Source: Chlorobiota bacterium
Lineage (GTDB): Bacteria > Bacteroidota > Ignavibacteria > OLB7
Direction of reading: 5' to 3'
DNA: 64,000 bases
Assembly: GCA_028287785.1 (NCBI GenBank)
Contig: JAQBOZ010000005.1
Location: 62,001 to 126,000 of the forward strand
The notes beneath the pieces were generated by a model that was not told the origin of the DNA, did not search any database, and saw only the letters and a program-made list of their open reading frames with translations. Both the position numbers and the translations under genes were made by a program. Below are positions 1 to 64,000 of the stretch, piece after piece. Every line of letters starts with the position of its first letter. The stretch's first letter is position 1.

Positions 1-1083
1 GGGAAGCATCAGGGCAAGGACATTGCGTGCAAGGCGGGTCGGGTTGCTGGCGCCCAGATTGCTCAGGACCGCTATCGAAAGATGCTCCGATGGAATCCGT
101 ATAAGCTCCGCGCGATAGCCACCCCATGCGCCGCCGTGGCTGATGGCATCCAACCCGCGGACGGTTGTTTTCATAAGACCGAGACCATAATCGAGCGTAT
201 CCCCGTTCTTCAATATCCCCCACTGCATCAGCGCCTTCGGCAACCCCGCGCCGCCGATACGCGGCGTATAGAAATTCTCGTCCCATTTCAGCAGATCCTC
301 CACGCTGGTGTTCACGCCGCCATCGCCATTCTGCTCCCAGTAGGAGACATCGCGATGGTAGGTTCCGCTGTCATCGGGAGAATAGGCGACGGCGCGGTCC
401 GGCACCAGCGTGGTGTGGTTATCGACAAATGTGGTGTGGGACATTCCGAGCGGCCTGAAGATATTTTCGGCGGCAAAATTCCTGAGCGATTTTCCACCGG
501 CCCTCTCCACAATCTGCGATGCAAGAAAATATCCCGAATTGCTGTAAAGAAATTCCGAGCCCGGCTCAAAATTCAGCGCCGTCTGCCGTATTATCGCCTG
601 GAGCGCATCCCTCGGCGTGGTAACATCATCGATATCGTAGCCGCTCATCGCCATCAACTGGATATAATCGCGGATGCCGCTTGTGTGGTTGAGGATATTA
701 CGGATCGAGATGGGATGTCCGTAATCGGGAAGCTCCGGAATATATTTTCGAATATCATCGTCCAGCGAGAGCTTTCCCTGCTGCGCCAGCAGCACAATGC
801 AGGCCGCTGTAAACTGCTTCGATGTCGATCCGATGTCGAATATCGTCCCCGGATTGATTTTTACATCATGTTCCAGATCGGCCAGACCATATCCTTTCGA
901 ATAGATGATCTCCCCCTTCCGGTAGATAGCCATCGCGCATCCCGGAGATCCGCCATGCGTGAAACCGGCAAAGATGGAATCGATTTTTCTGGTGAGCGGA
1001 GCCGGAATTTTCTGCGCGGCCGTTGGAACAACGAGGGCAATGCAGGCGATAAGGAGCACGACGGGATATGCACGTGGGAGCAT
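1..1083 (-). CDS. Serine beta-lactamase-like hydrolase (class C / PBP4* family), secreted, 3' end cut by window edge
   Basis: The gene reads leftward from ATG at 1083 and runs off position 1, so the C-terminus is missing. Residues 1-24 form a signal peptide ending in TAAQ. The family's catalytic residues are visible: SxxK at Ser86-Lys89 (GSTSKQFTA), the YxN motif at Tyr180-Asn182 (YSNSGY), and an HGG motif (SHGGAWGG) in the position of the KTG box. This is the beta-lactamase-related serine hydrolase fold used by D-aminopeptidases, esterases and PBP4*-type enzymes. The exact substrate cannot be told, and true antibiotic resistance is not implied. It is exported and probably acts on peptides or peptidoglycan. 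It is transcribed divergently from the small gene at 1483. Confidence 0.9.
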   Translation of the reverse strand, partial: MLPRAYPVVLLIACIALVVPTAAQKIPAPLTRKIDSIFAGFTHGGSPGCAMAIYRKGEIIYSKGYGLADLEHDVKINPGTIFDIGSTSKQFTAACIVLLAQQGKLSLDDDIRKYIPELPDYGHPISIRNILNHTSGIRDYIQLMAMSGYDIDDVTTPRDALQAIIRQTALNFEPGSEFLYSNSGYFLASQIVERAGGKSLRNFAAENIFRPLGMSHTTFVDNHTTLVPDRAVAYSPDDSGTYHRDVSYWEQNGDGGVNTSVEDLLKWDENFYTPRIGGAGLPKALMQWGILKNGDTLDYGLGLMKTTVRGLDAISHGGAWGGYRAELIRIPSEHLSIAVLSNLGASNPTRLARNVLALMLP

Positions 1084-1482
1084 GATTTCCAGTGAGAATG
1101 GATAGAATAATTCGGGCGGAACCTCCGCGGCAGCGGAGCCGTTGGAATATGAGATGGAGACAGGGGAATCCCGTTCCACGATGCCGCAACGTCATGGCAT
1201 CTCTTCCGGTAACGGATGGTGGCTACGCTCATTGAAACCATTGGTTGCAATCGCAAACTCTTCATGGGAGGGGCCGTTGGCGCATCAATCGAAGCGGGTC
1301 CGGATTTCTTTCAGAAGCTCTGTCATTTCCGGGATTTCGATCGATATCCGGGCTTACAATTAGCAACCGCAGCCTCCGGCAACTTCCGCGCCGCGCCCGC
1401 GTGAATGCCCGTAACCAGCCCCGAAACCGCTGGCTCACATCATTCCCGATCGGGGGATTATTCACATCATCAGGGAGCAACC
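1084..1482. other. Intergenic region between divergent genes
   Basis: About 400 bases separate the hydrolase (minus) from the NTF2-like gene (plus) and must hold both promoters. No repeat copy, RNA gene or convincing open reading frame was seen here. Confidence 0.5.
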
Positions 1483-1878
1483 ATGAACGGCGTTGAAACG
1501 GTCAGACGCTATTTCGATCTGGCGGAGAATTTTTCGAGTGACGCGGATGAATTATTGGAGATTATTCATCCCGATATCATCGCCACCGAATATCCCAATG
1601 CGCTTTCTCCACGCATGCGGAGCCGGACATTCCCGGAGATGCAGGCCGGGCTCAAGGCGGGCGGGACAATGCTCAAATGGCAGCGGTTCGATATTCAGCG
1701 GTCGTTCGAATGCAATGCCATGCTGATTGTGGAGACGCAGTGGACGGGGGAGATGAAGATCAGCGCGGGACCGCTGAAGGAGGGTCGGATCCTTACCGCG
1801 CATATCTGTTTTTTCTTCGAGTTTCAGAATGGCCGGATTATTCGTCACCGGAACTACGACTGCTATGAGGCATTCTGA
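1483..1878 (+). CDS. SnoaL/NTF2-like small protein
   Basis: A 131-residue soluble protein without signal peptide. The chosen ATG at 1483 follows a clear ribosome-binding site (CAGGGAGC), and the N-terminus MNGVETVRRYFDLAENF is the usual first helix of the SnoaL-like/NTF2-like fold. Later text (FEFQNGRIIRHRNYDCYEAF) matches the last strands of that fold, where 'dGkI..h.d..D' is typical. Such proteins are polyketide-cyclase-like enzymes or small ligand-binding proteins, often of unknown substrate. An in-frame start at 1405 would add 26 residues that do not look like the family. It stands alone, so no pathway can be assigned. Confidence 0.75.
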   Translation: MNGVETVRRYFDLAENFSSDADELLEIIHPDIIATEYPNALSPRMRSRTFPEMQAGLKAGGTMLKWQRFDIQRSFECNAMLIVETQWTGEMKISAGPLKEGRILTAHICFFFEFQNGRIIRHRNYDCYEAF

Positions 1879-1995
1879 CAACACATTCTTTTACCGGTGC
1901 TGCCGAGCGCATCGGTTCATGACGTGCATCGACTACGGTTGCGCGACGATATGGCGGGAATAGGCGTATTGGATGATATGGCGGTAATAAATACT

Positions 1996-2019
1996 CCACA
2001 AAAGTGGAATTGATCGGGG
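1996..2019 (+). promoter_or_regulatory. Possible regulatory motif shared with the 51956 site
   Basis: The sequence CCACAAAAGTGG, itself a short palindrome, is followed by AATTGATCGGGG. A near-identical block (CCCCAAAAGTGTAATTG then TATCGGG) lies upstream of the secreted protein gene at 52100. Here it lies about 155 bases upstream of the RadC-like gene. Sharing between two unrelated promoter regions suggests an operator or promoter element, but only two instances were seen. Confidence 0.35.
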
Positions 2020-2174
2020 CTTGATATCGGCGTAATTTGCATATGCTTCAAAGAAGCATTAATGCACTCCGGTACACATCGTTCACACGAGCCGTATTTC
2101 CGGAAGAAAATTTCATCGGCGAGCGAAACGCCATAATGTAGCAACAGCGGCCCGGCCGCCCGCGAAGATCATCG

Positions 2175-2675
2175 ATGTACACAATCCCCGTTTATTCAGT
2201 TCACACCGCGGTTGATGGCAGCATCCCCCATGCCGAGCTCGTCATCACCGGCAGCATGCCCATCAGAAGAATACCGATCACCTCATCCCAGGTTGCGGCC
2301 CGCCTGATTGCCGATATCCCGGAATGCGTCTGTTCTTTGAACCTGATTCTGCTCGTGCTGGACGCCAGCGACCTTCCCGTCCGCGTCTGCTGCGCCAGCG
2401 ACGCGGCGATCGACGCGGATTGCCTTATGACATTATTCGGGTTCGTGGGGCGTTCGGGGCACCGGATGATTATCGCCGGAGAACGGCAGAACGGCCTTGC
2501 GGCCCAGGAGTACCACAACGAGCGTATTCAGAAGCTGGTCGAGGCCGCCAGGGCAATGGATGTGGTAATGCTCGACTATATTCTTGTAAGCAGCAGTGGT
2601 GAATTCATCAGCCTCGCCGTTGAACGGCAGGATCCTGAGCTGGCCGATGCCGATAATGGTTACGTTCTCGCCTAG
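2175..2675 (+). CDS. RadC-like JAB/MPN domain protein lacking the metal-binding motif
   Basis: A 166-residue protein whose second half aligns by eye with the RadC C-terminal JAB domain. The pattern 'A(L/V)ILAHNHPSG...T.R...A....I.VLDH.I(V/I)G.GE..SF' is represented here by RMIIAGERQNG, then ERIQKLVEAARAMDVVMLDYILVSSSGEFISLAVE. The metal ligands are gone: HNHPSG has become GERQNG and the conserved Asp-His pair reads Asp-Tyr. The N-terminal helix-hairpin-helix part of full RadC is also absent. The product is therefore probably a catalytically inactive MPN-type domain, perhaps a binding module. It is flanked by non-coding DNA, and the upstream region carries a motif shared with the promoter of the gene at 52100. 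Confidence 0.65.
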   Translation: MYTIPVYSVHTAVDGSIPHAELVITGSMPIRRIPITSSQVAARLIADIPECVCSLNLILLVLDASDLPVRVCCASDAAIDADCLMTLFGFVGRSGHRMIIAGERQNGLAAQEYHNERIQKLVEAARAMDVVMLDYILVSSSGEFISLAVERQDPELADADNGYVLA

Positions 2676-2919
2676 ATCGATTCACGATGCCGCAAGCGCG
2701 GCTGAACGCCGCGCCCTGTATCACCTATCACCCCACCACATCGCTTCCCTTTTCTACTGTACACCATACGCGAACACCAGCCTCAGGGAGCCTGGAGGCT
2801 GGCGTTCGTGGAGCACGCGATATTGAGCGAGCTCTGGGCTATCCGGTTCGAATATGAGGGGGTCCGGTCCTCATTACGGCACAACCTGGACACTCGCCCG
2901 ACCGGGAGTTATCGCCTGC

Positions 2920-3453
2920 TCAGTTCGAGTAAGCTGCGCTTACCGTAAATGTTCCGCTGTAGCTTCCCCGCTGCTGCGTGGCCGCTGGCGCCACCGAGCC
3001 ACCGATGGTCAGATAAAGCTGGCCCAGCCCGTCGCTGTTATGCGCGTCGCCGCCGGCATCGGAGGAAAGAGCCGTGGTCACCGATCCCGATGCCGCGTTC
3101 AGAACCGCGCCGGTGCCGGAAGTCGTCGTGTTGCCGCGAAGATTGGCGCGGTCGATCGTCACCGTCATGCCGGCGCCCGCGCCGGATGTTGTCGAAATAG
3201 TCGCGGTGGCCGGGACCGTGATATTATCGCTCTCATTGCCGCTGAAGGTAACAGCTCCCGCCGATCCGGTCGTCGCCGCCACCGATGAGGTCTGCCCCTT
3301 GGTGATCGTGCCGAATGCCAGCGGCGCCGTTGCCGTTGCCGCTATCGGCGTCACGATCGTCGCGCTGCTGGTAAGGCTTGCCGATTGCGCCATTGCCTTC
3401 GAACCGATTGCCAGCATTGCGATAACGATGAGGATGATAACCGTTCTGTTCAT
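2920..3453 (-). CDS. DUF4402-family secreted protein
   Basis: A 177-residue exported protein. The start at 3453 gives a clear signal peptide (MNRTVIILIVIAMLAIGSKAMAQ). An upstream in-frame start at 3720 would only add unrelated basic sequence. The mature part has the DUF4402 layout: an early LAFGTITKG strand, a central stretch rich in Gly/Ser/Thr/Ala (NRGNTTTSGTGAVL-like), and the closing YSGTFTVSAAYSN. DUF4402 proteins are small beta-sandwich surface or periplasmic proteins of unknown role, frequent in Bacteroidota and Proteobacteria. The gene stands alone, with a copy of the miniature element downstream of its promoter region. Confidence 0.85.
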   Translation of the reverse strand: MNRTVIILIVIAMLAIGSKAMAQSASLTSSATIVTPIAATATAPLAFGTITKGQTSSVAATTGSAGAVTFSGNESDNITVPATATISTTSGAGAGMTVTIDRANLRGNTTTSGTGAVLNAASGSVTTALSSDAGGDAHNSDGLGQLYLTIGGSVAPAATQQRGSYSGTFTVSAAYSN

Positions 3454-3748
3454 GATTCCCGGTCTGCCGTAGATTGTTGATTGCTTTACCGATATCATCC
3501 TCTCCACGAACAACCATGCCATGCGATCGAAACCCGATTTTTCAACGGATTTCCCGATTTTTCGCCTGCCCAAAGCGTCCGAAATCCGAACACTATCCGG
3601 ATATCGGACGCTGTCCGCCGGCACGGTCATCGCGCCCGGAACGCTCCCCGGCCGACGCCCGAGGCCGCTTCCGCTCCAACGGACAGTTGAATTACCTCGG
3701 AAATCCAGCCCGTTCAACAACGATCAGATGCACGGCGGCCGAACATGA
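3454..3748. other. Intergenic, upstream of the DUF4402 gene
   Basis: About 295 bases hold the promoter of the DUF4402 gene. Apart from a small palindromic patch around CCGGATATCGG near 3597, nothing was recognised. Confidence 0.4.
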
Positions 3749-4044
3749 GGTAGTGACTCAAGTTGAGATAAGCGTCAGGAGCCTCGGCATCGTGGGAAGT
3801 ACCAGCCTTCATAGCCCCATCGGGGCGAACCGGCTGGAGCAATGCCACGTTGCCTGTTGATCCCACGCTCCATCGGAGCGTACCGTTCCGCCTGGATGCG
3901 GGGGGGGTACGCTCCGATGGAGCTTGAGTGGGAAGAGGGAACATCGTTGCTACAACCGGCGCGCTCCTACGGAGCTTGAAGCGTGGTGAAGAGAGGGATG
4001 ATCGCGCCGTGGAGCGGAGGCTGGATTCAAACTGAGTCACTACG
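3749..4044. repeat. Miniature inverted-repeat element, copy A (full length)
   Basis: The copy begins GGTAGTGACTCA and ends TGAGTCACTAC, the terminal inverted repeats of the family. The interior holds the family's hairpins (GCCCCATCGGGGC; GCTCCATCGGAGC facing GCTCCGATGGAGC; and CATCGTTGCTACAACCGGC). The flanking 8-mers share only their first four bases (GAAC), so a target duplication is not clear for this copy. Confidence 0.8.
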
Positions 4045-4141
4045 GAACTGTCGCGAATGAGGCATCCTCCGGGAGGCCCCAGTGAGCGACGGTGAAGGCC
4101 AGCGCCACAGATGACCTCCTTCAACAGCCTGCCTGAGCATT

Positions 4142-5944
4142 CTATCGCTCCACGATCACCAGCTTCTCCGCCTGATTCGCCGCCCTCGCCGACAACCCCA
4201 GGATCAGCCCGATGATTCCCCACGATACCACCAGCGAGCTCATTCCGCTGGAGACCAGCGGGAGCGTGATGCCGGTCATCGGCAGGATGTTCATGGTGCC
4301 GGTGATATGGACGAACGCCTGCGAGACGAGAAGAAGCGTATACCCGGCGGTCAGCAGCGCCGGGAAGGAATCCCCTCCCAGATCACGGGCGATCCTGAGC
4401 CCGACGGCCGCCAGCGCCACGAACAGGAGAATCACCATGGCCGCCCCCGTAAACCCAAGCTCCTCCCCGATCGCCGCGAAGATGAAATCCGATGCCGCCT
4501 TCGGGATCAGAAACGGAGTGCCGTACCCAAGCCCGTGCCCCAGCAGCCGGCCCGCATCGAACGAGTAGAGCGCCTCCACTACCTGCTGCGCGTGGTCCCA
4601 CCAGTGCGCGTTGCCATGCCGCGAGAAGAGATCGGCCCAGAGGAGAAATCGCTCGCGCGGCGTGGAGAGCATCCTCCCGACAAACGGCAGCTGAACGGCA
4701 ACCGCCGCCACCGCCACATAGGCGACCAGCACCAGCGATGCCGAGGTCCAGAGCGCATCGCGCCTGCGGAAGCGCTCGAGCGCCGCGATCGCAAGCACGG
4801 CCGCCAGCACGATTCCCAGCACCAGCATGATCGTGCTGGTGCCCCCGAAGAGAGCCGGGCCTATCAGAATGACGCTCGATGCCAGAAGCCCCGCCGCAAA
4901 CAGCACCACATAGAGCGCGCTCCGCGTGAAGTACGCCAGCAGAAGCGTCTGCGCGATGCTGATCACAAGGAACTGGCCGAAATCCCGCACAAGCACGAAG
5001 ACCACCAGCGGCGAGCTGAGAAGGGCCAGCACGTAGAGCCAGAGGACGAGCGGCGAACGGGCGAAACGCTCCCGCGTCTCCGGCTGAAACGCGCCGCGAT
5101 AATGGATAAGCAGCCCCGCCCATGCAACCGGAAGCGAGAGCTTGAGCATCTCCTGCGGGGCGAAATTGGCGCCACGGACGCCGCCGGTGGAAACCAGATA
5201 TCCCAGCGTCAGAAGGCATATCCCAAGGCTTCCGTAGAAACCGGCAATCCGCCAGCGGGCCGAGAGGAGCGTTGCCAGATTCCCGCGGGCCATGACGCCC
5301 GCCGCGATCAGCAGCGCAAGCACCGGCAGAAACCTGAAGAACGGGTTATCAGCCGACGCGGTCTGCCGGTCATCCAGAATGGCCCGCGTATCGGGCGTCG
5401 GCCCGTACGCCCGCTCCAGCGAGCGGGCCAGCCGCGTGTCGATGCGCGATGCGTCGAACTCCCTCCGCAGCCCCCCGTTCTCCCCCCGCACCAGCCGCGA
5501 TGTCAGGCGACGAAGGGAATCGACGGAGGCGCCGGCGTTGGCGCGATGAACCGAATCGCGAAGGGCGACGATTGCGTTGTTCGAAAGCTGCCGGGGGGCA
5601 TCGTGCCCAAGCCGGAACTGCACAGCCAGGCCGATGCCGAAGAGCGTTGCCGCCGCCAGGAGAATCGTCTCGGCACTCCGCTTCCTCCCGTCGCGCGGCA
5701 GCAGCAGCCAGCCGCCGAAGAGGATCACCGCCACGGCCAGCACATTCCGCCCCACCACAAGCAGCGACGGCTTCTGCACAAACCATTCGATGCCGGCCTG
5801 ATAGACCGCGTAGTTGGCAACCCCGGTGATGGCGATCACCAGCAGCGCGAGAATCGGAAAGGCGACGGCACGTTTCATGAGCAGGCGATTGGTCCCAGGA
5901 AATTCAGCTATGACGCGGGCTCGATGGCGATCTGACGATGACAT
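4142..5944 (-). CDS. SEDS-family peptidoglycan glycosyltransferase (FtsW/RodA/SpoVE), enlarged
   Basis: A polytopic membrane protein of 600 residues (578 if the ATG at 5878, just before the first membrane helix, is used). SEDS landmarks are present: APQEMLKLSL (family QPSEfaK), VRDFGQFLV (family DlGtalv), GRLLGHGLGYG, SDFIFAAIGEELGFTGA, and NILPMTGITLPLVSSGMSS. The protein polymerises lipid II into glycan strands with a partner class B PBP, very likely the one at 13312-14895. It is longer than the usual 370-420 residues: three extra N-terminal helices are followed by a roughly 90-residue soluble, charged segment (about residues 108-200) before the SEDS core. The gene sits just beyond the Cu/Ag efflux operon and miniature element copy B. 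Confidence 0.9.
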   Translation of the reverse strand: MSSSDRHRARVIAEFPGTNRLLMKRAVAFPILALLVIAITGVANYAVYQAGIEWFVQKPSLLVVGRNVLAVAVILFGGWLLLPRDGRKRSAETILLAAATLFGIGLAVQFRLGHDAPRQLSNNAIVALRDSVHRANAGASVDSLRRLTSRLVRGENGGLRREFDASRIDTRLARSLERAYGPTPDTRAILDDRQTASADNPFFRFLPVLALLIAAGVMARGNLATLLSARWRIAGFYGSLGICLLTLGYLVSTGGVRGANFAPQEMLKLSLPVAWAGLLIHYRGAFQPETRERFARSPLVLWLYVLALLSSPLVVFVLVRDFGQFLVISIAQTLLLAYFTRSALYVVLFAAGLLASSVILIGPALFGGTSTIMLVLGIVLAAVLAIAALERFRRRDALWTSASLVLVAYVAVAAVAVQLPFVGRMLSTPRERFLLWADLFSRHGNAHWWDHAQQVVEALYSFDAGRLLGHGLGYGTPFLIPKAASDFIFAAIGEELGFTGAAMVILLFVALAAVGLRIARDLGGDSFPALLTAGYTLLLVSQAFVHITGTMNILPMTGITLPLVSSGMSSLVVSWGIIGLILGLSARAANQAEKLVIVER

Positions 5945-5996
5945 CGAATCACAGGTTGCGAAACTACGAAGCCCGTGCCGATAGTCAGCGGCGGGA

Positions 5997-6248
5997 GGCA
6001 GTGACTCAGTTTAAGATGCTGTGGATGATGCTCAGAATCATCTACAGCATCTGGCTTCCCAGTCCCATCGGGGGGCACCGGTTGTAGCATCGCCATGCCT
6101 CCCATGATTTCACGCTCCTCTGGAGCGTGAACGGGAAACGGAGATATCGTTGCTACAACCGGCACGCTCCTGACGGAGCTTGAAGAGAGGATCATCGATG
6201 GATCATCGCGCTATCAATCGAAGGCTGGATTCAAATTGAGTCACTACC
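5997..6248. repeat. Miniature inverted-repeat element, copy B, with 8-bp target duplication
   Basis: The left end reads GGCAGTGACTCA and the right end TGAGTCACTACC. The element is bracketed by identical 8-mers CGGCGGGA at 5989-5996 and 6249-6256, as expected for a transposition target-site duplication. Internal hairpins match copies A and C, with some deletions. It lies between cusA and the SEDS gene. Confidence 0.85.
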
Positions 6249-6300
6249 CGGCGGGATTTGGAATCGAAGTCCGGCGCATACCGGACTTCACAGCCGGCCA

Positions 6301-9300
6301 TCATCCCATCCACTCTGCCATCTTCGACTTCCTCAGCTCCCCGCGTTTCAGCGCGCGCTCCTTCATGATGATGAAGAGCACCGGCGTCATGATCAGCACG
6401 TGGATGGCGGAGGTAAAGAGCCCGCCGATCATCGGGGCAATCAGCGGCTTCATCATATCGCTCCCCACGCCGGTGGAGAACATGATCGGCACAAGGCCGA
6501 GCAATGCCGTGCAGACGGTCATCAGCTTGGGACGGAGGCGCTGCACGGCTCCCCGCATGGTTGCGGCGTGAAGATCGTCCCGCGTCACGGCGCCCGTCTC
6601 CGCCAGCGTCCTGTCCAGAGACTGATGGAGATAGACCACCATCACCACCCCCGTCTGCACGGCGATGCCGTAGAGCGCGATAAAGCCGACCCAGACCGCC
6701 ACCGAGAAATTGTAGCCCAGGATGGACATCAGATAGACGCCGCCGATCAGCGCGAACGGCACCGAGAGCATCACCACCCCCGCCTCCTTCCAGTCGTGCA
6801 TGGTCAGATAGAGCATCAGGAAAATCACCATGAAGACGATCGGGATCACGATCGCCAGCGTCCGCTCGGCGCGCGCCTTGTTCTCGTACTGGCCGCTCCA
6901 CTCGTACGTGTAGCCGGCGGGGAGCGCCAGCCGCCCGTCCAGCGTCTTCCGCGCCTCATCGATAAAGCTCCCCATGTCGCGACCGCGAACGTTGAGGAAG
7001 ACCACGGATCGGAGCTGGCCGTTTTCCGATGAGATCATCGCCGGGCCGGGAGCAAGGGTGATCTTCGCCACCTCCCCCAGCCGTAGGAATGCCTCCGCCG
7101 ACGCTCCCGCCAGCGCCGAAATGGAGCTGCCCGATCCGGTAACGGCGCCGCGCGCCCGGTCGCCATTGCCGCTGCTCATCGTTCCACCGCTCATCGCGCC
7201 GCTGTTGGTTCCACCGCCGTTCATCGAGGCATCCCCCGCGCTCCCCGGCATCCCCGCCGGTGCGGAGGGGGCCGGCGCGCTCCGGCCGATCGGCACGAGG
7301 ATATTCCGGAGATCCTCCACATTATCGCGAAGCTCGCGGCTGTAGCGGACCCGTATCGGATAGCGCTCGCGGCCGCTGATGACCTGGGCGATATTCTCGC
7401 CGCCGATCGCCGTCTCTATCAGCCGCTGCACATCCCCGATGGCAAGCCCGTATCTGGCGCTGGCGTCGCGATCGACCGTGATATCGAGAAACGAGCCCCC
7501 CTGTATCCTGTCGGCGGCCACGTCCGCGGCGCCGGGGATGTTGTTGAGAAGGCTCTCCGCGCGGATGGCGTAGGCTTCCAGCGAGTCGAGATTATCGCCG
7601 TAGATCTTCACCCCAAGCTCCGTCCGGACGCCGGTGGAAAGCATGTTGACGCGGTTGATGATCGGCTGCGTCCAGCCGTTGCGGACGCCCGGGATCTGAA
7701 GCTCGCGGTCGAGATCGGCGGTGATGGTGCTCTTTGTGATGCCGGGACGCCACTGCTCCCTCGGCTTGAGCAGGACGATCGTCTCGATCATGGAGACGGG
7801 AGCGTTGTCGGTCGCCGTCTCCGCGCGGCCCGCCTTGCCAAGCACATGATCCACCTCGGGATAGCGCGCGATGATGCTGTCCTGCACCTTCATCACCCTG
7901 TTCACCTCCGCCATCGATGCGTTCGGCAGAAGGATCGGCATGAAGAGCACCGAGCCCTCGTCGAGCGACGGCATGAACTCGGAGCCGGTGGAGAGGATCA
8001 GCGGGATCGTGGCGACCAGCGCCAGCAGGTTCAGCGCGACCGTCGTCTTCCGCCAGCGGAGGCACCAGGAGAGAACCGGCTCGTAGAGCCGGTGGAAGAA
8101 GCGCATCACCGGGTTGCGGTTCTCCGGGCGGAACGTCCCGCGCATCAGCAGCGTCATCAGCATCGGGACAAGGGTGATGCCGGCGATCGCCGACGAGGCT
8201 ATCACAAACGTCTTGGTCCACGCCAGCGGATGGAACAGCTTACCCTCCTCCCCCTGCAACAGAAAGACCGGCAGGAAGGAGATCACCATGATCGCCTCGG
8301 AGAAGAAGATCGCCCGCCCGACCTGCCTGGCCGAAAGGACGGCGAGCCTGAAATAATCATCGCGCGTCAGATGCGCGTTCTCCCTCTGCGCCTCCGCGAT
8401 GTTCCTGTGCGCGTTCTCCACCAGCACGATCGATGAATCCACCACAACGCCGATCGCCAGCGCGATGCCGCCGAGCGACATGATGTTGGAGGCCATGCCG
8501 GACAGTCGCATCAGGAGAAAGGCGCAGAGCACGGAAACCGGGATCTCGATCAGGATGCGAAGCGCGCTCCGCACGTGAAAGATGAAGAGGAGCACCACCA
8601 GCGTGACGATGATCGCCTCCTCCACCAGCGTCCTCTCCAGCGTGCCGACGGCCGCGCGTATCAACGGCGTCCGGTCGTAGCTTGGGACGATCTTCACCCC
8701 GCGGGGCAGGCCGGGGCTGATCTCCGCGATCTTCGCCTTCACCCGCTCGATCACCGTTGCCGCGTTCTCCCCCTGCCGCATCACGATGATCCCGCCGACC
8801 GCCTCGCCGTTCCCGTTCTTCTCCAGCGAACCGCGCCGGATCTCCCCGCCAAGCTGCACCGTGGCGATCTGATCGAGCCTGATCGGCAGCCCGCCGTTCC
8901 TGGTGGCGACGGTGATCCTCTCGATATCGCCACGGCCGCCGATATATCCCTCCCCCCGCACGAAGAACTCCGCGCCGGCCACGTCCAGCAGCTTTCCGCC
9001 GACCTCGTTGTTGGAAAGCTGAACCGCCGCGATGATCTCATCGAACGTGACGCCGTAGGAGCGCATCAGCTCCGGGTTCACGTCGATCTGGTACTGCCTG
9101 ACAAAGCCGCCGATCGATGCAACCTCCGCCACGCCATCCACCGATGCGAGCTTGTAGCGGATAAACCAGTCCTGAACCGAGCGGAGCGCGCCAAGGTCGT
9201 AGCCCCCCCCTTCCACCGTATACCAGAAGATGTGCCCCACGCCGGTGCCGTCCGGCCCGAGCGTCGCGGTGACGCCGGCCGGGAGCTTCGCCTGCGCTGC

Positions 9301-9645
9301 CCCCAGGCGCTCCTGCACGCGGGTCCGCGCGAAGTAGAGATCGACATTGTCGTTGAAGATCACGAAGACGAAGCTCATGCCGAACATGCTGTTGGCCCGA
9401 ACCGCCTTCACATCCGGCAGCCCCTGAAGCGTGGTGACGATGGGATAGGTCACCTGATCCTCGATGATCTTCGGCGAGCGACCCATCCATTCGGAGAAGA
9501 TGATCACCTGATTCTCGGAGAGATCGGGGATGGCGTCGACCGGCGTGGTGATGACGGCCCAGACGCCGGCGCCGGCGATCAGGAGGAAGAAAAGGATCAC
9601 CATCAGGCGATTGTTCGCGCTCCATTCGATAATGCGTTCGATCAT
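6301..9645 (-). CDS. cusA: CusA-type Cu(I)/Ag(I) RND efflux pump inner-membrane subunit
   Basis: An 1114-residue RND transporter of the heavy-metal efflux class. Membrane helix 4 carries GGIALAIGVVVDSSIVLVEN, the CusA-like proton-relay pattern. The three methionines that bind Cu(I)/Ag(I) in CusA are all conserved in context (VLFMPILLP, PVSMIETIVLLKP, NRVNMLSTGV), which favours monovalent copper/silver over Zn/Co. Two porter halves with the usual GYTYEWSGQYEN stretch are present. An unusual insertion of about 60 residues, rich in Gly, Ser, Ala and Met, interrupts the second periplasmic half (about residues 785-845). The start overlaps the cusB stop by four bases (ATGA), so the genes are translationally coupled. 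Confidence 0.93.
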   Translation of the reverse strand: MIERIIEWSANNRLMVILFFLLIAGAGVWAVITTPVDAIPDLSENQVIIFSEWMGRSPKIIEDQVTYPIVTTLQGLPDVKAVRANSMFGMSFVFVIFNDNVDLYFARTRVQERLGAAQAKLPAGVTATLGPDGTGVGHIFWYTVEGGGYDLGALRSVQDWFIRYKLASVDGVAEVASIGGFVRQYQIDVNPELMRSYGVTFDEIIAAVQLSNNEVGGKLLDVAGAEFFVRGEGYIGGRGDIERITVATRNGGLPIRLDQIATVQLGGEIRRGSLEKNGNGEAVGGIIVMRQGENAATVIERVKAKIAEISPGLPRGVKIVPSYDRTPLIRAAVGTLERTLVEEAIIVTLVVLLFIFHVRSALRILIEIPVSVLCAFLLMRLSGMASNIMSLGGIALAIGVVVDSSIVLVENAHRNIAEAQRENAHLTRDDYFRLAVLSARQVGRAIFFSEAIMVISFLPVFLLQGEEGKLFHPLAWTKTFVIASSAIAGITLVPMLMTLLMRGTFRPENRNPVMRFFHRLYEPVLSWCLRWRKTTVALNLLALVATIPLILSTGSEFMPSLDEGSVLFMPILLPNASMAEVNRVMKVQDSIIARYPEVDHVLGKAGRAETATDNAPVSMIETIVLLKPREQWRPGITKSTITADLDRELQIPGVRNGWTQPIINRVNMLSTGVRTELGVKIYGDNLDSLEAYAIRAESLLNNIPGAADVAADRIQGGSFLDITVDRDASARYGLAIGDVQRLIETAIGGENIAQVISGRERYPIRVRYSRELRDNVEDLRNILVPIGRSAPAPSAPAGMPGSAGDASMNGGGTNSGAMSGGTMSSGNGDRARGAVTGSGSSISALAGASAEAFLRLGEVAKITLAPGPAMISSENGQLRSVVFLNVRGRDMGSFIDEARKTLDGRLALPAGYTYEWSGQYENKARAERTLAIVIPIVFMVIFLMLYLTMHDWKEAGVVMLSVPFALIGGVYLMSILGYNFSVAVWVGFIALYGIAVQTGVVMVVYLHQSLDRTLAETGAVTRDDLHAATMRGAVQRLRPKLMTVCTALLGLVPIMFSTGVGSDMMKPLIAPMIGGLFTSAIHVLIMTPVLFIIMKERALKRGELRKSKMAEWMG

Positions 9646-11030
9646 CGCGCTCCCTCCGTTCCACTGGTTCCGCGCGCGGCCTGCCGACCCGCCGGAATGC
9701 TCAGCCGGCTCTCGGAGTCAAGAAGAAATCCGCCCTCCGCCACCACGTTGTCCCCCTCCTTCAGATCGCCGCCGGCGATCTCGTAATAGTCGCCATCCTT
9801 CAGCCCCAGCGTCACCTCGCGCGGCTCGAATGTATTGGTCCCCACCTCGACATAGACCAGATCGCGGCGGCCGGTCCGTATCACCGCCCCCGCCGGGACC
9901 GCGAGCACATCCCTCGATGGCATGCTGATCGTCGCCGAGACGTACATCCCCGGCTTCAGGAGGAGCCGCGGGTTGGCGAACAGCCCGCGGACGCGGACGG
10001 TGCGGGTATCGGGATCGACGGCCGGATAGATATAATCCACCCTCCCATCGAGCTTCTCCCCGTTCAGCGCCGGGCCGGAGAGGCGCATCGTCATCCCCTG
10101 CTTCAGCCGGTTCACCTCCGCCTCGCCGACATTCGCCACCACCCAGACCGATGAGAGATCCGCCAGCTCCAGCAGCATTGTCCCCTCGGCCACATATGCT
10201 CCCTCGGTGGCGCCCCGCTTCAGCACAACGCCGGACTCCGGGGAAAAGACGGTGGTGGTATAGGCCACCTCCCCGTGACCCTCCAGCGCCGTGATCTGCG
10301 CCGCGGACATGCCGAGCAGCTCCAGACGCTTTCGCGATGCCGCCACCAGCCGGGCCGACCGCTCCCGCATCCGCTCCTCGGAATCGCCATCGCCAACCCC
10401 CATTCCCATGTGAAGGTTCCGGGCATCGCGGGCGATAAGGTAATCCTGCTGCGCGGTGACAAGCTCGGCGCTGTAGATATCCATCAGCGGCGCGCCGCGA
10501 CCGACCATCTGCCCCGTCTCCCGCGCGTAGAGCCGCTCGATCCGCCCGCCGTATCGCGCGGATACCACTCTGTGCGTCGCCTCGTTGTAATCGACAGCGG
10601 CGGCGGCATCGATCCCGATGGACATGTAGCGATACGCCGCCCGTACCGTCCCCACCTCCGCCGTGATCCTCCCCTCCGGTGTGATCCTGAGCGCATCGGC
10701 GCCCGGCTTCGCGGTTGCATGGGAGCCCGTGTCGATCGCCGCATCGGTCCCGCGCACGGGGACCAGTTCCATATGGCAGATGGGGCATTCCCCCGGCTGA
10801 TCCCGTATGATCTGCGGGTGCATCGGACAGGTGTATCTGGTCGCGATGGCGGTGTGGACATGGACATCGGTCGTGCCCCCCCACGGATGGAGGATATAGG
10901 CGGCGACGCCGAGGCAGAGCGCCAGCGCGACGGCGATGATGATGATCGTTGCCCGTCGCGCGGTGCCGGGGTTACGATCCGGCTCAGTTGTTCCCCCGGC
11001 GGAGAGGTCATGGTTATCGATCATGCTCAT
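9642..11030 (-). CDS. cusB: CusB-type periplasmic adaptor with heavy-metal-binding domain
   Basis: A 462-residue membrane-fusion protein linking the RND pump to the outer-membrane channel. One N-terminal membrane helix (about residues 27-47) is followed by a metal-binding domain around residue 65, YTCPMHPQIIRDQPGECPIC, the HMBD seen in CusB and CopA-type proteins. Next come the barrel-sandwich and beta-barrel parts (SAELVTAQQDYL; VWVVANVGEAEVNRLKQGM; GRVDYIYPAVDPDTRTVRVRG). The start codon overlaps the cusC stop (ATGA), and the stop overlaps the cusA start, giving a tightly coupled cusCBA operon. Confidence 0.92.
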   Translation of the reverse strand: MSMIDNHDLSAGGTTEPDRNPGTARRATIIIIAVALALCLGVAAYILHPWGGTTDVHVHTAIATRYTCPMHPQIIRDQPGECPICHMELVPVRGTDAAIDTGSHATAKPGADALRITPEGRITAEVGTVRAAYRYMSIGIDAAAAVDYNEATHRVVSARYGGRIERLYARETGQMVGRGAPLMDIYSAELVTAQQDYLIARDARNLHMGMGVGDGDSEERMRERSARLVAASRKRLELLGMSAAQITALEGHGEVAYTTTVFSPESGVVLKRGATEGAYVAEGTMLLELADLSSVWVVANVGEAEVNRLKQGMTMRLSGPALNGEKLDGRVDYIYPAVDPDTRTVRVRGLFANPRLLLKPGMYVSATISMPSRDVLAVPAGAVIRTGRRDLVYVEVGTNTFEPREVTLGLKDGDYYEIAGGDLKEGDNVVAEGGFLLDSESRLSIPAGRQAARGTSGTEGAR

Positions 11031-12346
11031 GGCCTGCCCCCCGTCAGTTCGGTGATCATGGAAAAGGCCATCGCGTATTCCATCTCCTGCATGTACAGAT
11101 CCATCTCCGCCATCATCGGCATGTGGTAGGCGTCGATCACCGAGGAGAATGTCGCGCGGTTGTTGGTGTAGTCGGCAACGATCGATTCAAGCGAACGGTC
11201 CAGCATGGGGAGCTGCGTCTGCTTGTAGAAGCTGATCCGAAGGGCCGCCCGGCGCGCTCTGGAATAGGCCGACCGCAGCTCCGCGAGCATATCGGCCCGC
11301 ATGGCATCCCGCTCCAGCAGCTTCCGCGATGCCTCCAGCGTGTGAACCTCCGCCGCGCTCTCCGGCCCCGACCGGGACCAGGATGCGAGGGGAATGGAGA
11401 TCATCGCCCCCACCGCCAGCGCGACATGATCGACGTGCGGCTCCATCCCCATCATCGACTCATTGGACATGGAGAAGATAGTTCCCTCACGCACCGGATG
11501 CCCCTCCGGCATGTAGCCTATTCCCCCGCGGAGCATCAGCATCGGCTTCAGCATCTCCTTCTGCGCGTCGGCCTCCGCGCCCGACATCGCCGCCATCCGC
11601 TCCATCTCCCGAAGCGCCGGGTGGCCGTCGATGGCCGGTGCAAGCGAATCGAACGGCGGAAGCTCCGGCATCGGCAGCACGCCCGGAATCTCGGCCGGCG
11701 TCCCCTCGGGTCGTCCAAGCAGCAGATTCAGCCTGCCGAGCGATTCGGCGCGCTCCTCGGCGATCTCCTTCCGCTCCATCAGCAGCCGCTCGGACTCAAT
11801 GCTCACCGTGTAGATCTCCGACTGCGTTCCGCGGTTGTTGGCGTAGCGGGTTTCGGCGGTCTTCGCCAGGAGGTTTGCATGCTCACGCCCCTTCGCGTTC
11901 ACCTCATCGCGGCGATCGAGGAGCCAGAGCGTGTAATACTCCCGCTCCACCCGCCCCCGCAGCTCCCTCTCCTCCTTCAACACCGCCGCCCTGCCGATAT
12001 CGGCGCCGATCCCCTCGGCCCGCGCCATCGCCCGGTTCCGGCCGAAGACCGGTATCTCCTGCTCCACCATCAGCATGGTCTCGCCACGGGCAAACGGGTT
12101 GGGATTGGAGGGAGGGAGCATGGAGATATCGAGACCGGCTTTCGGCGGCTCCCAGGCAAGCGCCCCGCGCGCCCGCGCATCGGCCTGGCGAATGGCGATG
12201 CGCGCGGCCTCCACCGATGGATATTTTTCGATCGCGAGATGGACCAGGGAATCCAGCGTCTGCGCGCCGGATGGGATCGAGGCCGTCAGAAGCAGCCCGA
12301 GCGTTACGGCCCATCTCCACGGCCGCGCATATGCATTTGTTCTCAT
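11027..12346 (-). CDS. cusC: CusC/TolC-type outer-membrane efflux channel
   Basis: A 439-residue outer-membrane factor. The start at 12346 is preferred: a GGAAG ribosome-binding site sits at proper distance and the N-terminus MRTNAYARPWRWAVTLGLLL is a clean signal peptide. A start at 12379 would add 11 residues. The mature protein has the two helical TolC repeats: SLVHLAIEKYPSVEAARIAI at the first and LRSAYSRARRAALRISFYK in the second. A Met-rich loop (MLMVEQEIPVFGRNRAMARAE; MSNESMMGMEP) fits copper/silver handling. It forms the exit duct of the CusCBA pump. Confidence 0.9.
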   Translation of the reverse strand: MRTNAYARPWRWAVTLGLLLTASIPSGAQTLDSLVHLAIEKYPSVEAARIAIRQADARARGALAWEPPKAGLDISMLPPSNPNPFARGETMLMVEQEIPVFGRNRAMARAEGIGADIGRAAVLKEERELRGRVEREYYTLWLLDRRDEVNAKGREHANLLAKTAETRYANNRGTQSEIYTVSIESERLLMERKEIAEERAESLGRLNLLLGRPEGTPAEIPGVLPMPELPPFDSLAPAIDGHPALREMERMAAMSGAEADAQKEMLKPMLMLRGGIGYMPEGHPVREGTIFSMSNESMMGMEPHVDHVALAVGAMISIPLASWSRSGPESAAEVHTLEASRKLLERDAMRADMLAELRSAYSRARRAALRISFYKQTQLPMLDRSLESIVADYTNNRATFSSVIDAYHMPMMAEMDLYMQEMEYAMAFSMITELTGGRP

Positions 12347-12522
12347 CGCTTCACTTCCACTGAAATGGATTTCATGCAACGGGCGCGGCTGCGCTCACGG
12401 CATGTATCCGAGAGAGAGATCGACCGGGAATACGGAACGGAAGGAAATGGGAGTGCGAGCGAAACGGCCCCCACGATCGCGACCATGCGCGACGGGTTAC
12501 CGATGCTCCATGCGGGCGGGTA

Positions 12523-12936
12523 TCAGATCAGGAACGTGGCGTTGAACAGGTATGCGGCCTGCGCGTGATGCGCTATCGGAGGTGGATGATCTATCCAGAA
12601 ACGGCCGTGGGCATCGATGGCGTGAAGATCGATTCCGGGGACCAGCAACGTGATCAGCGCGACGAGGAGCGGCGTGAATGAGATCGCGGTCATCACCGTG
12701 GCCGTGGTATCGGCATGGATGACCGTATGCTGCTTCTGGCAGCATGGCGCCTTCTTCGGTGTCCCGTGGCAATCCTTCGCCGGCGCGGGGTCGGCCGACC
12801 GATTACACATCGGGCACGATGCCTTCATCGAGCCACGGGCATTCGCCATCTCGCACGAATAGAGCGAGACGGGCCATCCGATGGAGCCGATCAGGAGCGC
12901 GACGACGGTCGCCAGTATGATGGATGCGCGATACAT
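12523..12936 (-). CDS. Small Cys-rich exported protein heading the Cus operon
   Basis: A 137-residue protein with an N-terminal hydrophobic signal or anchor (ASIILATVVALLIGSIGWPV) and nine cysteines' worth of metal-type motifs: SCPMCN, KDCHG and PCCQKQH. A second hydrophobic stretch follows (TPLLVALITLLVPGI). It lies 176 bases upstream of cusC in the same direction. Bacteroidota efflux loci often carry a comparable short Cys/His protein (the 'HYC_CC_PP' family) at this place. Membership is plausible but not proven by eye. A role as copper/silver sensor, chaperone or sequestering protein is inferred from context. Confidence 0.65.
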   Translation of the reverse strand: MYRASIILATVVALLIGSIGWPVSLYSCEMANARGSMKASCPMCNRSADPAPAKDCHGTPKKAPCCQKQHTVIHADTTATVMTAISFTPLLVALITLLVPGIDLHAIDAHGRFWIDHPPPIAHHAQAAYLFNATFLI

Positions 12937-12988
12937 TGGGGATCAAGATAGCACGGAAGAAAACGGATAGCAACCACGGTTTGAAACG

Positions 12989-13292
12989 GGTAGTGACTCA
13001 GTTTGAGATGCTGTGGATGATGCCCGGAGTCATATACGGCATCTGGATTCCCAGCCCCAGCGGGGCGTACCGGTTGTAGCATCGCCATGCCTCCCATGAT
13101 TCCAAGCTCCAGAGGAGCGTACCATCCTCGCATGCCGGGGGAATGGTTCGCTCCTCTGGAGCTTGAGCCGAAAATGGGAGCATCGTTGCTACAACCGGCA
13201 CGCTCCTGACGGAGCTTGAAGAGTGATCAGAGGATCGCCGATGGAGCATTGCGCTGTCAACCGGAGGGCCGGACTTAACCCGAGTCACTACC
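12989..13292. repeat. Miniature inverted-repeat element, copy C, with 8-bp target duplication
   Basis: The left end reads GGTAGTGACTCAGTTTGAG and the right end CGAGTCACTACC. It is bracketed by perfect direct repeats TTGAAACG at 12981-12988 and 13293-13300. The interior carries the full set of family hairpins (GCCCCAGCGGGGC; AGCTCCAGAGGAGCGT facing CGCTCCTCTGGAGCT; GTTGCTACAACCGG). It separates the head of the Cus operon from the PBP gene and is the best-preserved copy in the window. Confidence 0.9.
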
Positions 13293-13311
13293 TTGAAACG
13301 GAAAGCGGCGC

Positions 13312-14895
13312 TTACGGCTTCTTCGCGCTCCCCTTCGCCGGCGGTCGCACCGGAGCGGGCGGAGCAGCCGCCTTATAGTATCCGAGCCCATCGAGCGCCT
13401 CGTACATCCTTCGCGCCATCGGCGCGTTGAGGGAGCCGGCGAAGAGGCCGCGACGGTTCTGGATCGCCACCACCACCGCGTAGGTCCGGCCGTTCTTCCG
13501 GCCGTACGAGATAAACCACGACGGCTCGCGACCATCCGGCTCCATGTCCGCCGTTCCGGTCTTGCCGAAGATGGTGATGCCGCGCGCAATCGGCCCGCCG
13601 AACGCCCCGGCCGCCGTTCCCCCCGGAAGAAGCGGCTCGCGGAGAAGCGCCTCCACGCGCGACGCCGTGCCGTTGTCCATCCGCCATTTGAGCGTATCGG
13701 GAGGCCGGCCCACTTCGAGCGTCGGACGGTAGAAGAGCCCTCCGTTGGCGATCCCCGCCAGCATCGTCGCCATATGAACCGGGTTCGTCTTGACCGATGC
13801 CTGCCCGATGCCGAGCCGGGACTTCGCGATCTCATCCCTCCCCTTCACCCAGCTTCGCGCCGGCAGGAGCGTGGCGTACTCGTTCAGGAAAATCCCCGTG
13901 TTCCAACGGAGCCGGTCATCGAAGCCGATGCCGTCGAGATAGCTTTTCGTGGCGTCGAAGCCGATGATCTGGTAGGCGAGCTTTGAGAAGTAGATGTTGC
14001 AGGAGTAGCGCATCGCCCGCGCGATATCCACCGCGCCGTGAGCGGAGCCATGCTCGGTGATCGGCCTGGTGTCCGGGATCGGAACATAGCTGCCGGTGCA
14101 GACGAAGCCGTTGAACTCCGGAAGCGTCGCGTTGAGATGATATGCCGCCGCCGCCACAAACGGCTTGATCGATGAGCCCGGAGAGAAGTTGTCCTTGATG
14201 GCGCGCGATGTCAGCGGCCGCCGGATGGTGTCCACCACGAAGCGCTTCCAGGCGGGATCGCTCCAGATGCTGTTGGGATCGTACGTCGGGTTGTTGGCCG
14301 CGACAAGGACCTCGCCGTTCGATGCGTCCATCACCACGATCGCGCCGATATCGTTGCCCAGCGCCGCCAGCGCCTCACGTTGCAGCCGGAGATCGAGCGA
14401 GAGGCTTACATCGTGCGGCATGTCGTCGCGAAGGGAATCGTTCACCATCGTCAGCGCCTTCTCCACGCCGACGCCGTCGCGCAACGGCCCGGTCCAGTAG
14501 CCGACGATATGCGCCGTCGCGCCGCCACCCGGATATGTTCTCCGGAGATGACCGCTCAGCTTGTACCCCGCCAGCAGCGCCCCGTTGCGATCGAGGATCT
14601 TCCCGAGCGGCTGCGCGAGCGACCGGAAGCGGCTCTTGTCGTCGTAGCCGAGCGAGATGGAATCCCCCGGAACCCGGCCGTGCGTGATCCACCGCTCGCG
14701 CTCCGGAGTCATATACGATGTCGATCTGTAGAGCAGTCCACCCAGAGCCCCGAGCGCGGCAATCCCCAGCACCACCCTGGCGCCGTACCCCTTCAACGCC
14801 CGCAGGCTCTCGAAGACGCCCCCGTACTGGAAGAGCAGGATCAGAATCAGAATCCCCAGGAGGATCAGAAGGATATGAGAAAGGGAGATCGGCAT
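13312..14895 (-). CDS. Class B penicillin-binding protein (PbpA/FtsI-like transpeptidase)
   Basis: A 527-residue protein anchored by two N-terminal helices (residues 5-27 and 42-62), with a transpeptidase domain facing the periplasm. Active-site motifs are seen: SxxK in FSPGSSIKPF, SxN as YSCN, and KTG in FGKTGTAD. The non-catalytic part is short, as in actinobacterial PbpA. It cross-links peptidoglycan and would partner a SEDS glycosyltransferase such as the one at 4142. It starts 15 bases after the VanW stop, so it is the last gene of the kinase-phosphatase-FHA-methyltransferase-VanW run. Confidence 0.93.
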   Translation of the reverse strand: MPISLSHILLILLGILILILLFQYGGVFESLRALKGYGARVVLGIAALGALGGLLYRSTSYMTPERERWITHGRVPGDSISLGYDDKSRFRSLAQPLGKILDRNGALLAGYKLSGHLRRTYPGGGATAHIVGYWTGPLRDGVGVEKALTMVNDSLRDDMPHDVSLSLDLRLQREALAALGNDIGAIVVMDASNGEVLVAANNPTYDPNSIWSDPAWKRFVVDTIRRPLTSRAIKDNFSPGSSIKPFVAAAAYHLNATLPEFNGFVCTGSYVPIPDTRPITEHGSAHGAVDIARAMRYSCNIYFSKLAYQIIGFDATKSYLDGIGFDDRLRWNTGIFLNEYATLLPARSWVKGRDEIAKSRLGIGQASVKTNPVHMATMLAGIANGGLFYRPTLEVGRPPDTLKWRMDNGTASRVEALLREPLLPGGTAAGAFGGPIARGITIFGKTGTADMEPDGREPSWFISYGRKNGRTYAVVVAIQNRRGLFAGSLNAPMARRMYEALDGLGYYKAAAPPAPVRPPAKGSAKKP

Positions 14896-14910
14896 GATTC
14901 TCTATAAATA

Positions 14911-15642
14911 CTATCGTAGATTATCATCAATTTTCAGCGCGTAGAGCGATGTTGCGATCAGCTCGCGCCCGCCGTCCGGGGCCGAACGCCACGTCTCCAC
15001 AAGGCTCGTTCCCCCCGCCGATCGCACGCGGACGAACTCTATATCACGCCTTGGAATCGGCAGCGGCGCGCAGCAGAAACCGGCCACGGAATCGGCGGCG
15101 ATATCAACCCGGAGATCGACCGGAAACCGATGCGTGTTCACGAACCGGAGATCCTTGAAGCCATAGGCCACCGCCGCGTCGGAGCCGAGAGGGGTATAAC
15201 GTTCCTCCTCGGTATAGATATCAAGCGTGTGCGGATGCCGCTCGATCACCGTCAGCCCGGACTGCAACGCCAGATGGTAGAGGAGGCCGGACATCTGACA
15301 GAGACCGCCGCCGTAATCGAGCGCCAGGCGGCCGCCGAGAAGCGAGCGACCCGGAAGAAACCCGCGCGCGGCGGAGGGGCGCCCCACCATATGCCAGAAG
15401 GAGAAGATGGCATCGGGCCGGAGACGGACGCCGTTGATTGCCGACGCGGCAAGCGCCATGTTGTGCAGCTTCGCCTCGACGTGATCGGACCGGGTGATGC
15501 TCTGCTTCAGGGCGATCCGGGCCTCCGCCACCTCGTCCTTTTCCACGCCCGCGAACCGCCCGCGACTGCCGGAGACGGTATCGGAGAGGAGCCTGCGGAC
15601 CTCGCATCCACGGCGCCGGATATCGCGAAGCATGCTCTTCAT
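14911..15642 (-). CDS. VanW-family protein
   Basis: A 243-residue protein. The core follows the VanW pattern: NMALAASAINGVRLRPDAIF, SFWHMVGRPSAARGF, the GGGLCQMSGLLYHLALQSGL block, ERHPHTLDIY, and DAAVAYGFKDLRFVNTH. VanW domains occur near glycopeptide-resistance and cell-wall genes; their biochemical role is unknown. The ATG at 15642 overlaps the TGA of the methyltransferase (ATGA), which decides the start and implies coupled translation. No signal peptide is evident. Lying between a methyltransferase and a PBP, it is probably involved in envelope assembly. Confidence 0.88.
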   Translation of the reverse strand: MKSMLRDIRRRGCEVRRLLSDTVSGSRGRFAGVEKDEVAEARIALKQSITRSDHVEAKLHNMALAASAINGVRLRPDAIFSFWHMVGRPSAARGFLPGRSLLGGRLALDYGGGLCQMSGLLYHLALQSGLTVIERHPHTLDIYTEEERYTPLGSDAAVAYGFKDLRFVNTHRFPVDLRVDIAADSVAGFCCAPLPIPRRDIEFVRVRSAGGTSLVETWRSAPDGGRELIATSLYALKIDDNLR

Positions 15643-16313
15643 CGGGCGCGCTCCAGATGGAATATCGTATACGATGCCATATCCTTTATCACGCTCCGGC
15701 CGATCATCATATCGGCAGCGCGAACCGCCGGGCGGAGACGATCGGGGATGCGATGGACCGGCAGCGTGAGAATGCCGCGCCGCGCTTTCAGACGCCATCC
15801 GTTGCCGGCCAGATCCAGCACGTCGCGCGGGGAGAGCGCGGTCGCGCCGTGCCATCCCTCCTGGCGATGCCCGGTAAGCCGCCGCCGCAACGCCGATGGG
15901 GCATCGAATATGAACGATCCTCCCGGACGGAGCAGCCGCGCCGCGTGGCCGATGATGGAGCGCACCTCTTCCAGCGGCAGGTGCATGAAGACATGCATCG
16001 AGAAGATCGCGGCAATCGGGACATCACCTTCCGGCATATCGGCCAGCGATCCGTGATGGACCGTGATGCCGGGAAACTTCGCGCGGGCAACGCCCACCAT
16101 CCCGGCGCTCGGGTCGATCCCCTCGGTCGCCAGATCGAGAAACCGCCCGGAGCCGCAGCCCAGATCGATGACGCGCCCGCCGGCATGCGGCGCAAGCCAC
16201 CGCCGAAGAATCGTCCGCTCCTCGGCATCCACCATCCGCCCGTAGGAATTGCCGAACCTGTCGGCATCGTAGCGGGTTGAAAGCTCGTCGTAGTATGCAA
16301 TGATATCGTTCAT
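15639..16313 (-). CDS. SAM-dependent class I methyltransferase
   Basis: A 224-residue Rossmann methyltransferase. The glycine motif VIDLGCGSGRFLDLA (near residue 50) and the motif-II/III region IAAIFSMHVFMHLPLEEV followed by LLRPGGSFIFDAP are typical of the Methyltransf_11/25 group. The ATG at 16313 follows AGGTGATTCC, a good ribosome-binding site. A longer reading frame to 16424 has no family-like sequence. The substrate is unknown. Coupling to the VanW gene hints at a lipid, polyprenyl or cell-wall intermediate, but this is inference only. Confidence 0.85.
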   Translation of the reverse strand: MNDIIAYYDELSTRYDADRFGNSYGRMVDAEERTILRRWLAPHAGGRVIDLGCGSGRFLDLATEGIDPSAGMVGVARAKFPGITVHHGSLADMPEGDVPIAAIFSMHVFMHLPLEEVRSIIGHAARLLRPGGSFIFDAPSALRRRLTGHRQEGWHGATALSPRDVLDLAGNGWRLKARRGILTLPVHRIPDRLRPAVRAADMMIGRSVIKDMASYTIFHLERAR

Positions 16314-16369
16314 GGAATCACCTGCTCCGCTCCGTGAATCGAAGCCCCGTCCGGAAGATGTTGAGGATC

Positions 16370-17011
16370 TCAGCCATGCGCCCCCCGCCTGATCTCCTTT
16401 ACGACGATCGAGCACTCGCCGCACGCTATCAGATCGCCACGCCGGAGCACGGCCCCCGCTTCCCCCAACGGCGCGCCATTCAGGGTTGTGAGGTTGCGAC
16501 CCGCGAGACGGAGATGAAGATCGAGATCGTGATAGGTCAGGAGGAGATGTTCCCGCGAGAAATATCGCCGACCGTCGTACACCGGCACAAATCCCCTGGG
16601 ATGCGGCGTATGCTCCCGCCCGATGATCGTGGGATTGCTGCCGGCATCCACCACGCGCGCGCCGCGGTCATCCCGCACCTCCAGCGCGCAGACGCTCCGG
16701 GCAATCGCCGCATCCACCGTGCACTCCTCCCCCATCTCCCGCACCACGATGTTCATAAAGAGCATGCCGCTCCCGCCGATGATCCATCCATGCGATGCAA
16801 CAAACCCACGCATCGCCGCCTCCATGTCGCGACGGAAGCGCTCGCGCTCATCCTCCAGCGTCCCGGAATGCGCGCGCTGGAAGCTCTCCCGGCTCAGCGT
16901 GACCACGACGAAGTTCGGCGCCCGCGGCGTTCCCCCCCGCGCGTCGAGATTATCGCTCAACGCCCCCTGGAGCCTGAGCTGGGCGGTGCCGAAGAGTGTG
17001 GTCAGTGCCAT
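16370..17011 (-). CDS. FHA-domain protein (second of the pair)
   Basis: A 213-residue soluble protein. The C-terminal half (about residues 125-207) is an FHA phosphothreonine-binding domain: TIIGRE, then YFSREHLLLTY, then NLTTLNGAPLGE, with the conserved Gly-Arg, Ser-Arg-x-His and Asn residues. The N-terminal half resembles the region preceding FHA in the adjacent FhaA-like protein in size and position, but no family was identified. It sits 46 bases downstream of the FhaA-like gene. It likely docks Thr-phosphorylated partners of the kinase at 19076. Confidence 0.82.
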   Translation of the reverse strand: MALTTLFGTAQLRLQGALSDNLDARGGTPRAPNFVVVTLSRESFQRAHSGTLEDERERFRRDMEAAMRGFVASHGWIIGGSGMLFMNIVVREMGEECTVDAAIARSVCALEVRDDRGARVVDAGSNPTIIGREHTPHPRGFVPVYDGRRYFSREHLLLTYHDLDLHLRLAGRNLTTLNGAPLGEAGAVLRRGDLIACGECSIVVKEIRRGAHG

Positions 17012-17057
17012 GCGTTACCGATAACGTGGGCGTATCGTGGGAAGGAAGCGGGTGAGG

Positions 17058-17855
17058 TCAACGGCATATCGTGATCTGGTGATCGTCGATGGAGAATGTG
17101 GCGCCGACCGGGAGGAGCCGGCTTTCCCCTTCGGGAAGCGACTCACCGCCGCCGAGCAGCATCGGCGCCTTGCCGATCCTCTCCACGCGCATCCTGTCGT
17201 CGGCGATCAGATCGATCCTGGCCTGCTCGCGCGAGACGGTCGGCGGAAGATCGAGATCGACCTTGATAAATCCCTCCGGCAGCGTCCGCCCACTGCTCCC
17301 CTGCCGGCCGATGATCCAGCGTCGCCCCTCCAGCACACGCTCGCGCACCTTCCCGTTTCCCTTGACGATGATCCTCAGCAGCCCCACGGAGGGGGCGGCC
17401 GGGGGCGCCTCGCCCAGCACGCTGGTCCGGTCGGGAGCGGCATGGCGTCCGGCGGGGATATCATACTCCTCCTCCTTTCCATCATCGGGCCGGAGGATGG
17501 CAGCGTAGATCTCGTTCGGCTGGAGCGATGTATCGGCGGCGATGGTGATGTAGACCGGGTGATCGCCGAAGGTGCGAAGCCGGTCCGAGGAGAGATCCTT
17601 CATCAGCTCATCGTTGAAGAAATATTCGATGTCCCGCACGGCCCCCATCTCCGCCAGCTCGTCGTACCGGATCTGCGGAAGGCGCAGCTCCAGCCGCGAC
17701 GGGACAAGCGTGGCGGCGCCGGCGGAGAGGGCGCGCTCATCGCGGGCCGCGCGGAGCGCATCGAGACCACGATCGATCATCTCGCTCGTTTTCTTCTTCG
17801 CGTCCCCCCTGGGGAAGAGCGTATCAAGGAGGCTCCGTCTGCCTTGTCGTGCCAT
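17058..17855 (-). CDS. FhaA-like protein: DUF3662 plus FHA domain
   Basis: A 265-residue soluble protein. Residues about 15-120 resemble the DUF3662 domain that opens actinobacterial FhaA (SEMIDRGLDALRAARDERAL, TLVPSRLELRLPQIRYDELA, then FGDHPVYITIAADTSLQPNE). The C-terminus (about 185-265) is an FHA domain with WIIGRQG, TVSREQARIDL and a terminal SIDDHQITICR strand. FhaA links Ser/Thr kinase signalling to cell-wall synthesis in mycobacteria. The genomic setting here, next to kinase, phosphatase and PBP genes, matches that role. The second FHA gene follows directly. Confidence 0.82.
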   Translation of the reverse strand: MARQGRRSLLDTLFPRGDAKKKTSEMIDRGLDALRAARDERALSAGAATLVPSRLELRLPQIRYDELAEMGAVRDIEYFFNDELMKDLSSDRLRTFGDHPVYITIAADTSLQPNEIYAAILRPDDGKEEEYDIPAGRHAAPDRTSVLGEAPPAAPSVGLLRIIVKGNGKVRERVLEGRRWIIGRQGSSGRTLPEGFIKVDLDLPPTVSREQARIDLIADDRMRVERIGKAPMLLGGGESLPEGESRLLPVGATFSIDDHQITICR

Positions 17856-17949
17856 TGTCGAATCGTGTTGTTGTCGAACCGATGAGAGTTGCCGGGTGAG
17901 AAATTCCCGGAGTTGATCGGGCGCCGGACGGTCCCCGGACGCCGTGGAA

Positions 17950-19032
17950 TTATCGCGGAAGCGTATCTCCCGGATGGAGCGAATCGGCCCTGGCCGGGGC
18001 GTAGCTGCTGGTATCGAGCCACCCCGAGGAGTCCGAGGTTGCCGGCGCCGCGACCGTATCGTCCGGCCCCTGATGATCGGCCCCGTTGAAGAAGAGCGGG
18101 CGCTTCAGGATGCTCATCACCACAACCACGATCACACTGGCAATGAGGAGCGCCGCTATGATCTTACCGATCGTGGTCCCCTTTTTTTTTACGGCATGCG
18201 CCCCCGGATCGGTCGGAACCTCGGTTCTGATCCTTCCGGCCCCCGGAGCAATCAACGCCACCGTGACGTTATCATCCCCTCCCGCATCCAGCGCCCGCTG
18301 TACCAGCAGATCGCAGATGCGGCTCATATCGTCACCGCCGGCAAGCGCATCCGCGATCTGGGCGTCGCCGATCATCCCGTGCAGCCCGTCGGTGGCAAGC
18401 AGGAGCATATCGTCACCGCCGAAACCGATCTCGAAGATATCGGGAATGACCTGATGATCGCCAAGGGCGCGGGTGATGATGTTCCGTCGCGGATGCTGCG
18501 CCGCTTCCCCCTCCGTGATCTCCCCCCGCTCCACCATCTCACCGACGAGCGAGTGATCGCGCGAGACCCTGGAGAGGACGCCGTCGTGCATCAGGTAGGC
18601 TCTGCTGTCGCCGATGTTCGCAACCGTGGCGCCATCGTTCCGCACCACCGCCGCCACCATCGTGGTCCCCATTCCGGCAAGCTCCGGATGCAGCCCGATT
18701 TCCCTGATGATCGCCCGGCCCGCCCGCATGGCGCCATTCCTGAGCAATGCCTCCGGGGTATCCTCCCCTGAAAGCCCCTCCATGAACGCCTCCACCGCCA
18801 GACGGCTGGCGCGGTCGCCGTTGCCGGGACCTCCCATGCCGTCGCAGACCACCATGAGCATCCCCTGCGGCACGGAGCGGACATCGAGAAAATCCTCGTT
18901 CCGCTTTCTGTGCAGACCGATATCGGTGCGGGTGCCGACCTGAAATCCGGCTCCCTTTGATTCCTCGTTCTCTCTGGGTGTGGACACGATAGTTCTCTCG
19001 CCGGCTAGGTTGATATCGTCAACTCCATCCAA
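17950..19032 (-). CDS. PP2C-type Ser/Thr phosphatase with C-terminal membrane helix (PstP-like)
   Basis: A 360-residue phosphatase. PPM/PP2C motifs appear in order: RKRNEDF, VVCDGMGG, GMGTTMVAAVV, IGDSRAYLM, SRDHSL, LLLATDGL and GGDDNVTVALI, giving the full set of metal-binding aspartates. A single membrane helix (KIIAALLIASVIVVVVMSIL) follows the catalytic domain, leaving a short outside tail, as in PstP. The open frame begins at a TTG (19032). An in-frame GTG at 18987 preceded by GGCGAGAG may be the true start. It lies 43 bases after the kinase gene and would reverse its phosphorylation. Confidence 0.92.
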   Translation of the reverse strand: MDGVDDINLAGERTIVSTPRENEESKGAGFQVGTRTDIGLHRKRNEDFLDVRSVPQGMLMVVCDGMGGPGNGDRASRLAVEAFMEGLSGEDTPEALLRNGAMRAGRAIIREIGLHPELAGMGTTMVAAVVRNDGATVANIGDSRAYLMHDGVLSRVSRDHSLVGEMVERGEITEGEAAQHPRRNIITRALGDHQVIPDIFEIGFGGDDMLLLATDGLHGMIGDAQIADALAGGDDMSRICDLLVQRALDAGGDDNVTVALIAPGAGRIRTEVPTDPGAHAVKKKGTTIGKIIAALLIASVIVVVVMSILKRPLFFNGADHQGPDDTVAAPATSDSSGWLDTSSYAPARADSLHPGDTLPR

Positions 19033-19075
19033 TCTCTCGGCCCATCGTACGGGACATCTTCAGCGGATCGCAATC

Positions 19076-21004
19076 TCACGGGTTCACGCGGAGTTCCGTG
19101 ATCTTGTATCCTCCCACCTCGTTCGCCAGCCTGCACTGCACGCGGACGATATTCTGAATCCCCTTCCCCTCCTCGTGCGCCAGCCGCGCGATGATCGCGT
19201 CGCCGCTGGCGGACACATCGAGAAGATCAAACCCCTTGCCGGAAAAATTGCCCAGAAACCGCGTCTGTTCGTCGGATGTCTTGAGCGCCCCGGTGGTCAT
19301 GCGGTTCCATGTTGTGAGCGCATCGCCGCCGGTGACGCCGGTGATAAAGGCCCGCACGGCGTCGAACTTCGCGTCGCGATCATCATTGGCGGAGGGGGTC
19401 TGGGCGTGCTTCACGCTGTCGGCGGCGGCGGAATCGGACTTCGGCTTCGGGGGGGGCGGGACGTTGTTGCGCTGCGTCCAGTTCTCCCGCTGCGATGTGA
19501 TCAGCCAGTCCCCGGCAACCAGCCGGAGCCGCGTGAGGTTCGATGTCGATCCGCGGAGGATGGAGCCATCGTTCTTGGTCCGCTGGTAGTTGATGATCCA
19601 TTCCGACTCGATGGTGGAATCATCAAGCGCCCTGGCCCGCTTCACATTGATATCGAACTGCTCGGTGCTGGCGAGCGTGCTGGTGAGCTTCGCGATATCG
19701 GCCCTGATCTGATCGCGCGTGGCCTTCTTCATCTTGAAGAACTCCACGTTCTTCTCATCGAACAGCGACGCCAGCGCCCCTGCGTTGCCGGACATCTGGT
19801 ACTGCTTGGTATCGGCCGCCACCGAGCGGGAAATCCGCATCGCGTCGGCATCGGTAAGGTGCGCCACGGGGAGGGCGTTGCGCTTGAGATATTCCTGATA
19901 GCCGAAGTATCCGCCAACGCCGAGCACCACCATCACCAGAAGAATCCAGGGGAGCACGCTCCTCTTCGGCGGCTCCTGGCGGGCCACCGGCCGTGCGGCC
20001 CCGGCCATGCCGGTCGGCGCTGATCCGGCCCCGGCCGATCGCGCAATCGTCGGCTCCGATACGCGCGCGCCGGCAGCCGTCCTGGGAACCACCACCGTCG
20101 GAGTCGATGCGGCGGAAGGGGATGATACCGGCGGCGGCGCGATGGAGGAATCGACGATCTCCAGCGCCCCGAGAAACTCCGCGCAGCTCTGGAACCTGTC
20201 GGCCGGGTCCTTGGCGGTGGCCTTGTTGAGCAACCTGACGACATCGGGGGAGATGGCGGGATAGAACGCGCGCGGATCGGGGAGCGGCTTGGTGAGGATC
20301 TCCTGAATCACCTCCACATAGGCCATCGGCGTATCCTCCTCGCGGGCGAACGGCTTGCGGGCGGTCAGCGCCTCGAAGAGGGTGATGCCGATCGAATAGA
20401 TATCGGTCCGCGGATCGATCGACTTGCCACGCGCCTGCTCCGGCGACATATACTCCGGCGTCCCAAGCCCCCGCTGCGTCTTGGTCTGCGCCCCCTGCCA
20501 TGTAAACTTGGCGATGCCGAAATCCGCCAGCTTCACCGCGTCATCCCAGCGGATCAGGATGTTGGACGGCTTGATATCGCGATGGACGATTCCCAGACGG
20601 TGGAGATGATCGACGGCGCGGAGCACCTGCCGGAAATATCCGCGGGCGCGATCGAACTGAAGCGGCCCAGCCTCCTCATGGATAAGCCGTGCCATCGAGC
20701 GACCCTCGACATATTCCATCACCAGGAAGAACTCATCGTGCTCGCGGAAGCTTTCGATCAGCCTGACGATATTCTCATGCCCAAGCCCCTTCTGCACCTC
20801 CGGCTCGCGCCGCAGCCGTGCCTCGAACTCCTCATCCATATTCTCGACCTGAATCACCTTGATGGCGACCAGTTCCTGGCTCCCCTGAAGTCGCCCACGG
20901 TAGACGCGGCTCATCCCCCCCGCGCCTATCTCATCGAGAAGTTGATACCGCCCCACGTTCCGGCCGCCCGGCGATGGCCGATCCTGCGAATTATTATCCG
21001 ACAT
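19076..21004 (-). CDS. Transmembrane Ser/Thr protein kinase (PknB-like) without PASTA domains
   Basis: A 642-residue receptor-type kinase. The catalytic domain (about 19-283) shows GAGGMSRVYRG, the lysine of VAIKVI, HRDIKPSN (141-148), DFGIAKF and GTPEYMSPEQ. A Pro/Ala/Ser linker leads to one membrane helix (about 350-372, SVLPWILLVMVVLGVGGYFG). The outside part has no PASTA repeats. It looks like an NTF2-type fold (GNAGALASLFDEKNVEFFK, then SEWIINYQRT), followed by a second globular segment ending TELRVNP. The start at 21004 was chosen because the longer frame to 21283 translates straight through an intergenic repeat. It heads the phospho-signalling/cell-wall operon. Confidence 0.92.
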   Translation of the reverse strand: MSDNNSQDRPSPGGRNVGRYQLLDEIGAGGMSRVYRGRLQGSQELVAIKVIQVENMDEEFEARLRREPEVQKGLGHENIVRLIESFREHDEFFLVMEYVEGRSMARLIHEEAGPLQFDRARGYFRQVLRAVDHLHRLGIVHRDIKPSNILIRWDDAVKLADFGIAKFTWQGAQTKTQRGLGTPEYMSPEQARGKSIDPRTDIYSIGITLFEALTARKPFAREEDTPMAYVEVIQEILTKPLPDPRAFYPAISPDVVRLLNKATAKDPADRFQSCAEFLGALEIVDSSIAPPPVSSPSAASTPTVVVPRTAAGARVSEPTIARSAGAGSAPTGMAGAARPVARQEPPKRSVLPWILLVMVVLGVGGYFGYQEYLKRNALPVAHLTDADAMRISRSVAADTKQYQMSGNAGALASLFDEKNVEFFKMKKATRDQIRADIAKLTSTLASTEQFDINVKRARALDDSTIESEWIINYQRTKNDGSILRGSTSNLTRLRLVAGDWLITSQRENWTQRNNVPPPPKPKSDSAAADSVKHAQTPSANDDRDAKFDAVRAFITGVTGGDALTTWNRMTTGALKTSDEQTRFLGNFSGKGFDLLDVSASGDAIIARLAHEEGKGIQNIVRVQCRLANEVGGYKITELRVNP

Positions 21005-21026
21005 CGTTTTCAGAATATGATATAGC

Positions 21027-21127
21027 GTGCGCGGGGCAATGCCCCGCGCACCAGAGATTGCGCCCCGTTGGGGCTTGGGAACACTCTTCCGCCAAGGCGC
21101 GGGGATAATGTTGTTCAACAGCCTGTA
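21027..21127. repeat. GC-rich hairpin repeat, family 2
   Basis: It opens with the perfect palindrome GTGCGCGGGGC-AAT-GCCCCGCGCAC, followed by the GCCCC-GTT-GGGGC hairpin, and closes with TTCAACAGCCTG. It lies between the divergent kinase and O-methyltransferase genes, so it sits in a promoter region, not after a stop codon. Confidence 0.85.
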
Positions 21128-21327
21128 AAATAACCATCCGGCGACGAGAAGCACGCATAACTCCGGCAACCCGGACGAATGGCGGTATTCGGCAGATGGA
21201 CCGAAAAGGTTGCTCCGGATTTCATCACCTCCCCTCTTTCCTCTCCGGTGGTGGCCGAAGCCCCCATCATGCGTAGATTGCACGATTGCTTATGGACGAA
21301 CAGATCATCAACTCATAACGGATAACG

Positions 21328-21978
21328 ATGAAAGGGACTCCTCTCAACGACGATATCGTCGATTACATGGTCGATCTCTTCCCGGTGGAGGACGATCTTC
21401 TGCGACAGCTTCGCGAGGATGCGATCACGGCCGGGATACCGGAGATACAGATCAGCCCGGAACAGGGGGCGTTCATGCAGGTGTTCCTCCGCTCCACCGG
21501 CGCGCGCAAGGTGGTGGAAGTCGGGACGCTCGGCGGCTACAGCGCCATCATCATGGGGCGCGCCATGCCGGAGGATGGGCATGTGGTGACGATCGAGCGT
21601 GACCCGCTGCGTGCGGAGTTCGCGCGCGATCAGATCAGGAAGGCGGGGCTTGAGAAGAAGATCACGGTGATGACCGGCTCCGGCATCGATGTGCTGGAAC
21701 GGGAGCTTGCGGGGACCGGGCCGTACGATTTCGCCTTTCTCGATGCCGACAAGCCGGGCTATGTCCGCTATCTGGAGCTTGTCTACCCGCTGATGCGGAA
21801 AGGGGGCGTGATTGCCGGCGATAACGCGCTGGCATGGGGAAATATCGCCGACGCGAAGACCGATGACCCCGACGTTCAGGGAATGCAGGCGTTCAACCGC
21901 GCGATGGCGGAGCATCCCGGAATCCAGGCATCGCTGGTGCCGGTTGGCGATGGAATGTGCATCGGCGTGGTGATGTGA
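21328..21978 (+). CDS. O-methyltransferase, caffeoyl-CoA/catechol OMT-like
   Basis: A 216-residue SAM-dependent O-methyltransferase. The glycine motif is VVEVGTLGGYSAIIMG. The family's acidic metal/SAM region is FDFAFLDADKPGY, and KGGVIAGDNALAWGNI holds the second ligand region (DN). These fit the small bacterial OMT group (Methyltransf_3) that methylates catechol-like or other small hydroxyl substrates using a divalent metal. The N-terminus (DDIVDYMVDLF) is typical for the group. The substrate is not predictable. It is the first of four plus-strand genes. Confidence 0.88.
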   Translation: MKGTPLNDDIVDYMVDLFPVEDDLLRQLREDAITAGIPEIQISPEQGAFMQVFLRSTGARKVVEVGTLGGYSAIIMGRAMPEDGHVVTIERDPLRAEFARDQIRKAGLEKKITVMTGSGIDVLERELAGTGPYDFAFLDADKPGYVRYLELVYPLMRKGGVIAGDNALAWGNIADAKTDDPDVQGMQAFNRAMAEHPGIQASLVPVGDGMCIGVVM

Positions 21979-22048
21979 GTTGTTCTGTTCTGTCGGGGGA
22001 TGTTTCAAACGTCTCCAAACGGCACAATGTTTTTGATATACGGAAGGC

Positions 22049-22321
22049 ATGACACAGCAGCAGATTTATGATGAGCTGAAGCTTATCGCGGAGCAGCTCG
22101 GGTTGACGGTTCGCGTGGAGATCGGTGATTTCGGTGGTGATATCTGTACGGTCCACGAACGGCGGATGATCCTGATCAACCGCCGCCACCCGCTCGGCAA
22201 ACGGATCAACGTGATGGCGCGATCGCTCCACGCGGCCGGGCTTGGCGATGTCTTCATCAAGCCGGCGCTGCGGGAGATCATCGAGGAGGAGCTTGCGCTC
22301 CACGGCGGAACCGAACCATAA
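22049..22321 (+). CDS. Small conserved hypothetical protein
   Basis: A 90-residue soluble protein lying between the methyltransferase (70 bases upstream) and riboflavin synthase (44 bases downstream), in the same direction. No signal peptide or membrane helix is seen. The central part, FGGDICTVHERRMILINRRH, with neighbouring PLGKRINVMARSL, is compact and looks like a conserved core of small proteins seen next to housekeeping genes in this phylum. No family name or function could be assigned. Codon use and spacing support it being real. Confidence 0.75.
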   Translation: MTQQQIYDELKLIAEQLGLTVRVEIGDFGGDICTVHERRMILINRRHPLGKRINVMARSLHAAGLGDVFIKPALREIIEEELALHGGTEP

Positions 22322-22365
22322 CCGGCTTCCAATACCATTATCCATTCCAGCATTATCTCCAGCTC

Positions 22366-22971
22366 ATGTTCACAGGATTGATTGAAGAGATCGGCCAGGT
22401 GGTGACGGCGGTCGATGACGGCGGCGCGCGGCGCATCACGGTTCGCGGCGCGAAGGTGATCGACGGGTTGAAGGTGGATGACTCGGTCGCGCTCGACGGC
22501 TGCTGCCAGACGGTGGTGGCGCTCGATGGCGACACGTTCACCGTTGTGGCTGTCGAGGAGACGCTGAAGAAGACGACGCTCGGGAGCTTTATCGCCGGAC
22601 GCCGCGTCAACCTTGAGCGGGCGCTCCGCGTGGGCGACCGGCTGGGGGGGCATTTCGTGCAGGGGCATGTCGATTGCGTCGGCTCGGTGATCGATGCCTC
22701 CACGCGGGAAAGCTCCTGGCTCTACTGGATCGGCTACCCGGAGGAGTTCGCGCGGCTGGTGATCCCGGTCGGCTCGATCGCCATCAACGGCGTCTCCCTG
22801 ACGGCGGCGGAAGTCTCCGGGGCGTGCTGCATGGTGTCGATCATCCCGCACACGCACGATGTCACCACGTTCGACGCGCTGAAGCAGGGCGATCCGGTGA
22901 ATGTGGAGCTGGATATGATCGGCAAATACATCAGGAATTTCGCCGACCCCGCCCGGCACGGTGTTGGTTGA
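22366..22971 (+). CDS. ribE: Riboflavin synthase, alpha subunit
   Basis: A 201-residue enzyme that dismutates two 6,7-dimethyl-8-ribityllumazine molecules to riboflavin. It has the two internal lumazine-binding repeats. The first runs from MFTGLIEEIGQV to VNLERALRVGDRLGGHFVQG, and the second from HVDCVGSVI to VNVELDMIGKYI. GHVD and the second-repeat INGVSLT are canonical. In the first repeat the usual 'NGVCLTV' reads LDGCCQTVV, an unusual variant. No FMN-riboswitch-like sequence was seen upstream. A family 2 repeat follows. Confidence 0.95.
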   Translation: MFTGLIEEIGQVVTAVDDGGARRITVRGAKVIDGLKVDDSVALDGCCQTVVALDGDTFTVVAVEETLKKTTLGSFIAGRRVNLERALRVGDRLGGHFVQGHVDCVGSVIDASTRESSWLYWIGYPEEFARLVIPVGSIAINGVSLTAAEVSGACCMVSIIPHTHDVTTFDALKQGDPVNVELDMIGKYIRNFADPARHGVG

Positions 22972-22974
22972 TAA

Positions 22975-23083
22975 GTGCCTGGGACCAGGCCCCGAGCAGA
23001 AGGGATTGCGCCCCTCCGGGGCTTGGGAAGCTGCTTGTGCCAGTACGGTGGATGATGGTGTTCAACAGTCTGCCTGAATAACC
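22975..23083. repeat. GC-rich hairpin repeat, family 2 (degenerate left arm)
   Basis: It follows the riboflavin synthase stop immediately. The left palindrome is decayed (GTGCCTGGGACCAGGCCCCGAGCAG), the GCCCCTCCGGGGC hairpin is intact, and the right end TTCAACAGTCTGCCTGAATA matches other copies. Confidence 0.8.
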
Positions 23084-23112
23084 TGTTTTTTCTGAATCCG
23101 AATATTCTCGTC

Positions 23113-23868
23113 ATGCCTCGATCGCTCCGTTATTATATCGAAGACAGCCCGGACAACCGCATCGCCGACAGCGAATGGAAGGAGATTGCCCGGCTTCAGC
23201 ACTGGTACAATTCCGAGTTCATCTGGAGCTGCGACCGGATAGGGCTGAAGCGATATATCCTTTTTCCGAATTACGACCTGATGCCGGAGATGCCGTACCA
23301 CACGGCGAAATATCATTTCCGGAAACGGCTGCTCGCCAAGAAGATCGAGTTGCAGGATGAGATCGGGGCGGTGCGCGCGATGGAGGAGGAAGGGTTGTTT
23401 ACTGTGCGCTGGGGAGGCGTGCGGGATGATTCGATCGCCAGCGGCATCACGCACGTTGCCGACAACGAGTTCAACGCCTATCTCCTCTGCGAGTTCCTGC
23501 TGAAATGCTCGACCATCGCATCGGGCGCATCGTTCGTGGTGGAGGATGAGGGAAAATTCATCCTGACCCATCGCGCCATCTTCCGCAATGCCGAGGTGCT
23601 TGTCCATCGCGCCGATATCTACGGCGATGCCGAGGAGATCCCGCTGGACATGCCGCAGATATTCTCCGTGGTCAACCCCGACAAATACAACGAGCATCCC
23701 ACATTCACGCAGAGCCTGGAAGACCTGGGCGATCTCGACGAGGAGGCGATCACCGAATCGATCATCAAATCGGGCGCCCTCGGCTTCGCGCAGAATTACG
23801 AGACGGCGTGGGGGGACGCGGAGGGGTTGAATTTGCAGCAGCGGGCGCGGAAGGTGGGAGTGGTGTAG
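23113..23868 (+). CDS. Hypothetical protein, 251 residues
   Basis: A soluble protein with no signal peptide, membrane segment or motif that was recognised. It is rich in aromatic and acidic residues (EWKEIARLQHWYNSEF; CDRIGLKRYILFPNYD; HTAKYHFRKRLLAKK), and a well-ordered C-terminal region contains PLDMPQIFSVVNPDKY. Composition and codon use are like neighbouring genes, and the ATG at 23113 follows a family 2 repeat. It may be cotranscribed with ribE, but the repeat between them could end transcription. Function unknown. Confidence 0.75.
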   Translation: MPRSLRYYIEDSPDNRIADSEWKEIARLQHWYNSEFIWSCDRIGLKRYILFPNYDLMPEMPYHTAKYHFRKRLLAKKIELQDEIGAVRAMEEEGLFTVRWGGVRDDSIASGITHVADNEFNAYLLCEFLLKCSTIASGASFVVEDEGKFILTHRAIFRNAEVLVHRADIYGDAEEIPLDMPQIFSVVNPDKYNEHPTFTQSLEDLGDLDEEAITESIIKSGALGFAQNYETAWGDAEGLNLQQRARKVGVV

Positions 23869-24149
23869 AAGATTGATGGTAACTGATATGGAGGTGCCGC
23901 GCTGGGAAATGTTCCGGCGCGGCGCTGGTTATTTCAGGGCATGCGAGCTATTTAGCCTGTGGCTCGATGAACGTGAAGGAGATGGTTGGATCGCTTCCCA
24001 CGGCTTTTTTCCATGCCTAACGACATACACCCGTCTGAATCTACCTCAAGGATAGTATTCAATTGCTCGCCTTCTCATCGCAGAGACAGATTGACCGGCA
24101 ATCGATGTATGTGGGGGAACACCGGATGGATGCCGGTATATCATCCTTT
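23869..24149. other. Intergenic, AT-richer patch
   Basis: About 280 bases between convergent genes, with visibly lower GC than the surroundings. No repeat, RNA or persuasive gene was seen. A 60-codon open frame here lacks any protein-like features. Confidence 0.4.
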
Positions 24150-24775
24150 TTATCCAATTCCCATGATCATCGTACTCATATGAAGACTGGGCAATGGATG
24201 GATCATTTTGAATTTCTTCAATCGGGTTGCCAACGTGCCGGCATTATCCCGGAAACTCAGTTCCACAGTCGTATATGTAGAGGCCCCAAAACTCAATGGG
24301 ATGTGCATCTCCCAGTCCAGGCCGCCACGGAGGAAGATCACCTTCCGCAGAGGCGGGGCAACGGTAAGGTTCGCCGTCGTATGCTGCATGTTCCATTGAG
24401 CGGCATCGGCGATTTTCTGTTGACTGTCGGTGCCGAGAGCCACGCAGAGTGGCGCGCTGGCGAGCGTGAACGGATTTCCGCCGGAATACCATGACGAGGG
24501 GTTCCAGTAATTGGAGCTTCGCGCGAACACACCCTGAGTGCCGTTCAGCGTGGCATTGGCGATCAGATCAAGCGGATTCTGTGGTTCGGTATCGGCCCAG
24601 CCAATCCAGCTTGTGATAGTGTCGGGAGCATTACATGAGCAGCCCATAATAGATAATGGATTAGATGAAAAAATAGAAGCGGTGCTCAGTTGGGAGCAGG
24701 AGCAACCATAAGTTTTGTCATCGACAATGTCAAAACCAATGCCGAGTCCGGCAGGATTTTTTCGATATATGTCCT
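24150..24775 (-). CDS. Hypothetical Cys-containing protein, uncertain start or gene remnant
   Basis: An open frame ends at 24150 and stays open up to 24887, overlapping the end of the upstream gene by about 110 bases in a different frame. No ATG/GTG with a ribosome-binding site lies between that gene's stop and the body of the frame, so the start is unknown; a rare start codon near 24768 or translational coupling is possible. The encoded part has a Cys cluster (YGCSCSQLS; GCSCNAP), Trp/Ser/Gly-rich text (NYWNPSSWYSGG) and LRKVIFLRGGLDWEMHIPL. GC content is lower than the surroundings. It could be the 3' part of a frameshifted gene that began at 25785, or an acquired fragment. Confidence 0.4.
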
Positions 24776-25785
24776 CACTCTTCCCTCTCCAAATATTTAA
24801 ATTCCCTCGTCGGATATTCCCCCACGGCCTCCCTCCAGTGCTCCCTCCATATTTTTCCAGCCACGCCGCGGATCTGGCCGTCCACATCGCGTGTTCCCAG
24901 CCGACGATTCATCACCCCCCATGTCCAGAGTTGTGCGTTCGGATCGCCGGGATGCGGCCCGGAATCTCCGAGGAAGAGATAGATATCGGCGTTTGTCGGG
25001 GGATGGTCGTAGGTCTGGATGGCCGGGAATCTGGTGACCAGCTCGGCCGCGGCCAGCCTTTCGCGCGGCACCGTCATTTCCAATCCGGCTGGGTGAATCG
25101 AATCGTTTATCACGGACGAATCCTGCCTGTCACTGTCGACTCGTTGTACGGGGAGTTCAGCATCCCCATTCCCGTCGGTCGGCGGCAGGGGGACACCTTC
25201 AACTTCAACGAACATCCCGTCCCCGCCGGACCGGCCCTCCCGCGACCCGAAACCGATTCTCCACCGATGACACTCGTCCGAAGTATCATTGGACAATTCT
25301 CTTCCGAGCGCCCATCGGCGGCGCCCCGTTGTATCCCGAAAACTTGCCCACACCAGCGCGATCGATGTGACATCCGTTTTTGTTCTATCGTCCGCCGTGA
25401 TCGAGGTTGTCCAGAGGAGGAGCCGGAGTTTCTCATCCCGCGTCTCCCGCCATGAGCTGTAGAATTTCCCGGGGAGCGCGTCCAGGTTCGGCTCATCGCC
25501 GGTCATCCGTATCCGTCTGAGATCTCGCTGTATCGAATCGATCGCCTTCCGGCGTTCCTTCATCGCATTCTTCGCATGCCCGTTCCAGCCGGCCAGCCAG
25601 AGGCCGGCGATCATCTCCCGCATGATCGCCACCGAATCGCACCGGGCAAAGCGCAGGCTGTCGTCGATCAGCGGTTCAAGCTGAACCGGCGCGTCGGGCC
25701 GTGGCTGCGCGGCCAGCGTTCCGGCGGAGCATATCAACGCGAGCATTGTGATGATTGTGCAACGTCTGCGGTGATCCATCTTCAT
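24775..25785 (-). CDS. Secreted hypothetical protein
   Basis: A 336-residue exported protein. The signal peptide (MDHRRRCTIITMLALICSAG then LAAQP) starts at the ATG at 25785 or the ATG two codons later. The mature part is hydrophilic, with many Arg/Asp/Glu (AKNAMKERRKAIDSIQRDLR) and an ordered C-terminal half (IQTYDHPPTNADIYLFLG, PNAQLWTWGVMNRRLG). No family was recognised. It is convergent with the hypothetical gene at 23113, and a possible second gene follows in the same direction. Confidence 0.75.
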   Translation of the reverse strand: MKMDHRRRCTIITMLALICSAGTLAAQPRPDAPVQLEPLIDDSLRFARCDSVAIMREMIAGLWLAGWNGHAKNAMKERRKAIDSIQRDLRRIRMTGDEPNLDALPGKFYSSWRETRDEKLRLLLWTTSITADDRTKTDVTSIALVWASFRDTTGRRRWALGRELSNDTSDECHRWRIGFGSREGRSGGDGMFVEVEGVPLPPTDGNGDAELPVQRVDSDRQDSSVINDSIHPAGLEMTVPRERLAAAELVTRFPAIQTYDHPPTNADIYLFLGDSGPHPGDPNAQLWTWGVMNRRLGTRDVDGQIRGVAGKIWREHWREAVGEYPTREFKYLEREE

Positions 25786-25940
25786 TCCTGCATTGTCCGA
25801 TGATGTTCCCGGTGGATTTCATGCGGAAGCGAAAGCTCTTCGCGCGACCGATTCCAAATCGGCGGAACATACAGATGCGCGGGCGACTTTTCCAGGATAT
25901 TCCCCACTGCGGACTCTCATGTATATTGCGTTGCTCTCCA

Positions 25941-26033
25941 GTGCTCGGGGCGATGCCCCGAGCAGGAATATTGCGCCCCGCCGGGGCTTGGGGATAATCC
26001 TCGAGGCTCAGGCTGTTCAATAGTCTGATAACT
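25941..26033. repeat. GC-rich hairpin repeat, family 2
   Basis: The palindrome GTGCTCGGGGC-GAT-GCCCCGAGCA is followed by GCCCCGCCGGGGC and a right end GTTCAATAGTCTGATAAC. It lies in the divergent gap just upstream of the ggt start at 26058. Confidence 0.85.
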
Positions 26034-26057
26034 GATCATCGCACTTTTCCCGTCGCC

Positions 26058-27794
26058 ATGAACAATGCCCGCAGCATCCTATCCCTCGCGCTATCCTCGT
26101 TGATCGCGCTCTCGGCGTGCAGAAAGGATCAGGAGAGTCCCGGAGGGATCAAGGATGATTCGTTGCCGCATCGCTACGCCAACGGGATGGTCTCCTCCGC
26201 TACGCCGGAGGCGACGCAGGCGGGGATGGAGGTGCTTCGCGGCGGCGGGAACGCGGTGGATGCGGCGGTGGCGGTCGGGTTTGCGCTGGCGGTTTCGCTG
26301 CCGCAGGCGGGAAACCTCGGCGGCGGCGGGTTTATGGTGATCCGCATGGCGGACGGGCGGAGCACCACGTTCGATTTCCGCGAGCGGGCGCCGGGGAAGG
26401 CAACGCGCGATATGTATCTCGATTCCGCCGGAAACGTCATCCCCGATCTCTCGCTGACCGGAGCGCTGGCGGCGGGCGTTCCGGGATCGCCGGCGGGCCT
26501 GCTCGCCGCGCTCGATAAATATGGGACAAAGCCGCGCCGTCAGGTGATCGGCCCGGCAATCCGGCTGGCGGCCGAGGGGTTCCGGGTGCAGCCGGGGCTT
26601 GCCGCAAACATCGCCGAAAAACTTCACGACTTCTCCCGCTTCCCCAGCACCCTCGCGATCTTCGCCCCCGACACCATCCCGTTGAAGGCGGGAACCACGT
26701 TCCGCCAGCCGGCGCTCGCGCGGACGCTCCAGCGGATTTCCGACAGCGGCGCGGCGGGATTCTACAGCGGTACAACGGCGGACATGATCGTCCGGCAGAT
26801 GGAACGCTCCGGCGGCATCATCACCCATCAGGATCTTCTCGATTATAAACCGTCGGAACGCCGGCCGGTGGTGGGAACGTATCGCGGCGACAGCATCATC
26901 TCCATGCCTCCGCCGTCGAGCGGCGGGCCGCTGCTGATTCAGATGCTCAACATGATGGAGGGATACGATTTCCACACGATCCCCTTCCACTCCGCCGCCC
27001 ACGCGCACGTGATGGCGGAGATCATGCGCCGTGCCTATGCCGACCGCGCGCATCACCTCGGCGATCCCGATTTCTTTTCAGTGCCGGTCGCCGGCCTTGT
27101 CAGCAAGGAGTACGCGAAGAGTCGCGCCGCCACCATCACCGACAGCGCCACGCCAAGCGCGCGCATCAGCAGCGGCGACATGAGCGCCTACATGCACGAG
27201 AGCCCGCAGACCACGCACTACTCGGTGGTGGACAAGGACGGCAACTGCGTGAGCGTGACGGTGACGTTGAACGCATCGTTCGGGAGCAAGCTGGTGGTGG
27301 ACGGGGCGGGATTTTTTCTGAACGATGAGATGGATGATTTCGCCGCGAAGCCGGGAGCCCCCAATCTCTACGGGCTTCTCGGCGATACCGCCAACGCCAT
27401 CGTCCCCGGCAAACGGATGCTCTCATCGATGACCCCCACCATCATCATCCGCGATGGCAGGCCGTGGCTGGTGGTGGGAACGCCGGGGGGATCGACCATC
27501 ATCACCACGGTCCTCCAGGTCATACAGAACCAGGCCGATTACGGGATGACGCTTCGCGAGGCCGGCGACGCGCCGCGCATCCATCAGCAGTGGTATCCCG
27601 ACACCGTTTATTATGAGAAGGGGGCGTTCACGACCGCAACGCTCGACACATTGAAATCGCTCGGCTACAAGACGGTGGAGCGCGACGCGCCATCGGGACG
27701 GGTGGACGCCATCAGGATCATCGATGTTGATGGAAAGCGATGGATGGAGGGATATTCCGACAGCCGGGGCTACGGATCGGCGGAGGGGTATTAG
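26058..27794 (+). CDS. ggt: Gamma-glutamyltransferase, lipoprotein
   Basis: A 578-residue Ntn hydrolase precursor that cleaves gamma-glutamyl bonds such as that of glutathione. The N-terminus has a lipobox (SLIALSAC, Cys21), so it is probably an envelope lipoprotein. The autoprocessing and catalytic nucleophile is Thr385 in PQTTHYSVVDKDGN. The large-subunit signature MVSSATPEATQAGMEVLRGG and NAVDAAVAVGFALAV, and the small-subunit pattern MTPTIIIRDGRPWLVVGTPGG, match the family, as does the length. A truncated miniature element begins a few bases after the stop. Confidence 0.95.
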   Translation: MNNARSILSLALSSLIALSACRKDQESPGGIKDDSLPHRYANGMVSSATPEATQAGMEVLRGGGNAVDAAVAVGFALAVSLPQAGNLGGGGFMVIRMADGRSTTFDFRERAPGKATRDMYLDSAGNVIPDLSLTGALAAGVPGSPAGLLAALDKYGTKPRRQVIGPAIRLAAEGFRVQPGLAANIAEKLHDFSRFPSTLAIFAPDTIPLKAGTTFRQPALARTLQRISDSGAAGFYSGTTADMIVRQMERSGGIITHQDLLDYKPSERRPVVGTYRGDSIISMPPPSSGGPLLIQMLNMMEGYDFHTIPFHSAAHAHVMAEIMRRAYADRAHHLGDPDFFSVPVAGLVSKEYAKSRAATITDSATPSARISSGDMSAYMHESPQTTHYSVVDKDGNCVSVTVTLNASFGSKLVVDGAGFFLNDEMDDFAAKPGAPNLYGLLGDTANAIVPGKRMLSSMTPTIIIRDGRPWLVVGTPGGSTIITTVLQVIQNQADYGMTLREAGDAPRIHQQWYPDTVYYEKGAFTTATLDTLKSLGYKTVERDAPSGRVDAIRIIDVDGKRWMEGYSDSRGYGSAEGY

Positions 27795-27800
27795 GATATC

Positions 27801-27977
27801 GGAGCGTACCATCCTCGCATGACGGCAAAATGGTTCGCTCCGATGGAGCTTGAGCGGGAAATGGGAACATCGTTGCTACAACCGGCACGCTCCTGACGGG
27901 GCTTGAAGAGTGATCAGAGGATCGTCGATGGATCATTGCGCTGTCAACCGGAGAGCTGGATTAAACTGAGTCACTAC
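27801..27977. repeat. Miniature element, copy D (left end missing)
   Basis: Only the right part of the element is present, from the GGAGCGTACCATCC arm through GTTGCTACAACCGGC to the terminal TGAGTCACTAC. It starts right after the ggt stop codon and runs into the trmO leader. Confidence 0.8.
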
Positions 27978-28067
27978 ATGACTCCGCTGAATATTTTCCA
28001 ATCGCCCGGGTGGATCTATCTTGATGCTTCGATCGCATCAATCCTTACCCGCGTCACAGCAACTCAG

Positions 28068-28889
28068 ATGATCAGCACATCCTCCTTTACCGTCGAACCG
28101 ATCGGCCATATCCGCACCCCGTTCACCGAGCGTTATACGGCGCCCCGGCAGCCGGGGGCGGACGCCGGTGAATCCACGGGAAAAATCGTTCTGCTCCCCG
28201 GCCACAACTTTCAGCAGGCGCTGGAGGATCTGGCGGGGTTCGAGATGATCTGGATCATCTCATGGTTTCATCGCAACGATGGATGGAAGCCGAAGGTGCT
28301 GCCGCCGCGCGGCGGGCGGAAGAAACGGGGCGTCTTCGCGACACGTTCGCCGCACCGGCCCAACCCGATCGGGCTTTCGCTGGTGCGGCTTGTCGGCATT
28401 CGCGGACGGATCATCGACGTAGGCGCCACCGATCTGCTCGATGGAACGCCGGTGATCGATATCAAGCCGTATATCCCGACTGTCGACGCGTTTCCCGATG
28501 CCCGCGCCGGATGGCTGGAGGATGTGATCGTGATGGAGCATGAGATCTCCGAAGGGGGGGCGCTCTTCGCGGTGGAGTGGACGCCGCTCGCGCTCGAACA
28601 AACGGAATGGCTCCAACGCCGACATAACATCGATCTGGCCGATCTCGCCACCTCGGTTCTCCGTCGCAACGCCACGCCGCACCCCTACCGTCGTATAACG
28701 CAACTGCCGGACGGCGCGCTCCAGCTTGCGATCAAATCGTGGAGGCTCAGGTTCACCGAACGTGGCGGGACCGTGACGGTGGAACGGATCGCGAGCGGAT
28801 ACGGCGTGGCGGCGCTGGCGGCTGCCGGAGCCGGGGAGCTTCACGACCACGCGGCGCATCTCGAATTTCACGATCGGTGGCCGGCGTGA
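28068..28889 (+). CDS. trmO: tRNA (N6-threonylcarbamoyladenosine(37)-N6)-methyltransferase TrmO
   Basis: A 273-residue TsaA/YaeB-like methyltransferase acting on t6A37 of tRNAs reading ACY codons. Family motifs are present: VEPIGHIRTPF, GFEMIWIISWFHR, VFATRSPHRPNPIGLS, LDGTPVIDIKPYIP. The start at 28068 (MISTSSFTVEPIGHI) places the motif where the family has it. Starts further upstream would translate the end of the miniature element. The C-terminal extension of about 100 residues, with PYRRI followed by LAIKSWRLRF, corresponds to the small TrmO C-terminal domain. Confidence 0.92.
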   Translation: MISTSSFTVEPIGHIRTPFTERYTAPRQPGADAGESTGKIVLLPGHNFQQALEDLAGFEMIWIISWFHRNDGWKPKVLPPRGGRKKRGVFATRSPHRPNPIGLSLVRLVGIRGRIIDVGATDLLDGTPVIDIKPYIPTVDAFPDARAGWLEDVIVMEHEISEGGALFAVEWTPLALEQTEWLQRRHNIDLADLATSVLRRNATPHPYRRITQLPDGALQLAIKSWRLRFTERGGTVTVERIASGYGVAALAAAGAGELHDHAAHLEFHDRWPA

Positions 28890-28926
28890 GCGGCGGAGAT
28901 GTTCCGGATATCGGTAGATTACTTCC

Positions 28927-30501
28927 GTGATCGCGCTCGACTCAAAACAGCTCCGCCATATCATCCTGGGGATCGCCCTGATCGCCGGGGTATTTTTTTT
29001 CCGGTTCACCGCCGACGATGGATACATCACCGCGCGGTACGCCGAGCATCTGGTTGATACCGGCGCGCTTGTCTTCAATTCCGGCGAACGGGTCAGCGCG
29101 CTTACATCGCCGCTGCACGCCATCGTGGAGGCGGGGCTGTATGCCGTCACCGGGCAGACCATCATCGCCTACAAACTGCTGGCTGCGCTTCTGCTTCTCA
29201 CCGCCGGGTTTGTTCTGACTTCCCGCTTTCCCGATCACAGGATCGTGGTGCCCCTCACCTGCCTCTCCCCCCAGGTTCTTCTCTGGACATTCGGCGGGCT
29301 GGAGACGCCGATACTGCTGCTGCTGATCGCGCTCTTCGCGATCACCGCGCACGCCGGTGGCGCATCCGATCGTCGCCGGCTTCTCCTTCTCTCGGTCATC
29401 GCCGGCATCGCATTTATCACCCGGTTCGATTCGGCGCTCTTCACCGCCCCGGTGCTGATCCACGCCGCGCTGAAGAATCGGCGGGCGGGGGAGATTGCCA
29501 GAGCGATCGGCATCGGCGCAGTCATCCCGGTCGCGTGGATCGCGTTCGCGGCGCTCTACTACGGCGATGTTTTTCCGACATCGTTCTACGTGAAGACGCC
29601 GACGCTTCACGGCGAGCGGATGCTGGAATGCGCGGTGAACATCATCGAGTTTCTTCTCTTCACCGGATTTCTTCCGTTGATGATCGGCGGCGTGCTGATT
29701 GCGCGGAGGTATCTGCCGGATGCGCTGCGCGATCACCTGCGGCGCGTTCTTCCGCTGCTGGTGGGGCTTGGGGCGATCATCGCGTACGGCCAGTTGACCG
29801 GGATGATCCACATGATGTTCTCCTTCCGAATGTTCGTCCCCTATGTCCCGGCGCTGGCGGTTATCATCTGCGATTTATTGGGTCGCCTCCGCGAGCCGAT
29901 CGCCACGATCATGGCGTCGCCGCGCGGCCGTGTCATCATCACTTCCCTGCTTCTGCTCGCCATCGCGTTTCAGGGAACGGAGAGCTGGGTGATCTATTCG
30001 CGGTCGCTCAACGGCGTCAGCATCGTTGGGGAGTACCGGCATATCGGGATCGCGGGATACATGGATGATTTCATACCGGCGCTCTTTGCCGGCGGTGATG
30101 ATATCGCCTCGCACTGGAAAAGCACGGCGGATTCCGGCCGGGCGCCGCGGGTGATGACATTCGCTGCCGGGGCGCTGCCGTATCGATATCGCGCCGCGTA
30201 CATCTTCGAGCCGCTTGTCTCCTACCGTCGCTCCTGCAAGGCCACCGGCGCTGAATCGGCGGACTACATTCATCTGCTTGTCGCCACGCTGGACGAGGCG
30301 GCCGCGTTGCTCCCGAAGCCGATCGGGCATTATCAGATGGTATCCTATCGTACAATCATCTTCGACGGCGCGCCGCGGAGCTTTATCGTCCTGTACGATC
30401 CCGACCCCGGCTGCAATCCCCTCCCGCCGACCGTCAACGGCCCCTGCGCCGACTGCACCGATGAACACACCGTCGGCAACGAGATACGATACGACCGGTG
30501 A
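28927..30501 (+). CDS. GT-C-type membrane glycosyltransferase-like protein
   Basis: A 524-residue integral membrane protein with about 9-10 helices, starting with GTG. After the first helix it has FTADDGYITARYAEHLVDTG, then VFNSGERVSALTSPLHAI. This is the acidic first-loop pattern of polyprenyl-phosphate-dependent GT-C sugar transferases (compare 'DDAyItfRya.nl..G.Glvfn.ge.v.gytspl'). A soluble C-terminal part follows (about residues 370-524). The donor is probably a lipid-linked sugar and the acceptor is an envelope molecule. The exact reaction is unknown. Confidence 0.8.
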   Translation: MIALDSKQLRHIILGIALIAGVFFFRFTADDGYITARYAEHLVDTGALVFNSGERVSALTSPLHAIVEAGLYAVTGQTIIAYKLLAALLLLTAGFVLTSRFPDHRIVVPLTCLSPQVLLWTFGGLETPILLLLIALFAITAHAGGASDRRRLLLLSVIAGIAFITRFDSALFTAPVLIHAALKNRRAGEIARAIGIGAVIPVAWIAFAALYYGDVFPTSFYVKTPTLHGERMLECAVNIIEFLLFTGFLPLMIGGVLIARRYLPDALRDHLRRVLPLLVGLGAIIAYGQLTGMIHMMFSFRMFVPYVPALAVIICDLLGRLREPIATIMASPRGRVIITSLLLLAIAFQGTESWVIYSRSLNGVSIVGEYRHIGIAGYMDDFIPALFAGGDDIASHWKSTADSGRAPRVMTFAAGALPYRYRAAYIFEPLVSYRRSCKATGAESADYIHLLVATLDEAAALLPKPIGHYQMVSYRTIIFDGAPRSFIVLYDPDPGCNPLPPTVNGPCADCTDEHTVGNEIRYDR

Positions 30502-30589
30502 CGAACGCATCCGTCGCGATGGCGTATATTCGTGATTGCATGCGTGCGGGGTACGTTGACATTATATCATGGCGCTGTACGAGATGTCT

Positions 30590-30614
30590 GTCGGGGGCGG
30601 TTTAAAACCGCCCC
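30590..30614. repeat. Left arm of 25-bp inverted repeat (family 3 hairpin)
   Basis: The sequence GTCGGGGGCGGTTTAAAACC continuing into GCCCC is itself nearly self-complementary and is the exact reverse complement of 30727-30751. Confidence 0.85.
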
Positions 30615-30726
30615 TTACCCCCTGCAATCGCCGGCGGACAACGACAGATCACATTGACGTGACATCGTACGAGCTATGCGAAACATCCGTGCACGAACGT
30701 GATTGCATCCGTGCACGAACGTGTAC

Positions 30727-30751
30727 GGGGCGGTTTTAAACCGCCCCCGAC
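30727..30751. repeat. Right arm of 25-bp inverted repeat (family 3 hairpin)
   Basis: This is the exact reverse complement of 30590-30614, and is also a hairpin by itself (GGGGCGGTTT-T-AAACCGCCCC). It lies about 90 bases before the ettA start. Confidence 0.85.
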
Positions 30752-30842
30752 GGAACGACGGATCACAATTAACGCGACATATCGATAACAACGCGATCGC
30801 ATCGCAACGCGGACCGCATTTTCACAAGAACATTTCCCAACG

Positions 30843-32513
30843 ATGAGCGATACCAAGATTATTTTTTCCATGATAGGCGTCGGCAAGGTGCACAAGCCGA
30901 ACAAGCAGGTACTGAAGGATATCTACCTCTCCTTTTTCTATGGCGCGAAGATCGGCGTGCTGGGCCTCAACGGCTCGGGAAAGAGCACGCTGCTGAAGAT
31001 CATCGCCGGCCTTGACAAGGATTACGTGGGGCAGATCAACTCGCAGAAGGGGATCACCTTCGGCTATCTCTCGCAGGAGCCGGAGCTGGACCCGACCAAG
31101 ACGGTGAAGGAAGTGGTCGAGGAGGGAGCGCAGGAGACGGTGAACCTCTTGAAGGAGTACGAGGAGATCAACGCGCAGTTCTCCGAGCCGGACGCCGATT
31201 TCGACGCGCTGCTGGCGAAGCAGAGCAAGTTGCAGGAGAAGATCGATCATCTGGACGCGTGGGATATCGACAGCAAGCTGGAGATGGCGATGGAAGCCCT
31301 CCGCTGTCCCGACGGCGATACCCCCGTCACCGTCCTCTCCGGCGGTGAGCGCCGCCGCGTCGCACTCTGCCGCCTTCTGCTTCAGGAGCCGGACGTGCTG
31401 CTGCTGGACGAGCCGACAAACCATCTGGACGCCGAGTCCGTGGCGTGGCTGGAGAGCCATCTTGCCAAGTACAAGGGAACGGTGATCGCCGTAACGCACG
31501 ATCGCTACTTCCTGGATAATGTGGCCGGCTGGATTCTGGAGCTGGATCGCGGCCAGGGGATTCCGTTCGAGGGAAATTATTCATCGTGGCTGGAGCAGAA
31601 GAAGCGCCGGCTGGAGCTTGAGGAGAAGCAGGAATCCAAGCGTCAGAAGGCGCTGGCCGAGGAGCTGGAATGGGTCCGCACCAACCCGAAGGGACGCCAC
31701 GCCAAGAGCAAGGCGCGCATTTCATCGTACGAGAAGATGCTCTCCGAGGAGAACGAGAAGCGGAACGAGGAGATGGAGATCTTCATCCCGAACGGCCCCC
31801 GTCTCGGCGATGTTGTGATCGACGCGAACGATGTGGCGAAAGCCTTCGGCGATAATCTCCTCTACGAACATCTCACCTTCTCCCTCCCCCCCGGCGGCAT
31901 CATCGGCATCATCGGGCCGAATGGCGCCGGCAAGACGACGCTCTTCAAGATGATCACCGAACGGGAGACGGTGGACGCCGGAACGTTCAAGATCGGCGAG
32001 ACGGTGAAGCTGGGCTATATCGATCAGAACCGCCCGCTCGATCCCGAGAAAACGATCTGGGAGGAGATCTCCGGCGGGCTCGATCTTATCCTCCTGGGAA
32101 ACCGCGAGGTGAACTCCCGCGCGTACGTGGCCCGCTTCAACTTCGGCGGACAGGATCAGCAGAAGAAGATCGGCATGCTCTCCGGCGGCGAGCGAAACCG
32201 CGTCCATCTTGCCAAGGCGCTGAAGGAGGGAGCAAACGTTCTCCTGCTGGATGAGCCCACCAACGATCTGGACGTGAACACGCTCCGCGCGCTCGAGGAG
32301 GCGCTGATGAGCTTCGCCGGCTGCGCCGTGATCATCTCGCATGATCGCTGGTTTCTGGATCGCGTCGCCACGCATATCCTCGCATTCGAGGGGGATAGCG
32401 AGGTGCTCTGGTTCGACGGCAACTACTCGCAGTACGAGGAGGACCGCAAGCGGCGGCTGGGGATCGAGGCGGATCAGCCGCATCGGATCAAGTATAAGCC
32501 TTTGGTCCGCTGA
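30843..32513 (+). CDS. ettA: Energy-dependent translational throttle protein EttA (ABC-F)
   Basis: A 556-residue cytoplasmic ABC-F ATPase that binds the ribosomal E site and gates the first elongation step according to ATP level. It has two nucleotide-binding domains and no membrane part: GLNGSGKST with LSGGERRR and LLLDEPTNHLD in the first, GPNGAGKTT with LSGGERNR and LLLDEPTNDLD in the second. The linker between them (WVRTNPKGRHAKSKARISSY) is the P-site tRNA interaction motif region typical of EttA. Length and the near-identical N-terminus (MIGVGKVHKPNKQVLKDIYL) leave little doubt. A terminator-like hairpin follows. Confidence 0.96.
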   Translation: MSDTKIIFSMIGVGKVHKPNKQVLKDIYLSFFYGAKIGVLGLNGSGKSTLLKIIAGLDKDYVGQINSQKGITFGYLSQEPELDPTKTVKEVVEEGAQETVNLLKEYEEINAQFSEPDADFDALLAKQSKLQEKIDHLDAWDIDSKLEMAMEALRCPDGDTPVTVLSGGERRRVALCRLLLQEPDVLLLDEPTNHLDAESVAWLESHLAKYKGTVIAVTHDRYFLDNVAGWILELDRGQGIPFEGNYSSWLEQKKRRLELEEKQESKRQKALAEELEWVRTNPKGRHAKSKARISSYEKMLSEENEKRNEEMEIFIPNGPRLGDVVIDANDVAKAFGDNLLYEHLTFSLPPGGIIGIIGPNGAGKTTLFKMITERETVDAGTFKIGETVKLGYIDQNRPLDPEKTIWEEISGGLDLILLGNREVNSRAYVARFNFGGQDQQKKIGMLSGGERNRVHLAKALKEGANVLLLDEPTNDLDVNTLRALEEALMSFAGCAVIISHDRWFLDRVATHILAFEGDSEVLWFDGNYSQYEEDRKRRLGIEADQPHRIKYKPLVR

Positions 32514-32589
32514 CAACGCCGCACAGGGCGATGGCCTTGTCATGGGGCGATACCGCATGGTTCGCGGCATTGCTCGGCGTCGATGATGG

Positions 32590-32713
32590 CGATACCCTTG
32601 CCGCGGGGCGTTGCCCTTCCCGCGGGTGGATGCCCTTCCCGCGGGGCGCTGCCCCGCGCTTTTTAAGCCCCGGAGGGGCGTAATATCTATGCGCGGGGCA
32701 GCGCCCCGCGCAC
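32590..32713. repeat. GC-rich hairpin repeat, family 2 (facing pair)
   Basis: A forward GCGGGGC-GCT-GCCCCGC hairpin is followed by an inverted copy: AAGCCCCGGAGGGGCG, then GCGCGGGGCAGCGCCCCGCG. It fills most of the ettA-proS gap. Confidence 0.8.
32640..32666 (+). terminator. Terminator-like hairpin after ettA
   Basis: The stem GCGGGGC/GCCCCGC with loop GCT is followed closely by GCTTTTTAA. It is formed from a family 2 repeat copy and lies about 125 bases after the ettA stop. Confidence 0.55.
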
Positions 32714-32730
32714 ATTAATGGAACAACTCC

Positions 32731-34461
32731 ATGCGCTGGTCACAGCTTTTTATCCCGACGCTCAGGGAAGATCCCGCCGAGGCGATGGTCATCAGCCACA
32801 GACTTCTTCTCCGCGCCGGCTATATCCGGCAGTTGACCGCCGGCGTCTACAGCCTTCTGCCGCTGGCGCAGCGGGTGCGGCTGAAGGTGATCGATGTGAT
32901 CCGCGATGAGATGAACCGGATCGGCGGGCAGGAGTTTCTGCTGCCGGCGCTGCATCCGTCGGAGGTCTGGAAGGAATCGGGCCGATGGGATGTGATGGGG
33001 GAAAACATGTTCCGGCTGAAGGACCGCAAGGGGGCCGACATGGGGCTGGGGATGACGCACGAGGAGATCTTCACGTCGATCGCCCGCAACGCCGTCAACT
33101 CCTACCGCCAGCTCCCGCAGATCTGGTATCAGATCCAGACAAAGTTCCGCGATGAGGCCCGACCGAAATCCGGCCTCCTCCGCGTGCGGGAGTTCACGAT
33201 GAAGGACGCCTACTCGTTCGATCTGGACAGCGACGGACAGGATGCGGCGTTCGAGGCGCATCACTCCGCGTATACGAAAATATTCACCCGCTGCGGGCTC
33301 CGGTTCAACGCAGTGCAGGCAAGCTCCGGCGCAATGGGGGGCAGCCAGTCCACGGAGTTCATGGCCCGCACCGCCGCCGGGGAGGATCTTATCGCCAACT
33401 GCCCCTCCTGCGGCTACGCGGCCAATGTGGAGAAGGCGGAATCGCGCATCCCGGCCGTGACGGATCAGGAAGGCCCTGAGTTGCCCGAGGAGTTCGCGAC
33501 CCCCGGCATTCATACGATCGAGGAGCTGGCGGCGTTTCCCGGCGGTGCCGAGGCGGAACGACAGATCAAGACGCTGATCTATGTGGTGGATGAGAAGATC
33601 GTGATGATCCTGATCCGCGGCGATCACGAGTTGAACGAGACGAAGCTGGCCGATATCACCGGCGGCATCGCCGTGCGCCCGGCACAGCCTGATGAGATCG
33701 TCCAGTCGCTCGGCGCCTCCCCCGGCTCGCTCGGCGGCGTGGGCGTTACCACAGCATCCCATCCCGGAATCTCCATCATCCTCGCCGACGAGGCGCTGCG
33801 CGGTCGCCGGGACATGACCACCGGCGCCAACCGCGACGGATTTCATCTTCGCGGCGTCTCGATCGATCGCGATATCGTCGTGGGTCGCTGGGCCGGCCTT
33901 CGGAGCGCGCAATCGGGAGAGGGATGTCCCGTTTGCGATGGAACGCTGGACACGTTCAAGGCGGTGGAGATCGGGCATATCTTCAAGCTCGGCACAAAAT
34001 ATTCCGAGAGCATGGGGGCGCGCGTGCTGGCGCCGGACGGACGGGAGATCCCGATCGTAATGGGAAGCTACGGCATCGGCGTGGAGCGGATGATGGCTGC
34101 CGTGGTGGAGCAGTCCGCCGATGACGCCGGGATCATCTGGCCGATGGCGATCGCGCCGTTCCACGTTATCATCACACCCGTCAACATGAAGGATCAGGCC
34201 GCGCTCGCCGCCGCCGATGCCCTCTACACCGACCTTCGCCGCCACCGCATCGATGTCCTCCTGGATGATCGCGACGAGCGGGCCGGCGTGAAGTTCAAGG
34301 ATGCCGATCTGGTCGGCATTCCGCTGCGGGTGACGATCGGCAGGAAGATCGGCGAGGGGATCGTGGAGCTGGTCGATCGCGGGACGGGGGAATCGGGGGA
34401 GATCGCGGTGAGCGATCTGATGGAGAAGATCCTGACGATCATCGAGGCGAGACGGAGATGA
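32731..34461 (+). CDS. proS: Prolyl-tRNA synthetase, bacterial type
   Basis: A 576-residue class II aminoacyl-tRNA synthetase charging tRNA-Pro. Class II motif 2 is seen in [17 protein letters not shown] followed by TMKDAYSFD, and motif 3 in [17 protein letters not shown]. Between them lies the editing (INS) insertion (about residues 225-395, starting [14 protein letters not shown]), which marks the bacterial ProS type and removes mischarged alanine. The C-terminal anticodon-binding domain ([11 protein letters not shown]... [20 protein letters not shown]) is complete. The stop overlaps the next start as ATGA, so the following secreted protein is translationally coupled. Confidence 0.96.
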
Positions 34462-36344
34462 TCATACGCGGCGCCCTCCTCCTCTGGCTTCTCTCCTGCT
34501 GCGCCATTTCGGCGCGCCCGTATTATCTGAACTCCGGCATCGGAAACGACAAGGCGGACGCGCGGACGCCGGCCACCGCATGGAAATCGCTGGCGATGCT
34601 GGGGGATGTCCGCTTCGTGCCGGGGGATACGATCTATCTCGAAACAGGGACGGCGTACGCGGGGAATATCTATCTCGATCCCACCGATGGCGGCACGGCG
34701 GGATCGCCCATTGTGATCACATCACGCGGGATCGGCAGGGCGGTGATCGACGTGCCGGATGGGGCCGGGATCTACGCCTACAACACATCGGGGATCGTGG
34801 TGCGGGGGCTGGAATTCTCAGGACCCGGAGCAACGGTTTCCGACGGGCCGGGGATCATGTTCTATATGGACAGCGCCGTCGGCTATCGCGATCATATCCG
34901 CGTCGAGGGGTGCGATGTTCACGGGTTTCAGCAGGGGATCGTGGTGGGGGCATATCATCCAGTGTGGGGATTCCGGGACGTGGAGATCACCAACTGCCGC
35001 GCGCACGACAACAGCCGCGTCGGCATCAGCTCCTTTGGCTACGAGTCACGGTATACGAACAGAGACTTCACGGTAACGCGCTGCGTGGCGGACGGCAACA
35101 GCGGCGAGGCGGGATATACGCAGAGCAATTCCGGCAGCGGCATCGTGATGAGCGGCGTCGATACGGTGCTGGTGGAATATTGCGTGGCGCACGACAACGG
35201 CGCGCTGAACTCCCATCGCGGCGGCGGCCCGGTCGGCATCTGGATGTTCGTCTGCGCCAGCGGCAGCATCCGAAACTGCGAGTCATACAACAACAAGGCC
35301 GGGCAGGAGGCGGACGGCGGCGGGTTCGATATCGACGGCGGCTGCCGCGATTGCTCCATCCTCTACTGCTACTCGCACGACAACGAGGGGGCGGGATTCG
35401 AGATGGCGGAGTATGGCGCGGGGACGCCGTTCGCCCGGAACACGATCGCCTGGAACATCAGCCGGAACGATGCCCGCAAGAACAGTTGCGGCGCCATCAA
35501 CCTCTGGGCGGTGGATGCGCTTCACTCCTTCCATGACTGCCGGGTGTACAATAATACCATCCATATCGATGGCGATCGTCTGGCGATTTCAACCCCGGTC
35601 GCGGTCTGGGTGCTGACGCCGTTCATGGATGGCGTGGAGATACGAAACAACATCTTCATGACCCGCGGCCAGGGGATGACACGAGCCCCTCTCCTCGATT
35701 CGTCGCAGGTCCATTTCGTCGCCAACGATTACTTCTCAGCCATCGGCCCGCCTCTCTTCGTCACCGATGCCGACACCTCGCTGACGCTTCTGGAGTGGAA
35801 GGGGAAATCCCCCGGACAGGAGCGGATTGGAACCGCCGACTACGGCACCACCGCCGATCCGATGCTGGAGAATCCCGGAACGGGCGGGACAGCCGGCTCC
35901 ATTGATTCTCTTGCGGCCTATCTCCACGGCTACCGTCTCCTCCCCACTTCACCGATGATCGATGCCGGGGCGCCGGTCACCAGCGCGATCGCCGGATGGC
36001 TCTATCGCGACTTCTTCGGAAACAGAGTCGCGCCCGGAGGGCCACTCGATATCGGCTGCTTCGAGTCGCCGGCAGCACGGGCCGAAGTGTCAGGTGAAAC
36101 GCCGGTGGAAGCCGGATCATCGCTCGCCCCGAACCCCGCGTCCGATATGGTGCTGATTCAATCATCCCCCGGCGCGACGCGCTACGAGGTGATCGATATG
36201 AACGGAGGCATGGTGATCTCCGGCGGGATCGGCGATCGTGCCGAAGCGATTTCGCTGACCGGCATCCCGGCGGGATTCTATCAGGTCCGTATCACCGGGC
36301 CGGTGATGCGGCCGGAGACAAAGGCGCTGGTGATTGTGCGGTAG
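34458..36344 (+). CDS. Secreted right-handed beta-helix protein with type IX sorting domain
   Basis: A 628-residue exported protein. A signal peptide ([19 protein letters not shown]) leads into a parallel beta-helix of the pectate-lyase/polysaccharide-lyase kind: [23 protein letters not shown], then repeated [14 protein letters not shown] / [15 protein letters not shown] / [16 protein letters not shown] coils. The last roughly 80 residues are a Por secretion tail ([16 protein letters not shown]... [15 protein letters not shown]... [11 protein letters not shown]), so it should pass the outer membrane through the type IX system. Substrate specificity, if an enzyme, is unknown. It starts inside the proS stop (ATGA). 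Confidence 0.88.
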
Positions 36345-36347
36345 GGC

Positions 36348-36403
36348 GTGCGCGGGGCGATGCCCCGCGCACCAGGGATTGCGCCCCTCCGGGGCTTGGG
36401 GAA
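36348..36403. repeat. GC-rich hairpin repeat, family 2
   Basis: The perfect palindrome GTGCGCGGGGC-GAT-GCCCCGCGCAC starts four bases after the beta-helix gene stop and is followed by GCCCCTCCGGGGC. Confidence 0.85.
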
Positions 36404-36433
36404 TGTCTCCCGTTCATTCAGGCAGGATAGCAT

Positions 36434-36664
36434 CAGTCTTCATAGCCCCAGCGGGGCGAGCCGGTTGTAGTAATGTCATATTCAAGCTCCATCGGAGCGC
36501 ACCATTCGGCCTGCATGCGGGGATGGTGTGCTCCAATGGAGCTTGATCGGAAAATGGGAGCATCGTTGCTACAACCGGCGCGCTCCTGACGGAGCTTGAA
36601 GAGTGGATCGTCGATGGACCATTGCGCTGTCAATCGGAGGGCTGGATTCAAATTGAGTCACTAC
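36434..36664. repeat. Miniature element, copy E (left end missing)
   Basis: It begins at the AGTCTTCATAGCCCCAGCGG block and runs through the paired GCTCCATCGGAGC / GCTCCAATGGAGC arms and GTTGCTACAACCGGC to TTGAGTCACTAC. The GGTAGTGACTCA left terminus is absent. A family 2 repeat lies directly before it. Confidence 0.8.
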
Positions 36665-36716
36665 TCGATAACGCGCACATGGCCCCGCGATTCCTGAAAA
36701 TTCATAACTTCACGGA

Positions 36717-38477
36717 ATGAATCGATTCCGTCCGCGGCTTGCTGAATTGTTGCGCTCTCTCCTTCCTCTCCGGGGAACCGTTCAGGTTCTGATCGTGATC
36801 GCGGCCACGCCCATTCTCTCGCTCCTCTGCTCCTGCGCCGGCGGCCAGGGGACACCTCCGCCGGGCGGGCCGGCCGATTCAATTCCTCCCGCCATCATCT
36901 CCACGATTCCCGGAAACGGCACCCTGAATTTTCATGGGCAAAGCATTTTCGTGGAGTTCAGCGAATATCTGGAGGAGTCGAACATCGCGCAGGCGATCGT
37001 GATCACCCCCATTCCCGCCGAGCCGCCCACGCTGGACTGGAGCGGAACCACGCTGGAACTCGCGTTCCGCAAGCCGCTGCTGGAGAATCGCACCTACGCC
37101 GTCACATTCGGATCGGGGATCACCGATCTTGCCCGCAACAGGCTCGGCACCCCCTTTACGCTCCGCTTCTCCACCGGCGACAGGATCGACAGCGGAAGGA
37201 TTCAGGGGCGGGTGATCAACAGCTCGAAGGTCCGCGCGAAGGCGTTTGTCTTCGCCTACCTGATCCCGGCGGACTCCGCGCGGTTCAGCGATACGCTCCG
37301 TCCCGATTCGGTCCGTCCCGACTTCATTGGCCCGGTCGGGGATGATGGGACGTTTACGCTTGAGGGCCTTCCGATGGGGAACTTCAGGCTGCTGGCGGTG
37401 GTCGATGACGCGGGCGATCAGATCTTCACCCCCGGCCAGGATGCAATCGGCCTGCCGATCGGGGATGTCCGGGTGGTTTCAGCGGAGAAGCCCGTGACCG
37501 GCGTCGCCATCAGGCTCCGCCCGGCCGCCGATGATATGACGCCCCCCGCGCTCTACTCCGCCAGCTCCATCGCCCGCACGCGAAGCGAAATCCGATTCAG
37601 CGAACCGATCGACACCGCGGTGATCCTCCCGCGGAACTTCGAGCTGACGGCGGGGGGAGCGAGCGTGCCGGTCAGCGCGGCCTACAGGTCGGCGGCAAAC
37701 AGGCTGGCGGTGCAGCTTATCCATGCCCCGCTCGCGGCCGGCGCCGAGGCAACGATCCACGCAACCAACCTCCGCGACACGATCGGCAACCCGATGCCCG
37801 ACAGCGCATCCACCGGAAAATTCACAGTGACCGGCGGGATCGATACGATTCCCCCGTCGCTGCTGCCGCTTGAAATCGACAGCGCGCACGCCTATACATT
37901 CCCGGACTCCATCCGGCTCCGGTTCGACGAAGGGGTGGGGGCGTCGAGCCTGGAGGGGGCCGTGAGCCTGAGGGATACGGCCGGGCCGCGCGCCGCGTTC
38001 AGGACAACGATGATATCGCCGGTGGAGCTGATCGCCCGGCCGATCGACACGCTCTACGGCGCGGCGCGGGGGGTGGTGGAGATCAACCTGGAACGATTCA
38101 CGGACCTGGCCGGCAACCGACGCGATTCGATTGTGAAGGTGATGGTGCCGATAGGACAGACCAGACAGAATGGGACGTTGCAGGGATCGATCACCGACTC
38201 GGCGGCGCCGGGCGTGGCGCATGTGATCGTGGCGCGGGGAACAACCAGCGGCGTGGAATACCGGAAGCGTGGGATAAAGGCGGGACCGTGGGAGTTTACC
38301 GGGCTCCCGGAGGGGGAATACGAGATCAGCGCCTTCCGCGACAGCGACGGCAACGGCGAGTACAACTACGGATCGGCGGTCCCCTACCGCCCGGCGGAAC
38401 TCTTTATCGCCTGGAGCGGCCCGGTCAGGGTCCGCCCCAGATGGATCACCAACAGGATCGATCTGATGTTCCGGTAG
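36717..38477 (+). CDS. Lipoprotein with Big_5 (SbsA-type Ig-like) domains
   Basis: A 586-residue lipoprotein. A late hydrophobic segment ends in the lipobox LLCSC (about residue 40). The next stretch, GGPADSIPPAIISTIPGNG, with VEFSEYLEESNI and TYAVTFGSGITDLARN, is the standard opening of Bacteroidota Ig-like 'Big_5' lipoproteins. A second Big_5-like unit follows near residue 275 (DMTPPALYSASSI... EIRFSEPIDT) and a third near 380. The C-terminus contains a carboxypeptidase-regulatory-like segment (GPWEFTGLPEGEYEISAFRD). It is probably displayed on the cell envelope; no enzymatic role is visible. Confidence 0.85.
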   Translation: MNRFRPRLAELLRSLLPLRGTVQVLIVIAATPILSLLCSCAGGQGTPPPGGPADSIPPAIISTIPGNGTLNFHGQSIFVEFSEYLEESNIAQAIVITPIPAEPPTLDWSGTTLELAFRKPLLENRTYAVTFGSGITDLARNRLGTPFTLRFSTGDRIDSGRIQGRVINSSKVRAKAFVFAYLIPADSARFSDTLRPDSVRPDFIGPVGDDGTFTLEGLPMGNFRLLAVVDDAGDQIFTPGQDAIGLPIGDVRVVSAEKPVTGVAIRLRPAADDMTPPALYSASSIARTRSEIRFSEPIDTAVILPRNFELTAGGASVPVSAAYRSAANRLAVQLIHAPLAAGAEATIHATNLRDTIGNPMPDSASTGKFTVTGGIDTIPPSLLPLEIDSAHAYTFPDSIRLRFDEGVGASSLEGAVSLRDTAGPRAAFRTTMISPVELIARPIDTLYGAARGVVEINLERFTDLAGNRRDSIVKVMVPIGQTRQNGTLQGSITDSAAPGVAHVIVARGTTSGVEYRKRGIKAGPWEFTGLPEGEYEISAFRDSDGNGEYNYGSAVPYRPAELFIAWSGPVRVRPRWITNRIDLMFR

Positions 38478-38479
38478 TC

Positions 38480-38532
38480 CTGCGCGGGGCGATGCCCCGC
38501 GCAGCAGGGGTTGCGCCCCTCCGGGGCTTGAA
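38480..38532. repeat. GC-rich hairpin repeat, family 2
   Basis: TGCGCGGGGC-GAT-GCCCCGCGCA and GCCCCTCCGGGGC lie between the converging Big_5 gene and the small gene at 38546. The position suits a bidirectional terminator. Confidence 0.8.
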
Positions 38533-38545
38533 GGGAACGGCTTTG

Positions 38546-38866
38546 TCAGGCCGTTTCGTCGGAATCGGCAGACTTCTTTTCCCCATCATCATCATCGCTC
38601 TCCGACGGAATCTTCGAGGACATGGACTCCATCACCTTCGGCCAGAGAAACTGGAAGACGCTCTTCTGATCGGTCTCCATCTCGCTCAACACCTCCTCGC
38701 TCGATCGCTCCTCCAGCTTTGCACGGATGATGGCCTGATTGCGGAGCATCACCTCCAGATACGACTGCGTGGTCGCGATCTCCTCCAGGATGGTCCAGAG
38801 CAGCGTGGCGCTATCTCCCTTCGGCGTTTCGGGCTGCTGCTTCGATCCTTCATTCTCCGATGTCAT
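38546..38866 (-). CDS. Small acidic hypothetical protein
   Basis: A 106-residue soluble protein from the ATG at 38866 (an upstream ATG at 38887 adds seven residues). The middle is helical and coiled-coil-like (LLWTILEEIATTQSYLEVML, then NQAIIRAKLEERSSEEVL). The tail is very acidic (ESDDDDGEKKSADSDE). No family was recognised. It lies about 40 bases downstream of the large secreted protein gene, possibly in one transcript. Confidence 0.6.
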   Translation of the reverse strand: MTSENEGSKQQPETPKGDSATLLWTILEEIATTQSYLEVMLRNQAIIRAKLEERSSEEVLSEMETDQKSVFQFLWPKVMESMSSKIPSESDDDDGEKKSADSDETA

Positions 38867-38909
38867 GCTGATTCCTCGCTTGTTCAATTATTTTTTGGGG
38901 TACGGGGGG

Positions 38910-41030
38910 TTATCGTGCAAGCAGCACCGTCCCCGTCCGGCTCCAGTCGCCGGAAACGATGCGGTAGAAGTAGAGGCCGGATGGGAGGCCAACCGGGTTC
39001 CATACGATGCTGTGACGCCCGGCCGGCTGATAGCCGTTGACGAGGGCCCCCACCTGCTCCCCCCGTTCGTTGAAGATCGTGAGCGCGGTGGGGCCATCCA
39101 GGCCGAGCGAGTAGATGATCTCCGTGGCGCCGTACGTGGGATCGGGCCGCGCCCTGTTGATCTGATAGGGATCGCCGGTCGCCACGATCAGCCGGTTTCT
39201 CGATCCGCAGACCGGAAGCCTGATAAAGCCATCCTGCGCCAGCGGGACCACGCAGGGAATGCCGGGCACATGAAGATCGAGCTTCAGCGCCGAGGAATCG
39301 GCCGAATCAAGGAACGTGAGGAACCGGAGCATGAGAAGATTTCCCGTGCCCGAGAGAGTCCGCCCCCGCGGAGCTGTAAACCGCGCGGAGAGCGTCCCGG
39401 CCCCCGCATCATTCCGAAGCGAATCGACGCTCCAGCCGTTCAGGAGCGCGCCGGCCAGCAGCACGGTATCCAGCCGGAGCATGCCGGGGGTATATCGCAA
39501 TGAGAAATCGAGCTCGTGGAGCGCGGCCATATCGACGGGGCTTTCAAGGCGGACGGCGACCAGCACCGTATCGCCGGGGGATGCCGTGTAGTCGGTGGCG
39601 ATGCGCGTCCGGATCTCACCTCGCGGAAGCACCGTCAGCGTCCGCTCAACAGTGGACGTGCCGACCGGATTGGTGACGGCAAGGCGGATCGGATAGCTGC
39701 CGGGGGTATCGTACCGAAGCTCCGGCGGAATGCGGTCGCTCCAGGCAGCCGGGCTGCCGCCGGGGAACGACCAGGCCCAGCCCGTGGGACCGTTGGTGCT
39801 CCGGTCGGTGTATTGAACGCTCTCCCCGGCGCAGATGGTATCAGGCCCGGTGAAGCTGACGGCGGGGCCGCCGCAGAGGAGATTGCCATTCACGAAATAG
39901 CTTTCGATCAGGTTCGGCAGCCCGTAGACGGAACGCCCCCTGGGGCCGAGATCGAGCGCGTTGAAGCGGTAATCGCAGGCGGTCCCCGATGCGTTCGGGT
40001 TGACTATCGCCCCGATCCAGCGGCTCGGGTTCCGAGCGTGATAGATGCGCCCGTCCGGCGCAAGCTGAAGCATGCCGTAGGTATCGTAATTCTTCACATC
40101 GGTCGAGTCCGAGATCAGCACCTCCGTGGCCGCGATGGCGGCGGAATCGGCGCCGCGAACATCGTACTGCACAAGTTGATTCGGCTCGGCGGAGATATAG
40201 AGTTTGCCGTTATCGGGGGAGAAGCTGGCGCCGTACGGATAGCCGTCGACGGCGATCGTTATCGGATTGGAGATGATGCCGGTGGCGGGATCGAAATCGA
40301 AGAGCTGCGCGATCCGCATATCGTACAGAAGCACGGCAAGCCGCCTGCCGTCCGGCGACGGCTTCATGACGCCGATGGAGCCGACCCCCGGTAACGCCGC
40401 GTGATCCTGATGAACGATGCCGATACTGGAGATCACCGGCGGCGCGAGCCCCGTATCGGAGAGGCGCCACGCGTAGAAGCCATCGCTCCCCCAGCCATGC
40501 GCCAGTATCCAGTAGGAGCAGCCATCGGAGTTGCGGACCGTTGTCAGCTTTTCGGCGGCGGAATCGAGTATCCTGATGTTCTTCCTCGTCACCGCGCCGC
40601 GGCCGCCATCGAGCCGCATATCGATCAGCGAGTAGTTGATCCCCAGGTTCGGCAGGTGATCGTAGGCGCCGGCATCGGCGGTGAAGAGATAGTACCCCCT
40701 GTCATCCCCCGGCTTCGGAACGATCAGCGCCGATTGCGTGCTGGTGGGGTTTCCCCTGAGGCTGTCGCCGTTGAGCATCACCACATTATCCTTCCGGCGG
40801 ACCCTTACGCCATCGGTGTAGAACAGGAGCGCGCCGGTACTCCTGTCGGCGATGCTGGCGCTCCCCTCCTCCTCCTTCAACACGCAATCGATGCTGACGG
40901 GGGCGGGCCCGTTGAAATCTATTCCGGCACCGAAGCCGAAGCACCAGACGTTGAACTCCTTCTGCGCGCTACAGATGCGCGGAAGGAGGAGCAGCGCAAG
41001 CACGAAAAGAGATATCGCGAAGCTCTTCAT
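38910..41030 (-). CDS. Large secreted protein: beta-propeller-like, PKD and type IX sorting domains
   Basis: A 706-residue exported protein from the ATG at 41030 (signal MKSFAISLFVLALLLLPRIC). Residues about 25-370 contain WD/PD40-like propeller strands (GVMKPSPDGRRLAVLLYDMR; YGASFSPDNGKLYISAEPNQ; YGMLQLAPDGRIYHARNPSR). Next is a PKD domain (VSFTGPDTICAGESVQYTDR... GWAWSFPGG... YDTPGSYPIRLAVTNPVG), then a cohesin-like stretch (GDTVLVAVRLESPVDMAAL). A Por tail follows (LTIFNERGEQVGALVNGY, GLPSGLYFYRI). The layout is common for gliding or adhesion-type surface proteins of Bacteroidota. Confidence 0.85.
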   Translation of the reverse strand: MKSFAISLFVLALLLLPRICSAQKEFNVWCFGFGAGIDFNGPAPVSIDCVLKEEEGSASIADRSTGALLFYTDGVRVRRKDNVVMLNGDSLRGNPTSTQSALIVPKPGDDRGYYLFTADAGAYDHLPNLGINYSLIDMRLDGGRGAVTRKNIRILDSAAEKLTTVRNSDGCSYWILAHGWGSDGFYAWRLSDTGLAPPVISSIGIVHQDHAALPGVGSIGVMKPSPDGRRLAVLLYDMRIAQLFDFDPATGIISNPITIAVDGYPYGASFSPDNGKLYISAEPNQLVQYDVRGADSAAIAATEVLISDSTDVKNYDTYGMLQLAPDGRIYHARNPSRWIGAIVNPNASGTACDYRFNALDLGPRGRSVYGLPNLIESYFVNGNLLCGGPAVSFTGPDTICAGESVQYTDRSTNGPTGWAWSFPGGSPAAWSDRIPPELRYDTPGSYPIRLAVTNPVGTSTVERTLTVLPRGEIRTRIATDYTASPGDTVLVAVRLESPVDMAALHELDFSLRYTPGMLRLDTVLLAGALLNGWSVDSLRNDAGAGTLSARFTAPRGRTLSGTGNLLMLRFLTFLDSADSSALKLDLHVPGIPCVVPLAQDGFIRLPVCGSRNRLIVATGDPYQINRARPDPTYGATEIIYSLGLDGPTALTIFNERGEQVGALVNGYQPAGRHSIVWNPVGLPSGLYFYRIVSGDWSRTGTVLLAR

Positions 41031-41244
41031 CGATTGTTCGCCGTGACAAGGTTCATGGGCTGAACGAAGGCCGGAGCTGATCCGGACATGGGACATCCCC
41101 CGCGCCGGGTGGAACCGCCGCGGGAAGCCGTCAATTTAACATTCCATTCACGGGATAACAGCGCGGTTTGTTGGCAGACCCTTGAACAACGTTATCTGCG
41201 GCGTGGTGAATCGAACAATACAACCACCCCATGCAGAAACTATG

Positions 41245-41332
41245 GCGCCCCTCCGGGGCTTGAGGAAGCTGCTTTCTTCTTCAAGCCCCGGAGGGGCGCA
41301 ATCCCTGGTGCGCGGGGCAACGCCCTGCGCCC
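41245..41332. repeat. GC-rich hairpin repeat, family 2 (facing pair, perfect 19-bp arms)
   Basis: GCGCCCCTCCGGGGCTTGA at 41245-41263 is exactly complementary to TCAAGCCCCGGAGGGGCGC at 41281-41299. The remainder, GTGCGCGGGGCAACGCCCTG, is the usual left palindrome in inverted orientation. It lies between two secreted-protein genes in the same direction. Confidence 0.85.
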
Positions 41333-41395
41333 AGGGTCGAGAGAGAGAGGCTCGACCACCGGGCGCCGGATATACGATAACGAACCGATCGAAGC

Positions 41396-43555
41396 CTAGT
41401 GAACGATCGTCAGCGAGCGGCTGAGGTTCACATTCATCCCCTGGACTTTCACGAAGTAGATCCCGCTTCCGAGACCCTCCGTCCGCAGGTTGATGATGTT
41501 GGTCCCATCCACCGTCTCGATGTTCCGGGCAAGCACCTGCTCGCCGGCGGCGTTCACCAGCATCAGGCGGGCACTGCCGTTGCCGGCGGTAAAGCTCAGC
41601 GTCACCTGGCTGCTTGCCGGGTTTGGAAGAGCGGTGAGCGATGTTCCGGCAACTGCCTCCGTCGGCACGCCGCTGACCCCCTCGACTCTGGTCAGGCTGA
41701 CGTTCACATTCGGCATCTTAATGCCGATCGTGATGGTCTGGATGGAGCCGGTGAATCCGATCCTGTCGACCTGCACCGTATAGATTCCATCGCTCAGATT
41801 GTCGATCTGGAACATGCCGGCGGCGTCGGTAACGGCATATCCGCTCACCGTGGACTGATCATCGATAACATAGACCAGCGCTCCCTGAAGAGGCTTTGAT
41901 CCCTGAAGGCCGGCGTCATCACGCTTCGCCCGGCCCCCGCCCTCGCTGACCGAACCACGGAGGTGGCTGGAGCCGTGATGACCATTCTCCTCGTCGAGCT
42001 TGATCTCGATCCCGGTGGTCATCGATGTCCCCGTGACGGTAAGCTGCGTGGCATCCTGCCAGCTCCGCTCCGCCTTGTGATTCTGGCGATAGTATCCCGG
42101 AACGCTGCTGCTGTCGTATGCCGTGGCGAACAGGATGTAGGTGCCCGGCGTCAGGTTCGTAAAGCTGAAGCTGCCGTTGGGAGCGCCCGATTGATCCACG
42201 TACGCGATATGCCCGTTGGCAACGGAATAGGCGGTGATGATCCCGCTCAGCAGGTTGTTGTTCTTGGAGACCAGCGTGCCGGAGATCGTGTTGTTGTAGA
42301 CGATATTCGGCAGCAGATCGAAGTTGAGCGTGCGGACGGCTCCGCCGGTCGTGCGAATCCGCGTGGCCTCCCCGAGCGTGGCGACGTGATCGTAGTACTG
42401 GCTGAGAAGAGCGCCGCTGAGAGGAACGGCCTGCACGATGTAGGTGTTGAAGGCATCAACGAGGACGCTGTAGTGTCCGTTGGAATCGGTCGTCACATCG
42501 TAATCATGGCCGCCCAGGCTATCCTGCTGCCTGAAGTGGATAGTGGCGGTAACCGGCATGCCGTCCGAGGCGCGCCGCACCTGCCCGGAGACGGAGTCCA
42601 CCACGGAACTGACAACATGATAGACATCGAAGTTCATATGAGCCGAATCACCGCACTTGCCCGATACGCCACTATTCGCGGTGTATACCGTGGGGCCGGT
42701 GACCGTAACTCTGTAGGTGCCGGCCGGGCCGGTGAAGTGATACTGGCCGTTGGTAAAGTCCGTGGATATCACGGGCTGGCCGCCGGCGCTGTCGTACGGA
42801 ACGGCGGTAATCCTTCCGGCGGGAACCAGGGAATGGTCATTGGCATAGCGCACCTCACCATAGAATGTCAGGCAGTTCAGCACCGGGTTGGGAAGCACGA
42901 AGAGCGCCAACGATTTCTCAAGCTGCACAACCGAATTATTCGCCAGGTATGCGATGACATACACCTTGTAGGCACCGGTACGGTACGGATGCCAGCGGAA
43001 CAGCCCGGTAGTGGCGTCGATCGTCATCCCGACCTCCGGATTGGAGAGCCTGTACTGGATCACGTCCCCCTGATGCGAGGAGACGGCATGAAACTGAAAC
43101 TGATAGTCGACGCCTCCCAGCGTGCTATCCTGGGTTGCTGATACAAAGCTGATCACCTGCGTGTACACGTGCACGGTGACGCTGTTGCTGGCCGGGCTCT
43201 CCTGGTTTCCGCTGACCGCCTTCACGTAGAACGAATACGTCCCGTCCGGGAGCGTAGCGGAATAGTAGCCCATGCCGTTGGAGTCGGCCACGGTGGCGAT
43301 CTTCGCGTAGGTGGGATGGAGGCTGTCCGCCCCGTCCGCCTGATAGACATTGTAGCTGCCGCCGCTGGGGTTCAACGAATCGCCGTTGAACCACATAAGC
43401 TGGACGTATCCCGGGCCGGGATTACCGGCGACAAACCAGCCGCGAAAACCGGCGGGAGTTCCGGGTGTCGTCGCCATCGCCGTGGCACCTCCGATCAGAA
43501 GGAGCGCCAGCATCACGAAGAGCGATCGATGCAATGAAAGTCTGTTCTTGCTCAT
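41396..43555 (-). CDS. Large secreted protein with carboxypeptidase-regulatory-like repeats and type IX sorting domain
   Basis: A 719-residue exported protein. The ATG at 43555 follows AAGGA and opens a signal peptide (SLFVMLALLLIGGATAMA). An FN3-like domain (PAGFRGWFVAGNPGPGYVQL... SYNVYQADG) and a cadherin/He_PIG-like putative Ig domain (QFQFHAVSSHQGDVIQYRL... GLFRWHPYRTG) come first. At least four carboxypeptidase-regulatory-like beta-sandwiches follow (FYGEVRYANDHSLVPAGRIT; SGQVRRASDGMPVTATIHF; ISGTLVSKNNNLLSGIITA; LQGALVYVIDDQSTVSGYAV). The C-terminus (LTALPNPASSQVTLSFTAGN... GSGIYFVKVQ) is a Por secretion tail. It is likely an adhesive surface protein. Confidence 0.87.
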   Translation of the reverse strand: MSKNRLSLHRSLFVMLALLLIGGATAMATTPGTPAGFRGWFVAGNPGPGYVQLMWFNGDSLNPSGGSYNVYQADGADSLHPTYAKIATVADSNGMGYYSATLPDGTYSFYVKAVSGNQESPASNSVTVHVYTQVISFVSATQDSTLGGVDYQFQFHAVSSHQGDVIQYRLSNPEVGMTIDATTGLFRWHPYRTGAYKVYVIAYLANNSVVQLEKSLALFVLPNPVLNCLTFYGEVRYANDHSLVPAGRITAVPYDSAGGQPVISTDFTNGQYHFTGPAGTYRVTVTGPTVYTANSGVSGKCGDSAHMNFDVYHVVSSVVDSVSGQVRRASDGMPVTATIHFRQQDSLGGHDYDVTTDSNGHYSVLVDAFNTYIVQAVPLSGALLSQYYDHVATLGEATRIRTTGGAVRTLNFDLLPNIVYNNTISGTLVSKNNNLLSGIITAYSVANGHIAYVDQSGAPNGSFSFTNLTPGTYILFATAYDSSSVPGYYRQNHKAERSWQDATQLTVTGTSMTTGIEIKLDEENGHHGSSHLRGSVSEGGGRAKRDDAGLQGSKPLQGALVYVIDDQSTVSGYAVTDAAGMFQIDNLSDGIYTVQVDRIGFTGSIQTITIGIKMPNVNVSLTRVEGVSGVPTEAVAGTSLTALPNPASSQVTLSFTAGNGSARLMLVNAAGEQVLARNIETVDGTNIINLRTEGLGSGIYFVKVQGMNVNLSRSLTIVH

Positions 43556-43728
43556 AGGATGATGTCCTTGGAGAATGAGTCCTGATAATGTTGTTCTGTC
43601 TGGCCTGACATGTCGAGAACCAGTCGTGATATCCGTCCTCCGGCCCGTGCGGGCCGGCCATGCCCGCCCCCCGTCGGGCGCGGACCGTTCAACCAATGGA
43701 ATCACGGAGACTTATTCCAGAGGATCTG

Positions 43729-44568
43729 CTACTTGTTGCCGCCGTTCGGGCTGATCCGGATGCGGGCGTTGAGCTTCAGCGTATCGATCTTCGGCTTCTC
43801 GGGGCGGTCCGGAGCATCGGCATCGCCGATACCACCGCTGCGGTTTCCATTCTCCACGGACGCTGCGCCCGCGCTGTTCCGCTTCTCGCGGAGAGCGGCC
43901 GGGCGGCTGGCGGGGCTGATCTCCCGCGGCGAATCCGCCCGTTCCGTCTGCGCGCCGCGGGCCGCGTCGGCAGACGCTGGAAGTGCTGTCGCGGAGCGGC
44001 CATGCGATCCCGGCGCGGCCTCCGATTTCACGGCTGATGGCGTGGCCGGTCCGGCGGCCGGAGCCGATCCCCGAGCACCTCCGCCGGTAACCGCATCTCC
44101 CGATGGGATCGATGCGGGGCTGGAGTTTGCCGGAGCCGGCTGCGCGGAGATCGCCGGAACCCGATTCGAATCATCGGAGGGGATCAGCATCACGCTCCCG
44201 ACCGCAACCGCGACCGCCACGGCTGCGGCGATCAGCCACTGCGCCGGGCCGAACCCGAGACGGCCGGCAACCCGTGCAATGCCCGAACCGTCCGGCAGGG
44301 AGGCGGATGGGGAAGGCCGGGGCACCGGCTGGTTGACAGGAGCGGCAACCGCGAGCATCGCGGCCATCTTCAGCCGAAGCCCGGTATGCTCGGAGGCAAC
44401 CCCCTCGCGATCCTTCCGAAAGGCGCTCTCCACGGTCTTCTGCGCCTGGAGATCGTGCCGAAGCTCCTTGTCGAGAGCCACCTGAAGGAAGAAATCCCCC
44501 TCCTCCGATGATGTCATCTCCCCCGACAGATAGCGCTGGATCAAAAGTTCTCGTTCAGAGCGTGTCAT
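43729..44568 (-). CDS. Probable anti-sigma factor, single-span membrane protein
   Basis: A 279-residue protein. The cytoplasmic N-terminus (SERELLIQRYLSGEMTSSEE) resembles the start of anti-sigma/zf-HC2-like regulators but without zinc ligands. One membrane helix (about residues 109-130) is followed by a long low-complexity Ala/Ser/Pro/Gly region outside and a short C-terminal motif (DTLKLNARIRISPNGGNK). It overlaps the sigma gene by four bases (ATGA), the usual sigma/anti-sigma arrangement, and would hold the ECF sigma factor at the membrane until a signal arrives. Confidence 0.78.
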   Translation of the reverse strand: MTRSERELLIQRYLSGEMTSSEEGDFFLQVALDKELRHDLQAQKTVESAFRKDREGVASEHTGLRLKMAAMLAVAAPVNQPVPRPSPSASLPDGSGIARVAGRLGFGPAQWLIAAAVAVAVAVGSVMLIPSDDSNRVPAISAQPAPANSSPASIPSGDAVTGGGARGSAPAAGPATPSAVKSEAAPGSHGRSATALPASADAARGAQTERADSPREISPASRPAALREKRNSAGAASVENGNRSGGIGDADAPDRPEKPKIDTLKLNARIRISPNGGNK

Positions 44569-45227
44569 TCTTCGTTCTCCCTGTTGCTTTCACTCCCCTT
44601 CCCACCGTTCTCCTCCTTGTTTTCATCGAGCCCGATATATGCCGATATGATCCTTCCAAGCTGCATCCTCCCGCGCCACGCCCGCGTCCGCACGGCTCCC
44701 ACCGGCTCCCCCAGCATCTCCGCGATCTCATCGAAGCGATAGCCGGAGTAGGCGTTGAGGATAAGCACGTCGCGCTGGGAATCGGGAAGCCGCGCAAGAG
44801 CGGCAACCACAAGCTCCTCGTTGTGCGACATCTCGCTGCCGGCGGAGCTGGGGTGATGCTGCTCCGGGAGATCATCCAGCGATGCGGTGTTGCGTCGATC
44901 ACGGATATGGTTCAGGCTCAGGTTGCGCGCCATCCTTACCATGAACCCGACCGGGTTTATCACCGCGTCGCGACCGTCGGCCCGCAGCCTGATCACCCTC
45001 TCCCAGAGATCCTGCACCAGATCCTCCGCCTCCCGCTCGTTGCCGACGAACTTGAGGCAGTACATGTAGAGCCGGTGCGTATGCCGGTCGAACAGCTCCA
45101 TGAAGGCCGCGTCATCCCCCGCCATAAAGCGGGCGAAGAGCTGCTCGTCGTTGCCGAGCGGCTTCGACGCCTTTGTCTCATTGTTCTTCGCCACGAGGTT
45201 CTCAACCGATGCCATTGTTTCTCTCAT
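44565..45227 (-). CDS. ECF-type RNA polymerase sigma factor
   Basis: A 220-residue sigma-70 family factor with only regions 2 and 4. Region 2 is DDAAFMELFDRHTHRLYMYC then EREAEDLVQDLWERVIR; region 4 is LARLPDSQRDVLILNAYSGY then RFDEIAEMLGEPVGAVRTR. It directs polymerase to a dedicated regulon. The cognate anti-sigma gene overlaps its 3' end. The start at 45227 is used here; a second ATG four codons on (45215) is possible. It is divergent from the HYDIN-type secreted protein gene at 45619, which with the downstream OmpA gene may be among its targets. Confidence 0.92.
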   Translation of the reverse strand: MRETMASVENLVAKNNETKASKPLGNDEQLFARFMAGDDAAFMELFDRHTHRLYMYCLKFVGNEREAEDLVQDLWERVIRLRADGRDAVINPVGFMVRMARNLSLNHIRDRRNTASLDDLPEQHHPSSAGSEMSHNEELVVAALARLPDSQRDVLILNAYSGYRFDEIAEMLGEPVGAVRTRAWRGRMQLGRIISAYIGLDENKEENGGKGSESNRENEE

Positions 45228-45478
45228 CCCGGTCAGTTCTTCATCAGCCGTTCAATGCTGATCTCTGGGTTGATAACACGGAAGCTCCCGCAAACATCAC
45301 ACGCCCGCAAAAGCCATCCCGCCACGGCCTTCTTTTCAGGCATTGGCAACGGGCTTCAAAAAAAATATTTCCGGGGCGTGATGTTTGCCGAATGGATTGT
45401 GTCATATCTATGAACTATTGAACGACGCCGGCAATCATCTGCCGCCCGATCCCGTGGCGGCGCCGGCCCGACATCTTC
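45228..45478. other. Divergent intergenic region, promoter side
   Basis: This is the first 250 bases of the 390-base gap between the sigma factor and the secreted protein gene. No gene or repeat was seen; both promoters should lie here. The gap continues into the structured leader at 45479. Confidence 0.4.
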
Positions 45479-45551
45479 CGACAGGTAACCGCGGATTCCG
45501 GAGCGCACCGGAGAGCAATCCGAAATCAGTGTGTTACCTGTCGTTTTTTTT
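45479..45551 (+). promoter_or_regulatory. Terminator-like structured leader (possible attenuator) upstream of the HYDIN-type gene
   Basis: A nested stem is visible. The outer 11-bp arms are CGACAGGTAAC (45479-45489) and GTTACCTGTCG (45533-45543). The 6-bp arms are CGGATT (45492-45497) and AATCCG (45517-45522), with an innermost CCGG/CCGG pair. Eight Ts follow at once (45544-45551). The only plus-strand gene nearby starts downstream at 45619, and the upstream gene is on the other strand. As an intrinsic terminator it would therefore act on the leader of 45619 itself, that is as an attenuator. Confidence 0.6.
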
Positions 45552-45618
45552 CTCCGGGAGATCGCCGCACGGTGCGGCGCCCGGAATCGCCGGGCGTTCA
45601 TTCGGCCGGGAGATCCCA

Positions 45619-48156
45619 ATGATACAGTTCTACCTCTGCATACTCGCCCTCTGTCTCCTTCCCGTCATCGGCCACGATCATCCGGCCATCACCGAAGATC
45701 CACGCATCGTCGCAAACGGATTTCACGATACGTCGCATCGCGGTGATTCCTCCGCGCTACCGCCCGATCCGGCATCGAAACTCGCGACGTTCGTTCCGGA
45801 TTCGCTGGCGTTTGCCATTACCGGCATCGGGTATTTTCGCGATGACACGATGCTTCTCAGATATCCCCCCGCCACCGTCAACACGCTTCTACAAGTCAGC
45901 AAACGGGCGATTGGAAACGTGTATGGCGAGGGCTTCTTCGGCGTGACGACCGGCCCCGTTCATTTCGCGGGGGACAGCGTCCTTCTGCCGCTCCGATTTG
46001 CCCCCGACACGGCCGGGCTTCACGGCGTCATCGCGGTGGCGAACATATTCGACAGTGTGGCCGCCACGGGCGATACGGCAGGCGCATCCATCTACGGAAC
46101 CGCGGCGCGCATCCCGCTTCATTTCGCCAGTGGGACTATCAATTTCGGGACGGTGACGGTCGGATCGCGGAATACCAGATCCGATACGCTGATGCTGGAC
46201 CCATCCGATACCCTTGCCAGCCCCGGCACGCTCTATGTGACCGGCTATTCCATTGCCGGCGATATCACCAGCTTCAGCATCGACGGCAGCAGCGTGCCCG
46301 ATTCGTTGAATGCGCTTCACCCGGGCGGCGCGCCGCTGACGGTGATCTTCCAGCCGGGGGCCGTCAGCAAGGATACGCTCCGCGCAACGCTGACCATCCA
46401 CACCAACTACGGTCTCCGGACGATATCCCTGCGGGGAAATACCGTGAATAAGCCGGTAGCGGGGGATTCGCTTACGCTGCTCCCGCCGGACGCGATCAAT
46501 TTCAAGACGGTCCCGCTGGGCCAGGCCATCGACAGCCAGTTTCAGATCACCAACGTGGTGTCTTCACCGGTCGATGTCACGGTCTATCTGCCCGACAGCA
46601 CGCAGTTCCACCTGACCGATCCGGTGCGCCGCTTCACGCTGGCCCCCGGCACAAGCCGGAGCATCCCCATCCGCTTTCTGCCGACGGCGACCGGATTGCA
46701 ATCGACCCCTGTATTGATATCGAGCACCGGTAACTTCACCGCCCGGCTCAATCTGATGGGAAACGGCTTCAGCCGGACCGTGGAGATCCGACGGGATTCG
46801 ACGCTCCTCCAGCAACCGAACGCCCTCAGTTTCACCGGCAGCGTCGGCGCCTGCACGACCATCCCCCTGACCATCCGAAACACCAGCGTTGATACGGTCT
46901 ATCTGAAAAGCACCATCAGCGGCCCCGATGCGCTCCACTTCAGCGATTCCCTGACCGGCGATTCCCTGAAGGTTACGATCATCCCGGGCGGCACGGTGAA
47001 CTGGCTTATACGGTTCTGTCCCGTTGCCCCGCTGAAGGACTCCTCCACGAAATCGGCCATCATCGTTCTGACCGATACGCGGGACACGAGCGCGGAGCTG
47101 GCGCATCTCAATCTGTCCGGGAACATCAACAGCGACAGCACCGTTTCCATCATCGGGGATAGCCTTGCCTTCTTGCCGCCGGCGCTCACGTTCGGTCCGG
47201 TGGACGTATCCAGGAGCGATACGCTTGGGGTGATCATCACGAACACCGGCCCCAGGACGATCAGCCTGAGGGATGCGGGCATCGTCTTCGTGAAGGGAAC
47301 GCCGTCGGTCTTCACGGTCATCTCACTCCCCAATTTCATTACTTCGAGGAAAAGCGGAACGGCGTTGATACGCTACTCCCCGACAGCGGCCACCAGCGAC
47401 ACGGCCGAGTGGCAGCTGCATTGGGGGAAGCTCGATTCGCTCTCCATCATCACGTTGACCGGCAACGGCATCACCCCGGCTTATACTGTTTCGGTGGGAC
47501 CGGCGCGCGCCCGCGTGGGGGTGCCGTTCACGCTGCCGGTGATGATCGCTCCATCCCCGTCGGCGGCGAAGGCAAACTGGGACACGGTGATCATCAGCCT
47601 TGATCCCGCCTCCCTCTACCTTCGCAACGTCGGCCCGGCGCCGGGACAGACGCTCCGGTTCGAGCGGCTGAACAACGATAGCCTCGTGCGGATCATCCGC
47701 TCCTCCGGCGATCTTCCCGCCGCCGCGGACCGGCTCTTCACGCTCGATCTGATCGGCCTGACGACCGGCTCCCCGCGCAACGAGGTGGGGCTTATCGCGG
47801 TGAAGATGCTGGATGGCCTGCCGGTGACGATATCATCCACCGGGAGCATCACGCTGGACGGATGCGATCTCGGCAAGACGTTCGACTTCAGCGAGAAGGC
47901 GGCGATCCGCGCGATCATCACCGACCCGGTTTCCGCGGGCGCCACGCTCCTGTACACCGCCCCGCAGGGGACGACGCCGGTGCTGCGGCTGATCGGCATG
48001 GGGGGGAGCGAGGTGATGACGATGGAGCTGCCGGCGGGGACCGGCGGGGAACAGCGGACGCATCTTTCACTGGCGGGCGCCCCTCTCGGCTTCTACATGC
48101 TGGAGATTCGAGTTGAGAGGGACCGCACCACCGCACCGATCATGATCACAAGGTAG
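45619..48156 (+). CDS. Large secreted protein with HYDIN/choice-of-anchor D repeats and type IX-like tail
   Basis: An 845-residue exported protein. The ATG at 45619 follows GGGAG and gives a signal peptide (IQFYLCILALCLLPVIG). At least five ASH/HYDIN-type beta-sandwich units follow, each with the pattern 'i.FG.v.vg....dtl.l.N': IPLHFASGTINFGTVTVGSR; INFKTVPLGQAIDSQFQI; LSFTGSVGACTTIPLTIRNT; LTFGPVDVSRSDTLGVIITN. A cohesin-like segment (VSVGPARARVGVPFTLPVMI) is next, and the C-terminus (PVLRLIGMGGSEVMTMELPA... APLGFYMLEIRVE) resembles a Por tail. The downstream OmpA-like gene starts within 25 bases, so the two are probably cotranscribed. Confidence 0.85.
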   Translation: MIQFYLCILALCLLPVIGHDHPAITEDPRIVANGFHDTSHRGDSSALPPDPASKLATFVPDSLAFAITGIGYFRDDTMLLRYPPATVNTLLQVSKRAIGNVYGEGFFGVTTGPVHFAGDSVLLPLRFAPDTAGLHGVIAVANIFDSVAATGDTAGASIYGTAARIPLHFASGTINFGTVTVGSRNTRSDTLMLDPSDTLASPGTLYVTGYSIAGDITSFSIDGSSVPDSLNALHPGGAPLTVIFQPGAVSKDTLRATLTIHTNYGLRTISLRGNTVNKPVAGDSLTLLPPDAINFKTVPLGQAIDSQFQITNVVSSPVDVTVYLPDSTQFHLTDPVRRFTLAPGTSRSIPIRFLPTATGLQSTPVLISSTGNFTARLNLMGNGFSRTVEIRRDSTLLQQPNALSFTGSVGACTTIPLTIRNTSVDTVYLKSTISGPDALHFSDSLTGDSLKVTIIPGGTVNWLIRFCPVAPLKDSSTKSAIIVLTDTRDTSAELAHLNLSGNINSDSTVSIIGDSLAFLPPALTFGPVDVSRSDTLGVIITNTGPRTISLRDAGIVFVKGTPSVFTVISLPNFITSRKSGTALIRYSPTAATSDTAEWQLHWGKLDSLSIITLTGNGITPAYTVSVGPARARVGVPFTLPVMIAPSPSAAKANWDTVIISLDPASLYLRNVGPAPGQTLRFERLNNDSLVRIIRSSGDLPAAADRLFTLDLIGLTTGSPRNEVGLIAVKMLDGLPVTISSTGSITLDGCDLGKTFDFSEKAAIRAIITDPVSAGATLLYTAPQGTTPVLRLIGMGGSEVMTMELPAGTGGEQRTHLSLAGAPLGFYMLEIRVERDRTTAPIMITR

Positions 48157-48178
48157 GGGGAGCGTGAAGAGTGCGCCG

Positions 48179-50254
48179 ATGATCCGCCCGTGGCTCTGCC
48201 CGATCCTCCTCGGAATCCTCGCCGTGGGAATCCTCCGCGCGCAGGATTCCCTCCCACGCCGCGACTATTACATCGGCCCGGTGGCCGGCTACGAGATCGA
48301 CATCAACATGGGGCAGATCCCCGTCTTTCGCGGCTCCGCGGACTGCGGCACATTCACCACCGGCACCAGCAGGAGCATCCCGATCGGCGTTCGATATCTC
48401 CACCCCACGTTTATCTCTCCGGTCTGGGGGATCTCCGTGGCGGCATCCTGGAGCAGTTCCTCCGGCGGCTTCGTCACCAGCCCGACCGACCCGCTCATCT
48501 TCCGCGATACGGTCAACGGAGGGCTCAGGGAGATCCCGCATGAATACCGGCTGACGGAGAATTCGCGGATGATACGGGCCGATATCGGCATCGGCTACCG
48601 GCCGGCGGAGCGGCTCACGTTCGGGTTCGGGATATCGGCGGGGTACAGGCTTGCCGCCACCGTGACGCAGACCGACGATATCACCGGCGGGACCACGAGG
48701 TTCGGCGGGGGCCGGAGCGAGGTGACGATGACCGAGGGGGAACATCTCACGCACTCTCCCGGAACATTCGGGCTCTTCACGAACATCTCCTACAGGCTCC
48801 CCCTCTCGAAACGGTTCTCGATCCTCCCCGAGCTCTCGCTCCGCTACGATCTCCCGTCGCTCCTCAACGAGCGGAACTGGCACTCGCTCGGGATCACCGC
48901 GGGGGCGGGGCTGATGTTCGACCCCGCATCGGACACGGTCGCGCCGCCACCGCTGCCGCCGCAACAGCTACAGCCGCAACAACCGCCCATTGCACGGACA
49001 AGCCCGCCGCCGCAACGCTCCGGAGCGGCCGCGGCCGCGATCGATCTCTACAGCGTCGATCAGGCGAACAACCGGCTGCCGGCCGCAACGGTTCACATCT
49101 ACGAGGTCCTCTACCGGCGGAGATCGGGGATGCTGGGGACTGTCTACTTCGATCGCGGATCATCGGCCATTCCATCGCGCTACAGGATGATATCGCGCGA
49201 TGAGACACGGCGCTTCGCCGCCGACTCGCTGGCCGGCCTGGACGCGATGCGGATTCACTACGAGGCATTGAACCTTCTTGGCGCGCGGCTGCGGGAGACA
49301 CCGGGGGCAACCATCACGCTCGGCGGACTGACATCGAAGGGGGAGCCGGCCGTGCTGGGTCGCGCCCGCGCCGGGAGCATCCGCCGCTATCTGGCCGATA
49401 CATGGGGCATCGATACATCGCGCGTATCGATTGCCACGGACGGAGTTGCCCCGAAACGGTCGAACGAGAAGAGCGAGGACGGCCGGGCGGAAAACCGTCG
49501 CGTGGAGGTGATAGGGTCGCGCGGCGTAACCAGCCCGATCGTCATGGAGCGGACCAGGCGGGAGTTCGAGCCCCCGCTGATCGCGATGGACCCGAAGTTC
49601 ACGGCCGACGCGGGCGTAAAGCGATGGAACATCACACTGATGCGTGATGCCGATACGATCGGCCGGTATTCCAGCCTTGACACCGGCGACCTGACGCCGA
49701 ACATCAACTGGCAGATCACGAGCGACCGCGCGGGGATACTACAGACATCGCTTCAGGCGGAGTTGAGGGTGGAGGATTCGCTGGGGAATGTGGTGACCGG
49801 CAACGCGAAGCTGCCGCTGGTGATCGAACGGAACATCAGGATCGTCGATCGCAATGAGGCGCTGGACAGCGCGCGGGAACGGATCATCTATACGCTTCTG
49901 CCGTTCGACTACAACAGCGCGGAGCTGGGCCAGCGGAACCAGGGGGTGATCCGGGAGATCGCCGCGGCCGTCCGGAACGGCGCGCGCATCAGGGTCACCG
50001 GCTATGCCGACCGAACCGGAAGCAACGCCGGCAACATCGATCTTTCCCGTCGCCGCGCCGGGAGCGCCGCGCGTGCGCTGGAGTCACTGCTGGACAACCG
50101 GCAGGTGCGCGATGTCCGGTTCTCCACATCCGGTGAGGGGGTGAGCGATCAGTTCGATAATGATCTTCCCGAGGGGCGGGCGCTTTCGCGGGAGGTGGAG
50201 ATCGTGATCGAGCAGGAGATGCCGAAGGGAATCGGCCGGGCGCCGAAAGGATAG
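48179..50254 (+). CDS. Outer-membrane protein with tandem OmpA-like domains
   Basis: A 691-residue envelope protein. The ATG at 48179 (MIRPWLCPILLGILAVGILR signal) has a GAAGAG site 7 bases before it; a GTG at 48164 is an alternative start. The N-terminal region (to about 260) looks like an outer-membrane beta-barrel (GYEIDINMGQIPVF; GIGYRPAERLTFGFGISAGY), ending in a Pro/Gln-rich linker. Two OmpA-like peptidoglycan-binding regions follow. The first is at about 325-455 (GTVYFDRGSSAI, LGRARAGSIRRYLADTWGID, ENRRVEV). The second is near the C-terminus (LPFDYNSAELGQRNQ, GYADRTGSNAGNIDLSRRRA, LSREVEIVIEQ). It likely ties the outer membrane to the wall. Confidence 0.88.
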   Translation: MIRPWLCPILLGILAVGILRAQDSLPRRDYYIGPVAGYEIDINMGQIPVFRGSADCGTFTTGTSRSIPIGVRYLHPTFISPVWGISVAASWSSSSGGFVTSPTDPLIFRDTVNGGLREIPHEYRLTENSRMIRADIGIGYRPAERLTFGFGISAGYRLAATVTQTDDITGGTTRFGGGRSEVTMTEGEHLTHSPGTFGLFTNISYRLPLSKRFSILPELSLRYDLPSLLNERNWHSLGITAGAGLMFDPASDTVAPPPLPPQQLQPQQPPIARTSPPPQRSGAAAAAIDLYSVDQANNRLPAATVHIYEVLYRRRSGMLGTVYFDRGSSAIPSRYRMISRDETRRFAADSLAGLDAMRIHYEALNLLGARLRETPGATITLGGLTSKGEPAVLGRARAGSIRRYLADTWGIDTSRVSIATDGVAPKRSNEKSEDGRAENRRVEVIGSRGVTSPIVMERTRREFEPPLIAMDPKFTADAGVKRWNITLMRDADTIGRYSSLDTGDLTPNINWQITSDRAGILQTSLQAELRVEDSLGNVVTGNAKLPLVIERNIRIVDRNEALDSARERIIYTLLPFDYNSAELGQRNQGVIREIAAAVRNGARIRVTGYADRTGSNAGNIDLSRRRAGSAARALESLLDNRQVRDVRFSTSGEGVSDQFDNDLPEGRALSREVEIVIEQEMPKGIGRAPKG

Positions 50255-50275
50255 CAGAGCGTTGAGTCTGCATGC

Positions 50276-50395
50276 GGTTGTGCCCCATGCAGAAGGTATG
50301 GCGCCCCGTTGGGGCTCAGGATAAATCCTGCGTTGTCTCCTTGTTCTCCAAGCCCCGGAGGGGCGCAATTCCTGCTGCGTGGGGCAGAGCCCATC
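50276..50395. repeat. GC-rich hairpin repeat, family 2 (facing pair)
   Basis: GCGCCCCGTTGGGGCT at 50301-50316 faces AGCCCCGGAGGGGCGC at 50350-50365, flanked by TGCCCCATGCAG and CTGCTGCGTGGGGCA. It lies just after the OmpA stop, where it could end transcription. Confidence 0.8.
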
Positions 50396-50682
50396 GCCTG
50401 TTGAGATCGGGAGGACTTCTTCAAAATGATCTTTCTTTACAATCCTCGCCATTTCCCGCTACATTCCTTTGCAATTGGCACTCGCAATGGATACTTTCCA
50501 AATTCCCGGTAGGGCTCGCCGCACAGATCCATAACGCCTGCTTCACCGGTAGACGATCTCCGCCCGGCACCATCGTTTCTCCGCCCCATCATGGCAGCGG
50601 GCGAGTCAATCGCGTTATATTAGTGCGAGGAATCCATGGTATCATCGCACGGTATTCGGTCCCCCCTGGAGCTTCTGCCGAT
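50396..50682. other. Upstream region of the regulator gene
   Basis: About 290 bases hold the promoter of the regulator at 50683. An imperfect inverted pair is visible around 50472-50488 (GCAATTGGCACTCGCAATGG). No ribosome-binding site is obvious before the start. Nothing else was recognised. Confidence 0.35.
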
Positions 50683-51927
50683 ATGTCGCGTAAACGGACT
50701 TCACATATCCAGGAGAGCCTGGAGTTTCTTCAGCACCTTGAGACCAACCATCAGGGGGAGCGGAAGGAAGCGCGCGTTCGGATGCTCCGGCTTCTGAAGG
50801 AGAATCCCGAGCGAACCCTGGATCAGGTGGCGGAGCTGGGGGGGTTATCGTTACGGAGTGTCAGCCGATGGTGGGGCATCTATCAGGAGCGGGGGATCAG
50901 CGGAATGCTCGGCAACGGCGTCAGTGAGGTGATGCAACCGCAGCGTCTGGGGCGCGAGGAGCTTGGCGAACTGAAGCAGAAACTTCAGGCGGGCGAGCTT
51001 TCCACGCTCAGCGATATCCAGGAGTGGATCGAAAAAAGGTTTGGCCTTCGATACAGTCTGAAAGGAATCGCCAAGATTCTCCAGCGCAGGCTGAAGGCGC
51101 GTCACATCTGGGTGATACCGGGTCCGAAAGAGATCAGGCCGAAATCGATTCATGCCACGATAGCGCCGGTCGAGCGTCAGATTATTCCTGCCAAGGTAGT
51201 TCAATTTTTGAACCGCCTGCCATTGACCAGCGATGTTCAGATGGCGGTGGAGACCTATCGCAGCGCCCTGATGGGATTACTGGGGGAGGTTGACAGGATC
51301 TCCATTTACGTGAACATCCGGTGCAACCTGGCGGAGCCCGAGAGCTACACCGCCGATCTGATTATCATGCTCGACAACAAGGTCACGGTGGAAGCGGCCG
51401 GACCGATGGTGAGCGGGTCGAATCAGGATGGGATAAAGATGTCCGAGCGGCTGCTCACGAACTTCCGCAATCAGGGGATGCCGGTGGACACCTACTACGA
51501 TCCCGTGGCGATGGATTATTACTATAACGATCAGGCCTACCTGGGAACCATTTTCCTCTGGCGGGAGCGGTCGAAGCCGCCCCTTTCCCCACAAGTCGTG
51601 GAGACGCTCTCGGCAATCGAGCCCTTCACAATCTATATGCTGTCGGATCTGATTACCAGATATCATTACTCGCATCCGACCGACAGGCTCTTCCACGACA
51701 CGCTGTATCATATGGCGATGGACGCCGGTTTGAGCATGCAGGAACGCCGGGTGGTGGCGTTACGGATGCTGGGCCACGCGTACAAGGAAATCGCCGACCA
51801 GTTGAACATCACCGAGGATGCCATCAAGAAGCATCTCTCGTCGGTCCATCGCAAGACCGGGACCCGCAGCTATACCGAGCTGTTCGCCAAGTATTTTACT
51901 CCCCGCCTCAACGTCAAAGACGCCTGA
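50683..51927 (+). CDS. Regulator fusing IS630-type DNA-binding domains with a LuxR-type C-terminal HTH
   Basis: A 414-residue protein with three parts. Residues about 20-75 are a homeodomain-like HTH (ARVRMLRLLKENPERTLDQV... LRSVSRWWGIYQERGISGML). Residues about 85-150 resemble the winged helix of IS630-type transposases (LGELKQKLQAGELSTLSDIQ... WIEKRFGLRYSLKGIAKIL). The catalytic DDE part is absent. A central domain (about 175-345; RISIYVNIRCNL, YLGTIFLWRERSKPPLSPQV, IEPFTIYMLSDLITRYHY) looks GAF-like, perhaps a sensor. The C-terminus is a LuxR/GerE HTH (LSMQERRVVALRMLGHAYKE then IADQLNITEDAIKKHLSSV). It is probably a domesticated transposase-derived transcription regulator. The longer frame upstream runs through a repeat and was rejected. 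Confidence 0.8.
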   Translation: MSRKRTSHIQESLEFLQHLETNHQGERKEARVRMLRLLKENPERTLDQVAELGGLSLRSVSRWWGIYQERGISGMLGNGVSEVMQPQRLGREELGELKQKLQAGELSTLSDIQEWIEKRFGLRYSLKGIAKILQRRLKARHIWVIPGPKEIRPKSIHATIAPVERQIIPAKVVQFLNRLPLTSDVQMAVETYRSALMGLLGEVDRISIYVNIRCNLAEPESYTADLIIMLDNKVTVEAAGPMVSGSNQDGIKMSERLLTNFRNQGMPVDTYYDPVAMDYYYNDQAYLGTIFLWRERSKPPLSPQVVETLSAIEPFTIYMLSDLITRYHYSHPTDRLFHDTLYHMAMDAGLSMQERRVVALRMLGHAYKEIADQLNITEDAIKKHLSSVHRKTGTRSYTELFAKYFTPRLNVKDA

Positions 51928-51955
51928 TCGAGCCTCGGCCTCGGCCTCATTCATT

Positions 51956-51979
51956 CCCCAAAAGTGTAATTGTATCGGG
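51956..51979 (+). promoter_or_regulatory. Possible regulatory motif shared with the 1996 site
   Basis: CCCCAAAAGTGTAATTG followed by TATCGGG matches the block upstream of the RadC-like gene in 20 of 24 positions or so, allowing one inserted base. It lies about 120 bases before the secreted protein gene at 52100. Confidence 0.35.
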
Positions 51980-52099
51980 TATCTCATTGGACGAACTTTG
52001 TATCCGTCCGATGCGATCACGTTCTGATCAAATGTGACCGCAGGGACGAAATCCAAAAACATTAAGAACAGTTCCATTTTTCAGATCAAGCAACACCCT

Positions 52100-52732
52100 A
52101 TGCGGAAGCTCCTTCTCGTCCTGTCATTTGCCCTTCTCATTTCTGCTTCGCTGTCTGCCCAAACCTTCGTCTCACCGAGCTCCGGCGCAACCTTCATCGG
52201 TTCGTTTCCGCTGCATATCTGGGTAGAGTCTGATCCGAATGGCGGAATTCGTGAATCAAAAAAACCAGCCGTCGGCGATACCTATACTCTTGTCGGATCG
52301 TTCCGCACATCCGGCGGCAGAACCGAATATGTGATCTGCACCGATTCGATCAGGTTCGCCGGCGCCGATTCCCTGATCAACGCGTCGCCAACCGCCGCGC
52401 TGTATGAGATCATCGCCCACGCCGCGGCCGAACGAGGGAACGTGCTTGGCTTCTCCCCCTGCCTCCCTTCCGATCAGTGCGGCGATAACACCCTTGCCAC
52501 GAAAGTCTACGCCGAAGCATGCGTGCAGCGCATCGGGGTCGGCTCGATGACCAGATTCATCCCCTGCGACCGCTATGTGCTCTCGAACCGTGGGTTCATG
52601 GTCTGCTGCTCCGGGGTCGAGGGTGCACCAAATGTCATCCGCATCCTCTCCAACGGCGGGCTCTCCTGCCCCGGCAGCGGCTGCGATGCCACCTGCCCGC
52701 CATCGGGCGGCGGTGGAGGCCAGATCAACTAG
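52100..52732 (+). CDS. Secreted Cys-rich protein of unknown function
   Basis: A 210-residue exported protein. The ATG at 52100 opens a clear signal peptide (MRKLLLVLSFALLISASLSA). The mature part has about ten cysteines, grouped toward the C-terminus (FSPCLPSDQCGDNTL; EACVQRIG; FIPCDRY; FMVCCSGVEGAP; LSCPGSGCDATCPPSGGGGG), suggesting disulfide bonds. No family was recognised. It lies 172 bases after the unusual regulator, in the same direction, with its own putative promoter motif. The regulator may control it. Confidence 0.75.
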   Translation: MRKLLLVLSFALLISASLSAQTFVSPSSGATFIGSFPLHIWVESDPNGGIRESKKPAVGDTYTLVGSFRTSGGRTEYVICTDSIRFAGADSLINASPTAALYEIIAHAAAERGNVLGFSPCLPSDQCGDNTLATKVYAEACVQRIGVGSMTRFIPCDRYVLSNRGFMVCCSGVEGAPNVIRILSNGGLSCPGSGCDATCPPSGGGGGQIN

Positions 52733-53010
52733 AATCGGCCGGTGGCGGCCATCGTTACGGCCGCCCCTTGACCGACACACATTGACAATCACGGACTCCG
52801 GGAAGCAACCCCGAGTTAAAGAGTCCGATAGCGGAGGGGCATGGCGCGCTCTTGCCCCCGCCCCCTCCGATCCGGCTCGGCAGCATACCGATGATCATCC
52901 CCGTTGGTTCATATATGCCGATACCTCTCGTCCAGAACGACGAGACTGACTGAAATCGATTCAGAACCAAACAAATCATCGATTACGAACCTTACCAAGA
53001 GGCCCCAACC
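52733..53010. other. Intergenic, leader of the truncated paralogue
   Basis: About 280 bases with a possible GGGGC...GCCCC hairpin near 52836-52862 (GGAGGGGCATGGCGCGCTCT then TGCCCCC) but no T-run. No gene was seen. Confidence 0.35.
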
Positions 53011-53157
53011 ATGGCACAGAAGAATAACGACCAGATGGAAGATATCCTTGAGACATTCGAAGCTCTCGACAACCGTTACAGGAACGAATCGAAGGAGACG
53101 CGGATCAGGATGATGCTTCTGCTGGCGGGTGATGGCAAGGTGATCGTCGGCTGCTGA
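53011..53157 (+). pseudogene. Truncated paralogue of the IS630/LuxR-type regulator (48 codons)
   Basis: The short frame MAQKNNDQMEDILETFEALD then NRYRNESKETRIRMMLLLAG parallels residues 1-45 of the regulator at 50683 (SLEFLQHLETNHQGERKEAR then VRMLRLLKEN): same length, same pattern of Leu, Arg and acidic residues. A TGA follows ten codons later, before the first HTH would be completed. An upstream AAGAGG lies near the ATG. It looks like the left-over 5' end of a second regulator gene, or a very short derived peptide. Confidence 0.6.
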
Positions 53158-53684
53158 GACAGAGACGGCGGTCATGAAGGATCGGAACGCGGGATGATTT
53201 CCCACCGCCAGCGCCGGAGATGGCAGCGGCATGAAGGGGGAACATCCGGTAGCGATACCAACCCAGGCGCATGTAGAAGCAGGTTCCCGTCGTTGGGGTA
53301 CGATAGAGCTCAACTTCACCCTCAACGACGCTACATGCGCCTGTTACTATCTCAGGAACGCTCCGGCCCATTGCCGGAGATGAGGGGAGGAAAGTGCTGC
53401 GGCAACCAGTCCAGAGGATGCCGCGCCTCGAATGCGGTCATGCCGGGCGCTTATTCGGCCACGAATTCCTATCCGCGCCAGCCCGTGAAGAGTTGGACGA
53501 TGTCCAGGTCCATCCTCCCCTTAAAACTCTTGGTCGCAGCCCTTCCAGGGCATACTGTCACGCAGTTGGGTTTTATCTCCGCCGGCCCGCCGATGCAGCC
53601 CATCGGAAGCCCGGCATCCACCACCCGACGGATACAAGAGCGCCGGACCCTGAAGGTTCAGGGCCACGTGTTGCCGGGAGTTAC
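53158..53684. other. Gene-poor stretch after the truncated paralogue
   Basis: More than 500 bases without a convincing gene. Short open frames on both strands have no recognisable protein features. The words CCCTTCCAGGGCAT here (about 53545) recur near 58545. It is probably decayed sequence from the lost remainder of the regulator copy and its neighbour. Confidence 0.4.
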
Positions 53685-53727
53685 GGCGGCGGCTTCCCGA
53701 CGGGAAGTCGTCGCCGATGAGTTTTTT
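53685..53727 (+). terminator. Terminator-like hairpin with T-run
   Basis: Stem GGCGGCGGCTTCCC (53685-53698) pairs with GGGAAGTCGTCGCC (53702-53715), allowing G-U pairs, with loop GAC. Six Ts follow at 53722-53727. It lies between plus-strand sequence and the convergent YacP-like gene. Confidence 0.55.
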
Positions 53728-53733
53728 ACCCCG

Positions 53734-54252
53734 TCACATCCCGAACAGCTTCTTCCATTCGTCCACTTCATCCTCCGAAAGCGCGTTCGGCTTCTCCGAA
53801 CGTTCCCGGATCTCCGCTATCCTGTGCGGCCGGGCTGAACCGTCGCGCGGTGGGGCGGCCAGCCCTTTCGAGTGCGTGCCAAGCGTCAACTCGGACGCGA
53901 AATCCCTGGAGGAGACAACCATCGCCATGTTGGCGCGGGCGGTTCCCATGATCTCAAGATCGGAGGAGACCACCACCAGATTCCGCCCGCTCTCCCTGGC
54001 ATGTTCCCTGATGATATCATCGGCGGAACGGGTGTGGCTGGAGAGCGCCCTGACCCGCGACGAGAGATTTCCCTCATTCACCACCCCGTCGAACACAACG
54101 ATGCAGTCGCATTTCTTCCGTTCGGCAAATGTGGCGATGGCGTTCATCAGATCGCCCCGCGCCCGTTCGATGCCGAACGCATCAAGCGTCCGCTTCAGCT
54201 CCGTGGCCGCGTGGAGAACGTTATAGCCGTCGATGACGTAAATCCTGTTCAT
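53734..54252 (-). CDS. YacP-like NYN-domain RNase
   Basis: A 172-residue PIN/NYN-fold protein. The opening IYVIDGYNVLHAATEL holds the first catalytic aspartate, CIVVFDGVVNEGN the second, and LVVVSSDLEIMGTARAN the third, with SADDIIREHARES between, as in the YacP (Rae1) family. These proteins cleave mRNA, in Bacillus on the ribosome. The C-terminal tail (SEDEVDEWKKLFG) is also typical of the family. It starts 11 bases after the stop of the M24 peptidase gene and is the last gene of a minus-strand run. Confidence 0.87.
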   Translation of the reverse strand: MNRIYVIDGYNVLHAATELKRTLDAFGIERARGDLMNAIATFAERKKCDCIVVFDGVVNEGNLSSRVRALSSHTRSADDIIREHARESGRNLVVVSSDLEIMGTARANMAMVVSSRDFASELTLGTHSKGLAAPPRDGSARPHRIAEIRERSEKPNALSEDEVDEWKKLFGM

Positions 54253-54263
54253 GATATCCCCCT

Positions 54264-55685
54264 TTAATTCCCCCCGGCCCGCATCAGCCGCTCGATATCA
54301 TCAGCCTTCCGCTCCAGCGCACCGGACAGGTTCACCGGCACGCTCCCGGTGACAAGGATATCATCCTCGATCCGTATGCCGATATTCCACCACTTCGGAT
54401 CGCACGGGCTTCCCGCCGGAATATAGATCCCCGGCTCCACCGTCAGCACCGATCCCGGCTTCAGCGTCCCCATCTGCCCGACATCGTGAACATCGATGCC
54501 AAGATAGTGCGATGTGCCGTGAGGAAAATATTTTCTGGAATCCGCCGGCTTGCCGATGATGCCAAGACGCACCAGCCCTTCCGCGATGATATTGGCGGCC
54601 TTCCTGTGGGGATCGAAGAAATTGTTCCCCACGCGGCAGGCGGCAATGCCGGAGTCCTGCGCCTTCAGAACAAGATCGTAGATCAGCCGCTGCTCCGGCG
54701 AGAACCGGCCGCTGACGGGAAATGTGCGCGTCACATCGGCGGAGTAGCCATGATATTCCGCGCCGCAATCCATCAGCACCAGCTCCCCCGCCTTCGTCTG
54801 CCGCCGGTCCGATTCATAATGGAGGATGCAACTGTTCGGCCCCGAGCCCACGATGCTGGGATAGCCCGGATATTCCGAGCCGAGGCGACGGAACTGATAT
54901 TCCATCAGGGCGGCCAGCTCGTACTCGTACATCCCCGGCTTCGCCCCCGTCATCGCCGCACGGTGTCCCGCGATGCTCATATCGATGGCGCGCCGCATCT
55001 GGACGATCTCCGCCGCCGATTTCACCCTCCGCAGCTCATTGACGATCGCGCCGGCATTCTTCACCGTCAGATCGGGAAACCGCCGGGCAAGATCCTTCTC
55101 CATTTCGCTCCGCCACTGATACACCGTTCCGCTCAGCGGCTCCCGCGCGGTTTCATGCAGCCAGTTGTCGTAATAGACCGTCGCAAGACCCGGAAGCACG
55201 CGATCGAGCACCGAGTCCAGCCTGTCGTACGGCATCACGGCCGTGATGCCGGTCACCTGCGCCGCAACCTCCGGCCCCATCGACACTCCCTCCCATATCT
55301 CCTTCGCCGGGTCGCGCTCCTTCACAAACAGCAGCTCCGTCACCTTCCGGCCGCCGACCGTGATCCCCTTCGGCACCAGCAGCAGCGCGGACTCCGCCTC
55401 CGTCACGCCGGTCAGATAGAGAAGATTGCTCCGCTGGCGGTAGAGATAGTCGACATCGTTGGAGCGGTTCTGCTCCTCGGCGGAGCAGATGAGCATGGCC
55501 GATGTCTTGTCGAGCTGCATAAGCACGGCGGCGCGACGCGTGGCGAACTCCTCGCGCGGCAGATAGTCGGCATCGTACACATCGTAGTGGCCGTAGCGCC
55601 CCGACTGCTGCGCGGCAAGGGTGCCGGCAGCAAGGAGCAATGCCGGCAGAAGAAGAGAGGCGGAACGAGCGAGCGGATTCATCAT
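54264..55685 (-). CDS. Secreted Xaa-Pro aminopeptidase (M24B, PepP-like)
   Basis: A 473-residue metallopeptidase with signal peptide (ARSASLLLPALLLAAGTLAA). The N-terminal creatinase-like domain is followed by the pita-bread domain. The five ligands of the dimetal site are in order: Asp and Asp in LMDCGAEYHGYSADVTRTFP, His in FPHGTSHYLGIDVHD, Glu in LTVEPGIYIP, and Glu in IRIEDDILVT. It removes N-terminal residues preceding proline from peptides, here in the periplasm or outside. Next to an M28 peptidase and other secreted proteins, a role in peptide use is plausible. Confidence 0.93.
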   Translation of the reverse strand: MMNPLARSASLLLPALLLAAGTLAAQQSGRYGHYDVYDADYLPREEFATRRAAVLMQLDKTSAMLICSAEEQNRSNDVDYLYRQRSNLLYLTGVTEAESALLLVPKGITVGGRKVTELLFVKERDPAKEIWEGVSMGPEVAAQVTGITAVMPYDRLDSVLDRVLPGLATVYYDNWLHETAREPLSGTVYQWRSEMEKDLARRFPDLTVKNAGAIVNELRRVKSAAEIVQMRRAIDMSIAGHRAAMTGAKPGMYEYELAALMEYQFRRLGSEYPGYPSIVGSGPNSCILHYESDRRQTKAGELVLMDCGAEYHGYSADVTRTFPVSGRFSPEQRLIYDLVLKAQDSGIAACRVGNNFFDPHRKAANIIAEGLVRLGIIGKPADSRKYFPHGTSHYLGIDVHDVGQMGTLKPGSVLTVEPGIYIPAGSPCDPKWWNIGIRIEDDILVTGSVPVNLSGALERKADDIERLMRAGGN

Positions 55686-55706
55686 CGTAGACTATTCCTT
55701 CAGGAT

Positions 55707-56582
55707 CTATTTATCCTTCAAGAGTTCCAGGGTGATCCCGAGAAGGTGCCGGCCGTCCACCTTCTGTCCATCCGGGGAGGTCAGCGTGAACTTGCCGATC
55801 AGATTGTAGCTGCCGGCGATCAGCGCGTTGATCTTCTGGGAGAAGAGATATTCTCCGCCGCCATTGATCGTCGCCTGGGTCACGGCCCCCTTCTGCAGGC
55901 CGTTCATCCGGTAGACGATCTTCCCCACGTCGGTATAGCTGAGCCGCACCGTCTTCTGCTTCAGGGTATCCTTCCGCTCCAGCACCGCGCGGAACGTGGT
56001 GCCGTCCCAGATGATCGGCGGATAGATATTATCGTAGAGCCAGTTCTCGTTCGGGTATGCGCCGTTCGATCCGATCCAGGTCTTCTCATCGGCAAGGAAT
56101 GGAAGGACGAGCGGCTCGAAGGGGCCTCCCGCCGTGGTTCCCGGCTTGTCGATGCCGCCAACGAACTCATACCGCTTTCCGCTCGGCATCATCTTGAACG
56201 ATGTCGAGCGCCCGACCCAGTCGTTTGTGTCGCGCGTGATCGGCGGGAGCGAATCCAGATGCTCGGTGGCGGCATACGCCGTGGTCGTGACGGTCATGAT
56301 GTAGCCGGAATCGTTCGGCAGGACCGAATCGCAGCGGAAGACGACCACCGAGGCCCGCTCGCGAACCAGCGTCTTGAGCCTGACATCGTAGATCATGATC
56401 GAATCGAACCCGACGATGCGATAACGGAGCCTCTGTCCCTGCTTGAAGCGATAGCGCAGGGTGATGCTGTCGAGCCCCTTGTCGATTCCCCTGGCGCCCT
56501 TCTGGGCGTGCGCGCTCCCTTCGGGAAGGAGGAGAAGCGCGGCGGGAAGGAGGAGGAGAAGAAGAATGCGGAACAGTTTCAT
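55707..56582 (-). CDS. Secreted hypothetical protein, member of a three-gene related set
   Basis: A 291-residue exported protein from the ATG at 56582 (LFRILLLLLLPAALLLLPEG signal). A longer frame to 56726 has no signal-like start. The mature part begins LRYRFKQGQRLRYRIVGFDS, the 'running-strand' opening also seen in the next two genes upstream (GVKKGSRATYEM; SVKQGTTINYRT). It shows strands such as FVGGIDKPGTTAGGPFEPLV and VRLSYTDVGKIVYRMNGLQK. Function unknown; it is probably a periplasmic or outer-membrane beta-rich protein. It is followed after 21 bases by the M24 peptidase. Confidence 0.75.
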   Translation of the reverse strand: MKLFRILLLLLLPAALLLLPEGSAHAQKGARGIDKGLDSITLRYRFKQGQRLRYRIVGFDSIMIYDVRLKTLVRERASVVVFRCDSVLPNDSGYIMTVTTTAYAATEHLDSLPPITRDTNDWVGRSTSFKMMPSGKRYEFVGGIDKPGTTAGGPFEPLVLPFLADEKTWIGSNGAYPNENWLYDNIYPPIIWDGTTFRAVLERKDTLKQKTVRLSYTDVGKIVYRMNGLQKGAVTQATINGGGEYLFSQKINALIAGSYNLIGKFTLTSPDGQKVDGRHLLGITLELLKDK

Positions 56583-56761
56583 CAAGTCGGCTCTACTGAA
56601 TGGATACGTGTGTGAATCCGGGAGCGTCGGCGCGGGCCGTAACCTACGGCATCCGGCCGTTGCCCGAAAGCATTCCCCATAACTACCCCCGTAGCGGGCC
56701 GGGGTTACAAGGAACGCCCCGACCACCGGGAAACGGCGACCGGGGCGAAGGAAACCGGCAA

Positions 56762-57601
56762 TTACGATTTGCGAACCGTGGATGAGGAGAACTTGTAGGT
56801 GATCGGGATCACCATCTCCACCTGTCCGGTGGTCATCACCCGCATGTTCATCTCACCAATGCTTCCTGAGACAAGCAGAAGGCCGTCGCCGGTATAGTAG
56901 TTGGTGGCGGTCGATGTGCCATCGCCGTGAATATCGAGCTTCAGCCCCTGAATGCTCCCCGCTCCCGAGATCGACATCGACGTGACCTCCGTGCGGAGCC
57001 GGACGGTCTTCGCCTTCAGCGTATCAACGTCGCCATCGAACGTGTATTTCGTGGTCCGTTCCACATAGATCTTCGCCCCCTGAAGCTGGGCGTTCTCGAT
57101 CGTATCGGTCGACTTCTCCTCCCACGAGTCCCCCGGCTTCAGCGTGCGGGTGAGGGCGGGCGAGAAGAACTCGGCAACCGATGTCCTCCGCAGGCCCATC
57201 ATCATTTTTCCCGTCTGGTCGGCCTCCGGGGAGAACATGGCGGTCACCTTGCCGTTCAGATCGGTGGTAAAGGGCATCGGCTTTCCCCTGACCGTGGTAT
57301 CCTTCTTCATCGACGGGGCGGATGGGGAGCCCATGACAAGCCGCATCTTCGCCAGCGTAAATGTCCAGTCGATATGATCCTTGGCGAGGTTCCTGACGCC
57401 AAGCTCCAGCGTCGCCGTGCCGGTGGAGTTGACGGTCAGATCCTGCCCCTGCACGGTCTGCACCACGTCCGACTTCGTGCTCATCTCATATGTGGCCCTG
57501 CTCCCTTTCTTCACGCCAAGCGCGTTGGTCTGGGAGAAGGCCGTGCCTGCGGTGATCATCGAGATCGCCGCCATCATCATCATCGTGTTCAGGAACTTCA
57601 T
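56762..57601 (-). CDS. Secreted hypothetical protein, second of the related set
   Basis: A 279-residue exported protein (signal MMMMAAISMITAGTAFS). It shares with the gene upstream (57684) the order: an N-terminal 'vK.G....Y' strand, a central FSPALTRTLKPGDSWEEKST block matching LPHLSQSKPGDTWEEKTED there, and a late GDGTSTATNYYTGDGLLLVS block matching GDGTMGGLSYFSMKDGLLLS. The two are clear paralogues with low overall identity. No enzyme motif was seen. Function unknown. Confidence 0.8.
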   Translation of the reverse strand: MKFLNTMMMMAAISMITAGTAFSQTNALGVKKGSRATYEMSTKSDVVQTVQGQDLTVNSTGTATLELGVRNLAKDHIDWTFTLAKMRLVMGSPSAPSMKKDTTVRGKPMPFTTDLNGKVTAMFSPEADQTGKMMMGLRRTSVAEFFSPALTRTLKPGDSWEEKSTDTIENAQLQGAKIYVERTTKYTFDGDVDTLKAKTVRLRTEVTSMSISGAGSIQGLKLDIHGDGTSTATNYYTGDGLLLVSGSIGEMNMRVMTTGQVEMVIPITYKFSSSTVRKS

Positions 57602-57683
57602 GGATAGGGATATCCTGTGCGTGAATTGAACATTTCGTCGCCCGGCACAGTTTCGAGCATCGAAAGGGAACTCTGATCCGGGA

Positions 57684-58487
57684 CTATTGCTCGCGGACGA
57701 TCAGCGTTGTCTGCTTCTGGACAACCGGGATCAGCATGGACGATGTGGAGACCCGGACGGTCACCTCCATATTGTCGGCGCGGCTCAGCAGCAGGCCATC
57801 CTTCATCGAGAAGTAGGAGAGGCCGCCCATCGTGCCATCGCCATCGATCTTCATCTCCGTGCCGCCCGCCTTCATTTCGCCCTTGAGCACCAGCGATGTC
57901 GATTCCCAGCGGACCCGCGCGGCGCGCGTGCCAAGCGTATCGACAACCGCCTCAAGCGTCATCCGGTAGTCGGTCTTCGCGGTCAGGGTCATCCCCATTT
58001 GCGCGTTGGACGTGGCATCCTCCGTCTTTTCCTCCCAGGTATCCCCCGGCTTCGACTGCGAGAGGTGCGGAAGGAACAATCTTCGAATCCGCGATTTCGC
58101 CGTGCCGAACTTCAATTTCAGCGCCCCGTGCGGTCCCGCCGCCTCGTGCGGCGTGGAGATATTGGTTACCGTGAGGACGGTCCCAAGCGCGTCGGTGACG
58201 CATTTATCCACCGTGGGGACGCCCGGCTTTCCCTTTGCGTCCACCTCCGCGTCGCTGAACTTCCACTCGATCTGCTCCTTTCCAACCTTTGCGGCCGTCA
58301 GCCCCAGACGATCCTCGCTCAGCGTGGTATCCGTCTGATCGTTCCCCTGCATCGACATGGTACGTTGAGACGCGGTAACGGTCCTGTAATTGATCGTGGT
58401 CCCCTGTTTCACCGACAGTTTCTGGGCGGCGGCGGTTCCGGCAACGGAAATCAGCCCCGCGGCAATCATGGTAATGGTTCTACGCAT
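57684..58487 (-). CDS. Secreted hypothetical protein, third of the related set
   Basis: A 267-residue exported protein (signal RRTITMIAAGLISVAGTAAA). Shared blocks with the 56762 product: KQGTTINYRTVTASQ at the front, PGDTWEEKTED in the middle, and GDGTMGGLSYFSMKDGLLLS near the end, followed by a VTVRVSTSSMLIPV strand. The set probably arose by duplication. It lies 82 bases upstream of its paralogue in the same direction. Function unknown. Confidence 0.8.
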   Translation of the reverse strand: MRRTITMIAAGLISVAGTAAAQKLSVKQGTTINYRTVTASQRTMSMQGNDQTDTTLSEDRLGLTAAKVGKEQIEWKFSDAEVDAKGKPGVPTVDKCVTDALGTVLTVTNISTPHEAAGPHGALKLKFGTAKSRIRRLFLPHLSQSKPGDTWEEKTEDATSNAQMGMTLTAKTDYRMTLEAVVDTLGTRAARVRWESTSLVLKGEMKAGGTEMKIDGDGTMGGLSYFSMKDGLLLSRADNMEVTVRVSTSSMLIPVVQKQTTLIVREQ

Positions 58488-58680
58488 TGAAGCTCCTAAA
58501 AGGTCTTGACAGGATGGGTCGCCGGCCCGTTAAAGCAGGCCCTTCCAGGGCATGATATCGAACGATCCGAACAGCCTGACAAGGGGAATGAATCCGGCCC
58601 GCCCGCGGTTCGGGACAGCATGGCATCACTGCGACCGGTTTCGGACGATAAACGGCCCGGCGGGATTAATTCCGGAGCGC

Positions 58681-60249
58681 CTACTCCCCGATCGGCTCGT
58701 GAAAGGCTGGCCGGGTGGGGGATTCCGCGATCAGCCAGAGCGTCCTGAAGCAGAGCCGCGCAACGTGCGCCAGCTTCACATAATCGATCTTCTCGGGGGA
58801 ATCGGTGACCGCGTGATAATCCGCGTGGAGCCCCGATGAGAAGAAGAGCACGGGGATGCGCGCCTCCGCGAAGCTGGCCTGATCGCTCCTGTAAAACATC
58901 TCCTCGAGATCGTACGCCAGCTTCATCGGCTCCGAACGGTTCGCCAGCTCGGCGATCGCGACCATCTCGGGGGATCGCGATTTTCCGGCAAGCGAGATAG
59001 AATCGCGGGCATTCCGCCCGATCATATCCATGTTGATCATCCCAACCATCTTCTCCACGGGGATCAGCGGGTCGGCCATGTAGGCGCGCGAGCCCAGCAG
59101 CCCCTCCTCCTCGCCGCTGAACGCGAGGAACAGAATGCTCCGCGCGGGGCGCTCCCCCGGCGCAAGGCCGCCAAATGCCTCGGCCAGCAGCATGACGGCG
59201 GTGGTGCCGCTCCCGTTATCGTCGGCGCCATTGTAGATGGTATCGGCCACCTTCTTTTTCCCGATCCCCTGCCCGTGGCCGATATGATCGTAATGCGCCC
59301 CCACCACCACGAACTCATCGGGATTCGTGGAGCCGCGGAGCATCCCGGCCACATTGCGGACCGGCGTGGAATCGCGGCGGATGCTCACCCGCAGCTCAAC
59401 GCGGGCGGGGAGAAGCATTGATTGCGGCCGGCGCAATGAATCGATCAGATCCGCCGCCGTGATAAAGGCCCGCAGATCGCCGCCGAACATCGCGCGCGCC
59501 ACATCACCGCTGATCCCGGCCGATGGGATTGCGCCGGCGGGCAATGGTGACTGGTAGAGGAGCGGCGGCCGGTTCATCGCCTTCGGGTAGAGGGCGGACC
59601 AGGGATAGCCGTTCGGCAGGAGGAAATGGCTGGAATTCGGGTTGCTGATCAGCAGCAGCCCCACGGCGCCGTGGGAGGCGGCAAGGAGCATCTTGTTGCG
59701 AGCGCTCGACTCCGCCCTGTTGGTCCGGGAATCATCGGTCGCCGGATTGCCGACCATCGCCAGGACGATCCTTCCACGCACGTCGATTCCCCTGTAATCA
59801 TCGTAGCTGGAATCGGCCCGCGAAACGCCGTAGCCCACAAACGCCATCTCCCCGAACGCCGATCCGGAGCCGGTGGTCTCGATCGGGATAAACCCCTGCT
59901 TCAGCGCGAACGGCGTTCCATTGACCGTCAGCGACGTTGGCTCCGCGAGATCGCTCCGTGTAAGATAATATATCTGAAACCAGCTTCCGGCGACCGGCTC
60001 CAGCCCGTACATCCTGAAGCGTTCCGCGATATAGTTTCCGGCGCTGTCCAGCTCCGGGCTGGGGGTATTCCGCCCCATCATCCGGTCGGCCGCGATATAG
60101 CTCAGATGCTCCCGCGCCCGCGTGCCGGTGATGGCCGCCGCCCGCCGCTCGGGAACGGGACGCGGGCCGATGCCCTGGGCACGGATCGGGGAGATATGGA
60201 CAAGCGCAATCGCGACAAGCGACGCGATAAAAGCGTAAACGGAGCGCAT
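58681..60249 (-). CDS. Secreted M28-family metallopeptidase with PA domain
   Basis: A 522-residue exported peptidase from the ATG at 60249 (signal SVYAFIASLVAIALVHISPI). A PA-like insertion (about 130-260) precedes the catalytic domain. The two-zinc site is complete: His in VVGAHYDHIG, Asp in NGADDNGSGT, Glu pair in LAFSGEEEGLLGS, Asp in INMDMIGRNA, and His in LHADYHAVTDSPEKI. It is an aminopeptidase of the leucyl/glutaminyl-cyclase-related M28 group. It starts 65 bases after the metallophosphoesterase gene stop and is possibly cotranscribed. Confidence 0.93.
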   Translation of the reverse strand: MRSVYAFIASLVAIALVHISPIRAQGIGPRPVPERRAAAITGTRAREHLSYIAADRMMGRNTPSPELDSAGNYIAERFRMYGLEPVAGSWFQIYYLTRSDLAEPTSLTVNGTPFALKQGFIPIETTGSGSAFGEMAFVGYGVSRADSSYDDYRGIDVRGRIVLAMVGNPATDDSRTNRAESSARNKMLLAASHGAVGLLLISNPNSSHFLLPNGYPWSALYPKAMNRPPLLYQSPLPAGAIPSAGISGDVARAMFGGDLRAFITAADLIDSLRRPQSMLLPARVELRVSIRRDSTPVRNVAGMLRGSTNPDEFVVVGAHYDHIGHGQGIGKKKVADTIYNGADDNGSGTTAVMLLAEAFGGLAPGERPARSILFLAFSGEEEGLLGSRAYMADPLIPVEKMVGMINMDMIGRNARDSISLAGKSRSPEMVAIAELANRSEPMKLAYDLEEMFYRSDQASFAEARIPVLFFSSGLHADYHAVTDSPEKIDYVKLAHVARLCFRTLWLIAESPTRPAFHEPIGE

Positions 60250-60314
60250 CGGAATGAGTTTGAAATCGGAAGCGCCATTGCCGCACGGCCGCGCCATGTT
60301 CGGCAACATCGATA

Positions 60315-61634
60315 TCAGACCAGCGTGATATGGGTGATCTCCGGCGGGCAGTTGAGCCGCAATGGCAGGCCGACGGTCCCTACGCCACGGGAGACATAGA
60401 GTTGCGATCTCCTGTTGGACTGCGCCCTGTAGAGCCCCGCCACATAATTGGATGCCAGCGACGCGAAGGAGAGGTTGACGTTATCGAGCTGCCCTATCAC
60501 CACCTGCCCGCCGTGGGTGTGCCCGCTCAGCATCAGGTCCATCCCAAGCTGGCTGAACTCCTCGAACGGATAGGGCTTGTGACAGAGAAAGAGCTTCGGC
60601 GCGCCGTCGGGGATGCCGCGCAGGATGTTCTCGATGGTCCCGCGCGGGCTTCTGCCGGTCTCCAGATACGGCTTCACATCGTAGATATCGGTATCGTCCA
60701 TGCCGAGCAGCCAGAGCTTCTCGCCGTTCTTCTCGATCGTCAGATTCTCGTTGCGGAGGACGCGGATGCCGCACTGCTCCACCTCCTTCACCACCCGCTC
60801 GATATCGTTGGTGTAGTAGTCGTGGTTTCCGGTGACGCCGTAGACGCCGAGCGGCGCCTTCAGCGCGGCGAAGGACTCGGCGAACGGATAGACCTCCACC
60901 AGCTTGCTGTTGACGAAATCGCCGACCACCACGGTAAAATCGGTCCCGAGCCGGTTCAGCGCCCTGACGTAGATATCCATCTCCTCGCGCGTCATAAAGA
61001 CCGATGAGTGGATATCGCTGATCATCGCGATGGTGGTCCCCTTCAGCCCCTCCGGCAGGTTCGGCACCTTGATCACCACCCGCTCCAGACGGTGGAGCGT
61101 GGTCCCCTCCATCGCCGAAAGCGCGGATGCGCTGGTGACATATCCGGCCGCCGCCATCCCCGCGGTGTAGAGGAACCTCCGCCGCGCCGGGATGATCCGC
61201 GGCCCGTCGGCCAACGGAAGCTCCGCCGCCGGAGCCGTGCCCGAAGCATCTTCCAAATGAACCGCGGGCTTCGCCGGGACGTGGTTTTGCCGTCGCAGCC
61301 ACCTGACGACCGGGGCGATGAAATACCGATGGAGGAGGATGCCGCCGCCGAAGAGTGCAGCGTTGGCATGCAGCGCCAGGAACGGGCCGACGAAATCGTG
61401 GAGGAGCGTATCGAGCACCTTCGGATGAAAATCCTTGTAGAAGACGAAGAGGTGGGCAAGCGGAAGATCCAGCAGGATGATCAGCGCGATAAACCCCAGC
61501 CGGAGGTTCCGCCGCAGCGCCCGCCGTGCCGGATCGATGAGCCGGAGCACGCCGCGGGCGGCCAGCCAGTGGAACGCCACGATCACGGCGACGGCGATCA
61601 ATTGTAGAAGATGAAGCGAGAGATTAAACGGCAT
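60315..61634 (-). CDS. Membrane metallophosphoesterase (YkuE-like)
   Basis: A 439-residue protein. Three or four N-terminal membrane helices (residues about 5-120) are followed by a twin-arginine-like segment (IPARRRFLYTAGMAAAGYVT, near 150). The calcineurin-type phosphoesterase domain follows: MISDIHSSVF, VVVGDFVNSK, GVTGNHDYY, LFLCHKPYPF and LSGHTHGGQ. All metal ligands of the family are present. YkuE relatives are Tat-exported or membrane enzymes acting on phospholipid-type or cell-wall phosphodiesters. The internal Tat-like motif suggests the enzyme domain faces outside. Confidence 0.88.
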   Translation of the reverse strand: MPFNLSLHLLQLIAVAVIVAFHWLAARGVLRLIDPARRALRRNLRLGFIALIILLDLPLAHLFVFYKDFHPKVLDTLLHDFVGPFLALHANAALFGGGILLHRYFIAPVVRWLRRQNHVPAKPAVHLEDASGTAPAAELPLADGPRIIPARRRFLYTAGMAAAGYVTSASALSAMEGTTLHRLERVVIKVPNLPEGLKGTTIAMISDIHSSVFMTREEMDIYVRALNRLGTDFTVVVGDFVNSKLVEVYPFAESFAALKAPLGVYGVTGNHDYYTNDIERVVKEVEQCGIRVLRNENLTIEKNGEKLWLLGMDDTDIYDVKPYLETGRSPRGTIENILRGIPDGAPKLFLCHKPYPFEEFSQLGMDLMLSGHTHGGQVVIGQLDNVNLSFASLASNYVAGLYRAQSNRRSQLYVSRGVGTVGLPLRLNCPPEITHITLV

Positions 61635-61926
61635 AGAACGGTATGACGGACGGCGGGCGCCCAAGATTTCCCCGGCATCGTGTGATTGATCACTCTCGGC
61701 CGGAATGTGCGAATCCTCGATCGTCTCAAATTGACACCATGACGGAAAGCCTGCAAGTGACGTGGAATACCCGGCGCGGCGCGACCGGCTCCCGGCGCCG
61801 GATGGTTTTCATTTGCTAATTGACTGCCGTTCCGGTTACTTGCCCCCCCTTCTCCGCCCGGCTCGACGCTTGCAACCGACCGGATATCCATTCGGTGAAG
61901 GATCACTGGCACCAGGCAATTCGCTT
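61635..61926. other. Divergent intergenic region
   Basis: About 290 bases between the phosphoesterase (minus) and the ABC exporter (plus). TTGACACCATGACGG near 61731 could be a promoter element. No repeat or RNA was seen. Confidence 0.35.
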
Positions 61927-63708
61927 ATGAATATTCTCTATGGCTATCTCCGTCAGTACTGGAAGCTGGTGGTGCTCGCGCTGCTGCTTGCTTCCATCAA
62001 CCAGGTCTTCTCGCTTCTCGATCCGCTGATCTTCCGGCATGTGATCGATGAATACGCCACACAGTTCGACAAGTACACCACGGCCGGGTTCTTCAGGGGG
62101 GTAAGCCTTCTGCTGGCCGCGGCCGTCGGCGTCGCGTTCGTCTCGCGGGTGGCGAAGAATTTTCAGGATTACTACATCAACGTGATCACGCAGCGGCTCG
62201 GCGCGCAGATCTATTCCGACGGGCTGCGCCACTCGCTGGAGCTTCCCTACTCGGTCTTCGAGGACCAGCGGAGCGGCGAAACGCTCGGGAAGCTCCAGAA
62301 GGTCAGGACCGATACCGAGCGGTTGATCAACGCCACGATCAACATCCTCTTCACGTCGCTCGTCGGCATCATCTTCGTGACGATCTACGCGCTCTCGGTC
62401 CACTGGGCAATCGCGCCGGCCTACTTCCTGACGGTCCCGCTGATCGCCTGGCTCAGCTCCGTGATGAGCAAGAAGATCAAAACGGTCCAGAAGGTGATCG
62501 TGGCCGAGACGACGGCGCTGGCCGGGTCCACCACCGAATCGCTCAGGAATATCGAGCTGGTGAAGAGCCTCGGGCTGGCCGGTCAGGAGATCCTCCGGCT
62601 CAACTCCGTGACCGACAAGATCCTCCAGCTCGAGCTGAAGAAGGTGAAGTACATCCGGAGCCTCAGCTTTATCCAGGGGACGCTGGTGAACCTTCTCAGG
62701 ACCAGCATTCTCTTCCTGATGCTCTACCTGATCTTCATCAGGGCGATCTCCGTGGGGCAGTTCTTCTCCCTCTTCATCTACTCGTTCTTCATCTTCGGGC
62801 CGCTTCAGTCGATGGGGGATGTGATCAACATCTATCGCGAGGCGGAGGTGTCGCTGAACAACTTCGCGGATATTCTCAACACGCCGAAGGAGCGGAAGCC
62901 GGACAACCCTATTCCGATCGACGAGATCAACACGCTCGCGTTCGACAACGTCAGCTTCCAGCATCAGAGCGCATCGGCGAAGGCGCTGACCGATATCTCC
63001 TTCGCGACGCGCCAGGGGCAGACGATCGCGTTCGTGGGCCCGTCAGGCTCGGGAAAGACCACGCTTGTAAAGCTCCTGGTGGGGCTCTATCATCCGATGT
63101 CGGGGAACATTCTCTACAACGGATCACCCGACGATCAGGTCAATCTGGACGCCCTTCGGGAGCGGATCGGGTTTGTGACGCAGGATACGCAGCTCTTCTC
63201 CGGCACCATCCGGGAAAACCTCCTCTTCGTCAACCCGACCGCCACCGATGAGGACTGCCTCGACGTTCTGAAAAAGGCGGCCGCCGGCACGCTCCTGGCG
63301 CGCGCCGACAAGGGGCTGGACACGGTGATCGGCGAGGGGGGCGTCAAGGTTTCCGGCGGTGAAAAGCAGCGGCTGTCGATCGCCCGCGCGCTTCTCCGCA
63401 AGCCGCATCTGCTGATCTTCGACGAGGCCACGTCGGCGCTCGATTCGCTGACCGAGGATGAGATCAGCGAGACGATCAGGGAGATATCCTCGAAGGGGGA
63501 TCAGATCACCATTCTGATCGCCCACCGCCTCTCCACCGTCCTCCACGCCGATACGATCTTCGTGCTGGAGAAGGGGCATATCATCGAATCCGGACGGCAT
63601 GATGAGCTGCTGGAGATGAAGGGATTGTACTACGCGATGTGGCGGCAGCAGATCGGCGAGCGGAAGATCGAGGTTCGCAACGGGGCCAGGGCCGCGGTCA
63701 TGGGGTAG
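61927..63708 (+). CDS. ABC exporter, fused membrane and ATPase domains (MsbA/lipid A-type fold)
   Basis: A 593-residue half-transporter. Six membrane helices lie in residues 10-330 (for example VVLALLLASINQVFSLLDPL and LLRTSILFLMLYLIFIRAIS). The nucleotide-binding domain has Walker A GPSGSGKTT, Q-loop FVTQDTQLFSG, signature VSGGEKQRLSIARAL, Walker B LLIFDEATSALDS and the switch histidine in IAHRLSTV. It works as a homodimer exporting a lipid, peptide or drug; the substrate is unknown. The start at 61927 precedes the first helix; the longer frame upstream is not supported. Confidence 0.92.
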   Translation: MNILYGYLRQYWKLVVLALLLASINQVFSLLDPLIFRHVIDEYATQFDKYTTAGFFRGVSLLLAAAVGVAFVSRVAKNFQDYYINVITQRLGAQIYSDGLRHSLELPYSVFEDQRSGETLGKLQKVRTDTERLINATINILFTSLVGIIFVTIYALSVHWAIAPAYFLTVPLIAWLSSVMSKKIKTVQKVIVAETTALAGSTTESLRNIELVKSLGLAGQEILRLNSVTDKILQLELKKVKYIRSLSFIQGTLVNLLRTSILFLMLYLIFIRAISVGQFFSLFIYSFFIFGPLQSMGDVINIYREAEVSLNNFADILNTPKERKPDNPIPIDEINTLAFDNVSFQHQSASAKALTDISFATRQGQTIAFVGPSGSGKTTLVKLLVGLYHPMSGNILYNGSPDDQVNLDALRERIGFVTQDTQLFSGTIRENLLFVNPTATDEDCLDVLKKAAAGTLLARADKGLDTVIGEGGVKVSGGEKQRLSIARALLRKPHLLIFDEATSALDSLTEDEISETIREISSKGDQITILIAHRLSTVLHADTIFVLEKGHIIESGRHDELLEMKGLYYAMWRQQIGERKIEVRNGARAAVMG

Positions 63709-63736
63709 GCCGATGGCGGCCTCCGAAATATGAACA

Positions 63737-63771
63737 TGTGCCGCCGTTCATCCCGAGCGGCGGCACGTTCG
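63737..63771 (+). terminator. Terminator-like hairpin after the ABC exporter
   Basis: GTGCCGCC (63738-63745) pairs with GGCGGCAC (63759-63766), extended by GAAC/GTTC outside. It is 30 bases after the stop codon. No good T-run follows, so it is only a candidate. Confidence 0.4.
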
Positions 63772-63808
63772 GTTATAACAGAATGGGTCGCCGGCCCGGT
63801 GAAGGAAG

Positions 63809-64000
63809 CAGTGGCAACTCAGTATTCGATGAGTTTCATAATGATCAGAATCATGTCCATCATCCGGCATCCCTCTCCAAGCCCCATCGGGGCGAACCGG
63901 TTGTAGCAATGCCACGTGTTCCATAATCTCAAGCTCCATCGGAGCGTGCCATTCGGCATGGATGCGAAGATGGTTCGCTCCCACGGAGCTTGAGCGGGAA
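63809..64000. repeat. Miniature element, copy F (cut by window edge)
   Basis: It begins with a diverged left end (CAGTGGCAACTCAG) and continues with the family's interior: AGCCCCATCGGGGCG, GGTTGTAGCAATGCCAC, AAGCTCCATCGGAGCGTGC and its facing arm. It runs off the window end before the right terminus. Confidence 0.75.

Follow-up and report, generated by a model that had tools for sequence, protein, structure and literature searches.

A family of miniature inverted-repeat elements in a Chlorobiota bacterium, with 8-bp target duplications and a probable IS1-type partner transposase

What is the short, hairpin-rich segment that lies between two identical 8-mers in a Chlorobiota genome, and what could have moved it there? 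The segment (named copy C) is located in a window of 64,000 nucleotides (C35:62001-126000 of G000, a genome of 4.75 Mb in 37 contigs that is about 95% complete). An initial annotation of the window regarded it as a miniature non-autonomous element (MITE) and reported perfect 8-bp target duplications on its two sides. The duplications are indeed present, with TTGAAACG on both sides and all eight bases matching (Table 1). The terminal inverted repeats that had been reported are exact over 11 bp (GGTAGTGACTC), but the 12-bp pair that was quoted is not, as base 12 is A on the left and G on the right. The absence of a protein gene was also correctly recognised. The sole spanning ORF (12998-13288, 96 aa) cannot be conserved, because the copies are 298, 300, 303, 304, 305, 307 and 309 bp long and these differences are not multiples of three.

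Table 1. Positions of copy C and its parts, of the other copies in the window, and of the three transposase-bearing elements of other bacteria in which both ends are exactly GGTAGTGACTCA
Feature	Position	Strand	Remarks
MITE copy C	12989..13292	+	304 bp, non-coding, several internal hairpins; full-length copies in the genome at most 89% identical
Left target-site duplication TTGAAACG of copy C	12981..12988	.	identical to 13293-13300 (8/8)
Right target-site duplication TTGAAACG of copy C	13293..13300	.	8/8 match to 12981-12988
Left terminal inverted repeat GGTAGTGACTC of copy C	12989..12999	+	exact reverse complement of 13282-13292
Right terminal inverted repeat of copy C	13282..13292	-	exact reverse complement of 12989-12999
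Central hairpin of copy C, arms around AAGCTCCAGAGGAGCG / CGCTCCTCTGGAGCTT	13100..13170 (limits approximate)	+	predicted fold
Second full copy, 252 bp, perfect duplication CGGCGGGA	5997..6248	+	window scan and genome copy table
Third full-length copy, 296 bp, duplication decayed (4/8)	3749..4044	+	window scan and genome copy table
Partial copy, right part, right end TGTAGTGACTCAGTTTAATC	27798..27978	+	window scan
Partial copy, right part, right end AGTAGTGACTCAATTTGAAT	36430..36665	+	window scan
Partial copy, cut by window end	63862..64000	+	window scan
Element L243	Acidobacteria, PMUS01000093		2302 bp; duplication GCGCGCCA
Element L267	Verrucomicrobia, QHNT01000261		2536 bp; duplication CATTCCGC; end GGTAGTGACTCAGTTTGAA
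Element L306	Acidobacteria, JAKAUB010000249		2341 bp; duplication GTGGAGCG

Two minus-strand reading frames flank copy C: on one side a transpeptidase-like gene (13312-14895), which has its stop towards the element, and on the other a 137-aa ORF (12523-12936), whose start codon is 44 bp downstream of copy C (the gap between 12936 and 12981 of the window). The transpeptidase gene is conserved in G001, G003 and G004 (60-72% identity), and the gene across the element was not found adjoining it there. Copy C may have displaced the promoter of the 137-aa ORF.

Searching the whole genome with copy C, a check suggested in the initial annotation, revealed a family of roughly 140-190 copies in this bacterium. 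A first-look element search gave 186 candidate copies. The 16-base core of the internal hairpin (AAGCTCCNNNGGAGCG) occurs 264 times, and the first ~101 of these matches form 54 clusters by our count, which scales to about 140 copies. We tabulated 58 bounded copies, a few of them doubtful. The end GGTAGTGACTC has 102 matches in the genome (50 forward and 52 reverse) versus none for the reversed control pattern, indicating that the ends of copy C are not due to chance. Copies chosen by their ends are 180-312 bp long, apart from one of 485 bp, and have no conserved ORF. The family comprises at least two age classes: the C-like copies are 304 bp long and up to 89% identical to copy C, and the Y copies are 309 bp long, with 17 of them being 92-97% identical to the copy L072. 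Fourteen contig ends fall inside Y-like copies, as expected of near-identical repeats. Two such ends, on contigs C18 and C19, share the 8-mer CCATTTCC, as would be the case if a single insertion lay between them. With an estimated 150 copies of about 300 bp, the family makes up about 1% of the genome; it interrupts the assembly and seems to undergo recombination.

The flanks were compared in 42 copies picked by their ends alone (two mismatches at most over both ends together, flanks ignored). The flanking 8-mers match at seven or eight positions in 23 of the 42 copies (8/8 in 12 and 7/8 in 11). In a control with flanks shifted by 3 to 11 bases (210 comparisons), no pair matched at seven or more positions and one matched at six. 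On the other hand, 12 of the 42 copies match at four positions or fewer, a finding that the initial annotation had listed as a possible refutation of past transposition. Several of the copies without matching 8-mers are accounted for by mutation, by adjacent insertions and by the exchange of flanks between copies. Some copies without a recognisable duplication adjoin another copy (for example, on C19). In element orientation, a copy on C6 (C6:48153-48461) shares its left flank GATCGCGG with the right side of a copy on C26 (C26:6057-6365) and its right flank CCATTGAG with the left side of the copy with which contig C7 begins. All three copies have perfect ends, but their flanking 8-mers are exchanged, a pattern that would be left by recombination between copies or by a chimeric assembly.

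An empty-site equivalent is available within the genome. At C2:305781-306090, a young Y copy is inserted within an old C copy. Removing the Y copy together with one 8-mer restores the old copy's hairpin without a gap, and keeping both 8-mers leaves an 8-bp insertion. This nested event is not a fresh one, as its 8-mers have diverged to 6/8.

The initial annotation stated that no matching transposase lies in the window, and the single trace in the genome (C35:28159-28344) is indeed outside it. This trace belongs to the only remnant found in our transposase search of the genome (C35:28160-31724; L317 and L179), on the same contig and about 30 kb outside the window. The relic has an end GGTAGCGAATCATTTTGA at C35:31724 and a small-gene remnant at 31375-31588. 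Its transposase is reduced to an N-terminal trace (29725-29775) and a C-terminal part (28160-28426) with stop codons, and a transposase reading frame assigned by eye to the IS3 type lies between the two halves. We looked for the far end of the relic and its duplication and did not find them. The relic end also differs from the MITE end at two of the first 12 positions, so that the relic may be only a relative of the transposon from which the MITE arose. No intact partner transposon was found in this genome, which is about 95% complete. With only this decayed relic of the transposase found, the family can probably no longer move, unless an intact transposase is encoded in the missing ~5% or arrives by horizontal transfer.

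The Y element was not found in 41 relatives, except for one 29-base match in the genus-mate G001. The 12-base end GGTAGTGACTCA occurs in G001 at 12 ends only, with an unrelated interior of ~270 bp and with 7-8/8 duplications of its own. In other families of the class, the same end bounds miniature elements of 110 bp (G034), 129 bp (G241), 153-154 bp (G257) and 213 bp (G133). Among the miniature elements of the relatives that have both ends, nearly all show 7-8/8 duplications. As these ends enclose different interiors, one end type, probably the substrate of a single kind of transposase, gave rise to different miniature families in different lineages. A 2201-bp pair of ends in G211 (L129 3253-5453) was considered as an autonomous candidate and rejected, as it contains no transposase and its adjacent 8-mers differ. 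This locus has the same 19-bp ends, a KGG-motif gene (see below) and two unknown ORFs, and its flanks share 16 of 17 bases (CTGATTTAA[G/C]ACAATTT), not as an adjacent 8-mer. Matches to GGTAGTGACTCA in several distant genomes (for example, L143, L145 and L146) have no partner end and are probably chance single sites.

A transposase gene with terminal repeats beginning GGTAGTGACTCA, which the initial annotation had proposed to look for, was found in other genomes and is of the IS1 type (L243, L267 and L306). An element of G263 beginning with GGTAGTGACTCATTTTGAAT carries a 79-aa gene, an AAA ATPase gene and a gene for a 277-aa transposase; its other end is off the contig. This transposase matches PF03400 (Pfam) above the cut-off and NF033558 (NCBIfam) below the cut-off. 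Among 15 transposase relatives, all match NF033558 (best E 4e-20) and 14 match PF03400 at E <= 0.001. One member scores 68.7 bits with NF033558, which is below the curated cut-off of 100, and 28.3 with PF03400, which passes the cut-off of 24.1. The transposase is encoded by a single ORF, and D65, D137 and E201 are invariant in the alignment (DDE). Homologues in the class are carried by elements 2.5-5.2 kb long, which have matched ends and, in most cases with both sides on the contig, perfect 8-bp duplications. We kept 80 loci in a scan of named genomes, and 57 of them have both ends and 7-8/8 duplications, in keeping with the 8- or 9-bp duplications and GG-starting ends of the IS1 family. The IS1 family is also characterised by compactness and a lack of passenger genes, which does not apply to these elements of 2.0-5.6 kb with cargo. 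The ends of the transposase-bearing elements are mostly GGTAGTG-N5-nTTTGAA, and three elements have GGTAGTGACTCA exactly at both ends (Table 1). The better-conserved end of the MITE, GGTAGTGACTCAGTTTGAAT, is the same as the L267 end over 19 bases, and GGTAGTGACTCAGTTTGAA of L267 is identical over 19 bp to common right ends of the MITE. Beyond the ends, the interior of the MITE shares nothing with the transposons.

In L173 (2428-11588) and L176 (2388-8666), two transposase-bearing elements lie side by side with one shared 8-mer (AAAATTTT and AAATATTC, respectively), as if the second element had used the same target. The ORF list of L305 (4112-9709) repeats exactly after 2803 bp, apparently representing a tandem dimer.

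From these comparisons of ends and flanks, copy C is very likely a MITE moved in trans by an IS1-type DDE transposase encoded in a single ORF, and mobilisation of the family by such an enzyme most likely occurred in at least two waves. The transposase would recognise some 20 bp at either end (on the better-conserved side, GGTAGTGACTCAnTTTGAAT) and, in cut-and-join steps, would link the ends to target strands cut 8 bp apart; filling of the gaps would then produce the 8-bp duplication. The elements are non-coding and shorter than 600 bp, have terminal inverted repeats and a duplication of fixed length (8 bp), and occur in many copies at unrelated sites. An autonomous partner with matching ends exists in other genomes, and the MITE-bearing genome itself has only the relic. 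The copy C family is a new family of a kind of MITE already known.

The interior of the MITE consists of REP-like hairpins, the units of which are predicted to pair strongly. This structure and the 264 occurrences of AAGCTCCNNNGGAGCG would suit generic REP/BIME-type palindromic repeats that are spread by a RAYT (Y1) transposase and have flanking repeats by chance. However, REP/BIME units are not known to have inverted-repeat ends or to make target duplications, whereas most copies here have sharp ends with inverted repeats and 8-bp duplications. We also sampled 17 loci having the internal hairpin but no exact end, and every one of them is a decayed copy of the same bounded element (16 have at least one recognisable end, and one was assigned by alignment over positions 5-304). 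Thus, the hairpins in this genome travel with the MITE. The nested insertion likewise contradicts the REP/BIME explanation, which we regard as highly improbable. The view of the initial annotation that copy C is a MITE and not a generic REP is therefore upheld by the ends, the duplications, the copy number, the nested filled and empty site, and the different element set in the genus-mate, which has two of the hairpins versus 264 in this genome. It is also quite unlikely that the host now retains the element for a use of its own, such as an RNA hairpin, an insulator or a terminator, with the spread of the element being secondary. The position of copy C in the 5' region of the 137-aa ORF is compatible with such a use, as is the tendency of the variable arm triplets of the central hairpin to stay complementary. 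Among 48 copies, these triplets are ATC/GAT in 23, AGA/TCT in 9 and mixed in 7 (Fisher p = 5e-4, a value that ignores relatedness and is confounded by the two subfamilies). Against a host function, the insertion sites are scattered, the copies decay freely and vary in length, the Rfam scan of the element gave no family at threshold, and a scan near copy C detected nothing resembling a promoter or terminator.

As for the enzyme, transposases of the IS1595, ISL3 and IS256 types also make duplications of about 8 bp, and the partner is not intact in this genome. A different transposase family sharing GG-starting ends and 8-bp duplications might therefore have mobilised the MITE. This alternative is unlikely, as the MITE end matches IS1-type elements over 19-20 bp, including elements with exact GGTAGTGACTCA ends and the transposase inside, and the elements examined include none of another family that has these ends. 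An IS1-type transposase thus remains the preferred candidate for the mobilisation of copy C and its relatives.

The 57 elements with both ends and duplications (among L230-L307) are IS1-type transposons of 2-5.6 kb that occur in many phyla. Their cargo is swappable and often consists of restriction-modification or other defence-like genes. A KGG-motif gene or its relative is found in 38 of the 57 elements. Located near the left end of the element (for example, L144 2827-3066 and L256 3841-4095), it encodes an ~80-aa protein containing a GGLKGGxARA motif. Two of these proteins were searched against Pfam, and neither had a match; the protein is possibly an accessory transposition factor. The sampled cargo includes MmeI-type type IIG restriction-modification enzymes, DNA methyltransferases, an Abi_2/PD-T4-5-like protein, a BRO-N protein, an ATPase matching HEC-04 and, in 16 elements, an HTH protein with an M78 peptidase (RmrA-like). 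This sample is biased, as it consists of the loci scoring best against one transposase alignment, and the ten proteins used for the defence search were chosen by hand. We tentatively suggest that the partner elements could form a group of IS1-type transposons that is widespread and has so far gone undescribed, with GGTAGTG-N5-nTTTGAA ends, 8-bp duplications, a KGG protein and swappable defence-rich cargo. Members of such a group would occur in Ignavibacteria, Acidobacteria, Nitrospirota, Proteobacteria and one archaeal bin, and might have seeded lineage-specific MITE families. In the literature that we searched, which leaves out most subscription papers and ISfinder, there is no description of the end GGTAGTGTCTCA, of IS1-type MITEs or of defence-carrying IS1-type transposons. 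If the group is indeed undescribed, its recognisable ends would allow small mobile defence cassettes to be delimited and collected across phyla, and the role of the recurrent KGG-motif protein would become testable. The partner transposons may be a more interesting discovery than the MITE and are worth a separate look.

The MITE is ordinary in kind and unusually well documented by sequence alone, in terms of its family, age classes, nested empty site, partner type and partner loss. It resembles REP/BIME repeats in having GC-rich internal hairpins and many copies, but differs from them in being bounded by inverted repeats and target duplications. The putative partners resemble the single-ORF members of the IS1 family (NF033558/PF03400) in their profile match, invariant D-D-E residues, GGT ends and 8-bp duplications. 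IS1 elements are about 0.75-1.2 kb long, whereas the partner elements are 2-5.6 kb long with cargo, have GGTAGTG-N5-nTTTGAA ends and score below the NCBI curated cut-off. Among known MITEs, MITEAba12 of Acinetobacter is 113 bp long, creates duplications of 9 bp and coexists with its partner IS, ISAba12 (PMC6382973). Both families are short and gene-less, have inverted repeats matching those of an autonomous element, target duplications and many copies, and are presumed to be mobilised in trans. The present family differs in its length (mostly 250-310 bp), its 8-bp duplications and its IS1-type partner, of which only a relic is left. Members with passenger genes, termed transporter IS (tIS), are known in a number of IS families (PMC7986276). 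The partner elements are similar to tIS in having a single transposase and passenger genes between IS ends; in contrast, passengers are the rule here and are often restriction-modification or defence-like genes, and the ~80-aa KGG-motif gene recurs near the left end.
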